Positions 1 to 64,000 of a stretch of 64,000 bases of DNA are shown here, piece by piece (within the stretch, counting starts at the first letter, position 1; each line of letters starts with the position of its first letter). The stretch is from Desulfobacula sp. (lineage in GTDB: Bacteria; Desulfobacterota; Desulfobacteria; Desulfobacterales; Desulfobacteraceae): positions 1-64,000 of the forward strand of contig VMSR01000202.1 of the NCBI GenBank assembly GCA_013792075.1, read 5' to 3'. The notes beneath the pieces are model-generated. The model had not been told where the DNA came from. It was given only the letters and a program-made list of their open reading frames with translations, and made no database searches. The position numbers and the translations under genes were made by a program.

Positions 1-1
1 A

Positions 2-802
2 ATTCTGGTGGTGGAAGATGATCCCGTCTACCAGAAACAGATAAAGTCTCTTCTGCCCAAAGAAAACATTGAAATTTCGTTTGCAAAAACCGGAAAGGAT
101 GCCATTGATCTGCTTGAAAAAACGCAATTCCAATGCATTATCCTTGATTTGACATTGCCGGATATGAAAGGTCTTGATATTTTAAAAATCCTTTCAAATA
201 AGTCAACCATGGAATTTCTGCCTCCGGTGATTGTTTATACTGCCAAGGATTTACAAAAAGAAGAATTAAATGATCTGCTGCGATATGCAAGAAAGGTTGT
301 ATTAAAAGGGCCTGAAAGCGAGCAGAGATTCATTGATGAGGTTTCTTTGTTTTTACACAGCGTTGAATCCTCTCTGCCGGCATCACAACGGGAGGTGATC
401 CGGATGCTTCATGATGAACAGGCTGTTTTTAAGGATAAAAAAGTACTTCTTGTGGATGATGATATCCGCAATATTTTTGCCATGTCAGGTCTTTTACAAC
501 ATGCCGGCATGAGTGTTTCAACCGCGGAAAACGGTAAGGAAGCCTTGAAAAAAATTGATGAGAACCATTTTGATCTTGTCCTTATGGATATCATGATGCC
601 CGAGATGGATGGTTACGAAGCCACCCGGGAAATACGGAGAAAAAAACAGTATAAGAAGCTTCCCATTATTGCATTGACAGCCAAAGCCATGCCCGAGGAC
701 AGGGAAAGATGTATTCAAGCCGGTGTCAGTGATTATCTTGCCAAACCTGTGGACAAGGATAAGCTTTTTTCCATGCTCAAGGTGTGGCTTTATGGCGTAT
801 AG
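2..802 (+). CDS. C-terminal part of a hybrid sensor histidine kinase (two receiver domains), cut by the window edge
   Basis: The frame is open from base 2, so the protein starts outside the window. Two CheY-like receiver domains are visible. The first (about residues 1-118 of the visible part) has the acidic pair E-D-D and a phospho-acceptor Asp in LDLTLPD. The second (about residues 143-264) has the LLVDDD start, the acceptor Asp in LMDIMMPEMDG, the conserved Thr region ALTAKAMP and the Lys in AKPVD. Tandem receivers at the C-terminus are typical of large hybrid kinases, and the following cheR and cheB genes fit the known hybrid-kinase/CheR/CheB locus type. The protein would be a phosphorelay component whose sensor and kinase parts are not seen here. 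It ends in TAG, 13 bases before the next start. Confidence 0.9.
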   Translation: MLVVEDDPVYQKQIKSLLPKENIEISFAKTGKDAIDLLEKTQFQCIILDLTLPDMKGLDILKILSNKSTMEFLPPVIVYTAKDLQKEELNDLLRYARKVVLKGPESEQRFIDEVSLFLHSVESSLPASQREVIRMLHDEQAVFKDKKVLLVDDDIRNIFAMSGLLQHAGMSVSTAENGKEALKKIDENHFDLVLMDIMMPEMDGYEATREIRRKKQYKKLPIIALTAKAMPEDRERCIQAGVSDYLAKPVDKDKLFSMLKVWLYGV

Positions 803-815
803 GTAAGGGGAGGCT

Positions 816-1646
816 ATGAAAAGCAGGGAAAAGACCGAAGCAATAGAAATCGACATGCTGCTTGAAGCGATTTTCAGACAGAGGGGGTATGATTTTCGAA
901 ATTATGCCAGAGCTTCCCTGGAAAGACGGGTCCGTTCGGCAATGAATAAGCTTAACGTCAAGCATATTTCCGAGATGATACCTCTTTTTCTATACAATGA
1001 TACCTTTTTTGAAATTTTTCTATAGGAATTGTCCATCACTGTAACCGAGATGTTCAGAGACCCTCATTTTTTCAAATTTCTAAGGGAAAATGTGATTCCG
1101 CAAATCATGGCATGGCCCTATCTAAAAATATGGTGTGCAGGGTGTGCCACGGGTGAAGAGGTCTATTCCCTGGCCATTCTGCTTAAGGAAGAGAACCTGT
1201 ATGATCGGTGCCAGATTTATGCCACTGATTATAATTCAAATTCAATTGATATTGCCAGGGAAGCTCAATATCCCCTGGGTAAGATGCAGGTTTTTGTGGA
1301 AAACTATAATAACGCAGGCGGCAAAAAAACCTTTGCCGATTATTATCATGCAAAATATGGTATGGTCCATCTGGACAGCGGATTGGGCAAAAAAATAGTT
1401 TTTTCCCACCACAACCTTGTATCTGACGGCAGTTTTGGGGAAATGAATCTGATTCTATGCCGGAATGTCTTTATATATTTTAATCAAATACTTCAAAACC
1501 GCGTTTTTGAATTGTTTGATCAGAGTTTGTGCCATGGCGGTTTTTTATGTCTTGGTACAAAGGAATCCATGGAATTTTCCGGGCTGAAAGATCATTATAC
1601 AAAAATTTCAGACAAAGAAACCATATTTAAGAAAAAATATTACTAA
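816..1646 (+). pseudogene. cheR: CheR-type methyltransferase interrupted by an in-frame TAG
   Basis: The reading frame opened by ATG at 816 (preceded by GGAGG) stops at TAG 1023-1025 and continues in the same frame from 1026 to TAA at 1646. Both halves together look like one complete CheR S-adenosylmethionine-dependent protein-glutamate methyltransferase. The N-terminal helical domain lies before the stop. After it comes ITVTEMFRDP, the family signature normally found in the same polypeptide, then the SAM-binding CAGCATGEE loop and the LILCRNVFIYF motif. The stop falls a few residues before the signature, so a product started at TTG 1029 would lack the N-terminal domain. Simplest reading: a nonsense mutation in a decaying locus, since a response-regulator fragment also lies downstream. 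Alternatives are amber read-through, pyrrolysine, or a sequencing error. TAG is also the ordinary stop of the preceding gene, which argues against wholesale reassignment. Confidence 0.75.
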
Positions 1647-1657
1647 AAGAGCGCTCA

Positions 1658-2251
1658 ATGGAAAATCATCACCCGCCCAAAGATTATAAAACAGTGGTCA
1701 TAGGCGTTTCAGCAGGCGGCATGGAAGCGCTTTCCATTATTCTTCCAGTGCTTCCCAAAGAATTTTCCATGGCCGTGGTGGTGGTCCAGCATCAAAAAGA
1801 AGGCAGCGGCGACTATTTGATATCTCATCTAAATGAAAAAAGTGCATTAACAGTACAGGAAGCCAAAGAAAAACATCCGGTTCTGCCCGGAAATATTTAT
1901 ATGGCCCCTTCAGGATATCACTTATTAATAGAAAGAGATTTTACTTTTTCTTTATCCATGGAAGAACGGGTCAATTATTCACGTCCATCCATTGATGTTT
2001 TATTTGAAACCGCATCTGATGCGTATCAGGATCAGCTGATCGGCGTCATTCTGACCGGTGCCAATTCTGACGGGGCGCTCGGGCTTAAAAAAATACGGGA
2101 AAATGGCGGGCTTTCTGTGGTTCAGGAACCTGAATCAGCCTTTTCCAATGCCATGCCGACATCTGCCATAACAGTTGCCGGGGCTGATCATATCCTGTCC
2201 CTTGATAAAATAGGCCCTTTTCTGACGCGCATGTCTGGCCGGATCTTCTGA
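1658..2251 (+). CDS. cheB: Stand-alone CheB-type protein-glutamate methylesterase domain
   Basis: A 197-residue protein consisting only of the CheB catalytic domain, without the N-terminal receiver of chemotaxis CheB. The catalytic triad of the family can be placed: Ser18 in GVSAGG, His45 in VVQHQ, and Asp138 in TGANSDGA. The family removes methyl groups (or deamidates glutamine) on chemoreceptors. In loci with a hybrid kinase and CheR, its target and role are usually not classical chemotaxis. It starts 11 bases after the broken cheR frame, so the two were probably co-transcribed. The reading frame itself is intact. Confidence 0.88.
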   Translation: MENHHPPKDYKTVVIGVSAGGMEALSIILPVLPKEFSMAVVVVQHQKEGSGDYLISHLNEKSALTVQEAKEKHPVLPGNIYMAPSGYHLLIERDFTFSLSMEERVNYSRPSIDVLFETASDAYQDQLIGVILTGANSDGALGLKKIRENGGLSVVQEPESAFSNAMPTSAITVAGADHILSLDKIGPFLTRMSGRIF

Positions 2252-2265
2252 AAATATTTAATTTT

Positions 2266-2400
2266 GATGTAAGGATTATCACAATCTCTGGTGGTGGAAT
2301 CGCTGACCCCAAAACATATTTAAATCTTGCTGCAAAATTAGGAGCTGTGTGTACATTAAGGGTGATCGACAGTGCCGGGCAATCGCATGTAGATTTTTAA
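2266..2400 (+). pseudogene. Fragment of a response-regulator receiver domain
   Basis: A frame of 44 codons reads IITISGGG, then DPKTYLNLAAKLGA and TL, which matches the beta4-alpha4 and beta5 region of many receiver domains (an ISGGG...YL.LA..LGA..TL.KP pattern). No N-terminal half with the acidic pair and acceptor Asp precedes it, because cheB ends 15 bases upstream. The expected KPF after TL is missing, and the sequence diverges before TAA at 2398. It appears to be the leftover of a receiver gene that once followed cheB, as in related hybrid kinase/cheR/cheB loci. The assignment rests on motif recognition only. Confidence 0.55.
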
Positions 2401-2413
2401 CCCAAAATCTCAT

Positions 2414-2599
2414 ACCCGTTCCGGTCGGTGTGCCTTTCTGTGGCTGGATAGGCCAGGTGACAGGCTCTATGCTGGACTGCACTTGTGGCGGAAAAACTCG
2501 CTACGCTTAAACAATTCCCACCAATTAACGTTACGTCCACCAGAGCCTGTAACAACCTGCCCTATAACGCTCCGCCAAGGCAATCCAACCGGAACCAGT
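2414..2599. repeat. Imperfect inverted repeat, possible mobile-element remnant
   Basis: The left arm at about 2414-2469 and the right arm at about 2541-2599 are imperfect inverted copies, sharing AGAGCCTGT, then CTG-CCTAT, AAGGCA and CCGGAAC in order. Read outward, both arms would encode a similar EPVT...G.PTGT peptide, so the repeat may derive from a duplicated coding segment. The surrounding 2401-2830 has only short, overlapping frames on both strands and no convincing gene. Confidence 0.4.
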
Positions 2600-2929
2600 T
2601 GCAATGCACTCAAATATCAATTGATTCTTTTTTTGAAAAAATCCAAGACCATCGCCATCACAACAGGCTTCATAAATTGATAGATATAACAGGACTACTA
2701 TTAAAAGTCTTGGTATTCCCGAATCAAAGCCCGACACAACATCTTGGAGGTGGGGAGGGGTTGCTGGTATCATGGACAACAGGACCCTATAAATTAGATG
2801 CGTTGGCCCTGTAGCGGAGTGCTTGTTTGATTGACATTACAGCCCCACTATTTTATGGTTTGGATGCAAAAAAACGGCAAGGGAAAGATACGAGGGAAAG
2901 ATACGGATGATAAGAACAGGGGAGAATGC

Positions 2930-4147
2930 GTGATTCAGCGAATTCATACATGGGTGACGAAAAAAATCTCCATTGGACTGTTGTGGACCCTGATGCTTTT
3001 GGGGGTTCTTTCTGGCTGTGATAAGCAGGAAAATTCCCTGTTTCCCCAGGAAAACCGGACCGGGATTACCGAAGATGAAATTCGCATCGGGTCTTCCCTG
3101 GCCCTGGGGGGCCATGCCGGCTACCTGGGCAGTCAGATGCTCCATGGTGCTCTGGCCTATATCAACCACATCAATGAAACCGGCGGTATCCACGGCCGGA
3201 AGATTAACCTGATCGCCAGAGACGACGGCTATGACCCCACCCGGTGCCTTTACAATACCCAGCAGCTCATCCTTGAAGAACAGGTGTTTTCGTTGTTCTG
3301 TTATGTGGGAACCCCCACGACTGTGCGGATTATCCCCCTGGTCAATGAGGCAAAAATTCCCCTTGTGGGTATGTTTACGGGCGCCAATCGGCTCAGGGAA
3401 CCTGTCAACCGCTATCTGATCAACATCAGGGCTTCCTATTACCAGGAAACAAAGGCAGCCGTGGATTATTTTGTCAAGGAGATGAAATTTGACAAGGTGG
3501 CGGTGTTTTACCAGTATGATGAGTACGGATTTGACGGCCTTCGGGGAACGGAGATTGCTCTGAAATCCTTTGGGCTGATTCCCGTGGCCAAGGGCTCCTA
3601 TGTCCGGGGAACCCTGGATGTGGAAGCCGGCCTTGAAAAAATTATGGCGTCCCGGGCCCAGGCCGTGGTCATGATCGGCACCTATGATTCCTGTGCCCGG
3701 TTTATCCAGCTTGCCCGGGACCAAAATTTTTCTCCGCTATTTCACAATGTATCGTTCGTGGGGCCAGAGGAACTTGCCAGGAGGCTTGGACCCATTGGGG
3801 AAGGGGTGTTGGTCACCCAGGTGGTGCCGCCCCCCAATGCGGGAGAAAATGAACGAGCCCTGCCCGGCGTCACCGAATATAGTGATCTTCTGAAACAATA
3901 TTACCCCCAAAGCCGTCCCAGTTTTGTGGGGCTTGAAGGATATATCAATGCAAAAATTCTTGCCGAAGGCCTGAAAAGAGCGGGAAGAGAGATTACCCGG
4001 GAAAAATTTATCCAGGCCATTGAGTCCATCAATGATTTTGACCTGGGCATTTCAAACCCCTTGTATTTTGGGAAAAATGATTACCAGGGCCTGGACCAGG
4101 TTTATATTACAAAAATAAGACAGGGGCAACTGGTGCTGATCAAATGA
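2930..4147 (+). CDS. Periplasmic substrate-binding lipoprotein (leucine/branched-chain-type family)
   Basis: Start chosen at GTG 2930 because AGGGGAG lies just upstream and the protein then begins with a proper lipoprotein signal: basic residues, a hydrophobic stretch, and lipobox L-S-G-C with Cys30. The frame is open further upstream, but that extension has no signal logic. The mature part, about 375 residues, is a type-1 periplasmic binding protein. ITEDEIRIGSSLALGG is the usual first strand, GIHGRKINLIARDDGYDP is the family signature, and FVGLEGYINAKIL lies near the end. No permease or ATPase gene is nearby. Its stop overlaps the start of a histidine kinase (ATGA), so it more likely serves as the ligand-sensing subunit of the two-component system than as part of a transporter. 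The ligand is unknown; amino acids, amides or aromatic acids are typical for the family. Confidence 0.85.
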   Translation: MIQRIHTWVTKKISIGLLWTLMLLGVLSGCDKQENSLFPQENRTGITEDEIRIGSSLALGGHAGYLGSQMLHGALAYINHINETGGIHGRKINLIARDDGYDPTRCLYNTQQLILEEQVFSLFCYVGTPTTVRIIPLVNEAKIPLVGMFTGANRLREPVNRYLINIRASYYQETKAAVDYFVKEMKFDKVAVFYQYDEYGFDGLRGTEIALKSFGLIPVAKGSYVRGTLDVEAGLEKIMASRAQAVVMIGTYDSCARFIQLARDQNFSPLFHNVSFVGPEELARRLGPIGEGVLVTQVVPPPNAGENERALPGVTEYSDLLKQYYPQSRPSFVGLEGYINAKILAEGLKRAGREITREKFIQAIESINDFDLGISNPLYFGKNDYQGLDQVYITKIRQGQLVLIK

Positions 4148-6024
4148 GATTTTTCAATGAACTGACACTGAAAAACAAAATTTTCATCTCCTGCCTGGGG
4201 TTTACCCTGATTGTCAGTATTTTGATTGCCCTGTTTACCCGTGCCCTTTTGATCACCAGCCTGACCAATGAATTGAAAAAAAGGGGGGTGGGCATTGCCC
4301 AGGGCGTTGCAGACGGGGCCCGGGTTTTTATTCTCACCAAAAACAGGGCCGAGTTGACCGCCCTTGCCTATGATATCCGCCTGGGCAATAAAAAAGATAT
4401 TGTTCTCTATCTTCTGATCAGTGACAAGACCGGCGAAATCCTGGGGCACACGTTTACCACAGGTTTTCCGGACGCCTTGAAAAAACAGATGGAAAAAAAA
4501 GACCCTGAAAAGGAAAGTATTGTCCGGATGAAGGTGGACAACCATTCTGTATTTCATGTTACCGTCCCGGTAATGGAAGGGATCTATACCATCGGTTCGG
4601 TTCAGATAGGGCTTGACCAGCAGCATATTGAAAGTCTGATATCCCGCCTCAGGCTGGTTTTTTTAAGTTTTTTGTCTGTTGTGTCCATTATATTTTTTTT
4701 CCTGAGCCACAGGCTGGCCCTTCACATCACAAAGCCCGTGGCCTCTTTGATCCGGTATACGGACCAGCTGACAAAGAGCAATTTCAGTATGATTTCCAAG
4801 GAAGAGGTGGATGCCATGTCTTCGGACCTGGGGGCCCGGGAGGATGAGATCGCTACCCTGACCAATTCCTTTATCAAGATGACGGCAAAACTCAAACGCT
4901 CCACAGACAATCTCATGGAGTCCCAGAAAAAATACCGATCCCTTTTCCACAGCGGACCCAATCCCATATTTGTCATCCATAAATTGAGCTTTGAGATCCT
5001 GGATGCCAATCCCAAAGCAACGGAATTGTTCGGATATGAAGGCGATGAACTGATCGGCAAAAGCCTTTTGACCCTGGGAGATCTTGAAAACGATACCTTT
5101 GCCAGGACCTATCCTGTGGGAGAATCCGTGGTGATCTCTTCCAAGGTGCGGTTTTTTAAAAAGGACGGGGGGGCTGTGTTTGTCAACATCCATGCCAGTC
5201 CTGCCGAATACCGGGACAAAGATGCCATCATTGTGGCGGCCACCGATATTACGGAATTGGTTGAAAAGGATTCCCAGCTGATCCAGGCCTCTAAAATGAC
5301 AAATCTTGAAAAAATGTCCGTGGGCATTGCCCATGAAATCAACCAGCCCCTGAATGCCATAAAAATGGGGAGTGAATATTTGTGCATGATGGAAGAACGA
5401 AACAAAAGTGTAAACCCTGCGGATCTTAGAATGGTGCTCACCGAGATCAGCTCCCAGGTGACGCGGGCAGCAGAAATCGTGGGGCGTCTGAAAACATTTT
5501 CCAGAAAAGCTGATTTTTCAAGGGAGGTGATCAGTTTAAACCGGTGTGTCCGGTCGGTTCACAAGATCATCGGACGGCAGATTACCTTGCAGAATATTGA
5601 TTTTATTCTCACATTGGATGAAAGTATTCCCCATATTCTGGCCCATAACAATCGAATGGAGCAGGTAATTTTCAATCTGGTCACCAATGCCAGGGACGCA
5701 GTCAATGAACGGATTGAAACACGCATGGACATTGGACAGGGAAAAATTGAGATCGCAACCTTTTCCGATGACCAAATGGTGGGCCTGTCCATTGCCGACA
5801 ACGGCATCGGCATTGAACCCGATCAGATGGAAAATATTTTTGAATCGTTTTTTACAACAAAGGAAATGGGGGAGGGTCTGGGTCTGGGCCTGCCCATTAT
5901 TCAGGGTATTGTCCGGGACTACAATGGGTCCATCAGTGTGGAAAGCACGCCTGGTAGCCGTACCAGTTTCAGGATAGTGTTCCCTGCCCAACCCCGAAAA
6001 GTGTTAAGGAGTCCTGTAAAATGA
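4144..6024 (+). CDS. Membrane-bound PAS sensor histidine kinase
   Basis: 626 residues. Order: transmembrane helix about 13-36, extracytoplasmic sensor region about 37-168, second helix about 170-188, HAMP-like linker about 190-250, PAS domain about 264-375, dimerisation/phospho-acceptor domain with His397 in GIAHEINQPLN, then a C-terminal ATPase domain with the N-box NLVTNARDA, G1 box DNGIGI and G2 box GEGLGLGL. It starts inside the stop of the binding-protein gene and its own stop overlaps the next start, so the three products should be made together. The inferred role is to sense the state of the substrate-binding lipoprotein and phosphorylate the REC-STAS protein encoded next. Confidence 0.9.
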   Translation: MRFFNELTLKNKIFISCLGFTLIVSILIALFTRALLITSLTNELKKRGVGIAQGVADGARVFILTKNRAELTALAYDIRLGNKKDIVLYLLISDKTGEILGHTFTTGFPDALKKQMEKKDPEKESIVRMKVDNHSVFHVTVPVMEGIYTIGSVQIGLDQQHIESLISRLRLVFLSFLSVVSIIFFFLSHRLALHITKPVASLIRYTDQLTKSNFSMISKEEVDAMSSDLGAREDEIATLTNSFIKMTAKLKRSTDNLMESQKKYRSLFHSGPNPIFVIHKLSFEILDANPKATELFGYEGDELIGKSLLTLGDLENDTFARTYPVGESVVISSKVRFFKKDGGAVFVNIHASPAEYRDKDAIIVAATDITELVEKDSQLIQASKMTNLEKMSVGIAHEINQPLNAIKMGSEYLCMMEERNKSVNPADLRMVLTEISSQVTRAAEIVGRLKTFSRKADFSREVISLNRCVRSVHKIIGRQITLQNIDFILTLDESIPHILAHNNRMEQVIFNLVTNARDAVNERIETRMDIGQGKIEIATFSDDQMVGLSIADNGIGIEPDQMENIFESFFTTKEMGEGLGLGLPIIQGIVRDYNGSISVESTPGSRTSFRIVFPAQPRKVLRSPVK

Positions 6025-6737
6025 AAATACTGGTGATAGACGATGAAAAACCCACACTTTCCATGTTCAAACTTTTTTTGACAGCTTACGGATATGAGGT
6101 CCATACGGCTGAAAACGGTGAAAAGGGTCTGGCCATTTTCAAAGAGATCCAGCCGGAAATTGTTTTTACCGACATCCGTATGCCGGGCATGGACGGGCTT
6201 GAGGTGTTAAGACAGATCAGGGCATCAAACCAAAGATCCCAGGTGATCATCATCACCGGACACGGGGACATGGAAAAAGCCATGGCAGCTCTGGATCTGG
6301 ATGCCTCGGATTTTATCAACAAGCCTGTGGAGCGAAAGGCCTTAAATTCCGCCCTGACCCGGGCTGAAAAAAGAAACCGAATGCCCCGAGACCTATGCTT
6401 TGAATTGACGCCGGTTCAGGCAGCCGACTGCCTTGAGATTTATGTGCAAGGCAAATTGGCTGTTTCAGGAAAATCTGCCTTTGAAGCCTTGTCCGGATTT
6501 GAGGCCAAGTCGCCCATAACCCGGGCCATCTTTTTGTTTGACGAGAGTTTTGCCATTGACAGAGAGGGGATCTCCCTTTTGATGGCGGGTGTGCAGCAGT
6601 TAAAGGAAAAAGGGATTCAGGTTTTTATGAAAGGGCTTTCCTATAATTATTACCGGTTTTTCCAGATGGCCGGCATGGATAAAATGGCCGTCATCGAAGC
6701 GGAATTGCCGGGAGAATTTGGGGACGCTCTCCCTTGA
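6021..6737 (+). CDS. Response regulator with receiver and STAS-like output domain
   Basis: 238 residues. The receiver domain (1-120) has Asp7-Asp8, acceptor Asp51 in FTDIRMPGMDG, and Lys in INKPVE. The second half (about 133-235) has the spacing of an anti-anti-sigma/STAS fold: a short strand with an EIYVQGKLAV start, then a loop, a helix and FLFDESFAIDREGISLL followed by a long helix, ending in FQMAGMDKMAVIEAE. The usual Ser in the D-S-SG STAS loop is replaced here (AIDREG), so phosphorylation by an anti-sigma kinase is not expected. STAS output suggests control through protein binding rather than DNA binding, possibly of the BTAD activator encoded immediately downstream. Confidence 0.82.
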   Translation: MKILVIDDEKPTLSMFKLFLTAYGYEVHTAENGEKGLAIFKEIQPEIVFTDIRMPGMDGLEVLRQIRASNQRSQVIIITGHGDMEKAMAALDLDASDFINKPVERKALNSALTRAEKRNRMPRDLCFELTPVQAADCLEIYVQGKLAVSGKSAFEALSGFEAKSPITRAIFLFDESFAIDREGISLLMAGVQQLKEKGIQVFMKGLSYNYYRFFQMAGMDKMAVIEAELPGEFGDALP

Positions 6738-9700
6738 CCCAGGTCAGATACCATATTCCCCTAGTCTCTGATAGTGTCCCAAGGCAGCGGCTTTTGGACC
6801 TGCTCGGAGGCCATGAGGCCTGCCGTGTTTTTCTGGTGACCGGCCAGGCTGCCCAGGGCAAATCAACCCTGGTCGCCTCCTTTCTCCAGAAGCAGGAACA
6901 GCAAAGCATCTGGTGCCATCTGACACAGGAAGCCTCGGACCACACCCGCTTGTTTGATATCCTCATCAACGGAATACACGGCTTGTTCAAAGACCGGGAA
7001 AAGATCCGAAAAATCCAGATTCCCCAGACCACCCTGGGCACCCGGGAAGATCTGCTGCGCCAGATTGAAACCCTTTCCATGATTTTCAGTCAAATGGATT
7101 TTCCCGTAAACATCGTATTGGATGACCTGGAGTCTCTGGATGAAAATGGATCATCCTTTTCTTTTATCCAGCAGATGATCCAGGACAATCCCGGGTCTGT
7201 GCGATTTTTCCTTTTATCCCGAACCCAGCCGCCCCTGAGCCTTCATCAATTGAAAATAAAACAAAACCTGATTGCCCTCAACAATGAGGACCTGGCCTTT
7301 ACCCTGGACGAAACCCTGGCTTTTTTCAGGAAAAAATCCAGGGGGTCCCATGGGGGAATCGTCATGGGGATAAGGGAGGTGGAAAAGATTCTCAGGGTCA
7401 CAGAAGGCTGGGCAGGCGGCCTTATTCTGGTCTTGGAATCCATCCGGCGGTCCCAGGATCTTGAAAGGTTGCCGGATCATCTTTCTTCCGAGGCCTTTTC
7501 CTATTTTTCCAGGGAAATATACGAGACCCTGCCTTCCCCTACCCGGGTGTTTTTAATGGAGACATCCCTCTTTGATGTGCTGGACACAAGGATGCTTGTG
7601 GATTTTTTTAAGGACATGGATCCTGTTTTGATATTAAATGAATTGGAAAAACGAAATCTGTTTATCCAGAAAATCGATTCAGACAGCCATTGGCCTGCCT
7701 TTAAATACAACAATTTGTTCCGGGATTTCTTAAAGGCAGATCTTTTAAACTCCCTTGATGGTAGTGCTTACGCCGCATTGCATAAACGCGCCGGGAATCT
7801 TTTCTGGGAGAAAACTTTTCACAAGGAAGCCATCGGGTTTTTTATTGAAGCAAAGGCCTATTCCGACATTGCAAGGATCATCCGGATCAAGGGGGCCGAC
7901 TATGTGATTACCGGAAGGGCGGAAGGACTTGCCGAGTGCATCCGTTCCCTTCCTGAACAAATGGTGGATGCGGATCCCTGGCTGATTTTTTTTAGGACCA
8001 TGACCCGCCGCATCAAGGGGGGAAAAAAGAACATACAGGACTTTGGCCAGGCCCTGGAATTGTTCAGGAAAGCCAAGGACGACAGGGGGGTCCTGCTGTG
8101 TACGGCCTATCTGATTGAGGCAGCCGTATTTGTCCGCCAGCCTTCCCAGGTAATTTTAAAATGGATATTGTCAGGGGAGAAAACCTTAAAGTCCCTCAAA
8201 GGGAAGCATCGCTATACCTGGGCCAGAACACTTCTCTGGCAGCAGATAGGGCTTGGGTATATTGCGGGCAACGGCGATATACCCAAAGGGATATCGGCCT
8301 GCAGGAATGCCATTTTGCTTGCCCAGCGGATTGACAACCCGGATCTGCTGCTCAACGCATCGGTTATATTGACACTGGGATTTGTCCAGTCCGGGGATTT
8401 TACCCGGGCCAGGGAAATGCTGGAAAAAATCCAGGATATCACCCAGGAGGGGAGGCACCCTGAGTACCGGGCCCTTAAGAATATCACCAACATTGACTAT
8501 GCCTTGAAAAAAGGAGAGTTTGACCTGGCCGGAACCCTCCTGGAAAAGTCTGGGACAGATATAGAAAAATTTGGTCTGATTTTTTTATATCCCGGGTTTG
8601 TGGAAGCCCGGGCCATTTATTTTGTCGGTATCCGGCAATTTGTCCAGGCCCTCCAGACGGCAGATCATTTGTCGGATTTTTCAATCCTGGAAGGAAATGA
8701 TTTTTATCTGGGGATTTCCCATCGTATCCGGGCCATGAGCTTTTTAAGGGAAAAAAAATATGACCGGGCAATGGCTTCAGCCCTGCTGGCTGTCAATGAG
8801 CTTGGCCAATCAAAACGGGGGGATATTCATTTTTTTCTGGCCCGGCAGATCCATGGATTTTCTCTCTTTTATACGAAACAATTTGATGCAGCCCGGCAGG
8901 AACTTGAAGTGGTTCTTGATTATTTTAACCGCATTGCATCTGATTTGGTTTTTTGTGAAACCAGTTTTGTTCTGGGGCTTATCCTGCTCGGGCTTGAAGA
9001 TAAGCACCGGCAGGCAGATGGGAATGGAGAGGCCCATACCTACCTGAAATCCGGACTTCAAAAGGCCATGGAAAACCAGTATTATTACTTTCCCCTCATG
9101 GATGACAAGACCCTGGCCAAGGTTCTTGTCCAGGTGAATATACTTCAGCCGGCTGCAACCTTTTTTCCGACACTGGTTGAAGATCCGGCAATGGCTGCCT
9201 ATCTTTGCCGGTTGGTTTCCGGGGGGCTTGGACCGCTTCTTCTGGAGGAAATTGTTCAGACCCTTGCCCCTGGTACCCCAAAAGAAAGAATTTGTCTGTC
9301 TGAACGATTGAAGCACCTGTACAAACTGGCGCTGCCTAAAATCAGGATCAACACCCTGGGAGAATTCACCGTCCGGATCAATGATACGCTTCTTGACAAA
9401 TCTGTCTTTGAAGGCGCAAAACCCATCTCCCTGCTAAAGGCAATCGTCATGAACGGCTCCCGGGATATTCCCAAGGAGATTCTCATTGATTCCCTCTGGC
9501 CGGATGCCAGCGCCAGTGCTGGTGAAAAAAATTTTAAAATCAATCTCCACCGCCTGAGAAAGGCCCTGGAGCCTTTCCCGGTCAAGGAATTCGGATTTGT
9601 CTATGTGAGCCAGAAATCAGGCCTGGTCTCCCTGGATTTGGACCTGGTCTGCCTGGATATTGATATGTTTCTGACACTTGGAAAATCTGCTGTCAGGTTG

Positions 9701-10099
9701 GAGTCTGATAATAAACTTGCGGAAGCCCTTGAGTGCTATGTTCAGGCAGCTCGGTTGTATAAGGGGGATTATTTTATTGAAGAGCCCTACCTGGAATGGA
9801 TCGGCCGTCCCAGGGAGATGTTCAGGTCAAAATATATTGAAATTTTACAAAAAAAAGCGCATATCCACGAGGACATGGACCAATGGCAGGCGGCAGTGGA
9901 TTCCTGGCGCGCCATTCTGGGTACGGATCCTTTTTTTGAGGAAGCCTACCAGAACCTGATGATTTTGTACGCAGATGCCGGGCGTAAAAACGAGGCGCTC
10001 CATGTGTTTAAAGAATGCCGGTCTATTCTTAAAAATGAACTGGATACAGAACCTGAATCCCAGACCTTTGAAATTTATAATAAAATTATGAACTTGTAG
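6734..10099 (+). CDS. Large MalT/LuxR-like ATPase-TPR activator with SARP-type winged helix and BTAD domain
   Basis: 1121 residues, starting at TTG that overlaps the TGA of the previous gene. The N-terminal STAND-type ATPase has Walker A G-x4-GKS (residues 37-44) and a likely Walker B in IVLDDLE (about 126-132). A long helical TPR-like middle covers about 340-830. At about 870-965 there is an OmpR/SARP winged-helix DNA-binding domain (LGEFTVRI, KNFKINLHRLRKALEP), and the last 145 residues form a bacterial transcriptional activation (BTAD) domain. Proteins of this build are signal-integrating activators that bind ATP and an inducer. The gene is the last of a four-gene coupled operon, so it is probably the transcriptional output of that system. 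Its target promoters are not known; the region just downstream (trkH) is one candidate. Confidence 0.85.
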   Translation: MTQVRYHIPLVSDSVPRQRLLDLLGGHEACRVFLVTGQAAQGKSTLVASFLQKQEQQSIWCHLTQEASDHTRLFDILINGIHGLFKDREKIRKIQIPQTTLGTREDLLRQIETLSMIFSQMDFPVNIVLDDLESLDENGSSFSFIQQMIQDNPGSVRFFLLSRTQPPLSLHQLKIKQNLIALNNEDLAFTLDETLAFFRKKSRGSHGGIVMGIREVEKILRVTEGWAGGLILVLESIRRSQDLERLPDHLSSEAFSYFSREIYETLPSPTRVFLMETSLFDVLDTRMLVDFFKDMDPVLILNELEKRNLFIQKIDSDSHWPAFKYNNLFRDFLKADLLNSLDGSAYAALHKRAGNLFWEKTFHKEAIGFFIEAKAYSDIARIIRIKGADYVITGRAEGLAECIRSLPEQMVDADPWLIFFRTMTRRIKGGKKNIQDFGQALELFRKAKDDRGVLLCTAYLIEAAVFVRQPSQVILKWILSGEKTLKSLKGKHRYTWARTLLWQQIGLGYIAGNGDIPKGISACRNAILLAQRIDNPDLLLNASVILTLGFVQSGDFTRAREMLEKIQDITQEGRHPEYRALKNITNIDYALKKGEFDLAGTLLEKSGTDIEKFGLIFLYPGFVEARAIYFVGIRQFVQALQTADHLSDFSILEGNDFYLGISHRIRAMSFLREKKYDRAMASALLAVNELGQSKRGDIHFFLARQIHGFSLFYTKQFDAARQELEVVLDYFNRIASDLVFCETSFVLGLILLGLEDKHRQADGNGEAHTYLKSGLQKAMENQYYYFPLMDDKTLAKVLVQVNILQPAATFFPTLVEDPAMAAYLCRLVSGGLGPLLLEEIVQTLAPGTPKERICLSERLKHLYKLALPKIRINTLGEFTVRINDTLLDKSVFEGAKPISLLKAIVMNGSRDIPKEILIDSLWPDASASAGEKNFKINLHRLRKALEPFPVKEFGFVYVSQKSGLVSLDLDLVCLDIDMFLTLGKSAVRLESDNKLAEALECYVQAARLYKGDYFIEEPYLEWIGRPREMFRSKYIEILQKKAHIHEDMDQWQAAVDSWRAILGTDPFFEEAYQNLMILYADAGRKNEALHVFKECRSILKNELDTEPESQTFEIYNKIMNL

Positions 10100-10189
10100 G
10101 TTGGATGGGGCTTATAATCAAAGTTTATCCCATCACAGGGTATGGGATAAGACGAAATGCTCGATTGAGATACGAATCTTGGATACAAA

Positions 10190-11644
10190 ATGAATTATAA
10201 AACCATTGCAAATGTTCTGGGAAAACTGTTGATCATTACCGGTATTTCCATGGTGTTCCCGTTGATCTGTTCCCTTTATTACGGGGAAAATGATTTGTAT
10301 GCCATTGCCGTCACCGGGCTTTTGACCATTGGTTTGGGGTATCCTTTGTGGCGGTTTTTCCGTCGGTGCAATGAATTGAACATAAAGGACGGTTTTTTCA
10401 TTGCATTTTTCGGATGGATTCTAATTTCAGCTGTTTCCGGCCTGCCGTATATGATCCATGGATCCATTCCCTCCTTCACCGATGCCTTTTTTGAGATGAT
10501 GTCCGGCTATACCACCACGGGTTCCACCATACTGACGGATATTGAAATCCTTCCCCATGGGTTGTTGTTCTGGCGCAGTCAAACCCATTTGCTGGGGGGC
10601 ATGGGCTTTTTAACATTGACCATCATTTTTTTGCCCCATGGGATGGGGGGGGTGCGCATATTCAGGGCGGAATCCAGTCCAGGTCAGGTTATCACCCGGG
10701 AAAAGTTTATCCCCCGGAACCGGGATACCATGGTCTGGCTCTGGGGAATCTATATCGGTCTGAACATTTTAGAAACCCTTTTGCTGTGCCTGGGCGGCAT
10801 GTCCATTTTCGATTCCCTGTGTCATTCTTTCGGAACCGTATCAACCTCCGGCTACTCTCCCTATAACGCCAGCATCGGGCACTATAACAATGCCTATTTT
10901 GACTGGGTGATTATTGTGTTCATGTTTCTGGGCGGTATGACCTTTATGATTTTTTATCACGTAATGCAGGGAAACTGGCGGGTGATAAAGAACAATACGG
11001 AATTGCGCTGGTATCTGATGGCCCTGGTCTTTTTCTGCGCAGTCGTGTCATGGATATTGTGGAAAGAGAATACCTATAACTTCATTGATTCCATCCGGTA
11101 TGCCACCTTCCAGGTCACTTCCATTCTCACCACCACAGGATTTACCACGGCCGACTATGAACTCTGGCCCCAGTCAGCCCAGATGTTTCTCTATGTGGTC
11201 TGTTTCATCGGTGCCTGTGCCGGATCCACCACCAGCGGTATTAAAATCGTTCACTATGTCCTGATTGTTAAATTCGGGGTTGCCATCATCAAACAGATTT
11301 TTTTCCGGCCAATGGCTGTGGTCTCGGTCCATTTGAACCAGCGGCCCGTGGACTCCCAGATTATCCATTTGGCGGTTTTTTATTTTATCGCAAATATTTT
11401 TCTGATCCTGGGAGGCGGATGTGTCATGACCCTTGTGGATCCCATGGATATTACCACTGCCATGAGTTCGGTGATCGCAGCCCTGATGAACATCGGTCCT
11501 GGATTTGGCCAGGTGGGTCCGTCCCAAAATTTTGCCTTTATTTCCGATGCCGGCAAATGGTTCTTATCCTGGAACATGCTGGTGGGAAGGCTGGAAATGT
11601 TTTCAGCCCTGGTCATTTTTTATCCGTCTTTCTGGAAGAAGTAG
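10190..11644 (+). CDS. trkH: Trk/Ktr potassium uptake channel subunit TrkH
   Basis: 484 residues, strongly hydrophobic, about ten membrane segments, the usual length of TrkH. The four re-entrant pore loops that form the K+ filter can be found: TTTGST (about residue 105), VSTSGYS (about 220), TTTGFTT (about 318) and NIGPGFG (about 435). TrkH is the ion-conducting inner-membrane subunit and needs the NAD(H)/nucleotide-binding TrkA protein, which is encoded convergently immediately downstream. The start ATG at 10190 lacks an obvious strong Shine-Dalgarno sequence. The 90-base gap before it holds a short inverted repeat around TTATCCCATC / GGTATGGGATAA. Confidence 0.92.
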   Translation: MNYKTIANVLGKLLIITGISMVFPLICSLYYGENDLYAIAVTGLLTIGLGYPLWRFFRRCNELNIKDGFFIAFFGWILISAVSGLPYMIHGSIPSFTDAFFEMMSGYTTTGSTILTDIEILPHGLLFWRSQTHLLGGMGFLTLTIIFLPHGMGGVRIFRAESSPGQVITREKFIPRNRDTMVWLWGIYIGLNILETLLLCLGGMSIFDSLCHSFGTVSTSGYSPYNASIGHYNNAYFDWVIIVFMFLGGMTFMIFYHVMQGNWRVIKNNTELRWYLMALVFFCAVVSWILWKENTYNFIDSIRYATFQVTSILTTTGFTTADYELWPQSAQMFLYVVCFIGACAGSTTSGIKIVHYVLIVKFGVAIIKQIFFRPMAVVSVHLNQRPVDSQIIHLAVFYFIANIFLILGGGCVMTLVDPMDITTAMSSVIAALMNIGPGFGQVGPSQNFAFISDAGKWFLSWNMLVGRLEMFSALVIFYPSFWKK

Positions 11645-11662
11645 TCTGACCCCAATATGCCA

Positions 11663-13081
11663 CTAGGCCAGAAATAATTTCTGGACATCCTTCAGGTGTT
11701 GGGACATGCAGATCACAATCACCCGCTCATCGGCTTGAATATGGGTGTTTCCAACGGCAACCTGCCAGTCGCCGTCTTTGTGGATGCCTCCGATCATTAT
11801 TTTATTCGTGTAATAGGAACTGAGTTTGGAAAGGGGCTTGCGGGTAATGGGCGAGTGCTGGGCTGCAACAATTTCAACCATCTCCGCATCAAACCCATGG
11901 AGATGGGCCACGGAAATAAGTTCTCCCCTGCGAATGAATTTGAGAATCTTGTTGCTGGCCAGAATTTTTTTGTTCATGGCGATGTCCGATCCCATTGTTG
12001 CCGCCAGAACCACATAATCTTCCTTGGTCACCATGGCAATACATTTTGTCTGCTTGATGGTGGACGAATTGTTTTTGCTTGAATTGTGCTGGGTCATCAA
12101 ATGCTTGGCCAGCACACAGCTCATGATATTGGTTTCATTTTCTCCGGTGGCGGCAATAAAGGTATCCATTTCCAGGAGCCCTGCGGAAATCAGGGCATCG
12201 GAGTCCGAACCGTCTCCTTGAAGAATTTCTGCATTTTTCAGTGCAAAGGAGAGCTCCTTGGCGGCGGTTTCATCCTTTTCTATGAGTCTTACCGCAACTG
12301 TTTTCCCCAATAGTTCAGCTATGCGTCGTCCCACAAGTCCCCCACCGATGATCATCACATTGTGCTGGGCCTGCTGTTCAACACCCGTCAAGGCCATGAG
12401 CTGGGTTAGATTTTGGCTGCCGGCCATGAAAAAGGCCTGATCCTGGGGCAAAAGTTCATCTTCCCCGCTGGGAATGATGGTGGTTATTCCCCGGGTCATG
12501 GCAACAACCCGAAAGGGAAAATCCTGGTATTCCCGGGAGATGTCTTTGAGTTTTTTGTGGGCAAGGGGCGATTTTTCCTGGATGCGGGTGGCCATGGCCT
12601 GTATTTGGCCTTTGGCAACGTCAATGATGTCGTTTCCTGCCCTTAGTTTGATCAGTCTGAAAATTTCCTGGGCAGCCAGCTCTTCCGGGTGGATGATCAA
12701 ATCAATCTTAAGATCTTTTGCCGTCATGAGGGAATCGTTGCTTCCAAACTCGGTGGAGCGTACCCGGGCTATTTTGCGGGGGATGCCAAAACGGTGGGCA
12801 ATCTGGCAGCTCATCATATTTACGGCATCATTGTTGGTGACCGCAATCATATAATCCATTTTTTCGGCCCCAACTTCCCGCCAGCATTCGATACTCATGG
12901 CATTCCCCTGGATCAGGCGGGCATCTATATTGCCGTCGGCATGGCGGAGTAATGCCCCATCCGGCTCAATGGCCGTAATTGCATACCCTTCATGGACCAG
13001 GCGTTTGGCCAGGTAGTACCCCACGCCCCCCAGTCCTAGAATCAGAATGTTGGTGGATTTGGCCGGTTTATTCGCAATCAT
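11663..13081 (-). CDS. trkA: Trk potassium transport regulatory subunit TrkA
   Basis: 472 residues with the TrkA duplication: two RCK units, each a Rossmann domain plus a small C-terminal RCK_C domain. The first nucleotide-binding motif is LGLGGVG (about residues 16-22); the second is IGGGLVGRRIAELL (about 245). It binds NAD(H) or other nucleotides at the cytoplasmic face and gates TrkH. It is convergent with trkH, only 18 bases separating the two stops, an unusual arrangement because the partners are often in one operon. The upstream region contains AGGAAG before the ATG. Confidence 0.92.
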   Translation of the reverse strand: MIANKPAKSTNILILGLGGVGYYLAKRLVHEGYAITAIEPDGALLRHADGNIDARLIQGNAMSIECWREVGAEKMDYMIAVTNNDAVNMMSCQIAHRFGIPRKIARVRSTEFGSNDSLMTAKDLKIDLIIHPEELAAQEIFRLIKLRAGNDIIDVAKGQIQAMATRIQEKSPLAHKKLKDISREYQDFPFRVVAMTRGITTIIPSGEDELLPQDQAFFMAGSQNLTQLMALTGVEQQAQHNVMIIGGGLVGRRIAELLGKTVAVRLIEKDETAAKELSFALKNAEILQGDGSDSDALISAGLLEMDTFIAATGENETNIMSCVLAKHLMTQHNSSKNNSSTIKQTKCIAMVTKEDYVVLAATMGSDIAMNKKILASNKILKFIRRGELISVAHLHGFDAEMVEIVAAQHSPITRKPLSKLSSYYTNKIMIGGIHKDGDWQVAVGNTHIQADERVIVICMSQHLKDVQKLFLA

Positions 13082-13187
13082 ATATCCAAGGTCTTCCTTT
13101 GCTGGTCAGTTGAAGGATCAATTATGATAGGCCTTGAGGTCGGCGTATCCAATCTTCTGCTCTTTTGCAAGAGATACCACTCAAATA

Positions 13188-14003
13188 CTAGAGCGGCTGA
13201 TTTTTGTCAACTTCATCCCGGGCGGAGGTGTGTTTCATTTTGCAGTCTGCATTTTTGGCACAAACCTGACAGAAGCTGCCGGCCCGGGCTGTCTCATATC
13301 CCGGACCCAAACCGATCAGACAGGAAATTGTTTTAAACGGCGAGAGAACCGCATTTTTTTGAATTTTTACATTTATTTTTTCCAGGGGCAAGAGTGAGCA
13401 TAGCTTTATCTGCTCTTCGAGCTTCCACCCGTGGACCGACCCTGGACTCAAAAAAGGACCCAGGCCCATTTTTGTTGCCAGGGCTTTTTTTTGGGCCAAT
13501 AGGTTTATATGATTCCCCACCTTTTCAAGGACAATTAACCCGATCAGATCAAGCAGATAAGATGTGAGCAAATCACCCCGTTGGGAGGCTTTTTGGGATT
13601 TGTGTTCAAGGGCCGGGCCTGCGGTGTAAACCGCGACAAGGGAATGCCGTGCATGGGTTAAAAATTTTATGGAATCTCCAAAGTCAAAGGTCACCTGTTT
13701 TTCAGGGGCTTGAATGAGATGGCCGCAGGTATCGGTTTGTGTCAGCTGAAAGCCAAACCAGGCGTATACGGCTGCGGGTTTCCATATGTTTTTAACGCTT
13801 TGAAGAATTTTTTCGGCTGTTTTCAGCACTTCAAGGTTCCGGCCTGAAGGGTCAATCTTTTGTTCAAGGTCCAGGGAACTCACATGGATTTTTATATGGG
13901 TCAGCACCTGGGGCTTTGAATTGAAGGGTTTCAAAAACGCCTCATTCCTTTTTTGGGTTTGGTTTTGGCCGTCAGGAGAGGTCAAAGGTTTCCATGATGG
14001 CAC
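13188..14003 (-). CDS. MetH activation-domain-like (corrinoid reactivation) protein
   Basis: 271 residues. The central and C-terminal parts match the B12-dependent methionine synthase activation fold: AVYTAGPALE, a helix LLTSYLLDLIGLIVLEKVGNH, the SPG..HGWKLEEQ motif, then LSPFKTISCLIGLG, and a C-terminal C-x2-C-x5-C group (CQVCAKNADC). In MetH that domain binds S-adenosylmethionine for reductive remethylation of cob(II)alamin. Stand-alone versions occur beside corrinoid-protein genes. The ATG at 14003 overlaps the end of cobQ by 32 bases; a later GTG (near residue 33) is possible but has no better ribosome-binding site. Its place at the end of the cobamide operon supports a role in corrinoid enzyme activation. 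The exact partner is unknown. Confidence 0.65.
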   Translation of the reverse strand: MPSWKPLTSPDGQNQTQKRNEAFLKPFNSKPQVLTHIKIHVSSLDLEQKIDPSGRNLEVLKTAEKILQSVKNIWKPAAVYAWFGFQLTQTDTCGHLIQAPEKQVTFDFGDSIKFLTHARHSLVAVYTAGPALEHKSQKASQRGDLLTSYLLDLIGLIVLEKVGNHINLLAQKKALATKMGLGPFLSPGSVHGWKLEEQIKLCSLLPLEKINVKIQKNAVLSPFKTISCLIGLGPGYETARAGSFCQVCAKNADCKMKHTSARDEVDKNQPL

Positions 14004-15462
14004 CCAGGTCTATATGGTGTTCAAAATGTTTTTTGAGCTGGGTATAATTGTGCTCTTTTTCAGAAACAAAATTTTTTTCCATTGAGAGTTTATTCCCGAG
14101 CCCGATGGATTCCAGCCATTTTTTTGTGATGTCGGGAGAATCAAACATGCCGTGCATATAGGTTCCGGCAATCCTGTGATCCTCTGACACGCATCCGTCA
14201 AAATCATTACAGTCTTCCTGGTTTCTTTTGTGGACCTTGAACAGGGGATATCCTCCATCATTTTGGGTGTATCCCATGTGTATCTCATAGCCTTTTCCAG
14301 GTGTGTTGTACCAGGAAAAAGAGCTGAGGGTGGTGATTTTAGGCGCCTTTAATATGGTTCTAACCGGCAGAAGGTTCAACCCGGGAGTCCTGCCGGGTTC
14401 CCCTTCATGTCCTTCCGGGTCGTCAACACTTTTTCCCAGAATCTGGTAACCGCCGCAGATCCCCAGGATATGTCCTTTTGATGCGGCATATTCCTGGATT
14501 TTTGTGTCCCATCCTTGTGCCCGAAGCCACTGGATATCGTCTCTTGTGTTTTTTGATCCCGGAATAATTACGGCCGAAAACCGTGACAGGTCCATGGGGG
14601 TATCAACAAAGACGACCTGAAGTCCCTTGACAGATCCCAGGGCATGGAAATCTGTAAAATTGGAAATGTGGGAAAGCCGGATTACGGCAATGGCCGGCTC
14701 CTCGGTGTTCAGGGATGAAAGTGGACGGCAGGATTCAATTTCAACAGAATCTTCAGCATCAATCCTAAAATGGGAATACCATGGCAGAACCCCGAAAACC
14801 GGTTTACCCGTTTTGGTTTCAATCCAGGAAACCCCGTCTTTGAACAGAGAAATATCTCCCCTGAACCGATTTATAATAAAGCCTTTGATCCTGTCCTGGT
14901 ATTTTGGGGGAAGGCATTCCAGGGTGCCGACGATCTGGCCGAAAACACCGCCCCTGTGGATATCGGCAACCAGAATGACATCTGCCTCTGCATATTCTGC
15001 CATGGGAAAATTGACAATGTCCGAGGGCATGAGGTTCACTTCTGCACAAGACCCGGCGCCTTCCAGAACGATGAGGTCATGGCGGCTTTGGAGCCTGTCA
15101 TAGGCCTGGCAGGCGGCAGTAAAATACCGGGCTTTTTTGTGGTGATATGCGGATGCCGTGCTGTTCTCAAAGGCCACTCCATTTAAAACAACCTGGGAGC
15201 CCAGGTCTCCTGTGGGTTTGAGCAGCACCGGGTTCATGTCCACATGGGGAGGGATTCTGGCGGCCTCTGCCTGGACAATCTGGGCCCGCCCCATTTCCAG
15301 CCCTTCGGGGGTGATGCCCGAGTTGTTGGACATGTTCTGGGCTTTAAAGGGTGCAACATCAAAGTTTCTATCGGCCAGGGATCTGCAGATGGCTGCTGCA
15401 ACAATGCTTTTTCCCACGTCAGAGCCGGTACCAAAGACGGCCAGGGCTTTTTTTTGTTTCAT
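13972..15462 (-). CDS. cobQ: Cobyric acid synthase (glutamine-dependent amidase)
   Basis: 496 residues, normal length for CobQ/CbiP. It catalyses ATP- and glutamine-dependent amidation of adenosylcobyrinic acid a,c-diamide at four side chains to cobyric acid. The N-terminal dethiobiotin-synthetase-like ATPase has FGTGSDVGKS, and FKAQNMSNNSG is the family signature. The C-terminal class-I glutamine amidotransferase domain has the nucleophile Cys (about 336) in ILGICGGYQILG and the catalytic His in GTYMHGMF. The start overlaps the stop of cobO (ATGA), showing translational coupling. Confidence 0.95.
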   Translation of the reverse strand: MKQKKALAVFGTGSDVGKSIVAAAICRSLADRNFDVAPFKAQNMSNNSGITPEGLEMGRAQIVQAEAARIPPHVDMNPVLLKPTGDLGSQVVLNGVAFENSTASAYHHKKARYFTAACQAYDRLQSRHDLIVLEGAGSCAEVNLMPSDIVNFPMAEYAEADVILVADIHRGGVFGQIVGTLECLPPKYQDRIKGFIINRFRGDISLFKDGVSWIETKTGKPVFGVLPWYSHFRIDAEDSVEIESCRPLSSLNTEEPAIAVIRLSHISNFTDFHALGSVKGLQVVFVDTPMDLSRFSAVIIPGSKNTRDDIQWLRAQGWDTKIQEYAASKGHILGICGGYQILGKSVDDPEGHEGEPGRTPGLNLLPVRTILKAPKITTLSSFSWYNTPGKGYEIHMGYTQNDGGYPLFKVHKRNQEDCNDFDGCVSEDHRIAGTYMHGMFDSPDITKKWLESIGLGNKLSMEKNFVSEKEHNYTQLKKHFEHHIDLGAIMETFDLS

Positions 15463-15974
15463 TTTTCGATTCCGATCCTTGCCTTTACCCCTTGTTGGTA
15501 ATAATGCTTTATTTCCTTCATTTCCACCACCAGGTCTGCCCGCTCCATAATGGCCGGGGTTGCCCCCCGTCCAGTGACAACAAGCTCCACATGTGCGGGT
15601 TTTGCGTTAAAAAGATCCAGAAGGGATTGTTCAGTGATAATGCCAAAGTAGAGGGCCACATTGCCCTCGTCCATAATGACCAGGTCATGGGCGCCTTGGG
15701 TGAGGATCTCAAAAATTTTTTTATACCCATTGATCCCGGCTTTTTTGTCATCCTCAGAGGGCTTGCCTCTTACAAATTTTCCCAGGCCAAATTGTTCCAC
15801 GGTTATCTGGTCTGGAAATCGGGCAAGCGCTTTCATTTCAGAGTATTTTCCGGATTTTAAAAATTGTCCGATAAACACTTTTTTCCCGGCACCGACGGCC
15901 CTTATGGCAAGTCCCAGGGCAGAGGTGGTTTTGCCTTTACCATTGCCTGTATAAATTTGGATATATCCTTCCAT
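15459..15974 (-). CDS. cobO: Cob(I)yrinic acid a,c-diamide adenosyltransferase (CobA/CobO/BtuR type)
   Basis: 171 residues, the usual size. It transfers the adenosyl group of ATP to the cobalt of corrinoids. The unusual P-loop YTGNGKGKTTSALG (residues 8-21) is the family hallmark, followed by FLKSGKYSE and, later, DLVIMDEGNVALYFG and ELVVTGRGATP. It lies between cobJ (80-base gap) and cobQ (4-base overlap) on the same strand, so all probably belong to one operon. Confidence 0.95.
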   Translation of the reverse strand: MEGYIQIYTGNGKGKTTSALGLAIRAVGAGKKVFIGQFLKSGKYSEMKALARFPDQITVEQFGLGKFVRGKPSEDDKKAGINGYKKIFEILTQGAHDLVIMDEGNVALYFGIITEQSLLDLFNAKPAHVELVVTGRGATPAIMERADLVVEMKEIKHYYQQGVKARIGIEK

Positions 15975-16054
15975 GAAGTCCTGTCTCCCGTGGCTGTTGA
16001 TGGCTTGCCTACCAGCAAGTACATAAAAAAAAGTTATGCGGCAGTGTTCCTTTT

Positions 16055-16867
16055 TTATAATGCATATTTTTTTGAATATCCCCTGGGGGTGTACATGAAA
16101 TCAAGATATGCCGTGGATGCGCTATTGCCAACAAACAGGACCGTCTGCATGTTGACCTGGGCTTTGTCCATCTCGCCCAGGCAAACAATTGTCACCTGCT
16201 GCTGTTCTCTCATGGCCGAGGTTACAATTCCCACAGGCGTTTTGGGGTCTCTATATTCAGCAATGATTTCCCGGGCCCTTGCCAGCTGCCAGTCTCTTTT
16301 TTTGCTTTTCGGGTTGTAAATGGCAATGACAAAATCGGCCATGGCAGCGGCATGAAGTCTTTTTTCAATGGTTTCCCAGGGGGTTAAAAGATCACTGAGG
16401 CTGATGACGGCAAAATCATGGGTCAGGGGCGCACCCACAAGAGATGCCCCGGCCGCAAGGGCGGGGATCCCGGGAACGATTTCAATTTCCAGGGTGTTTT
16501 TTTGGGCATGGGGCAAGGTTTCGGACGGGTATCGTACCAGGTTCAGCCCTTTTTTTTGGCAGAGCTCAAATACAAGGCCTGCCATGGCATAGATACCGGA
16601 ATCCCCCCCTGATACCAGGGCACAGGCTTTTCCGGAAAGGGCTTCAAAAATGGCTTTTTCAACCCGTTCCACCTCCTTGGTCATGCCGGTGGAAATGATC
16701 TGTTTGTCCTTGATAACCGGTCGTATAAGGTCAATATAGGTGGTATATCCTGCAATGGAATCGGCCTGGTTTAATAGTTCAAGGGCCCGGGGAGCCATAT
16801 AACACAGGTCTCCGGGGCCGGTTCCGATGACAAAAAGCCGGGGCCTTTTGTGGGTATCGTTTAACAT
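16055..16867 (-). CDS. cobJ: Precorrin-3B / cobalt-precorrin-3 C17-methyltransferase
   Basis: 270 residues of the tetrapyrrole methylase family. LFVIGTGPGD (residues 11-20) is the SAM-binding start, SGGDSGIYAMAG follows at about 85-96, EIVPGIPALAAGASLVGAPLTHDFAVISLSD is the stretch typical of CobJ/CbiH, and IYNPKSKKRDWQL lies near residue 180. It methylates C17 with ring contraction in cobamide synthesis. A good ribosome-binding site (AGGAG) sits before the ATG, inside what looks like a leftover of cobM. Upstream in the same frame, the sequence stays open into that cobM remnant. Confidence 0.93.
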   Translation of the reverse strand: MLNDTHKRPRLFVIGTGPGDLCYMAPRALELLNQADSIAGYTTYIDLIRPVIKDKQIISTGMTKEVERVEKAIFEALSGKACALVSGGDSGIYAMAGLVFELCQKKGLNLVRYPSETLPHAQKNTLEIEIVPGIPALAAGASLVGAPLTHDFAVISLSDLLTPWETIEKRLHAAAMADFVIAIYNPKSKKRDWQLARAREIIAEYRDPKTPVGIVTSAMREQQQVTIVCLGEMDKAQVNMQTVLFVGNSASTAYLDFMYTPRGYSKKYAL

Positions 16868-17012
16868 TCGTGTGTTACTCCTATCTTCTGGTGCAAAAAT
16901 ATCAGCATATAGTATCAGATCGGCTTCTTCAAGGGCTTTTCGACCTTTTTCAATAATGGGATACTTCGTTGCCGGCCCCTGGGAAAAAGACTGTACTTCT
17001 TTGATAAATCAT
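16868..17012 (-). pseudogene. 5' remnant of cobM/cbiF (precorrin-4 C11-methyltransferase)
   Basis: Read leftward from ATG at 17012, one frame gives an N-terminus ending in FFPGAGNEV, like the GAGPGD start of CobM. A frame change near 16970 then gives KGRKALEEADLILYADIFAPED, which closely follows the CobM pattern KG...LEEADLVLYAGSLV. The remaining about 200 codons of a normal CobM are absent and cobJ begins directly. The order cobM-cobJ is common in cobamide operons, so an internal deletion plus a frameshift explains the remnant. Confidence rests on motif recognition by eye. Confidence 0.6.
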
Positions 17013-17149
17013 GTTGTATCTATCAGATCATTGGAAGAGATAAAAGAGCTTGAAGCCTTTTGCTAAAATATCCTGATCTGGAGCAAAAATTTGTTTTTGA
17101 TCCCATGCAGGGCAGGTAAAATGGATGAAGGGCCTGAAAGGAAGCGCAT

Positions 17150-17590
17150 ATGTCAGAGGGATCGCCAATTTATCAAAGGGAAGCGTTAATTGAACTGCAA
17201 AAACGCACAAAGGCCTTTAAACGAAAAACCGGGCGCCGTCCCAGGATTCTTCTGTCCGGCAAAGATGAAACGCAGATGAAAGCCCTTGCCCTCGTATATT
17301 CGGACGCAGGATTTGATGTGGATATCAGCCCTGTCTGTGTGACGCCGGAACTTGTGGCCAGAATGGCAGTGGACAATGATGTCCATGTTGTGGGGCTTGT
17401 GGGATCCGGGTCAGGTCAAAGGTTTCCGAAGGAAGATCTTATCAGAAAATTGGAAGCCATCGGGGCCGGTGATATAAAACTGGTCGCAGACAATGGGCAA
17501 TTGCTTGAACACAAGAACAACCAAAATCAAGACTTCAAGATTCCGGCATCCCAATTTGTAAGCCAGGCCCTGACCCTTATCAATGGTTGA
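17150..17590 (+). CDS. Small B12-binding-fold protein resembling the C-terminal domain of methylmalonyl-CoA mutase, lacking the cobalt-ligand His
   Basis: 146 residues after a good AAGGAAG site. Residues about 28-120 follow the B12-binding domain of acyl-CoA mutases: RPRILLSGKDETQMKALAL, AGFDVDISPVCVTPELVARMAVDNDVHVVGL, then ELIRKLEAIGAGDIKLVADN. In true cobalamin-binding domains the first loop is D-x-H-x-x-G. Here the equivalent residues read D-E-T-Q-M-K, so the lower-ligand His and the Gly are missing. It may bind cobamide base-on or another ligand, act as a decoy or regulator, or have lost B12 binding. It is divergent from the cobamide genes, which hints at a related role. Confidence 0.7.
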   Translation: MSEGSPIYQREALIELQKRTKAFKRKTGRRPRILLSGKDETQMKALALVYSDAGFDVDISPVCVTPELVARMAVDNDVHVVGLVGSGSGQRFPKEDLIRKLEAIGAGDIKLVADNGQLLEHKNNQNQDFKIPASQFVSQALTLING

Positions 17591-17604
17591 TCAGCCTGCA
17601 GGGG

Positions 17605-18198
17605 TTATTGGGAGATTTTTTTCAAGGCGTCCATGATCATGCCAAGATCCGGCCGGACATTGATATCCGACACATGGATAAATCGGATTATTCCCTGCTT
17701 GTCCACAAGGATCAATGCCCGCTCTGCGGTGCCGTTGGACCGCAAAACCCCGTAAGTTGAGGCTGTCTGACCATGGGGCCAGAAATCTGACAGAACCTCA
17801 AACCACAGGTCTCCCATTTCCCGGGTCCAGGCAAACAGGGTCGGAATATTGTCGACACTCACTCCCAGCAGGAGGGTGTCATGGGATTCAAAGAGCGGTT
17901 TTGCAATATTATATCCGGGCCACTGGTCTGAACAGACCGGGGTCCAGGCAGCCGGGATAAAGGAGATCAATACATTTTTTTTCCCTCTGAACTGGCTCAG
18001 GGTGATTGATTTTCCCGAGACAGCCGGCAGAGTAAAATCCGGCGCTTTCTGGCCGAGACCTATGGCAAGCTTGCTGTCAACGGGCGCAAGCAGTCCCGGG
18101 TCGTATATTTTTTCTCCATAGGCAGCGGAAGCCGCCATGGAAACTGCCGGCAGGGCAAGGAACAAAATAAACATTCCGACGAAGATATCTTTTTTCAT
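17605..18198 (-). CDS. Periplasmic peroxiredoxin (AhpC/TSA family)
   Basis: 197 residues with an N-terminal signal peptide (MKKDIF..., hydrophobic to about 22, A-S-A-A region). The peroxiredoxin core has LGQKAPDFTLPA and the active-site P-x3-T-x2-C in PAAWTPVCSD with peroxidatic Cys89. No second Cys is seen, so it is a 1-Cys type needing an external thiol. It reduces hydroperoxides in the periplasm, where the formate dehydrogenase works. It is last in a leftward string fdhA-fdhB-fdhE-thioredoxin-like-peroxiredoxin, 10 bases after its neighbour, which suggests oxidative protection of the exported metalloenzyme. Confidence 0.83.
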   Translation of the reverse strand: MKKDIFVGMFILFLALPAVSMAASAAYGEKIYDPGLLAPVDSKLAIGLGQKAPDFTLPAVSGKSITLSQFRGKKNVLISFIPAAWTPVCSDQWPGYNIAKPLFESHDTLLLGVSVDNIPTLFAWTREMGDLWFEVLSDFWPHGQTASTYGVLRSNGTAERALILVDKQGIIRFIHVSDINVRPDLGMIMDALKKISQ

Positions 18199-18208
18199 TG
18201 GATCTCCT

Positions 18209-18769
18209 TTACAGCTTCAGACCCGATGCCTGGATCAGGGTTTCTAAAAACGCTTTGGGGTCCTTGATCTCTCCGGACTGGGAATAAAAAATTTCAAGGC
18301 CTTTGTTTTTATGGGGTTTTAACCCGATAAAATGCGGGGTGCCCACCTCTCCGATTCGTTTGTGGATCTCAAAATTTGTGTCACTGAACAAGGGAAATTG
18401 GATCTGGTAGTTTTCTTTGAAAAAATCCACCTCAAAGGCGGAATTTCCCGCACCAATACCAATGAGTTTTACCTGATCCTTCAGGGATGGATTTGCTTGA
18501 ATCATCTCAAACAATGAATTTACATCAGCGGCTTCCCGCTGGCAGATGGGGCAGTACATGGAAAAGATTTCAATGATCAGGATCTTGGCCTGGATCTGAT
18601 TTAAGGCAAAGGGTTCCCCTCTTTGTTCAAGTCCCAGATAGCGGACGTGGGCGGCATCTTCCGGAACCGGGAGGCTGAAATTAAGGTCCATTTTTCCAGA
18701 GTCACACAGGCCGGTTGTCCAGGGTATCAAGAAAGCTGTCATCACCAGGAGGGCAAGGCATTTTTTCAT
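18209..18769 (-). CDS. Exported TlpA-like thioredoxin-fold protein
   Basis: 186 residues: signal peptide of about 22 residues, then a thioredoxin-like domain with the redox motif C-P-I-C (Cys73 and Cys76) in FSMYCPICQREA, the loop region GIGAGNSAFEVDFF, and the cis-Pro-like GTPHFIGL. Such proteins handle thiol-disulfide exchange in the periplasm. Adjacent genes are peroxiredoxin and fdhE. A plausible role is to supply electrons to the one-Cys peroxiredoxin encoded next, or to keep cysteines of periplasmic Fe-S or selenoproteins reduced. Confidence 0.8.
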   Translation of the reverse strand: MKKCLALLVMTAFLIPWTTGLCDSGKMDLNFSLPVPEDAAHVRYLGLEQRGEPFALNQIQAKILIIEIFSMYCPICQREAADVNSLFEMIQANPSLKDQVKLIGIGAGNSAFEVDFFKENYQIQFPLFSDTNFEIHKRIGEVGTPHFIGLKPHKNKGLEIFYSQSGEIKDPKAFLETLIQASGLKL

Positions 18770-18801
18770 GGTTATAGCTCCTTTTTCATGGCAAAGGCGT
18801 T

Positions 18802-19683
18802 TTAGGCCCGTATTTTGGAGACTGGTCCGGTATACCCCTTTTCCTGGGCCTTATAGTCCAGGTGCAGGGTGGTAATCTGTTCCAGTTTCGGGACAAAGGC
18901 CCGGTCCAGTTGCCTTAAATCCACCAGCTTCAAATAATGGTGGCAATTATCACAGACATACACCCGGTATTCTTTTTCTTCGGCGGAAAAAAAATACTGC
19001 TGGTCCTGTTTGTCCGCCGTGTCGCAGGACACACATCCCATGCGAAGGGTCAGCCACTCGTGGGAGCAGAGACTGCACAATAAAAATCGTTTTCCGTCCT
19101 GGTCCAGAAAGGCGGTATCCGGATGGCTGCCGCAAACGGGGCAGTATCCTTTTTTAAATTCAGGCCCCTCCTTAAGATAGGCCGACAACTGGGCCGAGCA
19201 GAACTGGATGGAGGGTGCCATGGCGCTGAAGGCGAAAAATGTGAGTTCATCTGCGGGTATATCAAGCTTTTTGGCCATGGGTTCAAGATCCTGGTCGCTG
19301 AGCAGGGCCGCAAAAACAGGGGCAAGGTCAAGATCTCCACAAATGAGGGCCTCTGAAAGCCGTTCCCCGCTGTGGGAAAGTTTGGGTGCATGGGCCACAG
19401 CCAGAGTGCAGATTTGTTTGAAAAGACTTTCTGCCTGGTCTTTGTCAATTAAAAACTGGGAAGGGTCAATCAGGGGCATGGCATGTTCTTGTTTGAGTGC
19501 CAGAAGCCCGGGGTCCAGGATAATGGGGTCAAGCTGAATTTGGCTTAAGCTCTGGGCCTGGGCCACGAATACCTGTCCATAAAAATCTATCAAAGCGCCA
19601 TAGGCAGGTCTTGCTTTTTGCAGTATGCCGGCGGCTCTTAATATATCTTCTGTTGAAAGCGCTGGTCTGAACATCTGGGTCAT
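18802..19683 (-). CDS. fdhE: Formate dehydrogenase accessory protein FdhE
   Basis: 293 residues, near the usual 300. The N-terminal half is helical. The C-terminal half has four C-x2-C knuckles, CPVC, CSLC, CVSC and CDNC (about 178-265), as in the rubredoxin-like iron-binding part of FdhE, with YCPVCGSHPDTAF as a family stretch. FdhE is a cytoplasmic protein needed for maturation of Tat-exported formate dehydrogenases. It lies 73 bases after fdhB, separated by a perfect palindrome followed by T residues that probably lowers its expression relative to fdhAB. Confidence 0.88.
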   Translation of the reverse strand: MTQMFRPALSTEDILRAAGILQKARPAYGALIDFYGQVFVAQAQSLSQIQLDPIILDPGLLALKQEHAMPLIDPSQFLIDKDQAESLFKQICTLAVAHAPKLSHSGERLSEALICGDLDLAPVFAALLSDQDLEPMAKKLDIPADELTFFAFSAMAPSIQFCSAQLSAYLKEGPEFKKGYCPVCGSHPDTAFLDQDGKRFLLCSLCSHEWLTLRMGCVSCDTADKQDQQYFFSAEEKEYRVYVCDNCHHYLKLVDLRQLDRAFVPKLEQITTLHLDYKAQEKGYTGPVSKIRA

Positions 19684-19699
19684 GGGGTCTTTCCTTGGA

Positions 19700-19724
19700 A
19701 AAACCCGGGGAAATTTCCCCGGGT
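19700..19724 (-). terminator. Intercistronic intrinsic terminator/attenuator between fdhB and fdhE
   Basis: A perfect 22-base palindrome at 19703-19724 (ACCCGGGG / CCCCGGGT arms). Read leftward it is followed by a run of T, the form of a Rho-independent terminator. It lies inside the fdhA-fdhB-fdhE string, so partial termination or 3'-end protection of the fdhAB message is likely. Confidence 0.7.
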
Positions 19725-19756
19725 ATAGGGTTTACGATGGTTACAATTGCACCCGC

Positions 19757-20470
19757 TTACACCTTCATCAGCCTGGCAAAGGGTCCCATCATCTTACGGA
19801 TGGCAACCCCCCGGCTCATGTTTTTCAGTTCCGTGCTTGCCACGGCATACTCGGCATAAAGGGCGGGATCATGGGCCGTAAGGTAGATGACATTAACGTC
19901 ACCCGGGTTCAGGAGCATGGCCTTGGGATATTTTTTTTGTATGGTTTTAAGCCGTTTTTGGGCCAAAGCCATCATTTCTTCCCTGTCTCCAAAGTTCATG
20001 GTGCCGGTGGGGCAGGTCTCAACGCAGGCGGGTTTTTTCCCGTTGTGGACCCTGTCGTTGCACATGTCACACTTGGAAATACTGCCGTCCGGACCTTTTC
20101 TGGGGATATTATAGGGACAGGAGCCAATGATGGCATCGGCATCCAGCCCCTTGGTTTTGGCTGTGTACAAGATTGCACCGGTGGCGGCATCCTGGTAAAT
20201 GGCATTCGGGTCAAAGGCGGTTTCAAGACACGGGGCATCAATGCAGTGCCGGCATTGGTCCGGGAAAAAAAGCCAGTTGAGCTTGTTGTTTATGACCGTC
20301 TCGTTCATTTTCACCAGCTTGTAGGTGGAAAAAGAAAGATCTGCCGGGTTTTGATAGCTGCCTGTGTTCACCGTGGCCTCTGCCGGCAGGTCGTGCCATT
20401 GCTTGCATGCCACCTGGCAGCCTCTGCAGGCTGTACAAACGGTTGTATCGATAAAAAATGATTTTGTCAT
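19757..20470 (-). CDS. fdhB: Formate dehydrogenase iron-sulfur (beta) subunit
   Basis: 237 residues with four ferredoxin-type cysteine groups: C-x2-C-x2-C-x3-C in CTACRGCQVAC (residues 12-22), CRHCIDAPC (about 74-82), and CDMC..., CVETCPTG (about 120-143). It passes electrons from the molybdopterin subunit to a periplasmic acceptor, probably a multihaem cytochrome c3. There is no C-terminal membrane anchor and no membrane cytochrome gene follows, unlike E. coli FdnGHI. It starts 15 bases after fdhA. It has no signal of its own and would be co-exported with the Tat-signal subunit. Confidence 0.9.
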   Translation of the reverse strand: MTKSFFIDTTVCTACRGCQVACKQWHDLPAEATVNTGSYQNPADLSFSTYKLVKMNETVINNKLNWLFFPDQCRHCIDAPCLETAFDPNAIYQDAATGAILYTAKTKGLDADAIIGSCPYNIPRKGPDGSISKCDMCNDRVHNGKKPACVETCPTGTMNFGDREEMMALAQKRLKTIQKKYPKAMLLNPGDVNVIYLTAHDPALYAEYAVASTELKNMSRGVAIRKMMGPFARLMKV

Positions 20471-20484
20471 GTTGGGTCGCCTCC

Positions 20485-23400
20485 TTACAGCTTTGTCACA
20501 TTGACCATGAATGCTTTGGTTTCAGGAATCCGGGTATTGGGATCTCCGGCCGGGGGTGTCAGAAGGTTGGCGCTTTCTTCCTTGCCCGTGGCAGGCCAGC
20601 GCCATCCATAGTGCCAGGGGATTCCCACCTGGTGAACCGTTGCATATCCGATTTTAAAGGGTTTGAACCGTTTGGTGACAACTGCGATACAATCAAGACT
20701 TGCCCGGGCGGAACTGACCTTCACCCGCTCGCCGTTTTCAATACCCCGAAGCTTGGCCAGTTCCTCGCTCATTTCCACAAACACATTGGGCTGAAGTTCC
20801 ATGAGCCATTCCTGGGGACGGGTCATAAGGCCTGTCTGCCAGTGTTCGGTCACCCGATAGGTGGTCCCCACAAAGGGAAAGCGGGGATCGCAGGTGGCAT
20901 GCTGGTCATCCTTGGTGGAATACACAACCGCCGTGGGGTTGATCATCTGGGAGGAAAAATAGTTCTTTTCAACCGGGCACTCAAGGGGTTCGTAATGCTC
21001 GGGAAAAGGCCCGTCTGCCAGGCCCGGACCAAAAATCTGCCCATAGCCGTGTTTTCTCATGATAAAGGGCGATTTGGCATCCGTTCGTTTGGTTCCGTCG
21101 GGGTTTTCCAGGGGATACCAGCCGCCGTCGGGCACATCTCCCGTCCATTTGTTGGTAACATACTTGCCGTCTTTGACCTCTCCTTCAAACCGGACAACCC
21201 AGTTTTTTTCATCCCAGGGCTGTCCCTTGGGATCCACGGAGGCGCGGTTGTAAATAATTCTCCGGTTGACCGGCCAGCACCAGGCAAATTCCGGGTAGAG
21301 ACCGATGTTGTTAACCGCATCCTTTTGGGAGCGCCGGGCCGACATATTGCCTTTTTCCGTATAGGAATTGCAATAGAGCCAGTTGCCGGAGGAGGTGGAC
21401 CCGTCAGCCTGCAGAAAGGCAAAACTTGGGACCAGGGTGCCTTTTTTATAGACGGTTCCCTTAATCTCGGTGTCCTGGATAAAATAGCCGTTGATTTCCT
21501 TTGCCGCTTTGTGGGGATCATAGACGCCGGCTGTTTCATAATCCCATTTCAAGTTTTTAATGGGGTCGGCAAATTTTCCGTCTTTCTTGTATTCTTCTTT
21601 GATCAAATGCCCCAGGTGCATGATGATGTCCCCGTCGGGGCGGCTGTTGCCCATGGGTTTCGGACCCTGGTACCGCCATTGCATCCACCTTCCTGAGTTG
21701 GTGATGCTGCCTTCCTTTTCAACGGAAACAGATGCCGGCAGCATGAAAACTTCGGTCTTGACCTTGGATGGATCCACGCCGGGGCCCTGCCAGAAGGAAC
21801 CGGTCTCATTGTCAAACAGGTTCACATTGACCATCCAGTCCAGCTTTTCAAGGGATTTTCTGATTTTACCGGCATTGGAGCCGGAACAGGCAGGATTCTG
21901 TCCCCAGGCAAAGAATCCGTTAATCTCTTCCTTGTACATGGCATCAAAGAGATCAAACCAGGAATAGGCTTTGTCATCATCCACCTTGGGCAGCCAATTA
22001 TAACCAAATTCATTGGCTGCTGTAGCGTTTTCACCAAAAAAGGATTTGAGCAGGCTCACGGAATATTTGGGATAGTTCTGCCACCAGTTGGCGGACAGGG
22101 GGTCATTGCTTTTGGGGGTCCATTTGGTATTATAGACATCCAGGCTTGTGTTGGAGGCTTTGGGGGTCTTCAGATAGCCCGGCCAGATATGCCATAAAAG
22201 ACAATGGTCCGTGGAACCCTGGACATTGGATTCGCCGCGAAGTGCGTTCACCCCTCCGCCGGCAACCCCCATGTTGCCCAGCAGCAGCTGGATCATGGCC
22301 ATGGTCCGGATGATCTGGGTGCCCACGGTATGCTGGGTCCAGCCCATGGCATACATGATGGTGCCCGCCTTTCCCCTGGCACCGCTGGCCGCATATGTTT
22401 TATATACTTCCAAAAGGTCTTCCTTGGGGGTGCCTGTGACGCTGGATACCTTGTCCAAATCATAGCGTTTGTAATGGGCTTTCATGAGTTTGAAAACAGA
22501 GCGCTCATGGGTCAGGCTCCGGTCCATCTTGGGAACCCCATTTTCGTCCATTTCAAAGGCCCACTTGGATTTGTCGTAACTTCCAAGGGATGGTCCTGAA
22601 CCTTCTTCAGCTCCTTTATAACCGGAGAAAAGACCATCTTTAAAAGAAAAATCCTTGCCCACAATAAAAGGCGCATTGGTATAGGCAGCCGTATATTCCT
22701 TATTGTACAGGTCATTGTCCAGAATATACTTGATCATGCCGCCCAGGAACGCAATATCGGTCCCGGATCTCAGGGCCGCATAAATGTCTGCCTTGGAAGA
22801 GGTCCTTGTGAACCTTGGATCCACGGAGATGAGCTTGGCCCCGTTTTCCATGGCCTGGGTAACATATTTAAAGGAGATGGGATGATTTTCAGCAGCATTG
22901 CTGCCCATGATCAGAATACAATTGCTGTTTTTGATATCGATCCAGTGATTGGTCATTGCACCGCGTCCAAACGACTCTGCCAGAGCCGCTACAGTTGCGC
23001 TGTGTCAGATCCTGGCCTGGTGTTCGATGTAGACCAGCCCCAGGGACCGCATCAGGGTCTGGTAGATCCAGCATTCTTCATTGTCCATGGCAGCCGAGCC
23101 AATGGAGGCCATGTTGGTGACCCGGTTGACAACTTGTCCCTTGTCATTTTTGGCAGTAAACCCTTTGTCCCGGGTTTCCTTGGTGCGTTTGGCGATTGTT
23201 TTCAGGGCCCAGTCCCAGGACACGGTTTCCCATTTGTCTGAATAGGGCGCACGGTACATGGGTTCGGTGAGCCGGTTTTCATTTTCAACCAGCTGTTTTA
23301 TGGACGCTCCTTTGGGACAAAGGGCCCCCTGGTTGATCACATGATCGGGGTCGCCCTCGATATTAATGACCCGGCCATCTCCGCGTTTACTGGTATGGAC

Positions 23401-23580
23401 AATGGCGCCGCATCCCACCGCGCAATAACAGCAGATGGTGGTCGTCTCCTTGGCATACTGGGTTTTGAGCATCTGGGCATGGGATTTGACGGGTTTTAGG
23501 TCAAATCCAAGACCGGAAACGGCAACGCCGGCAGCCGTTGCCCCTGAAATTTTGATAAAATCCCTTCTATTGAGTTTCAT
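20485..23580 (-). CDS. fdhA: Selenocysteine-containing, Tat-exported formate dehydrogenase catalytic subunit
   Basis: The frame runs from ATG 23580 through an in-frame TGA at 23007-23005 to TAA at 20485, 1031 residues in all. The TGA lies in the catalytic-site context ARI-U-HSATVAALA followed by FGRGAMTNHW, exactly the place of the active-site selenocysteine (residue 192) in this family, so it is read as Sec rather than stop. The N-terminus has a Tat signal with RRDFIK, then a [4Fe-4S] group (CCYCAVGC, about 50-57, and LCPKG). Mo/W-bis-MGD binding motifs continue to a C-terminal cap domain. It oxidises formate (or reduces CO2) in the periplasm. The UGA needs the selB/selC system and a SECIS hairpin just after it. 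AAGGAGG precedes the ATG. Confidence 0.93.
22960..23007 (-). promoter_or_regulatory. Selenocysteine codon and presumed bacterial SECIS region in fdhA
   Basis: The UGA codon is at 23007-23005. The 40-45 bases that follow leftward are where bacterial SECIS hairpins lie. They contain a CTCTG / CAGAG complement around 22983-22973, but I could not settle one best fold by eye. The protein context alone strongly supports recoding. Confidence 0.6.
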
Positions 23581-23912
23581 CTAAATACTGCCTCCTTGAC
23601 AATTAAAAAGGTTGTGGTTTGCCTGTTCGGTTTTGCAAGAAGTCCTCATTACTAAGGAGGTGCCTGACCCAAATTATATGGCGAACAAGGACTTCCTGCA
23701 AACCGTTTTTTTTCAATGACAATTTCCATAGCACAGGAAGGGTTACAAAAAAGTTACAAGGGGGATGGGGGTGGTTTGTCTTTCTCCATAGAGGTTTGGA
23801 TCTGGCAAAATTTTCAAATTGCCGTATTGCATTGGATTTGGATTTCGGTTAATTTGCCTTTAACATGATTTTTATGGATTCAACCGGAAGGCAGTATTAA
23901 AAGGAGAGACCC
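23581..23912. promoter_or_regulatory. Divergent intergenic region between fdhA and the giant membrane protein gene, with a long inverted repeat
   Basis: 332 bases holding the promoters of two divergent units. A 15-base inverted repeat with one mismatch lies at 23632-23646 and 23688-23702 (TTTGCAAGAAGTCCT against AGGACTTCCTGCAAA), 41 bases apart, 50-120 bases upstream of fdhA. It could be the operator of a dimeric regulator or an RNA hairpin. Ribosome-binding sites AAGGAGG (for fdhA) and AAGGAGAG (for the gene at 23913) are clear. No coding frame is convincing here. Confidence 0.5.
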
Positions 23913-26900
23913 ATGGTAAAAACGATCAACATTTTTTTGGGTATTACCTGGTTTTGGATCCTTTTTTCCCTTCTCGTCCATATACCTCCCTGCCATGCAA
24001 ACAAGGGGTTGCAGATTCCGGAACTGCTTGCACCCTGGGTCGATTGGGTGCTGTATGATAAACGAGAACAATTGGAATGTATGCCGCACTATAACGCTGC
24101 AGACCAGTATCTATGTGCCTGGCCATCAAAACTTGAGGTGATTTTAACGGATACGGGCGGTAATTTCAGCCAGTCCTGGCTGGTGAACAGCGAAAGCTGG
24201 ATTGCATTGCCGGGGAATGAAACTCAGTGGCCGCGGGATGTTCAGGTTGACAAAGAGCCCGGGGTCGTTATCCAGAAGGACAATCGGCCCAAAATTTTGC
24301 TCCAGCCCGGAACCCATGAAGTTACCGGTCGTTTTACCTGGCCGACCCTGCCCGAATATCTGGAAATTTCACCTGAATCCGGTCTTGTGTCCCTGGTCGT
24401 CAACGATCAAAAGATTGATTTTCCCAATATGGATGCCGCAGGCCGGCTATGGCTCAAAAACACACAGGCCCGGGAGGTGGTTGAGAACCGTTTGAAAATA
24501 GAGAGTTTCAGGCGGATAACAGATTCAATTCCCTGTCAGGTTCTGGTCTATTTCATCCTTGATGTATCGGGTTCTGCCCGGGAAATCACATTGGGGCCCC
24601 TATATACCCCGGAAAAGTTTACCCCCCTGTCATTGGACAGCCCGCTGCCTGCAAGACTTGAACAGGACGGCCGAATGCGCATGCAGGTGCGGCCCGGGCA
24701 ATATCATATCCGGCTGAACCTGCGGTACACAGGCGTGGTAAAAGAACTTGTGTTTGATCCGCCCGATACGGGGGAATGGCCACGAAAGGAAATCTGGTCC
24801 TTTAACGCAAAGCCCCATTTAAGGCTGGTTGAAATACAGGGGGTTCCGCCCATTGACCCGCTTCAGACCGCAATGCCCCAGGACTGGCAGACCTATCCTG
24901 CCTACAAACTTGTGGCCGGCCAATCCATGCAGTTGAATCAAATAAAACGGGGGGACCCCCATCCGGCACCGGACCTGCTGGCCTTGAACAGAAATATCTG
25001 GCTTCGGTTTGACGGATCTGGATATACCCTCCAGGACACCATCACGGGCAATAAGAATAGCAATTGGAGATTGGAAATGGATCCGGTCATCACCCTTGGC
25101 CGGGTGAGTGTGGATGGAACAGAGCAATTGATTACCCGGCAGAAGGGCTTGGATAGGGCAGGTGTTGAACTGCGAAACGGGGTTTTAAACCTTGTTGCCC
25201 ACAGCGTCTACCAGGGAAACATATCCGTTCTTCCGGCCATTGGGTGGGACCATGATTTTCAACAGGTACAAGGGCGCCTGCACCTGCCGCCGGGCTGGAA
25301 ACTGATGAGTGCAACCGGCATTGATACGATATCCCGCACCTGGGTTAACCAATGGACCCTGCTGGATTTTTTCATTGTCCTTATTTTTACCATTTCCCTT
25401 GCAAAACTTTTTTCAAAACCCTTGGCAGGGATCGGTTTTTTAACCCTGGTATTGATCTATCATGAACCCTTGGCACCCCGGTATGTCTGGCTGGCATTAT
25501 TGATCGGGATTGCCTTGCTTGCCTATCTGCCCGATGGAAAAATTAAGAAAGCGGTTAAACTTTATCAGGGCATTGTTATCTTGTGCCTTGTGTCCATTGT
25601 GATCCCATACACCATCCAGGCCTTGCGTATCGGCATGTATCCCCAGCTGGCGGATCCATGGACCGCAATGGCAGAATATGGGTCTTCCAGGCATTCTTCC
25701 CTGCCCATGGCCCTGCAGGTGGACGGTGTTCAGGAAGCGGCCCGCGAGCAACTGGCATCCCCGTCTGTGGTGAAACTTGGCAAGGCCCTTGAAAAGAAAG
25801 AAAAGACAGGCACCATGGCACAAATTTCAGGTGTAACCGGGTCCTATTACGGATCACAGGTCATGGAGCAGGACCCCAAATCACTCGTCCAGACAGGCCC
25901 CGGCATGCCCCAATGGCGTCCGTTTGAGACCATTGATTTCGGGTGGTCAGGACCGGTGACCCGGGATCAGATTTTGTCCTTTTTTCTTATCGGTCCGAAA
26001 ACAAATTTGGTTCTGGCTTTTGTGCGGGTTTTTCTCATTTTTGTTCTGGCCCTTGGCATGGTGGGTGTCCGGTACAGACCCGGAAACAAAATACGCTTTA
26101 CAGGGGTGAAGTCGCTGATAGTAGTTGCAATGTGTATGATTTTTTTCATGGGCCCCCTGTCTGCCCAAAGCGCTGAAATTCCTTCCCAGGAGATGCTGGA
26201 TACCCTGCAAAAGAGGTTGCTTGAGAAAAACACCTGTTTTCCTTCTTGTGCGGATATTTCAGATGTTTATATAACGATTGATAAGGATCGCCTCTCAATA
26301 CAGGCCCATCTGGATGCAGAACTTTCCACGGCCATTCCGATTCCAAGCCATGCAAACCACTGGCTGCCGAACCGGGTAATGATCGACAACACTCCCTGCC
26401 GGGGCCTTTTGCGCAAGGACAACCATTTGTGGGCCCAGGTTCCCCAAGGCAACCATATCCTGACCCTGGACGGCCCCATTCCAAAACAAAATTATCTGCA
26501 GCTTTATTTTCCCCTGAAGCCCCACAGGGTCAGCATCAAAGCTGCGGGGTGGTCTGTTGAAGGGGTGAATCCCGATGGAAAGGTTGACGGCCAATTGCAG
26601 TTCAAGCGGATAGGAGATCCTGGCACCGCTCTTCACCAGATTCTGGAAACCGGCATCCTTCCGCCCTTTGTGTCCGTTGAACGTACCCTTCTTTTAGGCC
26701 TTGTGTGGAAAATTCAAACCAAAATTCATCGCCTGGGTCCGACCGGGGCAGGGATTGTGCTGGACATTCCGCTGATACCCGGGGAATCGATTACAACACA
26801 AGGGATCCGGGTTACAAAGGGGGTTGCCAAAATTAACCTGGGTTCCGACCAGACGGACCTGGACTGGGAGTCTTTTATAGAACCTGCTGACCGGATTGTG

Positions 26901-28082
26901 TTGACCCATGCATCAACAAACACCTGGACTGAAATCTGGAAACTGGATGTCAGTCCGATATTTCATCTGACCCATGAAGGCATTCCCGTCATCGCACATA
27001 AAAACGGAACCCTCTGGTATCCCGCATGGCACCCCTGGCCGGGAGAGACTGTCACCCTTAACATTTCCAGGCCTGCCGGAATTGAGGGACAGACACTGAC
27101 CATTGAAAAAAGCCTTCTTGAATTGCGACCGGGCCGGAAAACAACGGCTGCCAAGATGGCCCTTTCCATCAAAAGCAGCCAGGGAGGGCACCATACCCTT
27201 ACCCTGCCGGCCACTGGAAAATTACAGGAAGTGATGATCATGGGCAGGCGTGTACCCGTCCGCCAGGACGGTTTGCAGGTGGCGCTTCCCATCACCCCGG
27301 GCCAGCAGGAGGTTGTCTTAAAATGGGTTGAATCAAGGGGAATGACACCCTTTTACCAGAGTTCAGAGCTGGATCTGGGCGCTCCGAGTGCCAATGCAAG
27401 TGTTGATATCCATCTTCCGGCCAGCCGCTGGCCGCTGTTTCTGGGGGGAGAACATCTGGTGGGTCCGGCCATTCTTTTCTGGTCGGTTATCATACTCATT
27501 GTGATCGCCGCCCTGGGCCTGTCCAAAACCGGATGGACCCGGCTTAAATTCCATCACTGGTTTTTACTTTCCATCGGCATGTCCATGGGCAGTCTCTGGG
27601 CCTGTTTTATCGTTGTCAGCTGGCTGATTGTGCTGGAAGGCAGGAATAAAGCAAGTCATCTTGAAGGGTTACGGTTCAATATGATGCAGGCCGGAATCGC
27701 AGTTTTGACCCTGGCTGCCCTGGGGGGGGTGGTTTTTGCCGTCTCCAACGGATTGCTGGGTCATCCCGACATGAATATAATGGGCAACGGATCCGACAGC
27801 TCTCTCTTAAGGTGGTATCAGGATGTGAGCGGTCCGATACCTCCCCGGGCATGGGTATTTTCAATCCCCATGGTGGTTTACAGGATTGCCATGCTGGCCT
27901 GGGCACTCTGGTTGTCCTTTTGGCTTGTGGGAACCTTGAAGTGGGGGTGGCAGCAGGTTACGCGGCCAACACTCTGGTATCCTTTGCCACCCAGGATCAA
28001 AAAAAGTGCCCCCAAGGCCTCAAATCGGAAAAAAGATGCAACGGTTGCCGAGGCTTTTGATACTTTGGAAGACCCACGTTAA
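23913..28082 (+). CDS. Giant membrane protein of unknown function with two related extracytoplasmic modules
   Basis: 1389 residues; I do not recognise the family. A signal-like hydrophobic N-terminus (about 5-29) is followed by a long beta-rich extracytoplasmic region (30-470), a cluster of about four to five membrane helices (about 487-580), a short loop, a further pair (about 697-755), a second beta-rich extracytoplasmic region (about 760-1170), and five or so C-terminal helices (about 1185-1365) with a basic cytoplasmic tail. The start of module one (about 48-160) and of module two (about 770-880) share an order of features: a Cys-x-P/S start, LPGN or LPNR, W-P/V-D/I, then a G-x-H motif before a hydrophobic strand. 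This suggests internal duplication. Good AAGGAGAG site. It is divergent from fdhA and precedes a DUF486 gene. A role in envelope assembly or polysaccharide handling is a guess only. Confidence 0.6.
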   Translation: MVKTINIFLGITWFWILFSLLVHIPPCHANKGLQIPELLAPWVDWVLYDKREQLECMPHYNAADQYLCAWPSKLEVILTDTGGNFSQSWLVNSESWIALPGNETQWPRDVQVDKEPGVVIQKDNRPKILLQPGTHEVTGRFTWPTLPEYLEISPESGLVSLVVNDQKIDFPNMDAAGRLWLKNTQAREVVENRLKIESFRRITDSIPCQVLVYFILDVSGSAREITLGPLYTPEKFTPLSLDSPLPARLEQDGRMRMQVRPGQYHIRLNLRYTGVVKELVFDPPDTGEWPRKEIWSFNAKPHLRLVEIQGVPPIDPLQTAMPQDWQTYPAYKLVAGQSMQLNQIKRGDPHPAPDLLALNRNIWLRFDGSGYTLQDTITGNKNSNWRLEMDPVITLGRVSVDGTEQLITRQKGLDRAGVELRNGVLNLVAHSVYQGNISVLPAIGWDHDFQQVQGRLHLPPGWKLMSATGIDTISRTWVNQWTLLDFFIVLIFTISLAKLFSKPLAGIGFLTLVLIYHEPLAPRYVWLALLIGIALLAYLPDGKIKKAVKLYQGIVILCLVSIVIPYTIQALRIGMYPQLADPWTAMAEYGSSRHSSLPMALQVDGVQEAAREQLASPSVVKLGKALEKKEKTGTMAQISGVTGSYYGSQVMEQDPKSLVQTGPGMPQWRPFETIDFGWSGPVTRDQILSFFLIGPKTNLVLAFVRVFLIFVLALGMVGVRYRPGNKIRFTGVKSLIVVAMCMIFFMGPLSAQSAEIPSQEMLDTLQKRLLEKNTCFPSCADISDVYITIDKDRLSIQAHLDAELSTAIPIPSHANHWLPNRVMIDNTPCRGLLRKDNHLWAQVPQGNHILTLDGPIPKQNYLQLYFPLKPHRVSIKAAGWSVEGVNPDGKVDGQLQFKRIGDPGTALHQILETGILPPFVSVERTLLLGLVWKIQTKIHRLGPTGAGIVLDIPLIPGESITTQGIRVTKGVAKINLGSDQTDLDWESFIEPADRIVLTHASTNTWTEIWKLDVSPIFHLTHEGIPVIAHKNGTLWYPAWHPWPGETVTLNISRPAGIEGQTLTIEKSLLELRPGRKTTAAKMALSIKSSQGGHHTLTLPATGKLQEVMIMGRRVPVRQDGLQVALPITPGQQEVVLKWVESRGMTPFYQSSELDLGAPSANASVDIHLPASRWPLFLGGEHLVGPAILFWSVIILIVIAALGLSKTGWTRLKFHHWFLLSIGMSMGSLWACFIVVSWLIVLEGRNKASHLEGLRFNMMQAGIAVLTLAALGGVVFAVSNGLLGHPDMNIMGNGSDSSLLRWYQDVSGPIPPRAWVFSIPMVVYRIAMLAWALWLSFWLVGTLKWGWQQVTRPTLWYPLPPRIKKSAPKASNRKKDATVAEAFDTLEDPR

Positions 28083-28131
28083 TCCGACCTGCCTTCGTGA
28101 GCTGGTTAAACCCAATGGATAAGGAATATAA

Positions 28132-28488
28132 ATGCGAGCGACGTTAACAACTGTTATTCTGCTGAGTTTCAGTAATTTGTTTATGAGTTTTGCCTGGTAT
28201 GGCCATCTTAAAGAATTAAACACAAAACCCTGGATAGTGGCTGCATTGGTAAGTTGGGGGATCGCTCTTTTTGAATATCTGCTCCAGGTCCCCGCAAACC
28301 GAATCGGCTACACGGTTTTAAGCATCGGCCAGTTAAAAATGCTTCAGGAGGTGATTGCCCTTACGATCTTTGTGCCGTTTGCTGTTTTTTATCTTCGAGA
28401 ACCGTTGAAGCTGGATTACCTCTGGGCGGCGTTGTGTATTATGGGAGCCGTCTTTTTTATATTTAGAGAAAGAATGTTCACCCCATAA
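28132..28488 (+). CDS. DUF486 / DMT-type four-helix membrane protein
   Basis: 118 residues with four membrane helices, matching the DUF486 family: an N-terminal helix ending in SFAWYGHLKEL, then WGIALFEYLLQVPANRIGY, LKMLQEVIALTIFVPFAVFYL, and a final helix LWAALCIMGAVFFIF. The family resembles half of a drug/metabolite transporter. Its substrate is unknown. It starts 50 bases after the giant membrane protein with an AAGGA site and may be co-transcribed with it. Confidence 0.85.
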   Translation: MRATLTTVILLSFSNLFMSFAWYGHLKELNTKPWIVAALVSWGIALFEYLLQVPANRIGYTVLSIGQLKMLQEVIALTIFVPFAVFYLREPLKLDYLWAALCIMGAVFFIFRERMFTP

Positions 28489-28558
28489 TCAACCGGCGTA
28501 TTCTTGTTGCATAGTTAAGGGTGCGCCGATTCACAAATGAAGGGAAATTGTTTATATC

Positions 28559-31009
28559 GTGGCCCACAAAAGACACAGGAATCACACCAAACGGCTGATG
28601 GCGGTATTTGTCGCATCTTTTGTGCTGGTCCTTGGGGTCTGTTTTTTCTCCATTGAATCGGGCAGGCGGTTTACCCAAGCCCTGGACAGCGGGGAAAAGC
28701 ATTTCCGGAGTATCGCCAGTGCCGCCACCCAGGTCAGTTCGTTTGCAAAGCGGGCGGAAGGTCATCTCATGCTCCATCTCTCCTTTCATGGGGAAATTGA
28801 CCGGAAAAAAATCTCAGAAAGGCTGACATCTCTTCAGGAACAGATTGCCATTCTTGACCGGCTGGTAAAAGCGCCCAGGGCAAGGCAGGTGGTTGAAAAA
28901 ATCAAGTTTCTTGAAAAAAAGATTCTCTTGGTTCTTCCCCCGTTGCTCGCCGCCCATGACAAGGAAATTCAGGCAACGGGCGGATTTATGATCTCAAATC
29001 ACAAACAAGCGGTATTGGATGCCCATGAATTTTTTTCACAAACGCGCCAATTGGGGGTTGAACTGGCGGAAATCGAATTTGGTCTGGAACAGGAATTTAA
29101 AACCAGGTTGTCCCTGGCGGTAAAAAAAATGAGGATTTCCTTTTACCTGATCTTAATGGGGATATTGATCTTTCTTATATTGCTGGGTATTTTTTTGATC
29201 CGGATCAACCATCGTCTGAACCGGGAAATTCTTTACCGGGAACAGGCGCAACTGGCATTGGAGGAGAGTGAAAAGAACCTTCAGATCCTGTCCGGCCAGA
29301 CCGAGCAGCTGAGCCTGGCGGCTGCGGAAACGATTTCCATGAAAGATAAAAAATTGGTTTTCCAGCGGATCAGCAATGCCATTGTCGACCACACAGATTA
29401 CCAGCGGGTGATCATTTCTTTGTTCAAAGAGACCTTCCCCTATCGGGATATTGTGGGGTATGCCGGGATGGAGGAAGACAAAATAGCGCATTTAAGAAGT
29501 GTTGCGTTTCCTAAATCCTGGTATGATGGTGTATTTGAACAGGGGATTCAAGTTGGACAATTCAGTTATTATGTTCCCCACAAAATGAAACATATCCTGA
29601 ATCAGGATGCCGTTGTTTATGGGCAGGGGCCGGAACCGACTGAAGAAAATACCTGGCATCCCCAAGACAATCTCTTTGTGCGCATGAATGATGAAAACGG
29701 GCAATTCATAGGGGTGATCTCAGTGGATGACGCCAAATCCGGCAAGGCGCCCTGTGATAAAACCCTCCGCCCCCTGGAAATTTTTTCCAGCCTGATATCC
29801 CAGATCATCATCCTCAAGCGGGAGCAGGAAGAAAAGAAAAAAATAGAGGCCCGGTTACAACAGGCCATTAAAATGGAGTCCATTGGAACCCTTACCGGCG
29901 GAATTGCCCATGATTTTAACAATATTCTGGGGATAGTTCTGGGCAATACAGAACTTGCCTTAGGGGACATGCGCCAGGACCATCCGGCCAGGACCCGTCT
30001 TGAAGAAATCAAGCATTCCTGCCTCAAGGCTGCTGATATTGTCCGCCAGCTATCAAGCTTCAGCCGAAAGACAGGCTATAACCCCAGCCCCATGAAAATT
30101 GTCCCGGCCGTTGAGGAAACCCTTAAGTTTTTGCGGTCCATCATTCCTGCCACCGTTGAATTCAACACCCAATATTTAGATCCGGATGCCGTTGTTATGG
30201 CAGATCCCATCCAGATTAATCAGATTATTATGAATCTGTGTATCAATTCCCACCACGCCATGGAGCATGGGAAAGGAAGTATCCATATCCTTGTGAAAAA
30301 AGGTGTATTCACTGCAAAAGAGGTAGAAATTTATCCTGGCATGGAACCGGGAGAGCATGTAAATATTATTTTTTCCGATACCGGGACCGGCATTCCCCGA
30401 GAGATCCTTGACAGAATTTTTGATCCCTATTTTACGACCAAGCCCGTGGGCAAGGGGTCGGGCATGGGGCTGGCAGTTGTGGCGGGAATTCTCAAAGCCC
30501 ATAAAGGCGGTATTCAGGTTGACAGCGAACCCGGAAAGGGAAGCCGATTTTCCATTTTTCTGCCCGCAACAAGCCTTCTCCCTTTGCCCAAAGTCCATGA
30601 ATCCAAGCGACTCTCCATGGGGACCGAATCCATCCTTTTGGTGGATGATGACCCGGCTATAACAAGGATATTTGAAAAAATTCTCCAGCAATTGGGATAC
30701 AAGGCCTTGATCTTTAACGACCCGCTGGAGGCCCTGGGGAAAATTCGGTCAGACCCGGATTCCTTTGATCTTGTTATAACCGATATGGTCATGCCCCAGA
30801 TGACGGGTGCGGATCTGGCCAGGCAAATTCAGGAAGTCCGAAAGACACTCCCAATTATAATCTGCACAGGTCACAATGATCTCATTGATGATCAAATGGC
30901 CCGGGAAACAGGTATTGCTGCCCTGATAATGAAACCCTTTGCCGTACAGGAAATTTCAAGTGCCATCCGGAATGCCCTGGATAAAAACAAAACGACTTCA
31001 CCCCATTAG
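28559..31009 (+). CDS. Membrane hybrid histidine kinase with GAF-like sensor and C-terminal receiver
   Basis: 816 residues from GTG at 28559. Transmembrane helix about 12-32, helical periplasmic domain about 33-192, second helix about 195-217, coiled linker, and a GAF-like region about 260-425 (DYQRVIISLF..., FIGVISVDD). Then the phospho-acceptor domain with His451 in GGIAHDFNN, the ATPase domain about 545-665 (NLCINSHHAM, DTGTGIP, GSGMGLAVV), and a C-terminal receiver (about 680-810) with acceptor Asp742 in TDMVMPQMTG and Lys in MKPF. GGIAHDFNN is typical of hybrid kinases with a built-in receiver. The target is unknown. A small hairpin overlaps the stop codon (30999-31016). Confidence 0.88.
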   Translation: MAHKRHRNHTKRLMAVFVASFVLVLGVCFFSIESGRRFTQALDSGEKHFRSIASAATQVSSFAKRAEGHLMLHLSFHGEIDRKKISERLTSLQEQIAILDRLVKAPRARQVVEKIKFLEKKILLVLPPLLAAHDKEIQATGGFMISNHKQAVLDAHEFFSQTRQLGVELAEIEFGLEQEFKTRLSLAVKKMRISFYLILMGILIFLILLGIFLIRINHRLNREILYREQAQLALEESEKNLQILSGQTEQLSLAAAETISMKDKKLVFQRISNAIVDHTDYQRVIISLFKETFPYRDIVGYAGMEEDKIAHLRSVAFPKSWYDGVFEQGIQVGQFSYYVPHKMKHILNQDAVVYGQGPEPTEENTWHPQDNLFVRMNDENGQFIGVISVDDAKSGKAPCDKTLRPLEIFSSLISQIIILKREQEEKKKIEARLQQAIKMESIGTLTGGIAHDFNNILGIVLGNTELALGDMRQDHPARTRLEEIKHSCLKAADIVRQLSSFSRKTGYNPSPMKIVPAVEETLKFLRSIIPATVEFNTQYLDPDAVVMADPIQINQIIMNLCINSHHAMEHGKGSIHILVKKGVFTAKEVEIYPGMEPGEHVNIIFSDTGTGIPREILDRIFDPYFTTKPVGKGSGMGLAVVAGILKAHKGGIQVDSEPGKGSRFSIFLPATSLLPLPKVHESKRLSMGTESILLVDDDPAITRIFEKILQQLGYKALIFNDPLEALGKIRSDPDSFDLVITDMVMPQMTGADLARQIQEVRKTLPIIICTGHNDLIDDQMARETGIAALIMKPFAVQEISSAIRNALDKNKTTSPH

Positions 31010-31121
31010 TGGGGTGTTCACTAGTGGGTCGTTCACTTTCCTTTGGTCTGAAATTTAAGTTTTTGTTAAAAAAACCGATGGTTATGGAAATATAAGGTTT
31101 TATGAAAAGGAGGGGTAGACC

Positions 31122-31655
31122 ATGGTTTCCATTCAAACAAATGTATCTGTTTTGTCGGGTATTCAGAAAAGTTTTTTTCAGACAACCGGTAGGGCTGTGA
31201 GCAAACAAAACAAGGCGGCATCTTCCGTCAAATCTGAACCATTTGAGTTCAGATTCCATACCGGAAGAGAAACCAGACAAAAGTTAAGTGACCAGAACGC
31301 AATCCTCCATTTTAATCAGTTAACCGACCAGGATAAAGCCGGATTATTTTATAAGGGCACCCCGATTTCCCAACTGAGTTCCCATGAAGCCACTGCACTT
31401 GTCCAGGATGACGGGTATTTTGGAATTGATAAGACATCCCAGCGGATTATTGATTTTGTCATAAAGGGAGCTGGAAATGATATTGATCGGTTAAGGGCAG
31501 GAAGACAAGGCGTTCTGCAAGGGTTTGCCGAGGCTGAAAAAGCATGGGGCGGTGCGCTTCCGGAGATTTGCTGTAAAACAATTGAGCAAACCATAAAACA
31601 ACTGGACGATAGGATAGCAGAACTTGGCGGGACTGCGCGGGGAATTATGGCTTGA
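31122..31655 (+). CDS. Small conserved protein of sulfate reducers (function unknown)
   Basis: 177 residues with a strong AAGGAGGGG site. The N-terminus is rich in Ser, Gln and Lys and looks unstructured. The C-terminal part (about 75-165) has a conserved-looking block: YKGTPISQLSSHEA, DDGYFGIDKTSQRIIDF, KGAGNDIDRLRAGRQGVLQGF, EAEKAWGG. I recall similar proteins in Desulfobacterota carrying the uninformative label hydrogenase-4 component G; nothing in this sequence supports hydrogenase function. It is flanked by a hybrid kinase and a repressor gene, both on the same strand. No signal peptide or membrane helix. Confidence 0.6.
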   Translation: MVSIQTNVSVLSGIQKSFFQTTGRAVSKQNKAASSVKSEPFEFRFHTGRETRQKLSDQNAILHFNQLTDQDKAGLFYKGTPISQLSSHEATALVQDDGYFGIDKTSQRIIDFVIKGAGNDIDRLRAGRQGVLQGFAEAEKAWGGALPEICCKTIEQTIKQLDDRIAELGGTARGIMA

Positions 31656-31747
31656 TCAAGAAACTTAAAAAAAGTGTTGCATTTTTTAAACAGGCATGCC
31701 AGATATAGTCATCATTGTTAAACGATAAGTTCAAGGTGGTGATATAG

Positions 31748-32401
31748 ATGCAGGAAAACAAAATTGACATCTTGCTCAAAAGAATTCTAGGCGCAACCGG
31801 AATCAACTCCCAGGCAGAACTTGCAAAGGAGCTTGGTATCAACCGGTCCGGCATTACCCACGCCAGGAATAAAAACAACATCCCGGAAAAATGGATTATC
31901 AAGTTGTACAGACGGTTCAAGTTCAATCCCGAATGGATGGAAACAGGTGTCGGGCCGGTTTTTCTGAACACTGACCCCGGGAATGACATTGACTTTAAAC
32001 AAATACCCAAGGTGGCAGCACGTCTGTCGGCAGGTACGGGTTCCTTTGAGTGCGGTGAGGAGGTCTCCCAATATTTGTCTTTCCAGTTATCCTGGCTTTC
32101 CAGAAAAGGATCGGCTGCCAGCATGGTGGCCATGGAAGTTTTTGGAAACAGTATGGAGCCTGTGATTCGGGAGGGAGATACCGTTCTCATCGACCAGTCC
32201 CAGAAAGATATAATGGCAGGGGCTATCTATGCCGTGGGGGTTGAGGATACCATTTTGGTCAAACGTCTGGAAAAACATCCGGACAAACTGGTTCTCTCCA
32301 GCGATAATAAGGATTTCGCCCCCATCTACCTGGAAGCGGATCTATTATCAAAAGTGAGGATACTGGGAAGGGTAATCTGGAGCTGTCGGGAATACCGATA
32401 G
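31748..32401 (+). CDS. CI-like transcriptional repressor with S24 (LexA-type) peptidase domain
   Basis: 217 residues. The N-terminal helix-turn-helix (about 8-65, SQAELAKELGINRSGITHAR, typical of phage CI repressors) is followed by a C-terminal S24 peptidase fold: an alpha-beta cleavage region near VAARLSAGTG, nucleophile Ser in FGNSMEP (about residue 136), and Lys in ILVKRLE (about 175). Such proteins repress target genes and self-cleave on RecA* signalling. No prophage structural genes are nearby, so this is either a chromosomally adopted repressor or a phage relic. A good AAGGTGGTG site precedes the start. AT-rich inverted repeats lie about 440 bases downstream. Confidence 0.85.
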   Translation: MQENKIDILLKRILGATGINSQAELAKELGINRSGITHARNKNNIPEKWIIKLYRRFKFNPEWMETGVGPVFLNTDPGNDIDFKQIPKVAARLSAGTGSFECGEEVSQYLSFQLSWLSRKGSAASMVAMEVFGNSMEPVIREGDTVLIDQSQKDIMAGAIYAVGVEDTILVKRLEKHPDKLVLSSDNKDFAPIYLEADLLSKVRILGRVIWSCREYR

Positions 32402-32469
32402 TTTTTTTTATTGGATGTGTTTAGTTTTTTCAACTATAGATGAATTTTTTAATCGATAAGGGGGATGAA

Positions 32470-32793
32470 ATGCAACTGACCAAAGAAAATATATACAATA
32501 GGAGTGTCATCGGTGTCGCCGGGTCCTTCTGGGTCCTGGGGTTGCTGGTTGCGGGAAGCGAAAGCCTGTACATGCCATGGCTGAATGGGGCGGGGGCCAT
32601 TGTTTTTTTTGGGGCAAGTCTCTGGCTTGGCAGGGCATTGCCAAAGCTTGGGACATCCGCTATAATCCCCCCGTCTCCGAAAGCTTCCAGGGAAAGGGTT
32701 CGGGTAAAAGCCATTGAGAAAAAAAACCATCCCGGCGTGAATACCCGATATGCCGGGGGGTATTGTTTGAACGCAGAATATCACCTGAATTAA
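32470..32793 (+). CDS. Small two-helix membrane protein, unknown function
   Basis: 107 residues from ATG 32470, chosen because AAGGGGG lies just before it (the frame is open upstream to 32440). Two hydrophobic stretches about 14-32 and 37-55 are followed by a basic cytoplasmic-looking tail (PSPKASRERVRVKAIEKK). It follows the CI-like repressor gene by about 70 bases and may be its co-transcribed partner. No family recognised. Confidence 0.5.
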   Translation: MQLTKENIYNRSVIGVAGSFWVLGLLVAGSESLYMPWLNGAGAIVFFGASLWLGRALPKLGTSAIIPPSPKASRERVRVKAIEKKNHPGVNTRYAGGYCLNAEYHLN

Positions 32794-33103
32794 GATTCAT
32801 AAATACCGCTCAATGGGAGTCGCTCCGGAGAGTTTAGAAAATTTTCAATTAATAGGAAAAATTCTAAATATAAATTGAAAATTCTATAATACTTTTGAGG
32901 ATTTCCCCTTTAACACTTTCTAAAATGATAATAAACACTTGTTTTTACAATGAATAAGTATTCAGTTTACAATTGGCATCAAATCTGCTACAAGGAAACT
33001 GTGTTTTGTTTGTTTTGTTTATGTGATGAGTGTGCAGTTGATGCTGTAACAGGCTGTTCTTTTTAAACAGGACAGCATTAAAACAATAAAGGGAATTTTA
33101 ATA
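32794..33103. promoter_or_regulatory. AT-rich intergenic region with inverted repeat and leader hairpin upstream of the metF paralogue
   Basis: A perfect 11-base inverted repeat AATTTTCAATT / AATTGAAAATT lies at 32840-32850 and 32873-32883, a candidate operator for a dimeric regulator. Closer to the gene, ATGCTGT (33041-33047) and ACAGCAT (33072-33078) can form a hairpin with an inner CTGTT / AACAG stem in the untranslated leader. An AAAGGGA site precedes ATG 33104. No coding frame was found. Confidence 0.5.
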
Positions 33104-33976
33104 ATGAGTTTTCAAGCCAAACTTTCCTCAGGGGAATTTGCAGTACTCGCAGAGATGAATACCCCCAAGGGGATTGATATATCTGAGCTGATCACCAATG
33201 TAAGATATCTGAAGTCACGAATTGATACAATCGTCATTCCGGATATGGACAATGGCGTTATGCACATGAGTGCACTGGCAGGCGGGGCGCTTATGCGTCA
33301 GCAGGGCATTGAGCCCCTGATCCATGTATATGGCCGGGATCGTAACAGGATGGCGCTCCAGGGTGACCTTTTGGCTGCCCATGTGCTGGGGATTCATAAC
33401 CTTCTGGTGGTCCAGGGTGAAGATATGGCAAATGGGGATCATCAGGATGCTGTTCCCGTAAATGATCTGGACGAGATCGCTCTGCTCAGGATGGTCGGGT
33501 CCTTGACCCGCGGGTCGGACATGGCCGGATTTGAACTCAAGGGAACCCCTGAGTTTACCGTTGGCTGCGCCATCGCCCCCATTGCCGATGCGGCACAACT
33601 TAAACAAGAAGTGGAAGCTGCAAAGAAAAAAATTGATGCAGGCGCCCAATATCTTTTGCTGCCGCCGGTATTTGATTCCCTCTTTTATACACAGATGATC
33701 GAGGCCTTCAAGGCTTTGAAGGTTCCGGTGATTGCCTCTGTTTTTCTTTTGAAAAATGTGGGCATGGCCCGCTACATTTCCATCAATGACCCCAATTCCC
33801 GACTTTCCGAAGATACCATTCGCCGCATCCGAAAAGCAAAAGATCGCGAAAACGAATGTATCAGTATTGCAGGAGAGATGATCCGTTCTCTCAAAAAAGT
33901 ATCCCAGGGAGTAAAGATATCAGCCCTTGGCTGGGAAGACCGGTTGCCGGCCATCCTGGACAGTGCAGGTCTTTAG
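33104..33976 (+). CDS. Methylenetetrahydrofolate reductase family protein (first metF paralogue)
   Basis: 290 residues, an FAD-linked TIM-barrel of the MetF family: VLAEMNTPKGID start, a strand with IVIPDMDNG, MALQGDLLAAHVLGIHNLLVVQGED (the DRN/GED substrate loop), FTVGCAIAP, AGAQYLLLPPVFD, and a C-terminal helix. It interconverts methylene- and methyl-tetrahydrofolate or a tetrahydropterin analogue. A second, longer MetF is encoded at 38239. The two are clearly diverged, so one may serve C1 catabolism (Wood-Ljungdahl) and the other methionine synthesis, or both may join the adjacent Hdr complex. It lies 86 bases before hdrA on the same strand. Confidence 0.82.
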   Translation: MSFQAKLSSGEFAVLAEMNTPKGIDISELITNVRYLKSRIDTIVIPDMDNGVMHMSALAGGALMRQQGIEPLIHVYGRDRNRMALQGDLLAAHVLGIHNLLVVQGEDMANGDHQDAVPVNDLDEIALLRMVGSLTRGSDMAGFELKGTPEFTVGCAIAPIADAAQLKQEVEAAKKKIDAGAQYLLLPPVFDSLFYTQMIEAFKALKVPVIASVFLLKNVGMARYISINDPNSRLSEDTIRRIRKAKDRENECISIAGEMIRSLKKVSQGVKISALGWEDRLPAILDSAGL

Positions 33977-34061
33977 GAAGCCGAATTAACCAACTTTCCG
34001 TTTCGTATTTGTATGGAAACATACAGATGACGGATATCCATAATTAAATTATAGGTTACAC

Positions 34062-37000
34062 ATGCAAAAGCTAAATAAAAAAGACGATAAGCAGTCAGGC
34101 GAAGATCGTGTGCTTGTTATCGGCGGCGGTGTGGGCGGGATCCGGGCGGCTCTGGATCTGGCCGAATCCCGGCGCGATGTACTGCTCATAGATCAATCCT
34201 ATAGCATTGGCGGTCTGATGACCCAGCTGGACCGCACCTTTCCCACCAATAACTGTGACTTGTGCACCATTTCTCCCTTTCTGTCAGCCAGCGGCCGGGA
34301 GCGGTATCTGGAAATAAGCCCCATGACCCGGGTTGAAAAACTTGAAGGGGAAGTGGGAAATTTTACGGTAACCCTGGTCACAGAGCCCCGTTTTATTGAT
34401 GTTGATAAATGTACGGGGTGCGGAGACTGTGCCCAAAAATTTCCAAAAGCCGTCCGGTTTACCCCGGGTCTTGATCCAAGGGCACCTACCTGTATGCGGT
34501 ATCCCCAGGCAACGCACTATGCTTTTTCCATTGATATGGAAAAGGTGGAAGATATCACCCAGATTCAAAAAGTGTGCAAGGCCGATGCAATTTTATCCCA
34601 TGACCAGGTCAAACAGACCCAGATTAAAGTAGGATCTGTGATTTTGAGTGTGGGGGCAGCGCTTTTTGACCCGTCCGTTCTAGACAATTACGGCAGCGGA
34701 AAATGTCAAAATGTTGTGACCGGTCTTGAGTATGAACGGATCATGTCCGCTTCCGGTCCCTTCCAGGGAAGTCTGGTCCGGGTGTCGGACATGAAGCGGC
34801 CTAAAAAAGTTGCCTGGATTCAATGTGTCGGCTCCAGGGGCATCAATAAGGCAGATGTGCCCTATTGTTCAGGTGTCTGCTGTATGTATGCCCTGAAAGA
34901 GGCCATGGTCACAAAAGAGCGATTTCAAGAAGATATCGAAACCACTATTTTCTATATGGACATGCGGACCTATGGAAAAGACTATGAGCGATATTTTAAC
35001 CGGGCCAAGGACGAATACAATGTCAGAATGATCCGATCCCGTCCCCATTCCATTGTTGAAAATGCTGCCACCAAAGATCTTTCCATTACCTATGCCCTGG
35101 AAGAAGAAGCCATTCAGAAAACCGAAGAGTTTGATATGGTGGTTTTGTCCACCGGATTCAGGGTAGGGGATACCACCATTGACCTGGCAAAAAAGCTGGG
35201 GATTGATTTGAACGCGCACAATTTTGCCGAAACCGATCATTTTAATTCGGTGAAAACCTCCAAACCGGGTGTCTATGTCTGCGGTGTTTACGAAAGCCCC
35301 AAGGATATTCCGGAAACCATGGTCCAGGCCAGTGCAGCAGCTTCCATGGCCTCAGCCGATCTGCCCGTGATCCTTGCCCATGAGCAAATGGAAGATCTTT
35401 TTCCAATGGAGCGGGATGTGTCGGGGCAGGCGCCTAAAATAGGGGTTTTTGTCTGTGACTGCGGAATCGATATCGGCGGTGTGGTGAATGTGGGCAAGGT
35501 TATTGATTATGCACTGACAAATCCGGATGTGGCCGTTGCCAAAGCAGTCGGACACGGGTGTTCTGCCGAATCCATGGCCAAAATTGAAGCCATGATTATC
35601 GAGCACAAGCTCAATCGGGTGGTCATTGGGGGATGTTCCCCCAGAACCCATGAAAGCAAATTTCAGGATCTTCTGAAACGGGTGGGACTGAACCGGTATC
35701 TTGTGGAAATTGTCAACCTGAGAGACCAGAATACCTGGCCCCACAGGGCACAGCCCGAACAGGCCCAGGAAAAAGCCTATAAACTGCTGCAGATCGGCAT
35801 CAGCGGTGTTCGAAAAAGCCGACCCCTCATGGACAATACCCTGCCCATGAGTCAGAATGCGTTGGTGGTCGGCGGTGGGGTTACCGGAATGACCTCTGCC
35901 TTGAAACTGGCAGACCAGGGCATTCGGACCTACCTGATTGAACGGGCGCCCGCCCTTGGGGGTCTTGCCCGATCCATCCGTAAAACCATCGAAGGAGATG
36001 ATGTGCCTGCCTTTGTGGCCGGCCTGGTTGAACGCGTTACAGCCCATGAAAACATCCATGTCATGACCCGGTCTATTATTGTGGATCACAGCGGGATGCC
36101 GGGATTGTTTAAAACCGGTATTCATACAGGGCTTCGCATGAATTATATGCAGATCGACCATGGGGTAACCGTTCTGGCCACAGGCGCCCTTGCCAACCGG
36201 CCCACTGAATACGGGCTTGGAACCCTTGACAAGGTGGTCACCCAGCTGGAACTGGATTCCCTGCTGGAAGACGAAGTTGAAAAAATTGCTGCCATGGAAC
36301 AGGTGGTCATGATTCAGTGTGTGGGTTCCAGGGAGGAAAGCAATCCCAATTGTTCCCGGATCTGTTGTCAGGCGGCCATGAAAAATGCCCTGCGGATCAA
36401 GCAGATAAATCCTGAAACAGAAGTGTTTGTCCTGTATCGGGATATCCGCACCTATGGGTTCCAGGAAGATTATTACCGAGAAGCCAGAAATATCGGGGTT
36501 AAATTTATCCGGTATTCATTGAAAACAAAACCTGTCGTCCAGCAGGAAGACGGGAAGCTTCATGTGTGCGTCCATGACTTTATTTTGGGTCAGAAGATTG
36601 ACATAGAGGCCGATTGTGTCGTCTTGAGCACCGGGCTTATTGCCGATGATGAAACCACGGAAGATCTTGCCATGATTTTTCATCTGCCCAGAACCCAGGA
36701 TCATTATTTTCTGGAGGACCATGTGAAATTGCGGCCCGTTGATATGGCGGTCAGGGGATTTTTTATTGCCGGTACCACCCATTCGCCCAAGACCATTCGG
36801 GAAAGCATTACCCAGGCTCTGGCTGCGGCAGGCCGGGCCCAGACCCTTTTGTCTAAAAAGGAAATCAACCTGGGGGCAGCCATTGCCAAGGTGGACAAAA
36901 ACAAATGTGCCTCCTGCCTGGTCTGTGTGCGGGCATGTCCCTTTGACATTCCCTTTATCAATGCAGACGGGTATTCACAGATAGATCCTGATAAATGTCA

Positions 37001-37112
37001 GGGATGCGGCGTATGTGCAGCTGACTGTCCGGCAAAGGCAATTCAGCTTTTGGCCTATGAGGATGATCAGATCCTGGCAAAATTAGATGGCTTATTTGAG
37101 AGGGTTAACTAA
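34062..37112 (+). CDS. hdrA: HdrA-type FAD/iron-sulfur electron-transfer protein with two flavin modules
   Basis: 1016 residues, much longer than methanogen HdrA (about 650). An N-terminal FAD motif GGGVGGIRAALDLAE (about 20-35) is followed by the Cys-rich TNNCDLC element and a ferredoxin motif CTGCGDC (about 113). A central region carries IGVFVCDCGIDIGGVVN. A second FAD motif GGGVTGMTSALKLAD starts near residue 605. Two ferredoxin clusters end the protein, CASCLVCVRAC and CQGCGVCAADC (about 948-995). In related systems HdrA carries the bifurcating flavin between NADH or H2, ferredoxin and a second acceptor. It is coupled (TAATG) to mvhD and followed by metV and metF, which suggests electron flow to or from methylene-tetrahydrofolate reductase. 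No hdrB or hdrC gene is present here. Confidence 0.9.
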   Translation: MQKLNKKDDKQSGEDRVLVIGGGVGGIRAALDLAESRRDVLLIDQSYSIGGLMTQLDRTFPTNNCDLCTISPFLSASGRERYLEISPMTRVEKLEGEVGNFTVTLVTEPRFIDVDKCTGCGDCAQKFPKAVRFTPGLDPRAPTCMRYPQATHYAFSIDMEKVEDITQIQKVCKADAILSHDQVKQTQIKVGSVILSVGAALFDPSVLDNYGSGKCQNVVTGLEYERIMSASGPFQGSLVRVSDMKRPKKVAWIQCVGSRGINKADVPYCSGVCCMYALKEAMVTKERFQEDIETTIFYMDMRTYGKDYERYFNRAKDEYNVRMIRSRPHSIVENAATKDLSITYALEEEAIQKTEEFDMVVLSTGFRVGDTTIDLAKKLGIDLNAHNFAETDHFNSVKTSKPGVYVCGVYESPKDIPETMVQASAAASMASADLPVILAHEQMEDLFPMERDVSGQAPKIGVFVCDCGIDIGGVVNVGKVIDYALTNPDVAVAKAVGHGCSAESMAKIEAMIIEHKLNRVVIGGCSPRTHESKFQDLLKRVGLNRYLVEIVNLRDQNTWPHRAQPEQAQEKAYKLLQIGISGVRKSRPLMDNTLPMSQNALVVGGGVTGMTSALKLADQGIRTYLIERAPALGGLARSIRKTIEGDDVPAFVAGLVERVTAHENIHVMTRSIIVDHSGMPGLFKTGIHTGLRMNYMQIDHGVTVLATGALANRPTEYGLGTLDKVVTQLELDSLLEDEVEKIAAMEQVVMIQCVGSREESNPNCSRICCQAAMKNALRIKQINPETEVFVLYRDIRTYGFQEDYYREARNIGVKFIRYSLKTKPVVQQEDGKLHVCVHDFILGQKIDIEADCVVLSTGLIADDETTEDLAMIFHLPRTQDHYFLEDHVKLRPVDMAVRGFFIAGTTHSPKTIRESITQALAAAGRAQTLLSKKEINLGAAIAKVDKNKCASCLVCVRACPFDIPFINADGYSQIDPDKCQGCGVCAADCPAKAIQLLAYEDDQILAKLDGLFERVN

Positions 37113-37549
37113 TGGAAAACTTTGAACCGGAAATTGTTGCATTCTGTTGCCACTATTGTGCATACACGGCTGCAGACATGGCCGGAAGTAAACGGATATC
37201 CTATCCGTCCAATGTAAAAATCATCCGGGTGCCCTGTACGGGTAAGGTGGATGCGATTCATATAATGAAAGCCCTTGAAAAAGGGGCGGACGGCGTTTAT
37301 GTGGCAGGCTGCCTGGAAGGAGACTGTCACTTTAAAACCGGCAATACCCGGGCAAAACAACGGGTTGACCGGGTGAAAAAAATTCTTGAGGATCTGGGAT
37401 GGGAACCTGAAAGGGTGGCCATGATCAATATGTCCGCCGGAATGGGCGAACGATTTGCCAAGACAGCCCTTGAATTTACACAAACAATAAAAACCCTGGG
37501 CCCGAATCCTGTTCGTCACGCAAAAACAGAAACGCAGGCCGTGGGTTAA
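37112..37549 (+). CDS. mvhD: MvhD/FrhD-type [2Fe-2S] electron-transfer subunit
   Basis: 145 residues, family-sized. Cysteines in FCCHYCAYTAADMAG (about 8-18), RVPCTGKVD (about 47) and GCLEGDCHF (about 70-76) form the [2Fe-2S] site that links HdrA to an electron donor such as hydrogenase or formate dehydrogenase. Its ATG overlaps the hdrA stop by one base, so stoichiometric synthesis is likely. The family often carries selenocysteine in other sulfate reducers, but here all positions are Cys codons. Confidence 0.92.
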   Translation: MENFEPEIVAFCCHYCAYTAADMAGSKRISYPSNVKIIRVPCTGKVDAIHIMKALEKGADGVYVAGCLEGDCHFKTGNTRAKQRVDRVKKILEDLGWEPERVAMINMSAGMGERFAKTALEFTQTIKTLGPNPVRHAKTETQAVG

Positions 37550-37573
37550 ACATAAAATTTTTGGAGAGAAAAA

Positions 37574-38242
37574 ATGATAACAGCAGAACAAAAACCAATG
37601 CAGGAAATTATCCGGTATCTGGCGCCCTATAGCAAAATTCTTCTGGTCGGGTGTAACGAATGTGTCACTGTCTGTGCTGCCGGCGGTAGAAAAGAGGTGG
37701 GTCTTCTGGCCTCCGCCCTTCACCTGAACAGTCTCAAACAGGGGAAAACCATTGATATAAAAGAGATTACCCTGGAAAGACAATGCGACCCGGAATATGT
37801 TGAAGAGCTGACCGCCTATATTGACGGTGCAGACGCAGTCCTGTCCATGGCCTGTGGATGCGGGGTTCAGTCCATTGCCACCCGTTTCAAAGAGGCCCAT
37901 GTTTATCCGGCGGTGAATACCAAGTTTATGGGAGCCTCCTTAAGCCAGGGGGTTTGGGCGGAAAGATGTCAGGGATGCGGCGACTGCATGCTGGGAATTA
38001 CCGCCGGCATCTGTCCTGTTTCCAGATGTTCCAAAAGCCTTTTGAACGGACCCTGCGGTGGTACTTCCAACGGCCAGTGCGAAATCGGTCCGGAAACCGA
38101 TTGTGCCTGGAGATTGATCTGGGAGCGTCTCAAAGCGTTGGGCATCCAGGACCGGTATGAAGAATTGAATGATGCAAAAGACTGGAGACCTGCCGGCGGT
38201 GCCGGGCCCAGAAAAATTATCAGAGAGGATTTGGCACTATGA
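37574..38242 (+). CDS. metV: MetV-type partner of methylenetetrahydrofolate reductase
   Basis: 222 residues. The N-terminal part has VGCNECVTVC (about 25-34). The C-terminal part is the MetV/MTHFR-C zinc- or Fe-S-binding module with CGCGVQ, CQGCGDC, CPVSRCSKSLLNGPCGG and CEIGPETDCAW. In acetogens MetV pairs with MetF and connects it to HdrABC-MvhD, making methylene-tetrahydrofolate reduction part of an electron-bifurcating or ferredoxin/NADH-linked complex. It overlaps metF by four bases (ATGA). GGAGAG precedes the start. Confidence 0.9.
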   Translation: MITAEQKPMQEIIRYLAPYSKILLVGCNECVTVCAAGGRKEVGLLASALHLNSLKQGKTIDIKEITLERQCDPEYVEELTAYIDGADAVLSMACGCGVQSIATRFKEAHVYPAVNTKFMGASLSQGVWAERCQGCGDCMLGITAGICPVSRCSKSLLNGPCGGTSNGQCEIGPETDCAWRLIWERLKALGIQDRYEELNDAKDWRPAGGAGPRKIIREDLAL

Positions 38243-39162
38243 AGACGACAAGCAGACTGGAACGCGTATTGGCATCTGGAGCAATGGCAGTTACCTCCGA
38301 GGTAGGACCGCCCAGGGGCGTCGATGTTGACAGCGTAAGAACAAAAGCAAATATGATCAAAGACCATGTGGACGGTATCAATGTCACGGACAACCAGACC
38401 GCCATGGTCAGGATGTCGTCCATGGCTGCCGGTATCGTTATCAAGCAGATGGGCCTGGATCCCATTATTCAGATGGTTACCCGGGATCGAAACCGTCTGG
38501 CCATGCAGAGTGAAGTGATTGGTGCTGCAGCCTTTGGCATTGACACCATGCTCTGTCTTTCCGGTGACCATCCCAAATTTGGTGACCACCCCATGGCCAA
38601 GGGGGTTTATGATATTGACTCGGTCCAGCTGATCCAGTGTGTGAAAAAAATGCGGGATGAAGGAAAGTTCCAGGGCGGGGCGGAAATGAAGGGAAATCCA
38701 AAAATGTTCATAGGGGCCGCAGCCAACCCGTTTGCCGACCCTTTTGAACTTCGGGTCATGCGTTTGGCCAAAAAAGTAAAAGCAGGTGTTGACTTTGTTC
38801 AGACTCAGTGTATTTTTAATCTTGATAAATTTGAAGCCTGGATGGATGGTGTGGAAGAACGGGGACTGGACAAACAGGTCCATATCCTTGCCGGTATTAC
38901 CCCCATGAAATCGGTGGGCATGGCCCGGTATATGAAAAACAGGGTTCCGGGTATGGATGTACCCGACGAGGTCATCAAGCGCATGGCTGGGGTTAGCAAA
39001 GAACAGCAGCCTGAAGAAGGTATTAAAATTGCCGTGGAATCCATGGAAAGACTCAAAGAAAGAAAGGGTGTTCATGGGTTTCACATTATGGCCATTGAAT
39101 GGGAAGAGCGGGTGGCCGAAATTGTTGAAAAAGCAGGAATGTACCCAAGGCCCCAGGTATAA
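38239..39162 (+). CDS. metF: Methylenetetrahydrofolate reductase (MetF of the MetVF pair)
   Basis: 307 residues: TSEVGPPRGVDVDSVR start with the catalytic Glu in the T-S-E strand, a D-N-Q motif in GINVTDNQTA, the RDRNRLAMQSEVIGAAAFGI helix, and CLSGDHPKFGDHP for substrate and FAD. It ends in the C-terminal barrel strands (HILAGITPMKSVGMARYM). It oxidises methyl-tetrahydrofolate when the organism runs the Wood-Ljungdahl pathway oxidatively, or reduces methylene-tetrahydrofolate in autotrophy. It is translationally coupled to metV and lies in the hdrA-mvhD-metV-metF operon. Confidence 0.92.
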   Translation: MKTTSRLERVLASGAMAVTSEVGPPRGVDVDSVRTKANMIKDHVDGINVTDNQTAMVRMSSMAAGIVIKQMGLDPIIQMVTRDRNRLAMQSEVIGAAAFGIDTMLCLSGDHPKFGDHPMAKGVYDIDSVQLIQCVKKMRDEGKFQGGAEMKGNPKMFIGAAANPFADPFELRVMRLAKKVKAGVDFVQTQCIFNLDKFEAWMDGVEERGLDKQVHILAGITPMKSVGMARYMKNRVPGMDVPDEVIKRMAGVSKEQQPEEGIKIAVESMERLKERKGVHGFHIMAIEWEERVAEIVEKAGMYPRPQV

Positions 39163-39257
39163 AAAAATAGGTATAAAAATCGGGTATCAAAATTTAAGTT
39201 TATTAAATTAGGATAATTTTCTGTCCCTGTAGGACAAAAACAAAAGGAGATCTTAAC

Positions 39258-39644
39258 ATGAGCCAAAAAAAACTCATTTTAGTCGTTGATGATGATCCGG
39301 ATTTAGTGGAAGCCGTATCCATGAAACTTGAAGCAAAGTCATATCGGGTTGAAAAAGCCTATGACGGCGTAGAAGCCATGGATAAAATCAAACAGGAAAA
39401 ACCCGCTGTGGTGATCCTTGATGTCATGATGCCCCGGAAAAACGGCTGGGAAGTCTGTGAAGAGATTAAAAACAGTGCAGAACTTAAAGACATTGCAGTC
39501 GTCCTTTTGACAGCCGTGGCAGACTCGGTCAAAACAACCAGTTATACCCACCACGATGGGAAAACCACCCTTGCCGATGATTATGTTCCCAAGCCCATTG
39601 ATCTGGATGAGCTAATGGAGATCGTGGCCGACCATTGTAAGTAA
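39258..39644 (+). CDS. Single-domain CheY-like response regulator
   Basis: 128 residues, a receiver only: Asp pair in VVDDDPD (about 9-15), acceptor Asp55 in VILDVMMPRKNG, Thr in LLTAVAD, and Lys in PKPID near residue 113. It has an insert-like loop SVKTTSYTHHDGKTTLADDY before the Lys, longer than in CheY. It has no output domain, so it works as a phosphorelay or protein-binding switch. Strong AAAAGGAGATC site. It opens the rightward signalling block and could be co-transcribed with the metVF operon 95 bases upstream. Confidence 0.88.
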   Translation: MSQKKLILVVDDDPDLVEAVSMKLEAKSYRVEKAYDGVEAMDKIKQEKPAVVILDVMMPRKNGWEVCEEIKNSAELKDIAVVLLTAVADSVKTTSYTHHDGKTTLADDYVPKPIDLDELMEIVADHCK

Positions 39645-39734
39645 GATTTTGTTTTAATTTGTCCTGCTGATCCGGGTGGGATACAAATGGGGGAGATGCC
39701 CTGAAAATGCTTCTCCCCGTATTTTGTCCATCCG

Positions 39735-40769
39735 ATGCAAGAGGTGTTTTTTATCATTCCCATGAACTTATCCCAGATTAAAATTAATGGTATCCGCCTG
39801 AATTCAGGATTGGTACAGGCTTTTCAACAGACGGATACACGGGATGCAAGTCCTCCAATTCCACTTTATCAGGGGCTTGCCCGGGACCGGACGAACATTT
39901 CCTGCCTGGGACTTCGGACCGATGGTTTCAAAACTTGCATATTCTGCTGTCATGATCCAAAATCCCAAGGGCAACCCGAAGACCCGGATCAGGATGGCAC
40001 CCGTATTCTTGATGTCTGTACGGTCTCTGTCTATCCCCACCATTCCAGCCTGAATACCCTGGGATTTTTAATGGGGCTCTTTGGAGAAAAAAAGATGGCC
40101 TTCCGGCAGATGGTCTCTTCCAATGCCATGATATCCTTTGTTGTCAAAGCCGATCAAAAAAGGGTTCTGGCGGTTTTGGAGCAGGCCTTTGAATTGCCCT
40201 GCACCCATACCCCGTTCCATCAGAATTTTAATGACGAAACAGCAGCCTTTGTCAAAAAAAGGTATTCGGAAACCCGGGCCACCTATGTTGAAGAAAAAAT
40301 AAAAACCTATGGGTTTCAAATGGAATCCGGCCTGGAAATGCTTGAGATCCCGTGTGACCCCACTCAACCGGCCCAGCTTTCGGTCTGCGGCAAATCACTT
40401 CAATCGCTTGCAGCGGGGGGAAAAAAATTTTATTTTACCTGCGCCATGGCCACGGCAAATAATTCAGGGCGTCTATTCTGCCTGACAGATCCGTTGACAC
40501 CCCAGGATCGGAAGGCGTTTGTTTCCCAGGTAAAGGCAACAGGCAGTTCCGATGACAGCCGGTTTTCAATGGTTGATCTCATTGGATTTCACGGTCCCCA
40601 TTTCGGAGACAGGTTTGGCATCTTTAACACAGCCATGGCGTGTTTAACGGCCGCATCCATACCGGTTCTTCTGGCCGGATGCACCGGCGCAAGTATCTGT
40701 ATGGTTTTGCCTGCCACATTTGGGGAGCATGCCCTGCCGGCACTGGCCGAAGGATTTGAGACCCCATGA
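39735..40769 (+). CDS. Tandem ACT-domain regulatory protein
   Basis: 344 residues (or 334 if ATG 39765 is used; neither start has a good ribosome-binding site). After a 90-residue N-terminal part there is an ACT-like domain: TVSVYPHHSSLNTLGFLMGLFGEKKMAFRQMVSSNAMISFVV, which follows the strand-helix-strand and SS-x-ISFVV pattern of aspartokinase-type ACT repeats. A second copy is likely at about 265-335 (FSMVDLIGFHGPHFGDRFGIFNTAMACLTAASIPVLLAGCTGASICMVL). ACT domains bind amino acids or other small ligands. Its stop overlaps the start of a histidine kinase (ATGA), so it may feed a metabolite signal to that kinase. No enzyme domain seen. Confidence 0.6.
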   Translation: MQEVFFIIPMNLSQIKINGIRLNSGLVQAFQQTDTRDASPPIPLYQGLARDRTNISCLGLRTDGFKTCIFCCHDPKSQGQPEDPDQDGTRILDVCTVSVYPHHSSLNTLGFLMGLFGEKKMAFRQMVSSNAMISFVVKADQKRVLAVLEQAFELPCTHTPFHQNFNDETAAFVKKRYSETRATYVEEKIKTYGFQMESGLEMLEIPCDPTQPAQLSVCGKSLQSLAAGGKKFYFTCAMATANNSGRLFCLTDPLTPQDRKAFVSQVKATGSSDDSRFSMVDLIGFHGPHFGDRFGIFNTAMACLTAASIPVLLAGCTGASICMVLPATFGEHALPALAEGFETP

Positions 40770-42292
40770 ACAGTGATGCTAACTTTACCCCGGATGAACT
40801 TTTCTGGCGGACCCGTATTTTTGATTCATTGTCCTATCCCAGTGTGGTGATTTCGCCGGACAAAAAGATAGTGGGTGCCAATAAAAAATTTTATGACACC
40901 TATAAACTTTCCAGTGAAGAACTTTTGGAAAAAAAATGCTTCCACACCTTCTTGTACAAGGACACCCCCTGTAACTCCGAAGATTGCCCCATATCCGTGG
41001 TGCTCAAAAACAAAGAGGTTCATTCCTATACCATCAAACACCAGTACAAATGGGAGGAACGAGTTTTTTCTCCCATCTTTGATGATGATGGTGAGGTGGC
41101 CTTTGTTATTTCAAGTATCCGGGACATTACACGGACCAAATCCCTTGAGAACCAGCTCATCGGTGTCAAGGAATTCATCAGCCGGGTGATCTATTCTTCT
41201 GCCTCTGCCATTGTGGCTGCCGATCGCCAGGGCAATATTGAATTGATGAATTCCGTGGCAAAGGAATTGTTTGGCGATTATAACGGAGGAGAGGGCAAAA
41301 TCAAGCATACGGCCCAGCTCTATCCACCGGGCAAAGCCAAGGAAATCATGCGGATGCTCCGGGATGAAAAAATCGGTGGAAAAGGAAAACTGATCATTCC
41401 CCGGACCACCATCGTCAATGCCAGGGGAGAAGAGATCGAAGTGGAAATGTCTGCGGCCATTATCTATGATGACACGGGTGAAGAATCCGCTACCATGGCT
41501 ATCTACAATGATCTAAAAGACAGGATCAAGGTGGAAAAAGAGCTTAAGTTTACCCAGAAACAGCTGGCACAATCGGAAAAAATGGCCTCCCTGGGCCAAT
41601 TGGCGGCAGGGGTCGCCCACGAAATCAACAACCCCCTTACAGGGGTCTTGTTCTATGCCAGCCTTCTGTTGGAACGCAAGGACCTGGATGAGGGGGCAAA
41701 GGAAGATTTACGCTATATTGTGGAAGACGCAAACCGGTGCAAGAATATTGTAAAAAGCCTTCTGGTCTACAGCCGGAGTGCGGATTCCAAGAAAAATATT
41801 GTCCAGATCAATGAAATTGTAAAACAAAGCCTCAAGCTGGTCCGGGATCAGAAAAAATTTCGAAACATAAAGATTATTCGGTATCTGGCAGATGGAATGA
41901 TGCTGATCAATGCCGATACCAATAAGCTCAACCAGGTGATTATCAACCTGGTCATCAATGCGGCCGATGCCATGAAGGGCAGCGGTAAAATCACCCTGAA
42001 TACCTATAAGGACAATCTTCATAAACTGGTTTTTCTGGAAATAACAGACACAGGGGAAGGCATTCCCCGGGAGAATTTGTCGAAAATTTTTGATCCGTTT
42101 TTTACCACAAAGGACGTGGGGAAAAGTACGGGGCTTGGGTTGAGCATTGTTTATGGGATCATAGAAGAGCACGGCGCCCAGATCAGCGTAAAAAAAACCG
42201 GGGCCAAGGGAACCACCTTTATTATAGAGTTTCCCATGTATGTTCCCCAGGATGAAAGGCCGGCCCTGTGCAGCCCTCCTGGGGGAAAATAA
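40766..42292 (+). CDS. Cytoplasmic PAS-PAS histidine kinase
   Basis: 508 residues, no membrane helix. Two PAS-like domains (about 15-130 with a C-x-ED-C-type segment CNSEDCPISVVL, and about 140-258), then the dimerisation domain with His285 in GVAHEINNPLTG, and an ATPase domain (about 385-495) with NLVINAADAMKG, DTGEGIP and GLGLSIV. The first PAS contains Cys residues at about 61, 70 and 75 that could bind a metal, haem or Fe-S group; this is inference. It is coupled to the ACT-domain gene upstream and lies 50 bases before the REC-PAS kinase. Confidence 0.88.
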   Translation: MNSDANFTPDELFWRTRIFDSLSYPSVVISPDKKIVGANKKFYDTYKLSSEELLEKKCFHTFLYKDTPCNSEDCPISVVLKNKEVHSYTIKHQYKWEERVFSPIFDDDGEVAFVISSIRDITRTKSLENQLIGVKEFISRVIYSSASAIVAADRQGNIELMNSVAKELFGDYNGGEGKIKHTAQLYPPGKAKEIMRMLRDEKIGGKGKLIIPRTTIVNARGEEIEVEMSAAIIYDDTGEESATMAIYNDLKDRIKVEKELKFTQKQLAQSEKMASLGQLAAGVAHEINNPLTGVLFYASLLLERKDLDEGAKEDLRYIVEDANRCKNIVKSLLVYSRSADSKKNIVQINEIVKQSLKLVRDQKKFRNIKIIRYLADGMMLINADTNKLNQVIINLVINAADAMKGSGKITLNTYKDNLHKLVFLEITDTGEGIPRENLSKIFDPFFTTKDVGKSTGLGLSIVYGIIEEHGAQISVKKTGAKGTTFIIEFPMYVPQDERPALCSPPGGK

Positions 42293-42342
42293 TTTAATTG
42301 AATACAAAGTGTCTGAACATGACACAGATGAATGGATAAACA

Positions 42343-43875
42343 ATGGAAGAAAAAAATAAACCAATGGTATCGGAGACACCTTCTACACAGGCTCCATTGC
42401 GACAAATTGTAAAAGATGTTTTTTTCCAGCCCCGGGTCCTGGTGGTGGATGATGAAGAACGCATACAAAAGGCCTGCCAGCGGTTGTTGATCGAAGAGGG
42501 CTGTGAAGTGGATGTTGCAGGAAACGGGATCCAGGGCCTGAAAATGATTGAGGAACGGCACTATGATATCGTGCTGTTGGACCTGATGATGCCCGGCATG
42601 TCCGGCCTGGATGTGCTTTCGGATCTCAAATCCCGGCATCCGGATACCGTTGTCATTATTATCACCGGATATGCCACCCTGGAGCATTCCATTGAAACAA
42701 TGAAAAAAGGGGCTTTTGATTTTTTATCCAAGCCCTTTGATCCCCAGGAGCTCAGGAAGGTGATCGCCAAGGCTGTCGAGTTTATCCGGACACTCCAGGA
42801 TATTACCACTGAGAAATCGCGTATGCGGGTGATGATCAATACCCTGAGGGACGGGGTATTAACCACAGATCACCAGAAACGGGTGGCCCTTGCCAATCCG
42901 GCTTGCTTAAAGATGCTGGGCTGCCATAAGCGATCGGTCATTGGACGCCTGGTGTCCGATGTCATTGATGAGCCCACGGTCCTTGGTATGATTGACAAGG
43001 CCATCGCCCAGCCCAAGGAAATGTTTTCTGAGATTACCGAAGAAATTTGTATCCCAGCGGAAAAAGGGACAGATGATCTGATCATCGGTGTCCGGTGTAT
43101 TCCTTTCAGGGATCGGTTAAACCGGAATCTGGGGACGGTTACGGTTTTTCATGATATTACGGCCTTGAAAAAAGAGGATCAGCTCAAGTCGGATTTTGTT
43201 TCCATGGTGGCCCATGAAATAAAAAGCCCTTTAAACTCTGTCCTCATGCAGCTGAATGTGGTTCTGGACGGCCTGGCGGGGGAAGTTACCGAGAAACAGA
43301 GAGATATTCTGACCAGAAGTTCTGCGAAAATAAAATCTTTGACCGAACTTGCTTCCGAGCTTTTAGATCTGGCCAAGATCGAATCCGGCCTTATCAACCA
43401 GGAAAGGGAAGAACTGAACCTGGAAGTATTGATCAAGGATCATGTCAGTCTATACAGGGGCAAGGCCGATGAAAAGTCCATACATCTTATCCGCAGACCT
43501 GCTGAAAAAGATCATTTTATCATGGGAAACCGGATGAATATGGAAGAAGTTTTGTCCAACCTGATTTCCAACGCCATCCGCTATACCCCGGCTGGAGGGA
43601 AAATTGAGGTATGGGCAGATGAAACAAGCGATTGTACCATGGTCCACGTTGCAGACACAGGCTTTGGGATACCGGCCGATTCCCTTGAAAATATTTTTGA
43701 GCGGTTCTATCGGGTCAAAAATGAAAAAACACGGTTTATAAACGGTACAGGGCTTGGGCTTGCCATTGTGAAAAGTATTGTGGAATCCCACCATGGAACC
43801 ATCCATGTAGAGTCGGTGGTGGACCAGGGAACCCAGTTTACCATTTGCCTGCCAAAGACCAGCTATAAAATTTAG
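42343..43875 (+). CDS. Receiver-PAS-histidine kinase
   Basis: 510 residues: N-terminal receiver (about 28-145) with acceptor Asp80 in LLDLMMPGMSG and Lys in SKPFD, PAS-like domain about 165-280, dimerisation domain with His291 in MVAHEIKSPLNS, and an ATPase domain (about 395-508) with NLISNAIRYTP, DTGFGIP and GTGLGLAIV. A receiver placed before the kinase suggests that it is controlled by another kinase, probably the one encoded just upstream. No membrane segments. Confidence 0.88.
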   Translation: MEEKNKPMVSETPSTQAPLRQIVKDVFFQPRVLVVDDEERIQKACQRLLIEEGCEVDVAGNGIQGLKMIEERHYDIVLLDLMMPGMSGLDVLSDLKSRHPDTVVIIITGYATLEHSIETMKKGAFDFLSKPFDPQELRKVIAKAVEFIRTLQDITTEKSRMRVMINTLRDGVLTTDHQKRVALANPACLKMLGCHKRSVIGRLVSDVIDEPTVLGMIDKAIAQPKEMFSEITEEICIPAEKGTDDLIIGVRCIPFRDRLNRNLGTVTVFHDITALKKEDQLKSDFVSMVAHEIKSPLNSVLMQLNVVLDGLAGEVTEKQRDILTRSSAKIKSLTELASELLDLAKIESGLINQEREELNLEVLIKDHVSLYRGKADEKSIHLIRRPAEKDHFIMGNRMNMEEVLSNLISNAIRYTPAGGKIEVWADETSDCTMVHVADTGFGIPADSLENIFERFYRVKNEKTRFINGTGLGLAIVKSIVESHHGTIHVESVVDQGTQFTICLPKTSYKI

Positions 43876-44022
43876 CCATATCCATCTGCAAATATTTTTT
43901 TAAAGAATACGCCGGTTCCGGAAGGAGCGGGCTTTTGCCATTGTTATTTTTTTTCTTGTTATTGGGAGAAAAAAAACATATTCAGATAAAAAATATTTTT
44001 TTTATATTAAACAGGATTTAGC

Positions 44023-45660
44023 GTGGGAAAAATTATTCAAATAGAAAAAATTGAACGGCTGAACCTTATCTTGAATGCATTTCGGGATGTGGGGCGCCTG
44101 CTGGTCAGTGAAAATGACAGGGAACGACTGATCAAGGGTATCTGCGATATCCTGGTGGACAGGCGCGGATATTACAATGCCTGGATCGGCCTGATGGATG
44201 GGGATAAAAATGTTGAGATAGTGGCAGATTCCGGTTTTAATTCAAAGTTTGGTCTAATGAAACAGCGTTTGGAAAAACAGGAATTTACCCGGTGTATTCA
44301 GGAGACCATGGCGTCAGATCAGGTGTTTTCCGTCCATGACCCCATAAAGGAATGCACAGACTGCGTTCTGGCACAAAATTATGCCGACCGGGGAGCACTT
44401 GCCGTGCAGCTGGCCTATGAGGATATCAACTACGGATTCATGGTGTTGTCTACCCCCCGAAAACTGGCAATGGATGCAGCGGAAAAAACCATCATCAAAG
44501 AACTGGCCGATGATATTGCCGTGGGGCTTTACCGCCTGGACCTGGAAAAAAAACGGCAAAAGGCGGAACGCGCCACCCAGAGAAGCAGGGCCAGGTTTAA
44601 AACCCTGATTGAAAACTCATTGAATTATATTTCCATCATCCAGGACCATTCCATTGTATACAAAAACCCGGGATTTCGAAAAATCCATCATCTCATGAAC
44701 CATGTGTTTGAACCGCCCGGGTTCTTAAATGTTTTTTCAGGAGACCGGAACCGGATAAAAGAAAAATATCAGGCGCTTTTGACCGATCAGATCACGCGGA
44801 TTGAGGCGGATTTCAGATATTATCCGTCGGAAAACATTCAGGAGGAAGCCGAGATCCGATGGGCCCTTATCTCTGCCACCAAGATTGATTATTTGGGGGT
44901 TTCGTCCGTATTGACCAATATCATGGATGTCACGGACTCAATGGAGGTCCAGAGCTTTTTAAGGATCCAGGACAAGATGACCTCCCTTGGAAGGGTGACA
45001 GCCGGTATTGCCCATGAAATTCGTAACCCCCTGTCGGGTGTTTATATCTATTTAAAGGCCTTGAAAAAGATATACAACCAGTATGGGGATATCACCAAGG
45101 TCCTTTCCATCATCGACAAGATCGAACTTGCTTCCCATAAGATCGAGTCCATTATCCAGCGGGTCATGGATTTTTCAAAACCGGGCCAGCCCCAGTTTGT
45201 GATGACCGATTTGAACCATTATATTGACGAGGTGACCAAACTGACCGCCGTAACCCTGCGGAAAAAAGGGATACGCCTGGTCAAACAGCTGGACCCTTCT
45301 ATCCCTGAATGCTTTGCCGAACCCCACCTCATCGAACAGGTAATCTTAAACCTGGTCACCAATGCTGCCGAGGCCATGAATGATTTCACAGGAGACAAGG
45401 TGATCGAATTGTCCACCCAGAAACAAGGTGAGACCATTATTATCCGGGTTGCAGATACAGGGCCCGGGATACCCTTATCCCATCAATCCAAAATTTTTGA
45501 TCCTTTCTATACCACCAAAACCAATAGCTCCGGCATCGGGCTGAGCATCTGCCATAGAATTATTCTGGACCACGGTGGCACCTTGAAATTCAGTTCATCC
45601 AAAAACAAGGGGGCCCGCTTTATCATTGAACTGCCCTTGAACAATAAAAAAGGAAGATAA
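44023..45660 (+). CDS. GAF-PAS histidine kinase
   Basis: 545 residues from GTG 44023, with CAGGA seven to eight bases upstream. GAF domain about 20-175 (DILVDRRGYYNAWIGLMD..., EC..CVLAQNYADRGALAVQL), PAS-like domain about 190-315, dimerisation domain with His331 in GIAHEIRNPLSGVYIYLKAL, and an ATPase domain (about 435-540) with NLVTNAAEAM, DTGPGIP and SGIGLSIC. Cytoplasmic. Twelve bases separate it from the sigma-54 activator gene, so the two form a likely cognate pair. Confidence 0.88.
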   Translation: MGKIIQIEKIERLNLILNAFRDVGRLLVSENDRERLIKGICDILVDRRGYYNAWIGLMDGDKNVEIVADSGFNSKFGLMKQRLEKQEFTRCIQETMASDQVFSVHDPIKECTDCVLAQNYADRGALAVQLAYEDINYGFMVLSTPRKLAMDAAEKTIIKELADDIAVGLYRLDLEKKRQKAERATQRSRARFKTLIENSLNYISIIQDHSIVYKNPGFRKIHHLMNHVFEPPGFLNVFSGDRNRIKEKYQALLTDQITRIEADFRYYPSENIQEEAEIRWALISATKIDYLGVSSVLTNIMDVTDSMEVQSFLRIQDKMTSLGRVTAGIAHEIRNPLSGVYIYLKALKKIYNQYGDITKVLSIIDKIELASHKIESIIQRVMDFSKPGQPQFVMTDLNHYIDEVTKLTAVTLRKKGIRLVKQLDPSIPECFAEPHLIEQVILNLVTNAAEAMNDFTGDKVIELSTQKQGETIIIRVADTGPGIPLSHQSKIFDPFYTTKTNSSGIGLSICHRIILDHGGTLKFSSSKNKGARFIIELPLNNKKGR

Positions 45661-45672
45661 AGGGCAGACGAG

Positions 45673-47070
45673 ATGATTCGATATACCATTGCCATTGTAG
45701 ATGATGAAGAGACCATCCGGGATTCTCTGGACATAATTTTGAGTGATGAGTACACCATTGTCTCGTATGCGGACGCAGAATCTTTTGTGGTCTCCCTGGA
45801 AGAGACCCTTCCCGATGTGGTGCTCATGGATATCGGGCTGCCGAGGATGAGTGGCATAGAGGCCCTTGAAATTTTTAAGGCCAGGGCTGTCAATAGCCCT
45901 GTGATCATGATAACGGCCTATGAGGATATCAATATGGTCATTTCTTCCATGAAGATGGGGGCCTTTGATTTTATCCTCAAGCCCATTAACCCGGATATTC
46001 TGGAGATGACCATCAAAAAGGCCATATCCTCCATAGCCCTTATAAAGGAAGTCCAGGTACTCCAGGAAAAATTTCTCCAGGCCAATGAACCCTGTTTTAT
46101 CGGGGAAAGCAAGAATATCGAAAATATCATGGATTTTATTAACCTGGTGTCCAAAAGCAGGGACACGCCCATCATGATTCTGGGGGAAACGGGCACGGGA
46201 AAGGAATTGATTGCCAAGGCCATCCATGCCAGAAGCCCTGTTTTCCAGGGACCTTTTGTGGCCGTCAATTGTTCCGCATTCCCAGAAGATTTGATCGAGT
46301 CCGAGTTGTTCGGGTACGAACCCTATGCTTTTTCCGGTGCCAAACGTCAGGGGAAAAAAGGACTTATTGAAGAGGCGGATCAGGGAACCCTGTTTTTAGA
46401 TGAGGTGGCGGACTTAAGTCCGGCCGGCCAGGCAAAGCTGCTGCGATTCCTTGAAAATGGTGAATTTTACAAGGTGGGGGGAACCCAAATTTATCGGGTA
46501 CAGACCCGGGTGGTATCGGCCACCAATAAGGACCTGGATCTGCTGGTGAAGGAAGAAAAATTCAGAAAAGATCTGTATTTCAGGCTCTGTGTGGTAACGG
46601 CAAAGATACCGTCCTTAAATGAACGGCCCGAAGATATTCTTCCCCTTGCCAAGCATTTTCTCCATGAATTCAATTTGAAATTTGGCAAAAGCTTAAAAGG
46701 GATATCCACAGAAGCCCAGGCCCTTCTGGAAGCCCATGCGTTTACCGGCAATGTCCGGGAATTGAAAAATATTATTGAAAGAAGTGTGCTGGTGGCCAGA
46801 AACCAGCTTGTCTGTGTTGCGGAAATGGGATTGCTTTCCAATGAAGGGCGCGATCCGGTTCACCCGGCATTTCAAAAGCCCGCCGCTCCCGAGACACTGT
46901 CGCTGCCGGAAGAAGGGGTGCATTTGACCGATCTTCTGTCCGGCATTGAAAGAGAATACATGTCCCAGGCCATGGAACGGTCCAAGGGCAATGAAAGCCA
47001 GGCTGCAAAATTATTAAATATGAACCACCATACCTTCAGATACCGGTGGAAAAAATTATACGCAGAATAA
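45673..47070 (+). CDS. Sigma-54-dependent response regulator (NtrC family)
   Basis: 465 residues. Receiver with Asp53 in LMDIGLPRMSG and Lys in LKPIN. AAA+ domain (about 150-390) with Walker A GETGTGKE (173-180), Walker B TLFLDEVADL, and arginine-finger region FRKDLYFRL. The C-terminal Fis-type helix-turn-helix (about 435-462) reads NESQAAKLLNMNHHTFRYRWKKL. The sigma-54 contact loop, normally GAFTGA, reads YAFSGA here. Phosphorylation by the GAF-PAS kinase encoded just upstream is likely. Target promoters are not identified. Confidence 0.9.
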   Translation: MIRYTIAIVDDEETIRDSLDIILSDEYTIVSYADAESFVVSLEETLPDVVLMDIGLPRMSGIEALEIFKARAVNSPVIMITAYEDINMVISSMKMGAFDFILKPINPDILEMTIKKAISSIALIKEVQVLQEKFLQANEPCFIGESKNIENIMDFINLVSKSRDTPIMILGETGTGKELIAKAIHARSPVFQGPFVAVNCSAFPEDLIESELFGYEPYAFSGAKRQGKKGLIEEADQGTLFLDEVADLSPAGQAKLLRFLENGEFYKVGGTQIYRVQTRVVSATNKDLDLLVKEEKFRKDLYFRLCVVTAKIPSLNERPEDILPLAKHFLHEFNLKFGKSLKGISTEAQALLEAHAFTGNVRELKNIIERSVLVARNQLVCVAEMGLLSNEGRDPVHPAFQKPAAPETLSLPEEGVHLTDLLSGIEREYMSQAMERSKGNESQAAKLLNMNHHTFRYRWKKLYAE

Positions 47071-47075
47071 TTTTT

Positions 47076-47441
47076 TTACAAGCCCTTGATCACCACCGGC
47101 TGTTTGACCACGGTGAGCAGCATTTTAAACCGGCTGGCGGCAAAGACCGAATGGGACACATTGGCCGGCATGACCACCACCTGGCCGGCTATTGCATCCA
47201 GTGTCTCCTTGTCAATGGTAATCCGTGCCTGGCCGTCCAAAACCTGGACCATGGCGTCTCCAGGGGAGGTGTGGGCGGAAATTTCTTCTCCCTTGTCAAA
47301 GGCAAAAAGGGTGATATTGACATGGGATTTGCTGGAAAGGGTCCGGCTGACCACCCGTCCGTCTTCATAATCCACCAAATCGTTGATATTGATTGCCTGG
47401 GCAAAGGGTATGTTTTTGATCAATTCTGTTTTTTCTGTCAT
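47076..47441 (-). CDS. Small cupin protein
   Basis: 121 residues when started at ATG 47441, preferred because GGGGAGG lies seven bases upstream (an earlier ATG at 47486 has no such site). Single cupin beta-barrel: SHVNITLFAFDKGEEISAHTSPGDAMVQVLDG, then ITIDKE...AGQVVVMPANVSHSV. Motif one has H-x5-D rather than the full metal set, and motif two has PxNxxH. Such proteins bind small ligands or metals; function is unspecified. Its stop is convergent with the sigma-54 activator, five bases away. Confidence 0.8.
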   Translation of the reverse strand: MTEKTELIKNIPFAQAININDLVDYEDGRVVSRTLSSKSHVNITLFAFDKGEEISAHTSPGDAMVQVLDGQARITIDKETLDAIAGQVVVMPANVSHSVFAASRFKMLLTVVKQPVVIKGL

Positions 47442-47532
47442 GTTGGTACCTCCCCAAAGGTTAATATTGCGATTTGTTTTAAGCATATACCATGTCCCGG
47501 GCCATTGAATTGATTCAGATCAATTTGATGGC

Positions 47533-48828
47533 TTAGGTTTTGCCAAGAGGGTCCTGACTGCCAAGGGCCTGGTCGATATCTTCCAGGATATCGCTGATAT
47601 CTTCAATCCCGACGGAGAGTCTGACCATGTCGCCTGTTACACCGGCTTCCACCAGCTCATCATCGGTGAGTTGTGAGTGGGTGGTGGAGGCCGGGTGAAT
47701 GGCAAGGCTTTTGGCATCCCCCACATTGGCCAGGTGTGAAATAAGACCCAGGCGGTTGATGAAGTTTTCCCCGCCTTTCCGGCCGTCCCTGGCCCCAAAG
47801 ACCACCATGCCGCCATACCCGTTTTCAAACAATTGGGTTGCCACTTCATGGGAGGGGTCTGATTCAAGACCCGGATACCTCACCCAGGCCACCTTGGGAT
47901 GGGCAAGTAAAAATTGGGCGACTTTCATGCCGTTTTCGCAATGGGCTTTCATTCGCAGGGCAAGGGTCTCAAGTCCTTGTAGAAAAAACCAGGCATTGTC
48001 CGGGCTGATACAGGCCCCCAGATTTCGCAAGGGCCCCACCCGCATCCGCAGGATAAACGCAAGGGCGGACAGATCCCCCAGGTCATGGGCATACCGAAGG
48101 TTATGGTAGGAGGGATCGGGCTCATTGTAAAGCCTGAACCGTTCGTCGGTCCAGTCAAATTTGCCGCTGTCCACAACGATGCCGCCGATGGCGGTGCCGT
48201 GTCCCCCCATCCATTTGGTCAAAGAGTGGATAACAATGTCTGCCCCATGGTCAAGGGGTCTGAGAAGATAGGGCGTGGTAAAGGTGGAATCCACCGCCAG
48301 GGGAAGGTGGTGTTTTTTTGCAATGGCAGACAATTCTTTCAGGTTGGCCACATCCAGGGAGGGGTTGCCGATGGTTTCCGTGAACAAAAGCCGGGTCTTT
48401 GCTGTGATGGCCTTTTCAATGTCCTCGCCCTTGTCCGGGTGGACAAACTTCACCTTTATGCCCATTTCCGGGAGCATGTTGTGGAACATGGTAAAGGTTC
48501 CGCCATAGAGGTTGGCCGTTGACACGACTTCGTCCCCATTGCTGCAGATATTGATGATGGTGTAGAAAATGGCAGCCGTTCCCGATGCAAGGGCCAGTGC
48601 CGCGGCTCCATTTTCCAGTGCCGCCACCCGTTGTTCCAGCACATCCTGGGTGGGATTCTGAATCCGTGTATAAATATTACCCAGCTCCTTTAAGGCAAAC
48701 AGGTTGGCGGCATGCTCCGTGTTCTTGAACAGGTAGGAAGCGGTCCTGTGAAGGGGCACTCCCCTTGATCCTGTTTCGTCCGGGGTGATCCCGGCATGAA
48801 GCGCCAGGGTCTTGAATTTATAGGCCAT
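47533..48828 (-). CDS. metY: O-acetylhomoserine sulfhydrylase (PLP-dependent)
   Basis: 431 residues, usual length for MetY. The start MAYKFKTLALHAG and GSRGVPLHRTASYLFKNTEHA are family hallmarks. The PLP Lys is in IHSLTKWMGGHGTAIGG (about residue 208), with YTRIQNPTQ and ETIGNPSLDV also present. It makes homocysteine from O-acetylhomoserine and sulfide, a natural route in a sulfide producer. AAGGAAA precedes the ATG. No SAM or other riboswitch was recognised in the 158-base upstream gap. Confidence 0.93.
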   Translation of the reverse strand: MAYKFKTLALHAGITPDETGSRGVPLHRTASYLFKNTEHAANLFALKELGNIYTRIQNPTQDVLEQRVAALENGAAALALASGTAAIFYTIINICSNGDEVVSTANLYGGTFTMFHNMLPEMGIKVKFVHPDKGEDIEKAITAKTRLLFTETIGNPSLDVANLKELSAIAKKHHLPLAVDSTFTTPYLLRPLDHGADIVIHSLTKWMGGHGTAIGGIVVDSGKFDWTDERFRLYNEPDPSYHNLRYAHDLGDLSALAFILRMRVGPLRNLGACISPDNAWFFLQGLETLALRMKAHCENGMKVAQFLLAHPKVAWVRYPGLESDPSHEVATQLFENGYGGMVVFGARDGRKGGENFINRLGLISHLANVGDAKSLAIHPASTTHSQLTDDELVEAGVTGDMVRLSVGIEDISDILEDIDQALGSQDPLGKT

Positions 48829-48985
48829 AGCTGATTTCCTTTCATCTGAAAAATGTGGACGGGTAAACCTTGGTGGTTCCCAAACAAATCTTAAGATAAG
48901 ATATCCACATATGCGTATTCGTCAATATGAAAAATCATTAAACAAGTCACGGATTTTGTGCAGCGGTGTCGCCCGCAGGTTCCGG

Positions 48986-50221
48986 TCACAGGTTAAATTT
49001 GGCCTGGGCCCTGTCGCAAAGGTGCTCCCCGATGGGAATGGCGGAAGTGGCTGCAGGGGAGGGGGCATTGCAGACATGGAGGGACCTTGGGGTTTCGGAA
49101 AATAAAAAATCATGGAACAGGCTGCCGTCTTTTCCCACGGCCTGGGCACGGATCCCGGCGGGATAAGGGGTCATATCCCCAAGGGTCAGGCCGGGGCAGT
49201 ATTTTTGAATGCGTCTCAAGTATCCGGGTTTATAGGAAGCATCAATCCATTCGTTTATCCCGGACTTAAGATGCCGCCCGATAACTTTCCAGAAGCCGGG
49301 GAAGGCCAGCATCTGGCCGGTATCAACCAGATCCACATTGAGTTTTCCATATCCTTCCCGTTTAAAGCCCATGACCGCGTTGGGGCCCACGGTGACGCAT
49401 CCGTCGATCATGGGGGTCAGATGAACGCCCAGAAAGGGCAGGTCTGGATCAGGAATGGGATAGATGAGATGGGAAACGATCTTTGACAGCCGGTCCGGCA
49501 GACGATAATATTCCCCCCGGAAGGGAAGGATCATAAAATCAATGGCGATTCCCATCATCCGGGCCAGCCTGTCTGCCATGAGTCCGCCGCAAACAATGAG
49601 ATGGCTGGCAATCAGTTTTTTTGTATCTGTGAACACAGCAACCGTGTCATTGTTTTCCTCTATCCGGGTCACGGCATGGCCCATCTGGACCACACCGCCG
49701 GCAGCTTTGAACAAGTCTGCCATCTTAGCGGTAATCCGGGTATAATCCGTAATGCCGGTGGCCGGTACCTGCAAGGCACCCAGCCCAAAAATATGGGGCT
49801 CCATCCGGTTCAATTGGTGCCGGTCAATGGGAAGGGTATGGATTTGGTTCTGGGCGCATCGTTTTTCCAGGGCTTCCATGCGTTTCATTTCCAGGGGGGA
49901 GGTTGCCACGAGCAGTTTTCCGCATTGACGAAAAGGGAGGCCATGTTGTTTGCAAAACGCCATGGTGGCCTTTGCCCCTCTTTTGCAGAAATCCGCCTTA
50001 AGGCTTCCGGGCTGATAATATACCCCTGCATGAACCACCCCGGAGTTGTGGCCGGTCTGGTGGGCGGCAAATTGATTCTCTTTTTCCAATAACACCACCC
50101 GGGCTTTGGGATACCGGGTTTTAATGGTTAGGGCGGTTGAAACACCCACGATGCCGCCGCCGATCAGGGCAATATCAAATTGATCCAAATTTTCCTCTCT
50201 GACATTTAAATGTGTTTTCAT
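48986..50221 (-). CDS. lhgO: L-2-hydroxyglutarate oxidase/dehydrogenase family flavoprotein
   Basis: 411 residues from ATG 50221. A TTG at 50188 has a better ribosome-binding site (GAGAGG) and may be the true start. FAD-binding IALIGGGIVGVSTALT, TGHNSGVVHAGVYYQPGSLKADFCKRG and a C-terminal PSPAATSAIPIGEHL are signatures of the LhgO family, which oxidises L-2-hydroxyglutarate to 2-oxoglutarate. It may also act on related 2-hydroxyacids. It lies upstream of metY on the same strand with a 158-base gap, so it may be independently transcribed. Confidence 0.88.
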   Translation of the reverse strand: MKTHLNVREENLDQFDIALIGGGIVGVSTALTIKTRYPKARVVLLEKENQFAAHQTGHNSGVVHAGVYYQPGSLKADFCKRGAKATMAFCKQHGLPFRQCGKLLVATSPLEMKRMEALEKRCAQNQIHTLPIDRHQLNRMEPHIFGLGALQVPATGITDYTRITAKMADLFKAAGGVVQMGHAVTRIEENNDTVAVFTDTKKLIASHLIVCGGLMADRLARMMGIAIDFMILPFRGEYYRLPDRLSKIVSHLIYPIPDPDLPFLGVHLTPMIDGCVTVGPNAVMGFKREGYGKLNVDLVDTGQMLAFPGFWKVIGRHLKSGINEWIDASYKPGYLRRIQKYCPGLTLGDMTPYPAGIRAQAVGKDGSLFHDFLFSETPRSLHVCNAPSPAATSAIPIGEHLCDRAQAKFNL

Positions 50222-50362
50222 ACTAAAAAAAACATCATAATCGGGTGGGCCTGAAATTTCAATCTTTGATTTCCCCCCCCCCAGGGCATTGCAACTTGGT
50301 GGTCAGTCCTGGGACTTTCCACCGTTAAACGCATCATCGAACTTCGCTCCCGCATAACGCAC

Positions 50363-50404
50363 AAAATTATTAATAAAGCAAATATTTGCTTTATTAATAA
50401 TTTT
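50363..50404. repeat. Perfect 42-base palindrome
   Basis: The two 20-base arms around a central TA are exact reverse complements (left arm begins AAAATTATTAATAAAGC). Only four of 42 bases are G or C. No T-run typical of a terminator follows except the arm itself. It lies 140 bases upstream of the lhgO start. Possible roles: cruciform, operator for a large dimeric regulator, bidirectional transcription end, or transposon relic. Confidence 0.85.
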
Positions 50405-50720
50405 CATTGGATATAAAATTTCCATGGGCAGGTTTTTGAATCCTGAAAGGCCATGCTTATAACGTGTAAATTCATTTTCTCAACTTTTTTTCCAACAACA
50501 AGATCTGGTATTTGAAAAATTTCAAAAATTGCGTTTCTTCTGAATACAAGTCATGACCATTGAGTTCTTCAAGCAATTACTGAAAAAATGGAATAGTTCC
50601 GGCATTCTGAATATCACGCTTAGGTTTGGTATTCTTAACAATTCAACGTTTCAAAACATCAAGGATAGGGATACTATACTTGAGTTGGGCCAACCGGCTC
50701 ATTAACCTTTTTATATCGTT

Positions 50721-50911
50721 TAATATGGAAACATGGCATGGGTTGAAGCCCACGGCTCATATAATGGAATTGAAATTTCATAACTGGAAAATATTAAGAT
50801 ACCATATATTGGGGTTCCTGAATTTTATCTGGACTGAGTCTTTAAAATGTCATTTATCGCTGTAGGTTTCCAGCCAAAACCCCATATAGATAGACAATAT
50901 AGTCGCTTTTT
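50721..50911 (+). repeat. Dispersed non-coding repeat, copy 1
   Basis: Colinear with copy 2 (62712-62840): TAATRTGG, GGCTCATATAAT (50754), TACCATATAT (50800) and a perfect 20-mer starting CTGGACTGAG (50829-50848) occur at the same spacing to within one base. The tail AAACCCCATA...ATAGACAA...TCGCTTTTT (50877-50911) matches copy 3 (63918-63953). No coding frame is shared, so this is a non-coding element. Confidence 0.75.
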
Positions 50912-51126
50912 TACTACCCAAGGAATTATTTCTTTTATGAGTATTTTATAAAAAAATGGCTTAACTGTGTGTCCATTATTCCTGGGGAATCAAATCATGG
51001 TAAACAATTCGGCCCAACCACTTTCAACTTAGACAAGTTCTTCCAAGTAAAACAACTCGGACAGGAGTTACCATGCTCATAACTTTCACAATTGGTTGAT
51101 CTGGTCAATAGACCTTCAGAATTCTA

Positions 51127-52191
51127 TTAGAACAGCCAGGCAAGCCCGATGGCAATTATCATAGATGTTGAATCATAAAACTTGATATTGGTATCGTTCT
51201 TTTTAAAAGATGTAAATACACTGGCAGTGAAATCTTTCCAACCAAAAGGGGTTGTATAGCCAACCCCCAGGGTGGTACCATATATAACATCCTCCCGGGT
51301 TTTTTCGAATATGGGATTGGCCTCGTCATATTCTGCCAGACCCAAAGAAATATTGCCGAAAAACCGCCACTGTTCCCAGGGGTATGCAAAAGAAACTTTG
51401 CCCTGGAATTGATTGAAACTGTTGGCATCTCCGGTTGCGTCCCCTCTCAAATAGCTTATTCCGGGCCGGATCATAATACCCCGGCCAAAAGAAATCGCAT
51501 ACTGGGCTTCCAGCAGGTGAAAATCTGAATCCCGTTTTAACATCTGCAGATCAGCAGTCGTGAGGGTTGAACCGGGTTGCTCGGAAAGATAGATTCCGGA
51601 TTGATCATCATCAATCTCCTGACGGCCAAATCCATATCTTAAGTTAACCGGGCTGCCGAAAATGGACTCAGCCTCCACTTTGAAAGCCTGGGAGTCCTGG
51701 TCAGTTTCCTGTCGGTCAGAGCCTAAGAGAAAAGGATCTTTCCAGGCTTCATTGTCCAAAATGGGTAGTTTGGGAACCCAGGCGGCTGTCAGAATGGTTC
51801 CGCCGGACAGTTTTTGTCGAATACCAGTTTCCAGTAAAAATGTCCCCGCCACAATGTTTTCTTTAGGGGTGCCAGCATAAAATTGAGTAGCACCATTATC
51901 AAGATTATAGACCGTTTTCCAAAGAAGGATGGGGAAAAAATCGGTTTCAGAATTGGCATCCTGATCCAAAGAATCAATCTTTTTTGTATCATCGCTGACA
52001 TTAGAGATGGATTTTGAATACCCAGCCGCTATCATAGGCTGAACATAACCGCTGAAACCTGGTGTGAAATTATTTCCCGGCCCCTGGGTAAAGGCTTTTT
52101 CCGGCAGGGCAGCCATAAGGATGATACCAAGCAAAAACACAAAAAACTGTACCCGCTTTGTCAAATAGTCAGGTTTTAAAGCTATTTTCAT
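51127..52191 (-). CDS. DUF2860-type outer-membrane beta-barrel protein
   Basis: 354 residues with a signal peptide (about 1-36), then FSGYVQPMIAAGYSKSISNV, a repetitive alternating-strand pattern, and a C-terminal Trp-Leu-Phe ending (final Phe typical of outer-membrane barrels). NDTNIKFYDSTSMIIAIGLAWLF resembles the end of DUF2860 family porin-like proteins. No transport substrate can be inferred. AGGAGAAA precedes the ATG. It lies downstream of the usp gene that follows mrpG, at the end of the ion/stress block. Confidence 0.7.
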   Translation of the reverse strand: MKIALKPDYLTKRVQFFVFLLGIILMAALPEKAFTQGPGNNFTPGFSGYVQPMIAAGYSKSISNVSDDTKKIDSLDQDANSETDFFPILLWKTVYNLDNGATQFYAGTPKENIVAGTFLLETGIRQKLSGGTILTAAWVPKLPILDNEAWKDPFLLGSDRQETDQDSQAFKVEAESIFGSPVNLRYGFGRQEIDDDQSGIYLSEQPGSTLTTADLQMLKRDSDFHLLEAQYAISFGRGIMIRPGISYLRGDATGDANSFNQFQGKVSFAYPWEQWRFFGNISLGLAEYDEANPIFEKTREDVIYGTTLGVGYTTPFGWKDFTASVFTSFKKNDTNIKFYDSTSMIIAIGLAWLF

Positions 52192-52272
52192 CTATTTTCT
52201 CCTGTTTAAATTAATTCCAGAACGGAATCTTATACCATCCTTTGCATTATCATTTTCTTTTTTTTAAAATTT

Positions 52273-53202
52273 TCATAGTTTAACCGGAGATACAAATCCA
52301 TCTGGTTTTACTATCAACACAGTACATTTGATAGTATCAAGTGTTTTTTCTGCTTGATTTCCAATCAGTAGCCCAGGAATACCAGAGCGAGCTACCGAAC
52401 CCATTACAACCACATCAATTTTCAAATCTACAATACCCTTTTTAATCACATCTTCAATTTTACCTTCTCTTAAATGAATGTTATCAGTTTTGTGGAGGAT
52501 ATGGTTTTCCTGGAGTAAAAAATTCAACTCCTTCATACGGTTTTTGTTTAGTTTTTCCTTCATTTCACAGATTTCTTCTGGTGAAACCTTAAACCGAGGA
52601 CTAGTTAACATAGACTCATGTTCAAGTTCCCAGGCATGTAAATAGTGTGCCTCACCATGCTCCCTTTGAGCCAGAGAATGGGTTAACTCGATAATTTTCT
52701 TGTTTAGTGCTCTCGCCTCAAGAGATTCTTCACCGACATCGATAGCCGCAAAAATGCGTCGAAAATTTTCTGAGCCACGTTTAATAACCCAGACCGGGCA
52801 AGGACACTTCCTAACAAGACGCATAGTGAGTTGGTCAATCCCATGGCCAAGCGCGTCCTCTTTAATTACAAGATCATGCCTATCCCGTAGCACCTTTTGA
52901 ATTATGGGTATGAACCCGTTCGCCTCTGGGTATTCTGCCTTTACATCAAGACCACTCCAAAGCTCATGGCTAAGAAAACGATCAAGATTTTCAGTTTTCT
53001 GCTGAAGTATTGCTTGTTTAATTTCATTGTAGCGACCACTGATCTTTAGACTCAATTCATCCAATAGTGTTGTCTCGTCGACTATAAGTGTAGAAACGCT
53101 TGCTTCATTATGACGGGCTAATTTGGCTACTTTTTCAGCACTTGTCACATGGCTAAGCGTTGTTCCATCAAGAATGTAAAGTATGTTTTTGAATCTTTTC
53201 AC
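52273..53202 (-). CDS. UspE-like tandem universal stress protein
   Basis: 309 residues from GTG at 53202 with AAGGAG before it. Two Usp domains: the first about 1-140, the second about 150-300, ending in VVVMGSVARSGIPGLLIGNQAE, the nucleotide-binding G-rich stretch of Usp proteins. Such proteins bind ATP or other adenylates and modulate stress survival. It lies 31 bases after mrpG and is probably in the mrp operon, suggesting joint control of ion homeostasis and stress. Confidence 0.85.
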   Translation of the reverse strand: MKRFKNILYILDGTTLSHVTSAEKVAKLARHNEASVSTLIVDETTLLDELSLKISGRYNEIKQAILQQKTENLDRFLSHELWSGLDVKAEYPEANGFIPIIQKVLRDRHDLVIKEDALGHGIDQLTMRLVRKCPCPVWVIKRGSENFRRIFAAIDVGEESLEARALNKKIIELTHSLAQREHGEAHYLHAWELEHESMLTSPRFKVSPEEICEMKEKLNKNRMKELNFLLQENHILHKTDNIHLREGKIEDVIKKGIVDLKIDVVVMGSVARSGIPGLLIGNQAEKTLDTIKCTVLIVKPDGFVSPVKL

Positions 53203-53233
53203 GAACGAAACTCCTTATCAAAAAAATTATAAT

Positions 53234-53536
53234 TTATCGTATCGTTAGATTTCGCCACATCCGATATTTTGATTTCAGCATTGTTTTGCCCAGCAAATGG
53301 GCGGCTGCGGGTGTTGTAACAATAATGAACAGCATGATACCGATCACACGGGAGGTTACCGCTGAATCAGCAAAAAACAGGGCAACAGAGAGAAGTATCA
53401 AACCAATGCCAACAGTTCCCGCTTTAGTAACAGCATGAATTCGCATATATATATCCGGCATTCTAAGAATACCGATGGCTGCAACCAGCGTAAAAAAGGT
53501 GCCGATCAGAAGGCATAGGGATATTAATGTTTCCAT
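53234..53536 (-). CDS. mrpG: Mrp Na+/H+ antiporter subunit G
   Basis: 100 residues, three membrane helices, with FTLVAAIGILRMPDIYMRIHAVTKAGTVGIGLI as the MnhG/MrpG signature. Part of the seven-subunit inner-membrane Na+(Li+)/H+ antiporter. AGGAACC before ATG. Its start overlaps the mrpF end by 13 bases. Subunits F and G are small helical proteins needed for assembly. Confidence 0.92.
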   Translation of the reverse strand: METLISLCLLIGTFFTLVAAIGILRMPDIYMRIHAVTKAGTVGIGLILLSVALFFADSAVTSRVIGIMLFIIVTTPAAAHLLGKTMLKSKYRMWRNLTIR

Positions 53537-53835
53537 GGTTCCTCTCTTTTGTCGTCAACGGTTTGGCTCAATCGTTCTCCAATAAATTTTACAAACGCTA
53601 TAGTTCCAAGAAAAGCCACGAGTGCCAGCGTGGTGGCAATATCAAGAAAAGCGGTTTCGCCGCTGCTGATGGCATGTGTTGCAATGAAACTGATGGTAAT
53701 GAATCCGATTAAATCCAAGGCGACTACCCTGTCTGCATGGGTCGGTCCCATCAGCAGTCTGATAAAAGCACAAAGAAAACTGATCAGCAGACCCCCATAA
53801 ACAATGGTGATGGTTACAGGAAACAAATCACTCAC
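53524..53835 (-). CDS. mrpF: Mrp Na+/H+ antiporter subunit F
   Basis: 103 residues, three helices. GPTHADRVVALDLIGFITISFIATHAISSGETAFLDIATTLALVAFLGTIAFVKFIGER follows the MnhF/MrpF pattern well (GP..ADRVVALD, T.FLDIA..LAL..F). It overlaps mrpE by eight bases. Confidence 0.93.
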   Translation of the reverse strand: MSDLFPVTITIVYGGLLISFLCAFIRLLMGPTHADRVVALDLIGFITISFIATHAISSGETAFLDIATTLALVAFLGTIAFVKFIGERLSQTVDDKREEPWKH

Positions 53836-54304
53836 GTGTCACCTCCAGAAGTTTCTTTTCCAGGCCGTTTTTTATTGCAGAAATTACCGCTGCATGATCC
53901 TGTGCAAACATGGCATGAACAATCAGGTGTGTTTTTTCCGGATTGACATCCAGGCTGAGCGTTCCCGGTGTCAGCGACACCATGTTGGCCAACAAGGTGA
54001 TCTCCATATCACTGGTTGCGTCCAGCGGTACATGGACGATATCCGGAACGCTTCTAAATTCCGGAGACAATACTTCCCAGGCCACCTTGATCACTGATGC
54101 CATCATTTCATAATGAAAATAAATCAGCAGAACCACCGCCGCTTTTAACCGCCTGAAATATGATTTATCCAGACCAAAGGGCCGGGTCAGCCACAGGGAG
54201 CCCAGACCCAGGGCAAACCCAATAGAAAAATCGATGATACTGTAGGCATGATTGACCAGGACCCAGGCACCGGCAAAAAAAAGATTCAAAATAAAATAGG
54301 TCAT
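53828..54304 (-). CDS. mrpE: Mrp Na+/H+ antiporter subunit E
   Basis: 158 residues from ATG 54304, four bases into the end of mrpD (ATGA). The longer open frame reaching 54517 lies over mrpD coding sequence and is not used. Two membrane helices near the N-terminus (FILNLFFAGAWVLVNHAYSIIDFSIGFALG), then a soluble part with TLLANMVSLTPGTLSLDVNPE, the MnhE/MrpE signature. Confidence 0.92.
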   Translation of the reverse strand: MTYFILNLFFAGAWVLVNHAYSIIDFSIGFALGLGSLWLTRPFGLDKSYFRRLKAAVVLLIYFHYEMMASVIKVAWEVLSPEFRSVPDIVHVPLDATSDMEITLLANMVSLTPGTLSLDVNPEKTHLIVHAMFAQDHAAVISAIKNGLEKKLLEVTRE

Positions 54305-55806
54305 CCTTTTACTCCTAAAACGGCTTGAATATAGTCCGCCGGTTCTAACAGCTGCAGGGCGGCTTGGTCTGCAAACCGGAAAAAGGGTTCTGCAGCAAGC
54401 CCGATAATGAGTGTCAACAAGGCAAAGGTTGCAATGGGAACGAGATATAAACAGGCCTCCCGTGAGGATAATGACCTGACCGGTTTTGAAACCGGATCGG
54501 TTGGGGCCGGTTTCCAAAAGGCTTCATTCCAGATTTTTAACATGGAATAAATGGTCAGAACACTAACAATAAGGGCTGTTGCCGCCAGCCAGTAATGATC
54601 GGTTTCAATACTGGCCCGAATCACTGCAAATTTGCTCCAGAAACCAGACAGGGGGGGGAAACCGGCAAGGGAAAAAGCCGGTATCATAAACAAAACGGCA
54701 AGCACTGGAAATGATTTATAAACGCCGCCCATTTTGGAAAGATGGTCACTGCCGAATTTACGGTTTAAAAAGCCGCCAATCAGAAACAGGTTTGCTTTTA
54801 CAATGATATGGTGAATCAGATAAAGAATTGAACCTGCAATTGCCAGGCGGGTGTAAAGCGCAATGCCGATGATGATATACCCGACCTGGCTGATGATATG
54901 AAAAGAGAGTATCTTTTTGATCGTAAACTGGCTGGCTGCACCCAGAACACCGGTCAGCATTGTCAGGCCTGACACGGCTATCAGAATAGTCTGCCAGCCG
55001 GTGCCTTCAAAGGGAAAGACCAGGGTAAAGGTTCGGATCACGGCATATATCCCGACTTTTGTCAGCAACGCTGCAAACAAAGCCGCTACGCTGCTTGGAA
55101 GCGTATGATAAGAGGCTGGAAGCCATGCATATAAAGGAAACAGGGCAGACTTAACTGAAAATGAGAACAGAAACAGCCCGGCAAGGATATTGATCAGACC
55201 CGGTGAAAGAACAGGGGTTTTATGATGAAGCTCAGCAAAGTTGAGCATGCCGGTCGCCCCATAAAGAAGCCCAATGGCCAGCAGCATCGTTAGGGTTGAT
55301 ATCAGGTTCAAAAAAACATATTTGACTCCCCCCTGGATTTGGATCGATCCTGCGTCCAGCAGCATCAAACCAAAGGAGGCGATCAGCATGACTTCAAACC
55401 AGACATACAGATTAAACAAATCCGCTGTCAGGAAGGCACCATTCACGCCAGCGAGCAAAAATTGGATCAAGACCTGGTAGTGTGCAAATGAGGGCTTATG
55501 TTTAAGATCAGCTGCCGAATAAATCACAATGCCAAGCCCGATTACCCAGGTGATCAACACCATGGCTGCAGAAAAAAGATCCGCAGCAAACACAATTCCG
55601 TAGGGTGCCGGCCAACTGCCCAGTGAAACTGCCTGGGGACCCTGCTTTACAACCAAGGATATCAGCATCACACCAACGGTCAGACCGAAACCCGCAGTTA
55701 GCGATGATACTGCTGTAACGGCGGTTGTTCTTTTTCTTAACATGCAAAGAAAAAGTGCACCCCCCAATGGAATGATAACAGGCAATACCAGCAGACTGTT
55801 CATCAT
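54301..55806 (-). CDS. mrpD: Mrp Na+/H+ antiporter subunit D
   Basis: 501 residues, about 14 helices, related to the proton-pumping NuoM/NuoN subunits of complex I. The essential Glu lies in LYVWFEVMLIASFGL (about residue 137), and the Lys of the pumping helix is likely in FSVKSALFPLYAWLP. PPLSGFWSK is conserved. Catalytic antiporter subunit together with MrpA. Confidence 0.94.
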   Translation of the reverse strand: MMNSLLVLPVIIPLGGALFLCMLRKRTTAVTAVSSLTAGFGLTVGVMLISLVVKQGPQAVSLGSWPAPYGIVFAADLFSAAMVLITWVIGLGIVIYSAADLKHKPSFAHYQVLIQFLLAGVNGAFLTADLFNLYVWFEVMLIASFGLMLLDAGSIQIQGGVKYVFLNLISTLTMLLAIGLLYGATGMLNFAELHHKTPVLSPGLINILAGLFLFSFSVKSALFPLYAWLPASYHTLPSSVAALFAALLTKVGIYAVIRTFTLVFPFEGTGWQTILIAVSGLTMLTGVLGAASQFTIKKILSFHIISQVGYIIIGIALYTRLAIAGSILYLIHHIIVKANLFLIGGFLNRKFGSDHLSKMGGVYKSFPVLAVLFMIPAFSLAGFPPLSGFWSKFAVIRASIETDHYWLAATALIVSVLTIYSMLKIWNEAFWKPAPTDPVSKPVRSLSSREACLYLVPIATFALLTLIIGLAAEPFFRFADQAALQLLEPADYIQAVLGVKG

Positions 55807-56159
55807 TTCTCCTCTCGTTCAGAGAGATTCATCAGGTTAACATCTGCAGATTCTTGCACCTGGCAGGCTTTGTAGGCCAGTACCAGGCAAAATATCAACA
55901 CGCCGAACCCAATCACAATCGCCGTAAGAATCAAGGCCTGGGAAAGCGGATTGGCATAGGGCGTGTCAGGCATCACACCGCCGGGTGGAATAATCGGCAG
56001 CCCTGTTTTTGAAAGCCGCCCGGAAGTGAGAATCGCCAGATTAACCCCGTTGCTGATCAGGATGAAACCAAACAATATACGCAGAATATGACGTTCCAGC
56101 ATCAAATATACACCAGCCGCAATTAGCATACCGGTTATGAGAGATAATAAGGATTCCAC
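55803..56159 (-). CDS. mrpC: Mrp Na+/H+ antiporter subunit C
   Basis: 118 residues, three helices, NuoK-like: GVYLMLERHILRILFGFILISNGVNLAIL and ANPLSQALILTAIVIGFGVLIFCLVLAYK. Overlaps mrpB by one base and mrpD by four. Confidence 0.93.
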   Translation of the reverse strand: MESLLSLITGMLIAAGVYLMLERHILRILFGFILISNGVNLAILTSGRLSKTGLPIIPPGGVMPDTPYANPLSQALILTAIVIGFGVLIFCLVLAYKACQVQESADVNLMNLSEREEK

Positions 56160-56560
56160 TATTCCAAATCCTCAACGATTCGCAGCAGTATTGACAGCAC
56201 CGCCCCAAACACTGCCAGATAAACTCCGACATCAAACAGCAAGGGTGTCCCCATGGGGAGACTTGTTTTCCACCAGATTCCGCTTAAAAACGGACGATTC
56301 AAAAACAGGGCAAACAGTCCTGAAAAAAGAGAAATACCAACACCCGATACCGCAATCAACCCTGGGGAAAAATGAATCCGCTGCCTGACATATTCAGCAG
56401 ACTCTGCCAATATCATCAGAGCGAAGGCGATCACTGCAATCAGTGCACCGATGAATCCGCCGCCGGGTTCATTATGTCCCCTCAACAGAAGATACAGAGA
56501 GAAAAGCAGCATGATGCCAATAACAATGTGAGCGGTTGTCCTGAAAATCACAGACCTCAT
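56159..56560 (-). CDS. mrpB: Mrp Na+/H+ antiporter subunit B
   Basis: 133 residues, four helices, MnhB family: [40 protein letters not shown] contains the GH..PGGGF signature. Overlaps the mrpA end by four bases. Confidence 0.93.
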
Positions 56561-58797
56561 CCGTTTCTCCTTTTTCTTTTTTTCAGGAGGGTCGACGCAC
56601 CCAAAGCGGCCATGACCACAACTGATATCTCTCCCAATGTATCCATTGCTCTGAAATCGACTAGGATGACATTGACAATATTTCTTCCATGGGCTGCGAT
56701 GACACTGTTGGCTGCAAAGTAGTCCGTCAGTTTTGTATCCATTGTTCCAGAGGTAATGCTGGTAAGCGTCCAGAAAACGCCGACACCAATCGACAGGGAA
56801 ACACCTGCATTGACGGCTCGTCTGACTGCCGAATGGGTTGCAGTATCAGCAAATCCTGGCAATCGGCGCACCACCATCACCAGGAAGATGACGGTCAGGG
56901 TTTCAACCAGCAGTTGGGTTTTGGCAACATCCGGTGCATTGTAAAACATCAAAAACAAGGTCGTTATAAACCCGGCCGTACCCAGCGAGAAAATCCCCAT
57001 TAACCTTGACGCAGACAGCAGCAGGGTTATCACTGCCGCTAGAAGGAAAACAGCCAGTATGACTTCATGCAAACTGACCCCATGGAAATCCATTGTGCGA
57101 GGAACGGGTAAGGCCGCTGCATACCAGAGGAGGTGAACCCCCAATATGCTGAAAAGCAAAAGCATATAATCAGACAACCGACCATGCTGAAAAATTCCTG
57201 TCTGCCAGGATGCCAGCCGGGATATCATCTGCATCACCTTTTCGAAACAATCGTTTCCCGACGGCAGCCGTCTGGTGATCTGGTCTATAAAACCCGAGAT
57301 CGCATCATGATACCTGTACACCACTAAACCCAGCAGCAAGGACACCCCCCCCAGTATCAACGGCAGGTTGATGCCCTGCCACAGTTTGAGAGGTTCTGTC
57401 TCAAGGCCTGGATTGACAGCGATACTGGCCGGACCTATCAGTGTTGCGTTGAGCCAGTCTAATCCGAACAGTGTTGTGAACAGTCCGAGAAATCCAAGAC
57501 ACAACGGGGGCAGCCACAAAAATGTGTATTTCTCGACAGACTTAAGCGGTACACTATTTTCATCGGGTTTAACAAGAAATGGTTTGATAACGATTATAAA
57601 CGCAAGCCCCGCCATGACAGCGTTAATCAGAACAAGTATTGCCGTCGGCAGATATGAAACACCGAGGGCCGCTTTATACATATATTCCTTGCTGAGGAAT
57701 CCGGGCAGGGGGGGGATCCCTGCTTTTGACAAAGCAGACAATCCGGCAGCAATAAAACTCATCTTAAGGATACCGCCCAACCCGGCAAGATGCCGATAAT
57801 CTCGGGTGCCGGCTGCTTTGTCAACCGTACCGATCACCATGAAAAAGGCTGCTTTGTAAAGCGCATGGGCAATGATGAACATCATGGCGGCGGCTATTGC
57901 AAAGCGGCTGCCAAACGCCAGGAGAAACATCAATTTCCCCAGTGCTACGTTGGTACTGTAAGCCAGCATCAACTTGAGGTCTGTTTGTTTTAGCGCAAGC
58001 AACCCTGTCCAGACAGCTGTTGTACCCCCCACAAGGACAAGAGACCAGAACCACAGGTCACTGTGGCAAAAAACAGGAGATAATCGGGCCAGCAGATAAA
58101 CACCGGCCTTGACCATGGTTGCTGAGTGCAGATATGCACTGACCGGAGCTGGTGCTGACATGGCACCGGGCAGCCAGAAATGAAAGGGGATCTGTGCTGA
58201 TTTTGTAAATGCACCGGCAAGTATCAGGATGAGTGTTGGTAAAAACAGGTTGCTGGTCTTGATCAAATGAATATTTTTTATGATGTGATCCAGTTCATAG
58301 CTGCCGGCCATGCCGCCCAGCATTATCAAACCCGCCAGGAGAGCCAGTCCTCCAGCGCCGGTCACCAGAATGGCTTGAAGTGCATTTTTTCTGGATATCT
58401 GTTGATCATGATTGAAGCCGATCAACAGATACGATGTGATTGTGGTCAATTCCCAGAAAATAAACAGAATCAAAATATTCCCCGCCAGAACCAGTCCGAG
58501 CATGGCCATCATGAACAGGGTCAGGTAGATATGGAACAATGCGCTGGACGGCTTGCCTTTCATGTAATGGTAGGCATAAAGCTGCACCAGAAAACCGATG
58601 CCGCATATCAGCCATGAAAAAAGCATGCTCAACCCATCCAGCTGTATCGAAAAGGAAACCCCTAAAGACGGCACCCATTGCCATTGCCAGCGCACCCCAT
58701 GGGGGTCGTATAGGCTTGAAAGCGATAAGAGCAGCAACAGATGGACAAAAACAGATATGACCATTGCTGTTCGCTGAAATGTGAATGCATTTTTCAA
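56557..58797 (-). CDS. mrpA: Mrp Na+/H+ antiporter subunit A
   Basis: 746 residues from TTG at 58797. Large NuoL-like subunit of about 20 helices. The conserved Glu is in [18 protein letters not shown], with pumping-helix residues in [18 protein letters not shown]-terminal MbhD/DUF4040-like part (about 620-740: [43 protein letters not shown]) is fused, as in normal MrpA. The protein couples Na+ extrusion to H+ entry, important for a marine anaerobe and for alkaline or salt stress. Start codon and ribosome-binding site (GGAGGG, 12 bases upstream) are weak; ATG at codon 12 is an alternative. Confidence 0.92.
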
Positions 58798-58868
58798 GAA
58801 AATAGTGTTCCCTCCATCTTGGAATATGATATCGTTTTATAAACAAGCACGACGCAATCGCCCCTCAA

Positions 58869-59378
58869 TCAGCTATCGGTTTTTTGCCCAAGGTCAGATT
58901 TTTGGGTTTTATCCTGAGGAAAAATATGGTCAGAGATGGATGTACTTTTTTGTGACGATTTCAGCACTAAAAAGTATCCGATACTCATGGCAAAGATTAC
59001 CCCGGCCATGGCCCAGACATAATCTGAACTGACTTTGTTAAAATCGAGAATAATTATCTTTCGGGCAATTGCCATCAGTGCTGTTGCCATGACAATCTGT
59101 ACATGTATGACATCTTCCCGCAGGTAGATGCAGATATTGACAAAGATCTCGATGGCAATCAGGACCGCCATGAACGCACCGAATGTCGCAAGGATATCGC
59201 TGATAGTCAGTAAAAAAAGCGGCGGTGTCATCAGTTTTTCGTACAATACCCAGCACACGTCAACTACGCCCCAGATAATAACAGCCGTCATTATCAGTGC
59301 CATAATCCTTACCGCAACCCTTATGACAGAGTGAAGTTTTAATATCAGCGGTTCATCCTTGTATTCTTGCTTATCCAT
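58869..59378 (-). CDS. PsiE-family small membrane protein
   Basis: 169 residues with four helices: VAVRIMALIMTAVIIWGVVDV, LLTISDILATFGAFMAVLIAIEIFVNICIY, VIHVQIVMATALMAIARKIIILDF and a last helix near 125-145. Matches the phosphate-starvation-inducible PsiE family (unknown biochemical role). It lies between the tandem usp gene and mrpA on the same strand. The hydrophilic tail after about 145 is rich in Ser and Lys. Confidence 0.82.
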   Translation of the reverse strand: MDKQEYKDEPLILKLHSVIRVAVRIMALIMTAVIIWGVVDVCWVLYEKLMTPPLFLLTISDILATFGAFMAVLIAIEIFVNICIYLREDVIHVQIVMATALMAIARKIIILDFNKVSSDYVWAMAGVIFAMSIGYFLVLKSSQKSTSISDHIFPQDKTQKSDLGQKTDS

Positions 59379-59404
59379 AATTATGCTCCAAGGTCAATTC
59401 ATCT

Positions 59405-60322
59405 TTATTCCGAGGTTATAGCTTCCAATATGTTTAATCCTTCCCCCTTTTTCTTGACGGCCAGAAGCGGCCTGTCAAGTTTTCTGATTAACCCTTCTGT
59501 GATACTCCCGAGCAGAATCGCGGCAATGTCTCCGCTGCGTCCCCGTGCACCGACAACGACCAGATCGGTGTCCATATTTTCTGAAAACTGCTGTATACCT
59601 TTAACAACATCATTGCTTTTTATAAAAAACGGCTTGATGCCAATCGATTTCAGGTCAACTTTTGCCAGAGATGCGCTTAATTTTGATTTTGCATTCTCCA
59701 GCATAATGTTTGTAAATTCCTCATAGGACTTTCCCGTTTTATGGTGTCCTGCCGGCACCCTGTAAGTGTTCAGGATATATATATGATCCAGCCCTGCTGC
59801 CTTGGCAAACGCACTGCCCACATCCAGGGCATTCAGCGAATGATCTGAAAAGTCAACCGGTACCAGTATTTTTTCAATCAAAGCCCTTGCACCTTTCGGA
59901 ACAATCATAACCGAACAAAACGCTTTTCTTGCCAACTTTTCAGAGAGAGCTTTGCTGGCGGCACTGTCACCCGCCTGATGGCCCACGATCAAAAGGTCTA
60001 TATCTTGTTTTTTTGTATATGAAATTAAAAGCCCCAGCAAGGGTCCTTCCAATGGTTGAAAAATCAGTTTTGAATTCTCATGGCCTTTAAAGTGCTGTTC
60101 AACACTCTGTTTCATCCTTTCTTCCACGGCCACCTCAACAGGGGAGGCAATTTGTGGATAGATTTTTTTAATTTCTTCAGGAATATCGAATGTGTCAGAG
60201 ACATAGACAAAATGTATTTCCTCAGATTTAGCCATCTTCGATAGTATTCCGGCATTCTGGATCAGGTTTTCGTCATGATCATCCAGATTCAGGACAACCA
60301 TTATTTTTTTGTAGCGATACAT
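59405..60322 (-). CDS. Tandem universal stress protein
   Basis: 305 residues, two Usp domains (about 1-143 and 148-295). The second has the ATP-binding pattern G-x2-G-x9-G-S in GARGRSGDIAAILLGS and the PVDFSDHSLNALD start. The first has the corresponding GHQAGDSAASKALSEKLAR with the Gly pattern altered, so only the second domain may bind ATP. AAAGGAGGAACT before the ATG. It shares an operon with the GAF protein upstream and the PsiE-like gene downstream. Confidence 0.9.
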   Translation of the reverse strand: MYRYKKIMVVLNLDDHDENLIQNAGILSKMAKSEEIHFVYVSDTFDIPEEIKKIYPQIASPVEVAVEERMKQSVEQHFKGHENSKLIFQPLEGPLLGLLISYTKKQDIDLLIVGHQAGDSAASKALSEKLARKAFCSVMIVPKGARALIEKILVPVDFSDHSLNALDVGSAFAKAAGLDHIYILNTYRVPAGHHKTGKSYEEFTNIMLENAKSKLSASLAKVDLKSIGIKPFFIKSNDVVKGIQQFSENMDTDLVVVGARGRSGDIAAILLGSITEGLIRKLDRPLLAVKKKGEGLNILEAITSE

Positions 60323-60359
60323 AGTTCCTCCTTTTTCTAACTTTAATGATTTCCCAGTT

Positions 60360-61079
60360 TTAACCCTTTTCCTCTGCTTTCATTTTTTTATACCAATCTT
60401 TATGGCCATAGAGTTCTTCTGTACAAAGCGGACATATACTGTGGCTGAAAGACGCCTCTGTTTTTTTTTCTATATAGGTTTCCATCATTTCCCAGTTTCC
60501 GCTGCTGTTTCGAATTTTTTTACAGCCGGAACATATGGGTAAAATGCCACGCAGTATTCTCATTTCATCGATAAATTCTGAAAGCGTTTTGTTTTTTTCT
60601 CCAAGAGCCGCATTCATATGGATGAGTTCGACATTGGACTGGATAACATCACGGAGGCTTTCCATCAGATCAATATGTTCCTTTGAAAAGTGATTTTCTT
60701 TATTATCCTGAACACAAATAGTACCAAAAGGTTGCTTATCTGGATATAGAATCGGCAGGCCCAAATAGGACACCATCTCTTTTTTAACGGTAAACGGCTG
60801 GTCCGATTTCGCATGATCCTCTGCATTTTCAACGATCAGCGGCGCTTTGGTTTTGATCACTCTTTCACAATATATGCCTGAGTTTAAAAAAGGTGTTCTT
60901 TCACCGGAGATATAGGGATTGTCTTTATTGGAGCTGGCGACAACAACTTCCAAGTCTTCCTTGTCAATTCTCATTATCATCGATGCTGGTATTCCCAATA
61001 AAGAACTTGCAAGATCAACAATTTTCTGCCACTTGAACAATATTTTTTCATGTATCTCAAGATTTATTGACGCTTCCAT
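60360..61079 (-). CDS. GAF-domain protein with C-terminal zinc-finger-like tail
   Basis: 239 residues. A GAF domain (about 12-155) with SMIMRIDKEDLEVVVASSN, YCERVIKTKAPLIVENA, and YLGLPILYPDKQPFGTICVQDN. A helix then leads to the tail GILPICSGCKKIRN...W..ME.YIEKKTEASFSHSICPLCTEELYG, with C-x2-C and C-x2-C pairs (about 182-185 and 217-220), a module often found behind PAS/GAF/receiver domains in sulfate reducers. It may sense a redox or small-molecule signal for the downstream usp-psiE-mrp genes. Confidence 0.82.
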   Translation of the reverse strand: MEASINLEIHEKILFKWQKIVDLASSLLGIPASMIMRIDKEDLEVVVASSNKDNPYISGERTPFLNSGIYCERVIKTKAPLIVENAEDHAKSDQPFTVKKEMVSYLGLPILYPDKQPFGTICVQDNKENHFSKEHIDLMESLRDVIQSNVELIHMNAALGEKNKTLSEFIDEMRILRGILPICSGCKKIRNSSGNWEMMETYIEKKTEASFSHSICPLCTEELYGHKDWYKKMKAEEKG

Positions 61080-61245
61080 TTTTTTCCTTGTATATATTCG
61101 ATTCCATTTTTTATATCACCATCAGCTTAAAGTTCAAGGCAAACCGCTAATTGATATAAAACGTTTTATCCCTGTTTTACAGTTTCGGTGATTTACCACA
61201 TAGTCTGGAATTTAAAATGTCTCCTGAAAACTTTCTTTTCACTAT

Positions 61246-61273
61246 GAAGCCCTCTTAGTTTTAAGAGGGCTTC
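61246..61273. terminator. Intrinsic terminator with perfect 12-base stem
   Basis: GAAGCCCTCTTA / TAAGAGGGCTTC arms with a four-base GTTT loop. It lies 20 bases downstream of the 28-codon leftward gene and 167 bases upstream of the GAF gene, so it probably ends the small-gene transcript. The T-rich side is better rightward (TTGATTTT), so it could also work bidirectionally. Confidence 0.75.
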
Positions 61274-61292
61274 TTGATTTTACACTAAAAAA

Positions 61293-61379
61293 TTATAACT
61301 CACAGGTTCCGTTTTTGGAGCCGTAACATTTGTCTAAGTGGTGTGCGATAATAATCACAGCAATTATAGTTGATATCAT
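61293..61379 (-). CDS. 28-residue single-helix membrane miniprotein
   Basis: ATG 61379 follows a good AGGAGA site (in ATAAGGAGAACTCTC). The peptide has a hydrophobic run STIIAVIIIAHH and then a short polar tail with two Cys (DKCYGSKNGTCEL). The stop is followed by a perfect intrinsic hairpin. Ribosome-binding site, helix-like sequence and terminator together support a real gene. Role unknown; the Cys pair and His pair could bind a metal. Confidence 0.6.
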   Translation of the reverse strand: MISTIIAVIIIAHHLDKCYGSKNGTCEL

Positions 61380-61471
61380 GAGAGTTCTCCTTATTTAGCA
61401 CTTATCGTGTCGTTTTATAATTTATATCTAATAAATTTTTACTCTATTGTTAAAGACACTGCTCTTTTAAT

Positions 61472-61615
61472 TTACCCGGCCACGTCAATTCCTGGGTCGC
61501 ACCCCAAGCTTTTGTCAGGATTTTCACATTCAAAGTTTTTATGTCTTGTATCTGCGTGACCTTCTGATCTTTCCTGCTCATTTTCTACATAATCTTCAGT
61601 TCTTTTTTTAGTCAT
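61472..61615 (-). CDS. 47-residue hydrophilic miniprotein
   Basis: ATG 61615 with GAGGTGAT upstream. The peptide is highly charged (MTKKRTEDYVENEQERSEGH...), with two Cys (FECENP and LGCDPG) and ends DVAG. No membrane helix. It lies 92 bases upstream of the 28-codon gene on the same strand, and the two could be one transcript ended by the hairpin at 61246-61273. No family recognised. Confidence 0.5.
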   Translation of the reverse strand: MTKKRTEDYVENEQERSEGHADTRHKNFECENPDKSLGCDPGIDVAG

Positions 61616-61974
61616 TTTATCACCTCATGTTTTTTTGTTTTTATTATTTCATTTAAGCCAAGTACTTTCTCTGTTGCCGTAAACATAATTTAAAACATCA
61701 AGGTTTAATTTCAATACTTGTAATATGAGGGTTTAATAATAGGTAAAAACTATTATTAATCGGTTAAAAAAAATCCAACCCAATTTTGTCAGCAATGAAT
61801 AAGTTGTGAATACTTGCATCAATGTTGATGATCAAAATAATTGTATCCGTTCACGGGGTTGATAATTAATTATAAAAGCCTGGAATCATAAGCAAAAAGT
61901 TGTTTTTTACAACCTACTGAAATAATTAAACAAAAATCTAGATTTTTGTTTTTTAATATGTTACGCTCTTTTAC
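61616..61974. other. AT-rich non-coding stretch with two inverted repeats
   Basis: Contains a perfect 10-base hairpin TTAATAATAG / CTATTATTAA at 61734-61760 (7-base loop) and a perfect 24-base palindrome at 61928-61951 centred on CTAG. No gene seen. The palindrome lies 24 bases before the IS66-like fragment and could be linked to that insertion. Confidence 0.55.
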
Positions 61975-62082
61975 ATGGAAATTAAAAGACCATTTACAGA
62001 TGAAGATTGGGCCGTAACTCCAGAACCAGTCCGGCAGTATATTGTCCAGCTGGAGGGAATAGTCATCAAGCTCATCAAGGAA
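61975..62082 (+). pseudogene. N-terminal fragment of an IS66-family transposase
   Basis: From ATG 61975 about 36 codons read [19 protein letters not shown] followed by [17 protein letters not shown], which matches the N-terminus of IS66 TnpC proteins (the [17 protein letters not shown] pattern). The match ends near 62082, where the next gene's sequence begins in another frame. No other part of an IS66 element was found. Confidence 0.65.
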
Positions 62083-62108
62083 TCCTTAGCAATAATGAAT
62101 CAGCAAAA

Positions 62109-62606
62109 GTGGCATATAAAAAATTTGGATTTTCCAGCTATATTATTGACGACGAGTACATATTAATTGCGGGAGAATTGAAAGAAAGAAATCTGATAAC
62201 AGTTTATGAGAGGTCGGGTGAACGTATTGAACCTAATGTTTTTCATCATATGCAAATTCAACTGCTTGTCAAAAGTGCTGAATTGAAAATTTTGGATATT
62301 CATGTGAAAATTCCAGGTGCTCCTCATGATGATATTTGCAGGGAAATGGAAAACAGTCTTGATAAAATAAAGGGGCTCACCATTGCGCCAGGATTCACTG
62401 CCAAAGTCAAAAAAATTGCAGGCGGTATAAAAGGATGTGCCCATTTGACAACTTTGCTTTTATCTATGGCACCAGCAGCACTTCAGGGATACTGGATATT
62501 CGAAGCACGTGAAGAACATAGAAGTGCAAATTCAATTCTTGATGTCGAAAAATATTTAGTGGATACCTGCTATGCATGGCGCAAAGACGGCCCGCTAACT
62601 ATATAA
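62109..62606 (+). CDS. DUF2889 family protein, 5' end probably lost
   Basis: About 165 residues from GTG 62109; the frame is open upstream to 62007, but that part overlaps the transposase fragment. Family features: [87 protein letters not shown], and [11 protein letters not shown] at the end. DUF2889 proteins are of unknown function. No ribosome-binding site is visible for the GTG, so the gene was probably truncated at its 5' end by the IS66-like insertion, and expression is doubtful. Confidence 0.7.
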
Positions 62607-62711
62607 GTGACGATTGTAAAATGGCGTTGTGGGTTTGACTTGTGAAATTGATATTTGTATGTTGAAGCTATAGAAAAAATTGTTGCTATGTTTTTTATAT
62701 ATTATAGAGAT

Positions 62712-62912
62712 TAATGTGGGAATATGCCCATCCATGTTGCCTTTGGCTCATATAATTGAGTGACAATGTTTATTCAAAAAAAATCTGGTATACCATATAT
62801 GAGGGATGCTCAAATTTTGGCTGGACTGAGTCTTTAAAATACCAGTTCACACTCCAGAAGACGTTCCAATTCTAAGCGATTATAGACATATGTGTCGCTC
62901 AATTCCTAATTC
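62712..62912 (+). repeat. Dispersed non-coding repeat, copy 2
   Basis: Shares with copy 1 (50721-50848) the blocks GGCTCATATAAT (62745), TACCATATAT (62791) and the 20-mer beginning CTGGACTGAG (62821-62840), at the same spacing to within one base. Beyond 62840 it continues with CCAGTTCACACTCC, resembling copy 3, and ATAGACATATGTGTCGCT (62883-62900), resembling the tails of copies 1 and 3. Confidence 0.72.
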
Positions 62913-63062
62913 AAAAATCTGCAAAAATAAGAACTTTTGTACTTTTGATTTTGAATACAAATTATCGCTACCGGATTTCGTGTGTCACTAAGCACTGGAA
63001 AACCAATTAACCGCATTTATAGCCTTGAGTTTTAAGGTTGTTATTGAGTTTTTCTTCACAGG

Positions 63063-63106
63063 CTCAAAAAAAAACGAGACAGGAAAAATTCAATCCTGTC
63101 TCGTTT
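63063..63106 (-). terminator. Strong leftward Rho-independent terminator
   Basis: Perfect 13-base stem AAACGAGACAGGA (63072-63084) / TCCTGTCTCGTTT (63094-63106), nine-base loop. Read leftward the stem is followed by nine T (complement of the A run 63066-63074). This is a textbook terminator for a transcript coming from the right, that is, through the 49-base repeat array. Confidence 0.85.
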
Positions 63107-63193
63107 ATATGTGTACAAAACTAAAGTCACTAAATATTACTAAAATTACTAATGATACTAAATAACCCTACTTTAAAAAATTTTCATTTACAT

Positions 63194-63472
63194 CAACTTC
63201 ATACTTCCATCTAAAACTTACTGCTACTTCCTACATCTACTTCAACTTCATACTTCCATCTAAAATTTACTGCTACTTCTTACATCTACTTCGACTTCGT
63301 ACTTCCATCTAAAACTTACTGCTACTTCTTACATCTACTTCAACTTCATACTTCCATCTAAAACTTACTGATACTTCTTACATCTACTGCAACTTCGTAC
63401 TTCCATCTAAAACATACTGCCTACTTCTTACATCAACTGCAACTTCATACTTCCATCTAAAACTTAATGCTA
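63194..63472. repeat. Six tandem copies of a 49-base repeat
   Basis: Units start at 63194, 63243, 63292, 63341, 63390 (50 bases) and 63440 (partial), each beginning CAACTTCATACTTCCATC with a few substitutions. The + strand carries about one G per unit; the leftward strand is therefore purine-rich and almost free of C. The period of 49 is not a multiple of three and stops occur in each frame, so it is not a protein repeat. There are no spacers between units, so it is not a CRISPR. Confidence 0.92.
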
Positions 63473-63510
63473 ACAACTTTCCTACTAACAAACTATAACT
63501 TTGAATATTA

Positions 63511-63538
63511 ATTATAGTTTTTATGAGAATTGATACAA
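63511..63538 (-). promoter_or_regulatory. Candidate leftward promoter before the 49-base repeat array
   Basis: On the - strand, TTGTAT (63538-63533), a 16-base spacer and TATAAT (63516-63511). The -10 box is perfect, the -35 partial. Start of transcription is expected near 63504, about 30 bases before the first repeat read leftward. Confidence 0.45.
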
Positions 63539-63748
63539 ATTTTTCTCATTTTTGGAAAAAATATACAAAAAATAACCAAAAGTCAAGTGCCTATATAAAA
63601 AAAAATAAAAAAATCGTAACTATTTGGTATAATACAATATTTATAAATTTGGCTTTACTTTTACGCCTCATACAACGTAAAATTTTGTAATTTGAGATGT
63701 TGCTGTTATTTGGAATCTTTGCTTTGGTGGACTTTTTGATGTGCAGAC

Positions 63749-63786
63749 ACAACTGGTTAACTTTTAAATGAAAGTTAACCAGTTGT
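63749..63786. repeat. Perfect 16-base-arm hairpin
   Basis: ACAACTGGTTAACTTT (63749-63764) and AAAGTTAACCAGTTGT (63771-63786) with a six-base loop. A second hairpin CCAATACCA / TGGTATTGG lies at 63837-63858. No poly-T tail. Could be element ends or operator sites. Confidence 0.75.
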
Positions 63787-63839
63787 ATCAAATGGGTCAG
63801 TAACAGGTACCATACCACCCCTAAAAAAACATATGACCA

Positions 63840-63960
63840 ATACCATATGTGGTATTGGCCTGTTTCAACTGAAGGCGACACTTTATTTTTCCAGTTCTCA
63901 CCACCGGAACCTGGTATAAAACCCCATAATGATAGACAAAATAATCGCTTTTTGAGTTTC
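63840..63960 (+). repeat. Dispersed non-coding repeat, copy 3
   Basis: Begins with TACCATATGT (63841), continues with CCAGTTCTCACCACCGGA (compare CCAGTTCACACTCC of copy 2) and ends with AAACCCCATAATGATAGACAA...TCGCTTTTT (63918-63953), which matches the tail of copy 1 (50877-50911) with few changes. It may continue beyond the window. Confidence 0.65.
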
Positions 63961-64000
63961 CCAGAAACAACAATTTTTTTTAAAAAATGTTTACTTTAAG

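Follow-up and report, generated by a model that had tools for sequence, protein, structure and literature searches.

A species-specific minisatellite that may have expanded inside a small leftward non-coding transcription unit in Desulfobacula sp.

An intergenic region of Desulfobacula sp. (assembly GCA_013792075.1, contig VMSR01000202.1) carries a tandem array of 49-base units that is nearly free of C on the - strand, holds no reading frame, is followed on that strand by a strong intrinsic terminator and has no detectable relatives. We favour, at about an even chance of being right, the reading that a species-specific minisatellite has grown within a short non-coding unit that is transcribed leftward. 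RNA polymerase would start upstream of the array, produce an unstructured, nearly C-free RNA and stop at the terminator, giving a unit of ~440 bases from about 63504 to 63066; transcription, start site and mode of origin are what we infer from the sequence. Coordinates refer to the window, the whole stretch of DNA analysed (positions 1-64,000 of the contig, forward strand), and genome-wide statistics are based on a sample of 1.08 of 5.3 Mb, comprising 80 stretches including the window, with ~1.5% masked. The features of the region are as follows, with the evidence in brackets.

63533..63538, - strand: -35-like TTGTAT, 3 of 6 (sequence; not above chance in promoter scan)
63511..63516, - strand: -10-like TATAAT, spacer of 16 bases, RNA start expected near 63504 (sequence; a prediction)
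63490..63520, no strand assigned: inverted repeat AAACTATAATT/AGTTATAGTTT, 10 of 11, over the -10 box (sequence; shuffle test)
63473..63500, - strand: leader with no C and four AGT (base counts, AGT counts)
63185..63472, - strand: 49-bp tandem array, 5.9 copies, unit GATGGAAGTATGAAGTTGAAGTAGATGTAAGAAGTAGCAGTAAGTTTTA (Tandem Repeats Finder and sequence)
63111..63184, - strand: tail with a TTAGTA-like period of 9-10 bases and six AGT (AGT counts)
63066..63105, - strand: intrinsic terminator with a 12-13-bp stem, 9-base loop and nine T (sequence and terminator scan against shuffles)
63111..63476, + strand: C-rich, G-poor stretch with no predicted structure, a possible Rho-loading site (composition and MFE)

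The tandem array

The six 49-base tandem repeats described in an initial annotation of this DNA were recovered by Tandem Repeats Finder at 63185-63472 (period 49, 5.9 copies, 91% matches), and their score of 476 is the highest of any tandem repeat in the 1.08-Mb sample. On the - strand, the six copies open with GATGGAAG at start-to-start spacings of 50, 49, 49, 49 and 49 bases, and the sixth decays after ~21 bases. A TACGAAG variant is common to copies 2 and 4 and not to adjacent ones, as expected of homogenising exchange. All six reading frames are full of stops, in agreement with the claim that the unit is non-coding, and non-coding tandem copies with variants common to several of them mark the array as a probable minisatellite. 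The best internal period of the 49-base unit is 13 bases (2 x ~6.5), with 29 of 49 positions matching (p ~0.0003). This nested ~6.5-base sub-repeat points to a minisatellite that would have grown stepwise, via replication slippage or unequal exchange: a ~6.5-base GAAGT-like seed would first have given the 49-base unit, of which six copies then arose. The short, strand-asymmetric tandem unit with a nested sub-period, found in one genome only, resembles bacterial intergenic minisatellites or VNTR, but differs from them in having a strong, oriented terminator and a C-poor leader and tail around it.

An oriented terminator without a protein gene to end

The earlier claim of a 13-base-stem terminator with nine U was borne out: a stem of 12-13 bp (63073-63105) with a 9-base loop is followed by a T run (63066-63074) on the - strand side only. 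It lies 80 bases from the array, in the orientation that fits the C-poor strand. Terminators with a stem of at least 12, at least 6 GC pairs and at least 7 T of 9 occur eight times in 1.08 Mb and not once in any of five local shuffles. A first scan had a loop limit of 8, which the array terminator exceeds, and it was therefore not listed there. Within a slightly looser set (n=17 in 1.08 Mb), 13 of the 17 terminators have a same-strand frame of 100 aa or longer in the 400 bases before them, whereas the array terminator has none, and it therefore ends something non-coding or is a relic. No recognisable - strand protein gene was found between the terminator and the + strand histidine kinase (start 64327), and Pfam, NCBIfam and PADLOC gave no match to the 96-aa frame at 63591-63881; the terminated thing is therefore most simply the array RNA. 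The terminator is the strongest evidence for transcription, and leftward synthesis of a non-coding RNA is the reading that fits best. Both its quality and the lack of a protein gene ended by it argue for the leftward non-coding unit that had been proposed.

Promoter, leader and tail

A TATAAT/TTGTAT promoter had also been proposed, of which only one half stood. TATAAT at 63511-63516 is a perfect -10, but the paired TTGTAT, at a 16-base spacer, matches at 3 of 6 positions, and the region, which is AT-rich, holds about as many promoter-like sites as its shuffles do (13 vs 11.6 +/- 3.5). The pair is itself absent from the list given by the promoter scan of the region. The candidate promoter is thus not better than chance and carries no weight as evidence. 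The AAACTATAATT/AGTTATAGTTT dyad over the -10 is a weak candidate for an operator or a 5' hairpin, and dyads of this type arise in 8.8% of shuffles. A second inverted repeat, ATGAGAA/TTCTCAT, surrounds the -35; such short dyads are common. Beyond the array, the short 9-10-base periodic repeat noted earlier is seen in the tail as a TTAGTA period (63111-63184), with AGT at offsets 25, 34, 43, 53 and 62.

Composition and folding of the predicted RNA

On the - strand the array contains 106 A, 85 T, 86 G and 11 C. The leader (63473-63500) has 0 C vs 8 G, and the tail (63111-63184) has 4 C vs 11 G, a borderline depletion. G and C are about equal outside the unit (20 G/19 C at 63521-63700; 22 G/21 C at 62950-63065); the depletion of C thus spans array and leader and ends outside the unit. 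One folding test gave z = -0.68, and a separate one gave the array -31.9 vs -34.3 +/- 3.5 in controls; neither indicates structure beyond composition, and the - strand shows, if anything, less folding than its controls. The description of the predicted RNA as nearly C-free and unstructured therefore holds.

Distribution and a repeat-rich neighbourhood

Within its own genome, the array occurs once. A BLASTN-type search of the unit, as had been suggested for Desulfobacterota, found no relative in 86 family, 389 order and 395 phylum genomes (own genome excepted), a result that relies on sequence similarity, so that a fast-evolving RNA with the same architecture in other letters would escape it. 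Exact 19-base matches in two Bacteroidota genomes were discarded, since no tandem array is present there. Phages gave no match, nor did two pattern scans of viral contigs, and plasmids gave no array relative apart from one low-complexity match to a heptamer microsatellite of a Vibrio plasmid. That plasmid, Vibrio harveyi pvh5, carries near-perfect TATGAAG heptamer arrays of 18 and 15 copies (L011:993-1117 and 2009-2115) that lie on either side of a MipZ/ParA-like gene with a small partner, and possibly form a plasmid partition site. A partition site or iteron was rejected for the array itself, as this sole plasmid match is a low-complexity similarity and no partition gene lies at the array. 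No close strain carrying the array locus was found among the 86 family and 389 order genomes; in the genus, the homologues of the signalling genes that flank the array are all distant, and an orthologous empty site can therefore not be read.

An interspersed non-coding repeat of ~200 bp flanks the array on both sides in the same direction (62687-62910 and 63840-63960), with a further copy at 50710-50923 and others elsewhere in the genome (L063:3194-3419, L064:3702-3930, L067:2189-2401, L068:3972-4196, L079:1419-1645). Its pattern is ..GGCTCATATAATTGAAT..ATATACCATATATTGGGGTTCCC..CTGGACTGAGTCTTTAAAATACCAGT..GAAACCCCATATAGATAGACA.., with subfamilies that differ in the middle part, and it occurs in 22 of 84 family genomes, often in several copies each (up to at least nine). 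It is not in Rfam. A pseudoknotted RNA was considered for it and rejected: over 30 copies, pairing of GGCTCA/TGAGTC (0.866 vs a shuffle mean of 0.862) and of GGGGTT/AACCCC (0.702 vs 0.697) showed no covariation, and it is therefore regarded as a DNA-level repeat. Small GAF proteins ending in CSGCKKIR (60363-61079 in the window; L063; L067) recur many times in the genus, and at two other places of this genome their genes are convergent to the interspersed repeat. Also present in the window are a near-perfect palindrome, ACAACTGGTTAACTTT..AAAGTTAACCAGTTGT (63746-63789), and a hairpin, GGCCAATACCA..TGGTATTGGTC (63835-63860), followed by T on the - strand. At 61975-62606, a 63-aa frame without a Pfam match overlaps the DUF2889 gene; its start resembles a transposase N-terminus, and we take it to be possibly an insertion-sequence remnant.

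That the intergenic region is so rich in repeats, with interspersed copies on both sides and the palindrome at 63746-63789, strengthens the case that the array arose neutrally. The array might then be a minisatellite with no relevant transcription, and the terminator a relic or the remainder of another lost gene, a reading that is considerably less probable than the favoured one yet deserves to be taken seriously. Its uniqueness to this genome, the higher-order repeat structure of the unit and the chance level of the promoter all fit such an origin. Less easily accommodated are a terminator of a quality never met in shuffles, oriented for the C-poor strand and only 80 bases away, and a leader that is likewise depleted of C.

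The + strand and Rho

Rho prefers loading on C-rich, G-poor, structureless RNA, and the + strand offers such RNA over more than 70 bases. The 370-base stretch of the array has 13 G and 102 C on this strand (skew -0.77), the most extreme G/C skew of the 1.08-Mb sample, and the MFE over 63185-63472 (288 bases) is -0.4 kcal/mol; of 800 stretches drawn at random from the genome, even the least folded has -33.7. Transcription continuing rightward out of the DUF2889 gene (62007-62606) would meet the array. The + strand RNA might thus serve as a Rho-loading (rut) array that stops read-through from this gene before the histidine-kinase operon at 64327, which we consider unlikely but keep among the serious alternatives. 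The lack of structure results from composition alone, as 44% of tandem shuffles (the unit shuffled, then repeated) are equally unstructured on the + strand. The likeness to rut sites lies in this C-rich, G-poor and unstructured RNA, but the array differs in being tandem and in having an oppositely oriented intrinsic terminator alongside; rut sites are not known to require tandem copies of 49 bases. The two next most G/C-skewed stretches of the sample (L042:5141-5510 and L116:8221-8590) are related to each other and are C-rich and G-poor, with CAAAACCC-like repeats beside small predicted genes.

GGA motifs and CsrA

Csr-family sRNA regulation has been described for many Gammaproteobacteria, and in organisms with FliW, CsrA is antagonised by this protein rather than by sRNA, with csrA and fliW side by side (review PMC7652899). 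Regularly spaced A-N-GGA motifs had suggested that the array RNA is a CsrA/Rsm sponge, and eight A(N)GGA sites are indeed present in the predicted RNA. The proposed check for csrA was positive: this genome has one csrA (C100:3073-3228), and its one fliW (C100:3378-3743) lies 150 bases further. The sponge reading did not survive comparison with controls. GGA is not enriched (7 vs 10.6 +/- 5.8 in tandem-shuffled controls, with 61% of shuffles reaching 7), so the A-N-GGA argument has no statistical weight, and the sites lie outside stable hairpins and hairpin loops. The once-per-repeat AUGGA of the AUGGAAG motif noted earlier reflects composition plus the copying of one unit. The array is like CsrB/RsmZ-type sponges in being non-coding, a few hundred bases long and endowed with several GGA; it differs from them in GGA counts that do not exceed chance, in their position outside hairpin loops and in a genome with csrA-fliW. 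By analogy with other FliW organisms, this pair would make a sponge RNA less needed, though still possible. A sponge is thus very improbable, while binding of CsrA to single-stranded GGA in the predicted RNA is possible.

The AGU comb

AGU occurs 31 times in the array vs 9.8 expected, a number reached by 0 of 300 controls, and 41 times in the whole predicted RNA. Against single-base shuffles, its excess also extends to the tail (6, p 0.002) and the leader (4, p 0.009), and vanishes there against dinucleotide shuffles. Since the comb reaches past the array, simple duplication of the array alone does not explain it. The excess beyond the array is a hint that the entire RNA is under selection and not simply drifting, a signal that is lost against dinucleotide shuffles, and the nested period of the unit may explain the comb without any function. 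A function of the array RNA seems unlikely. The likeliest one, if any, would be that of a multi-site decoy presenting regularly spaced single-stranded AGU to a putative RNA-binding partner, if there is one. A decoy RNA of a new type, ~440 bases long, nearly C-free and unstructured, with ~41 AGU mostly 4-13 bases apart that would titrate a putative AGU-binding protein, is in our view quite unlikely.

Comparison with type III antitoxins and other RNAs

In ToxIN, CptIN and TenpIN loci, repeats are followed by a terminator and then by the toxin gene (PMC5086642). The array, with its direct repeats before an intrinsic terminator, has the same layout, as in toxI-terminator-toxN, where the repeats stand upstream of a Rho-independent terminator (PMC5086642). 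It could accordingly be an orphan or decayed type III antitoxin, whose endoribonuclease gene has been lost or lies elsewhere. The likeness to ToxI, CptI and TenpI ends with this order of parts, as the array has neither a toxin gene downstream nor a repeat that would be expected to fold readily. The - strand contains no frame of at least 60 aa for 600 bases downstream, the neighbours include no NCBIfam, Pfam or PADLOC toxin, and a ToxN-family search of the genome gave no match, a weak negative given that controls gave no signal either. Moreover, known antitoxins fold as pseudoknots, whereas the C-poor 49-base unit has little pairing potential and no stable predicted fold. Membership was rejected on the missing downstream toxin gene; a trans-acting partner is possible, and descent from a type III antitoxin is altogether most improbable.

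Known RNA families gave no Rfam match at the gathering score in the window, and at a relaxed score the region gave three weak matches to animal families, which are attributed to chance. A retron or other reverse-transcriptase RNA was also rejected, as the larger frames next to the array, as far as the contig end, include no recognisable gene of this kind.

Significance

If the array is not transcribed, it serves as a caution: C-poor repeats automatically hold GGA and AUG, without frames or structure, and motif counts in such repeats therefore need composition-matched tandem controls. If it is transcribed, a lineage-specific repeat would have turned into a distinct non-coding RNA that carries its own terminator, and this would suggest one way in which regulatory RNAs built from repeats, for instance antitoxins or sponges, could arise.
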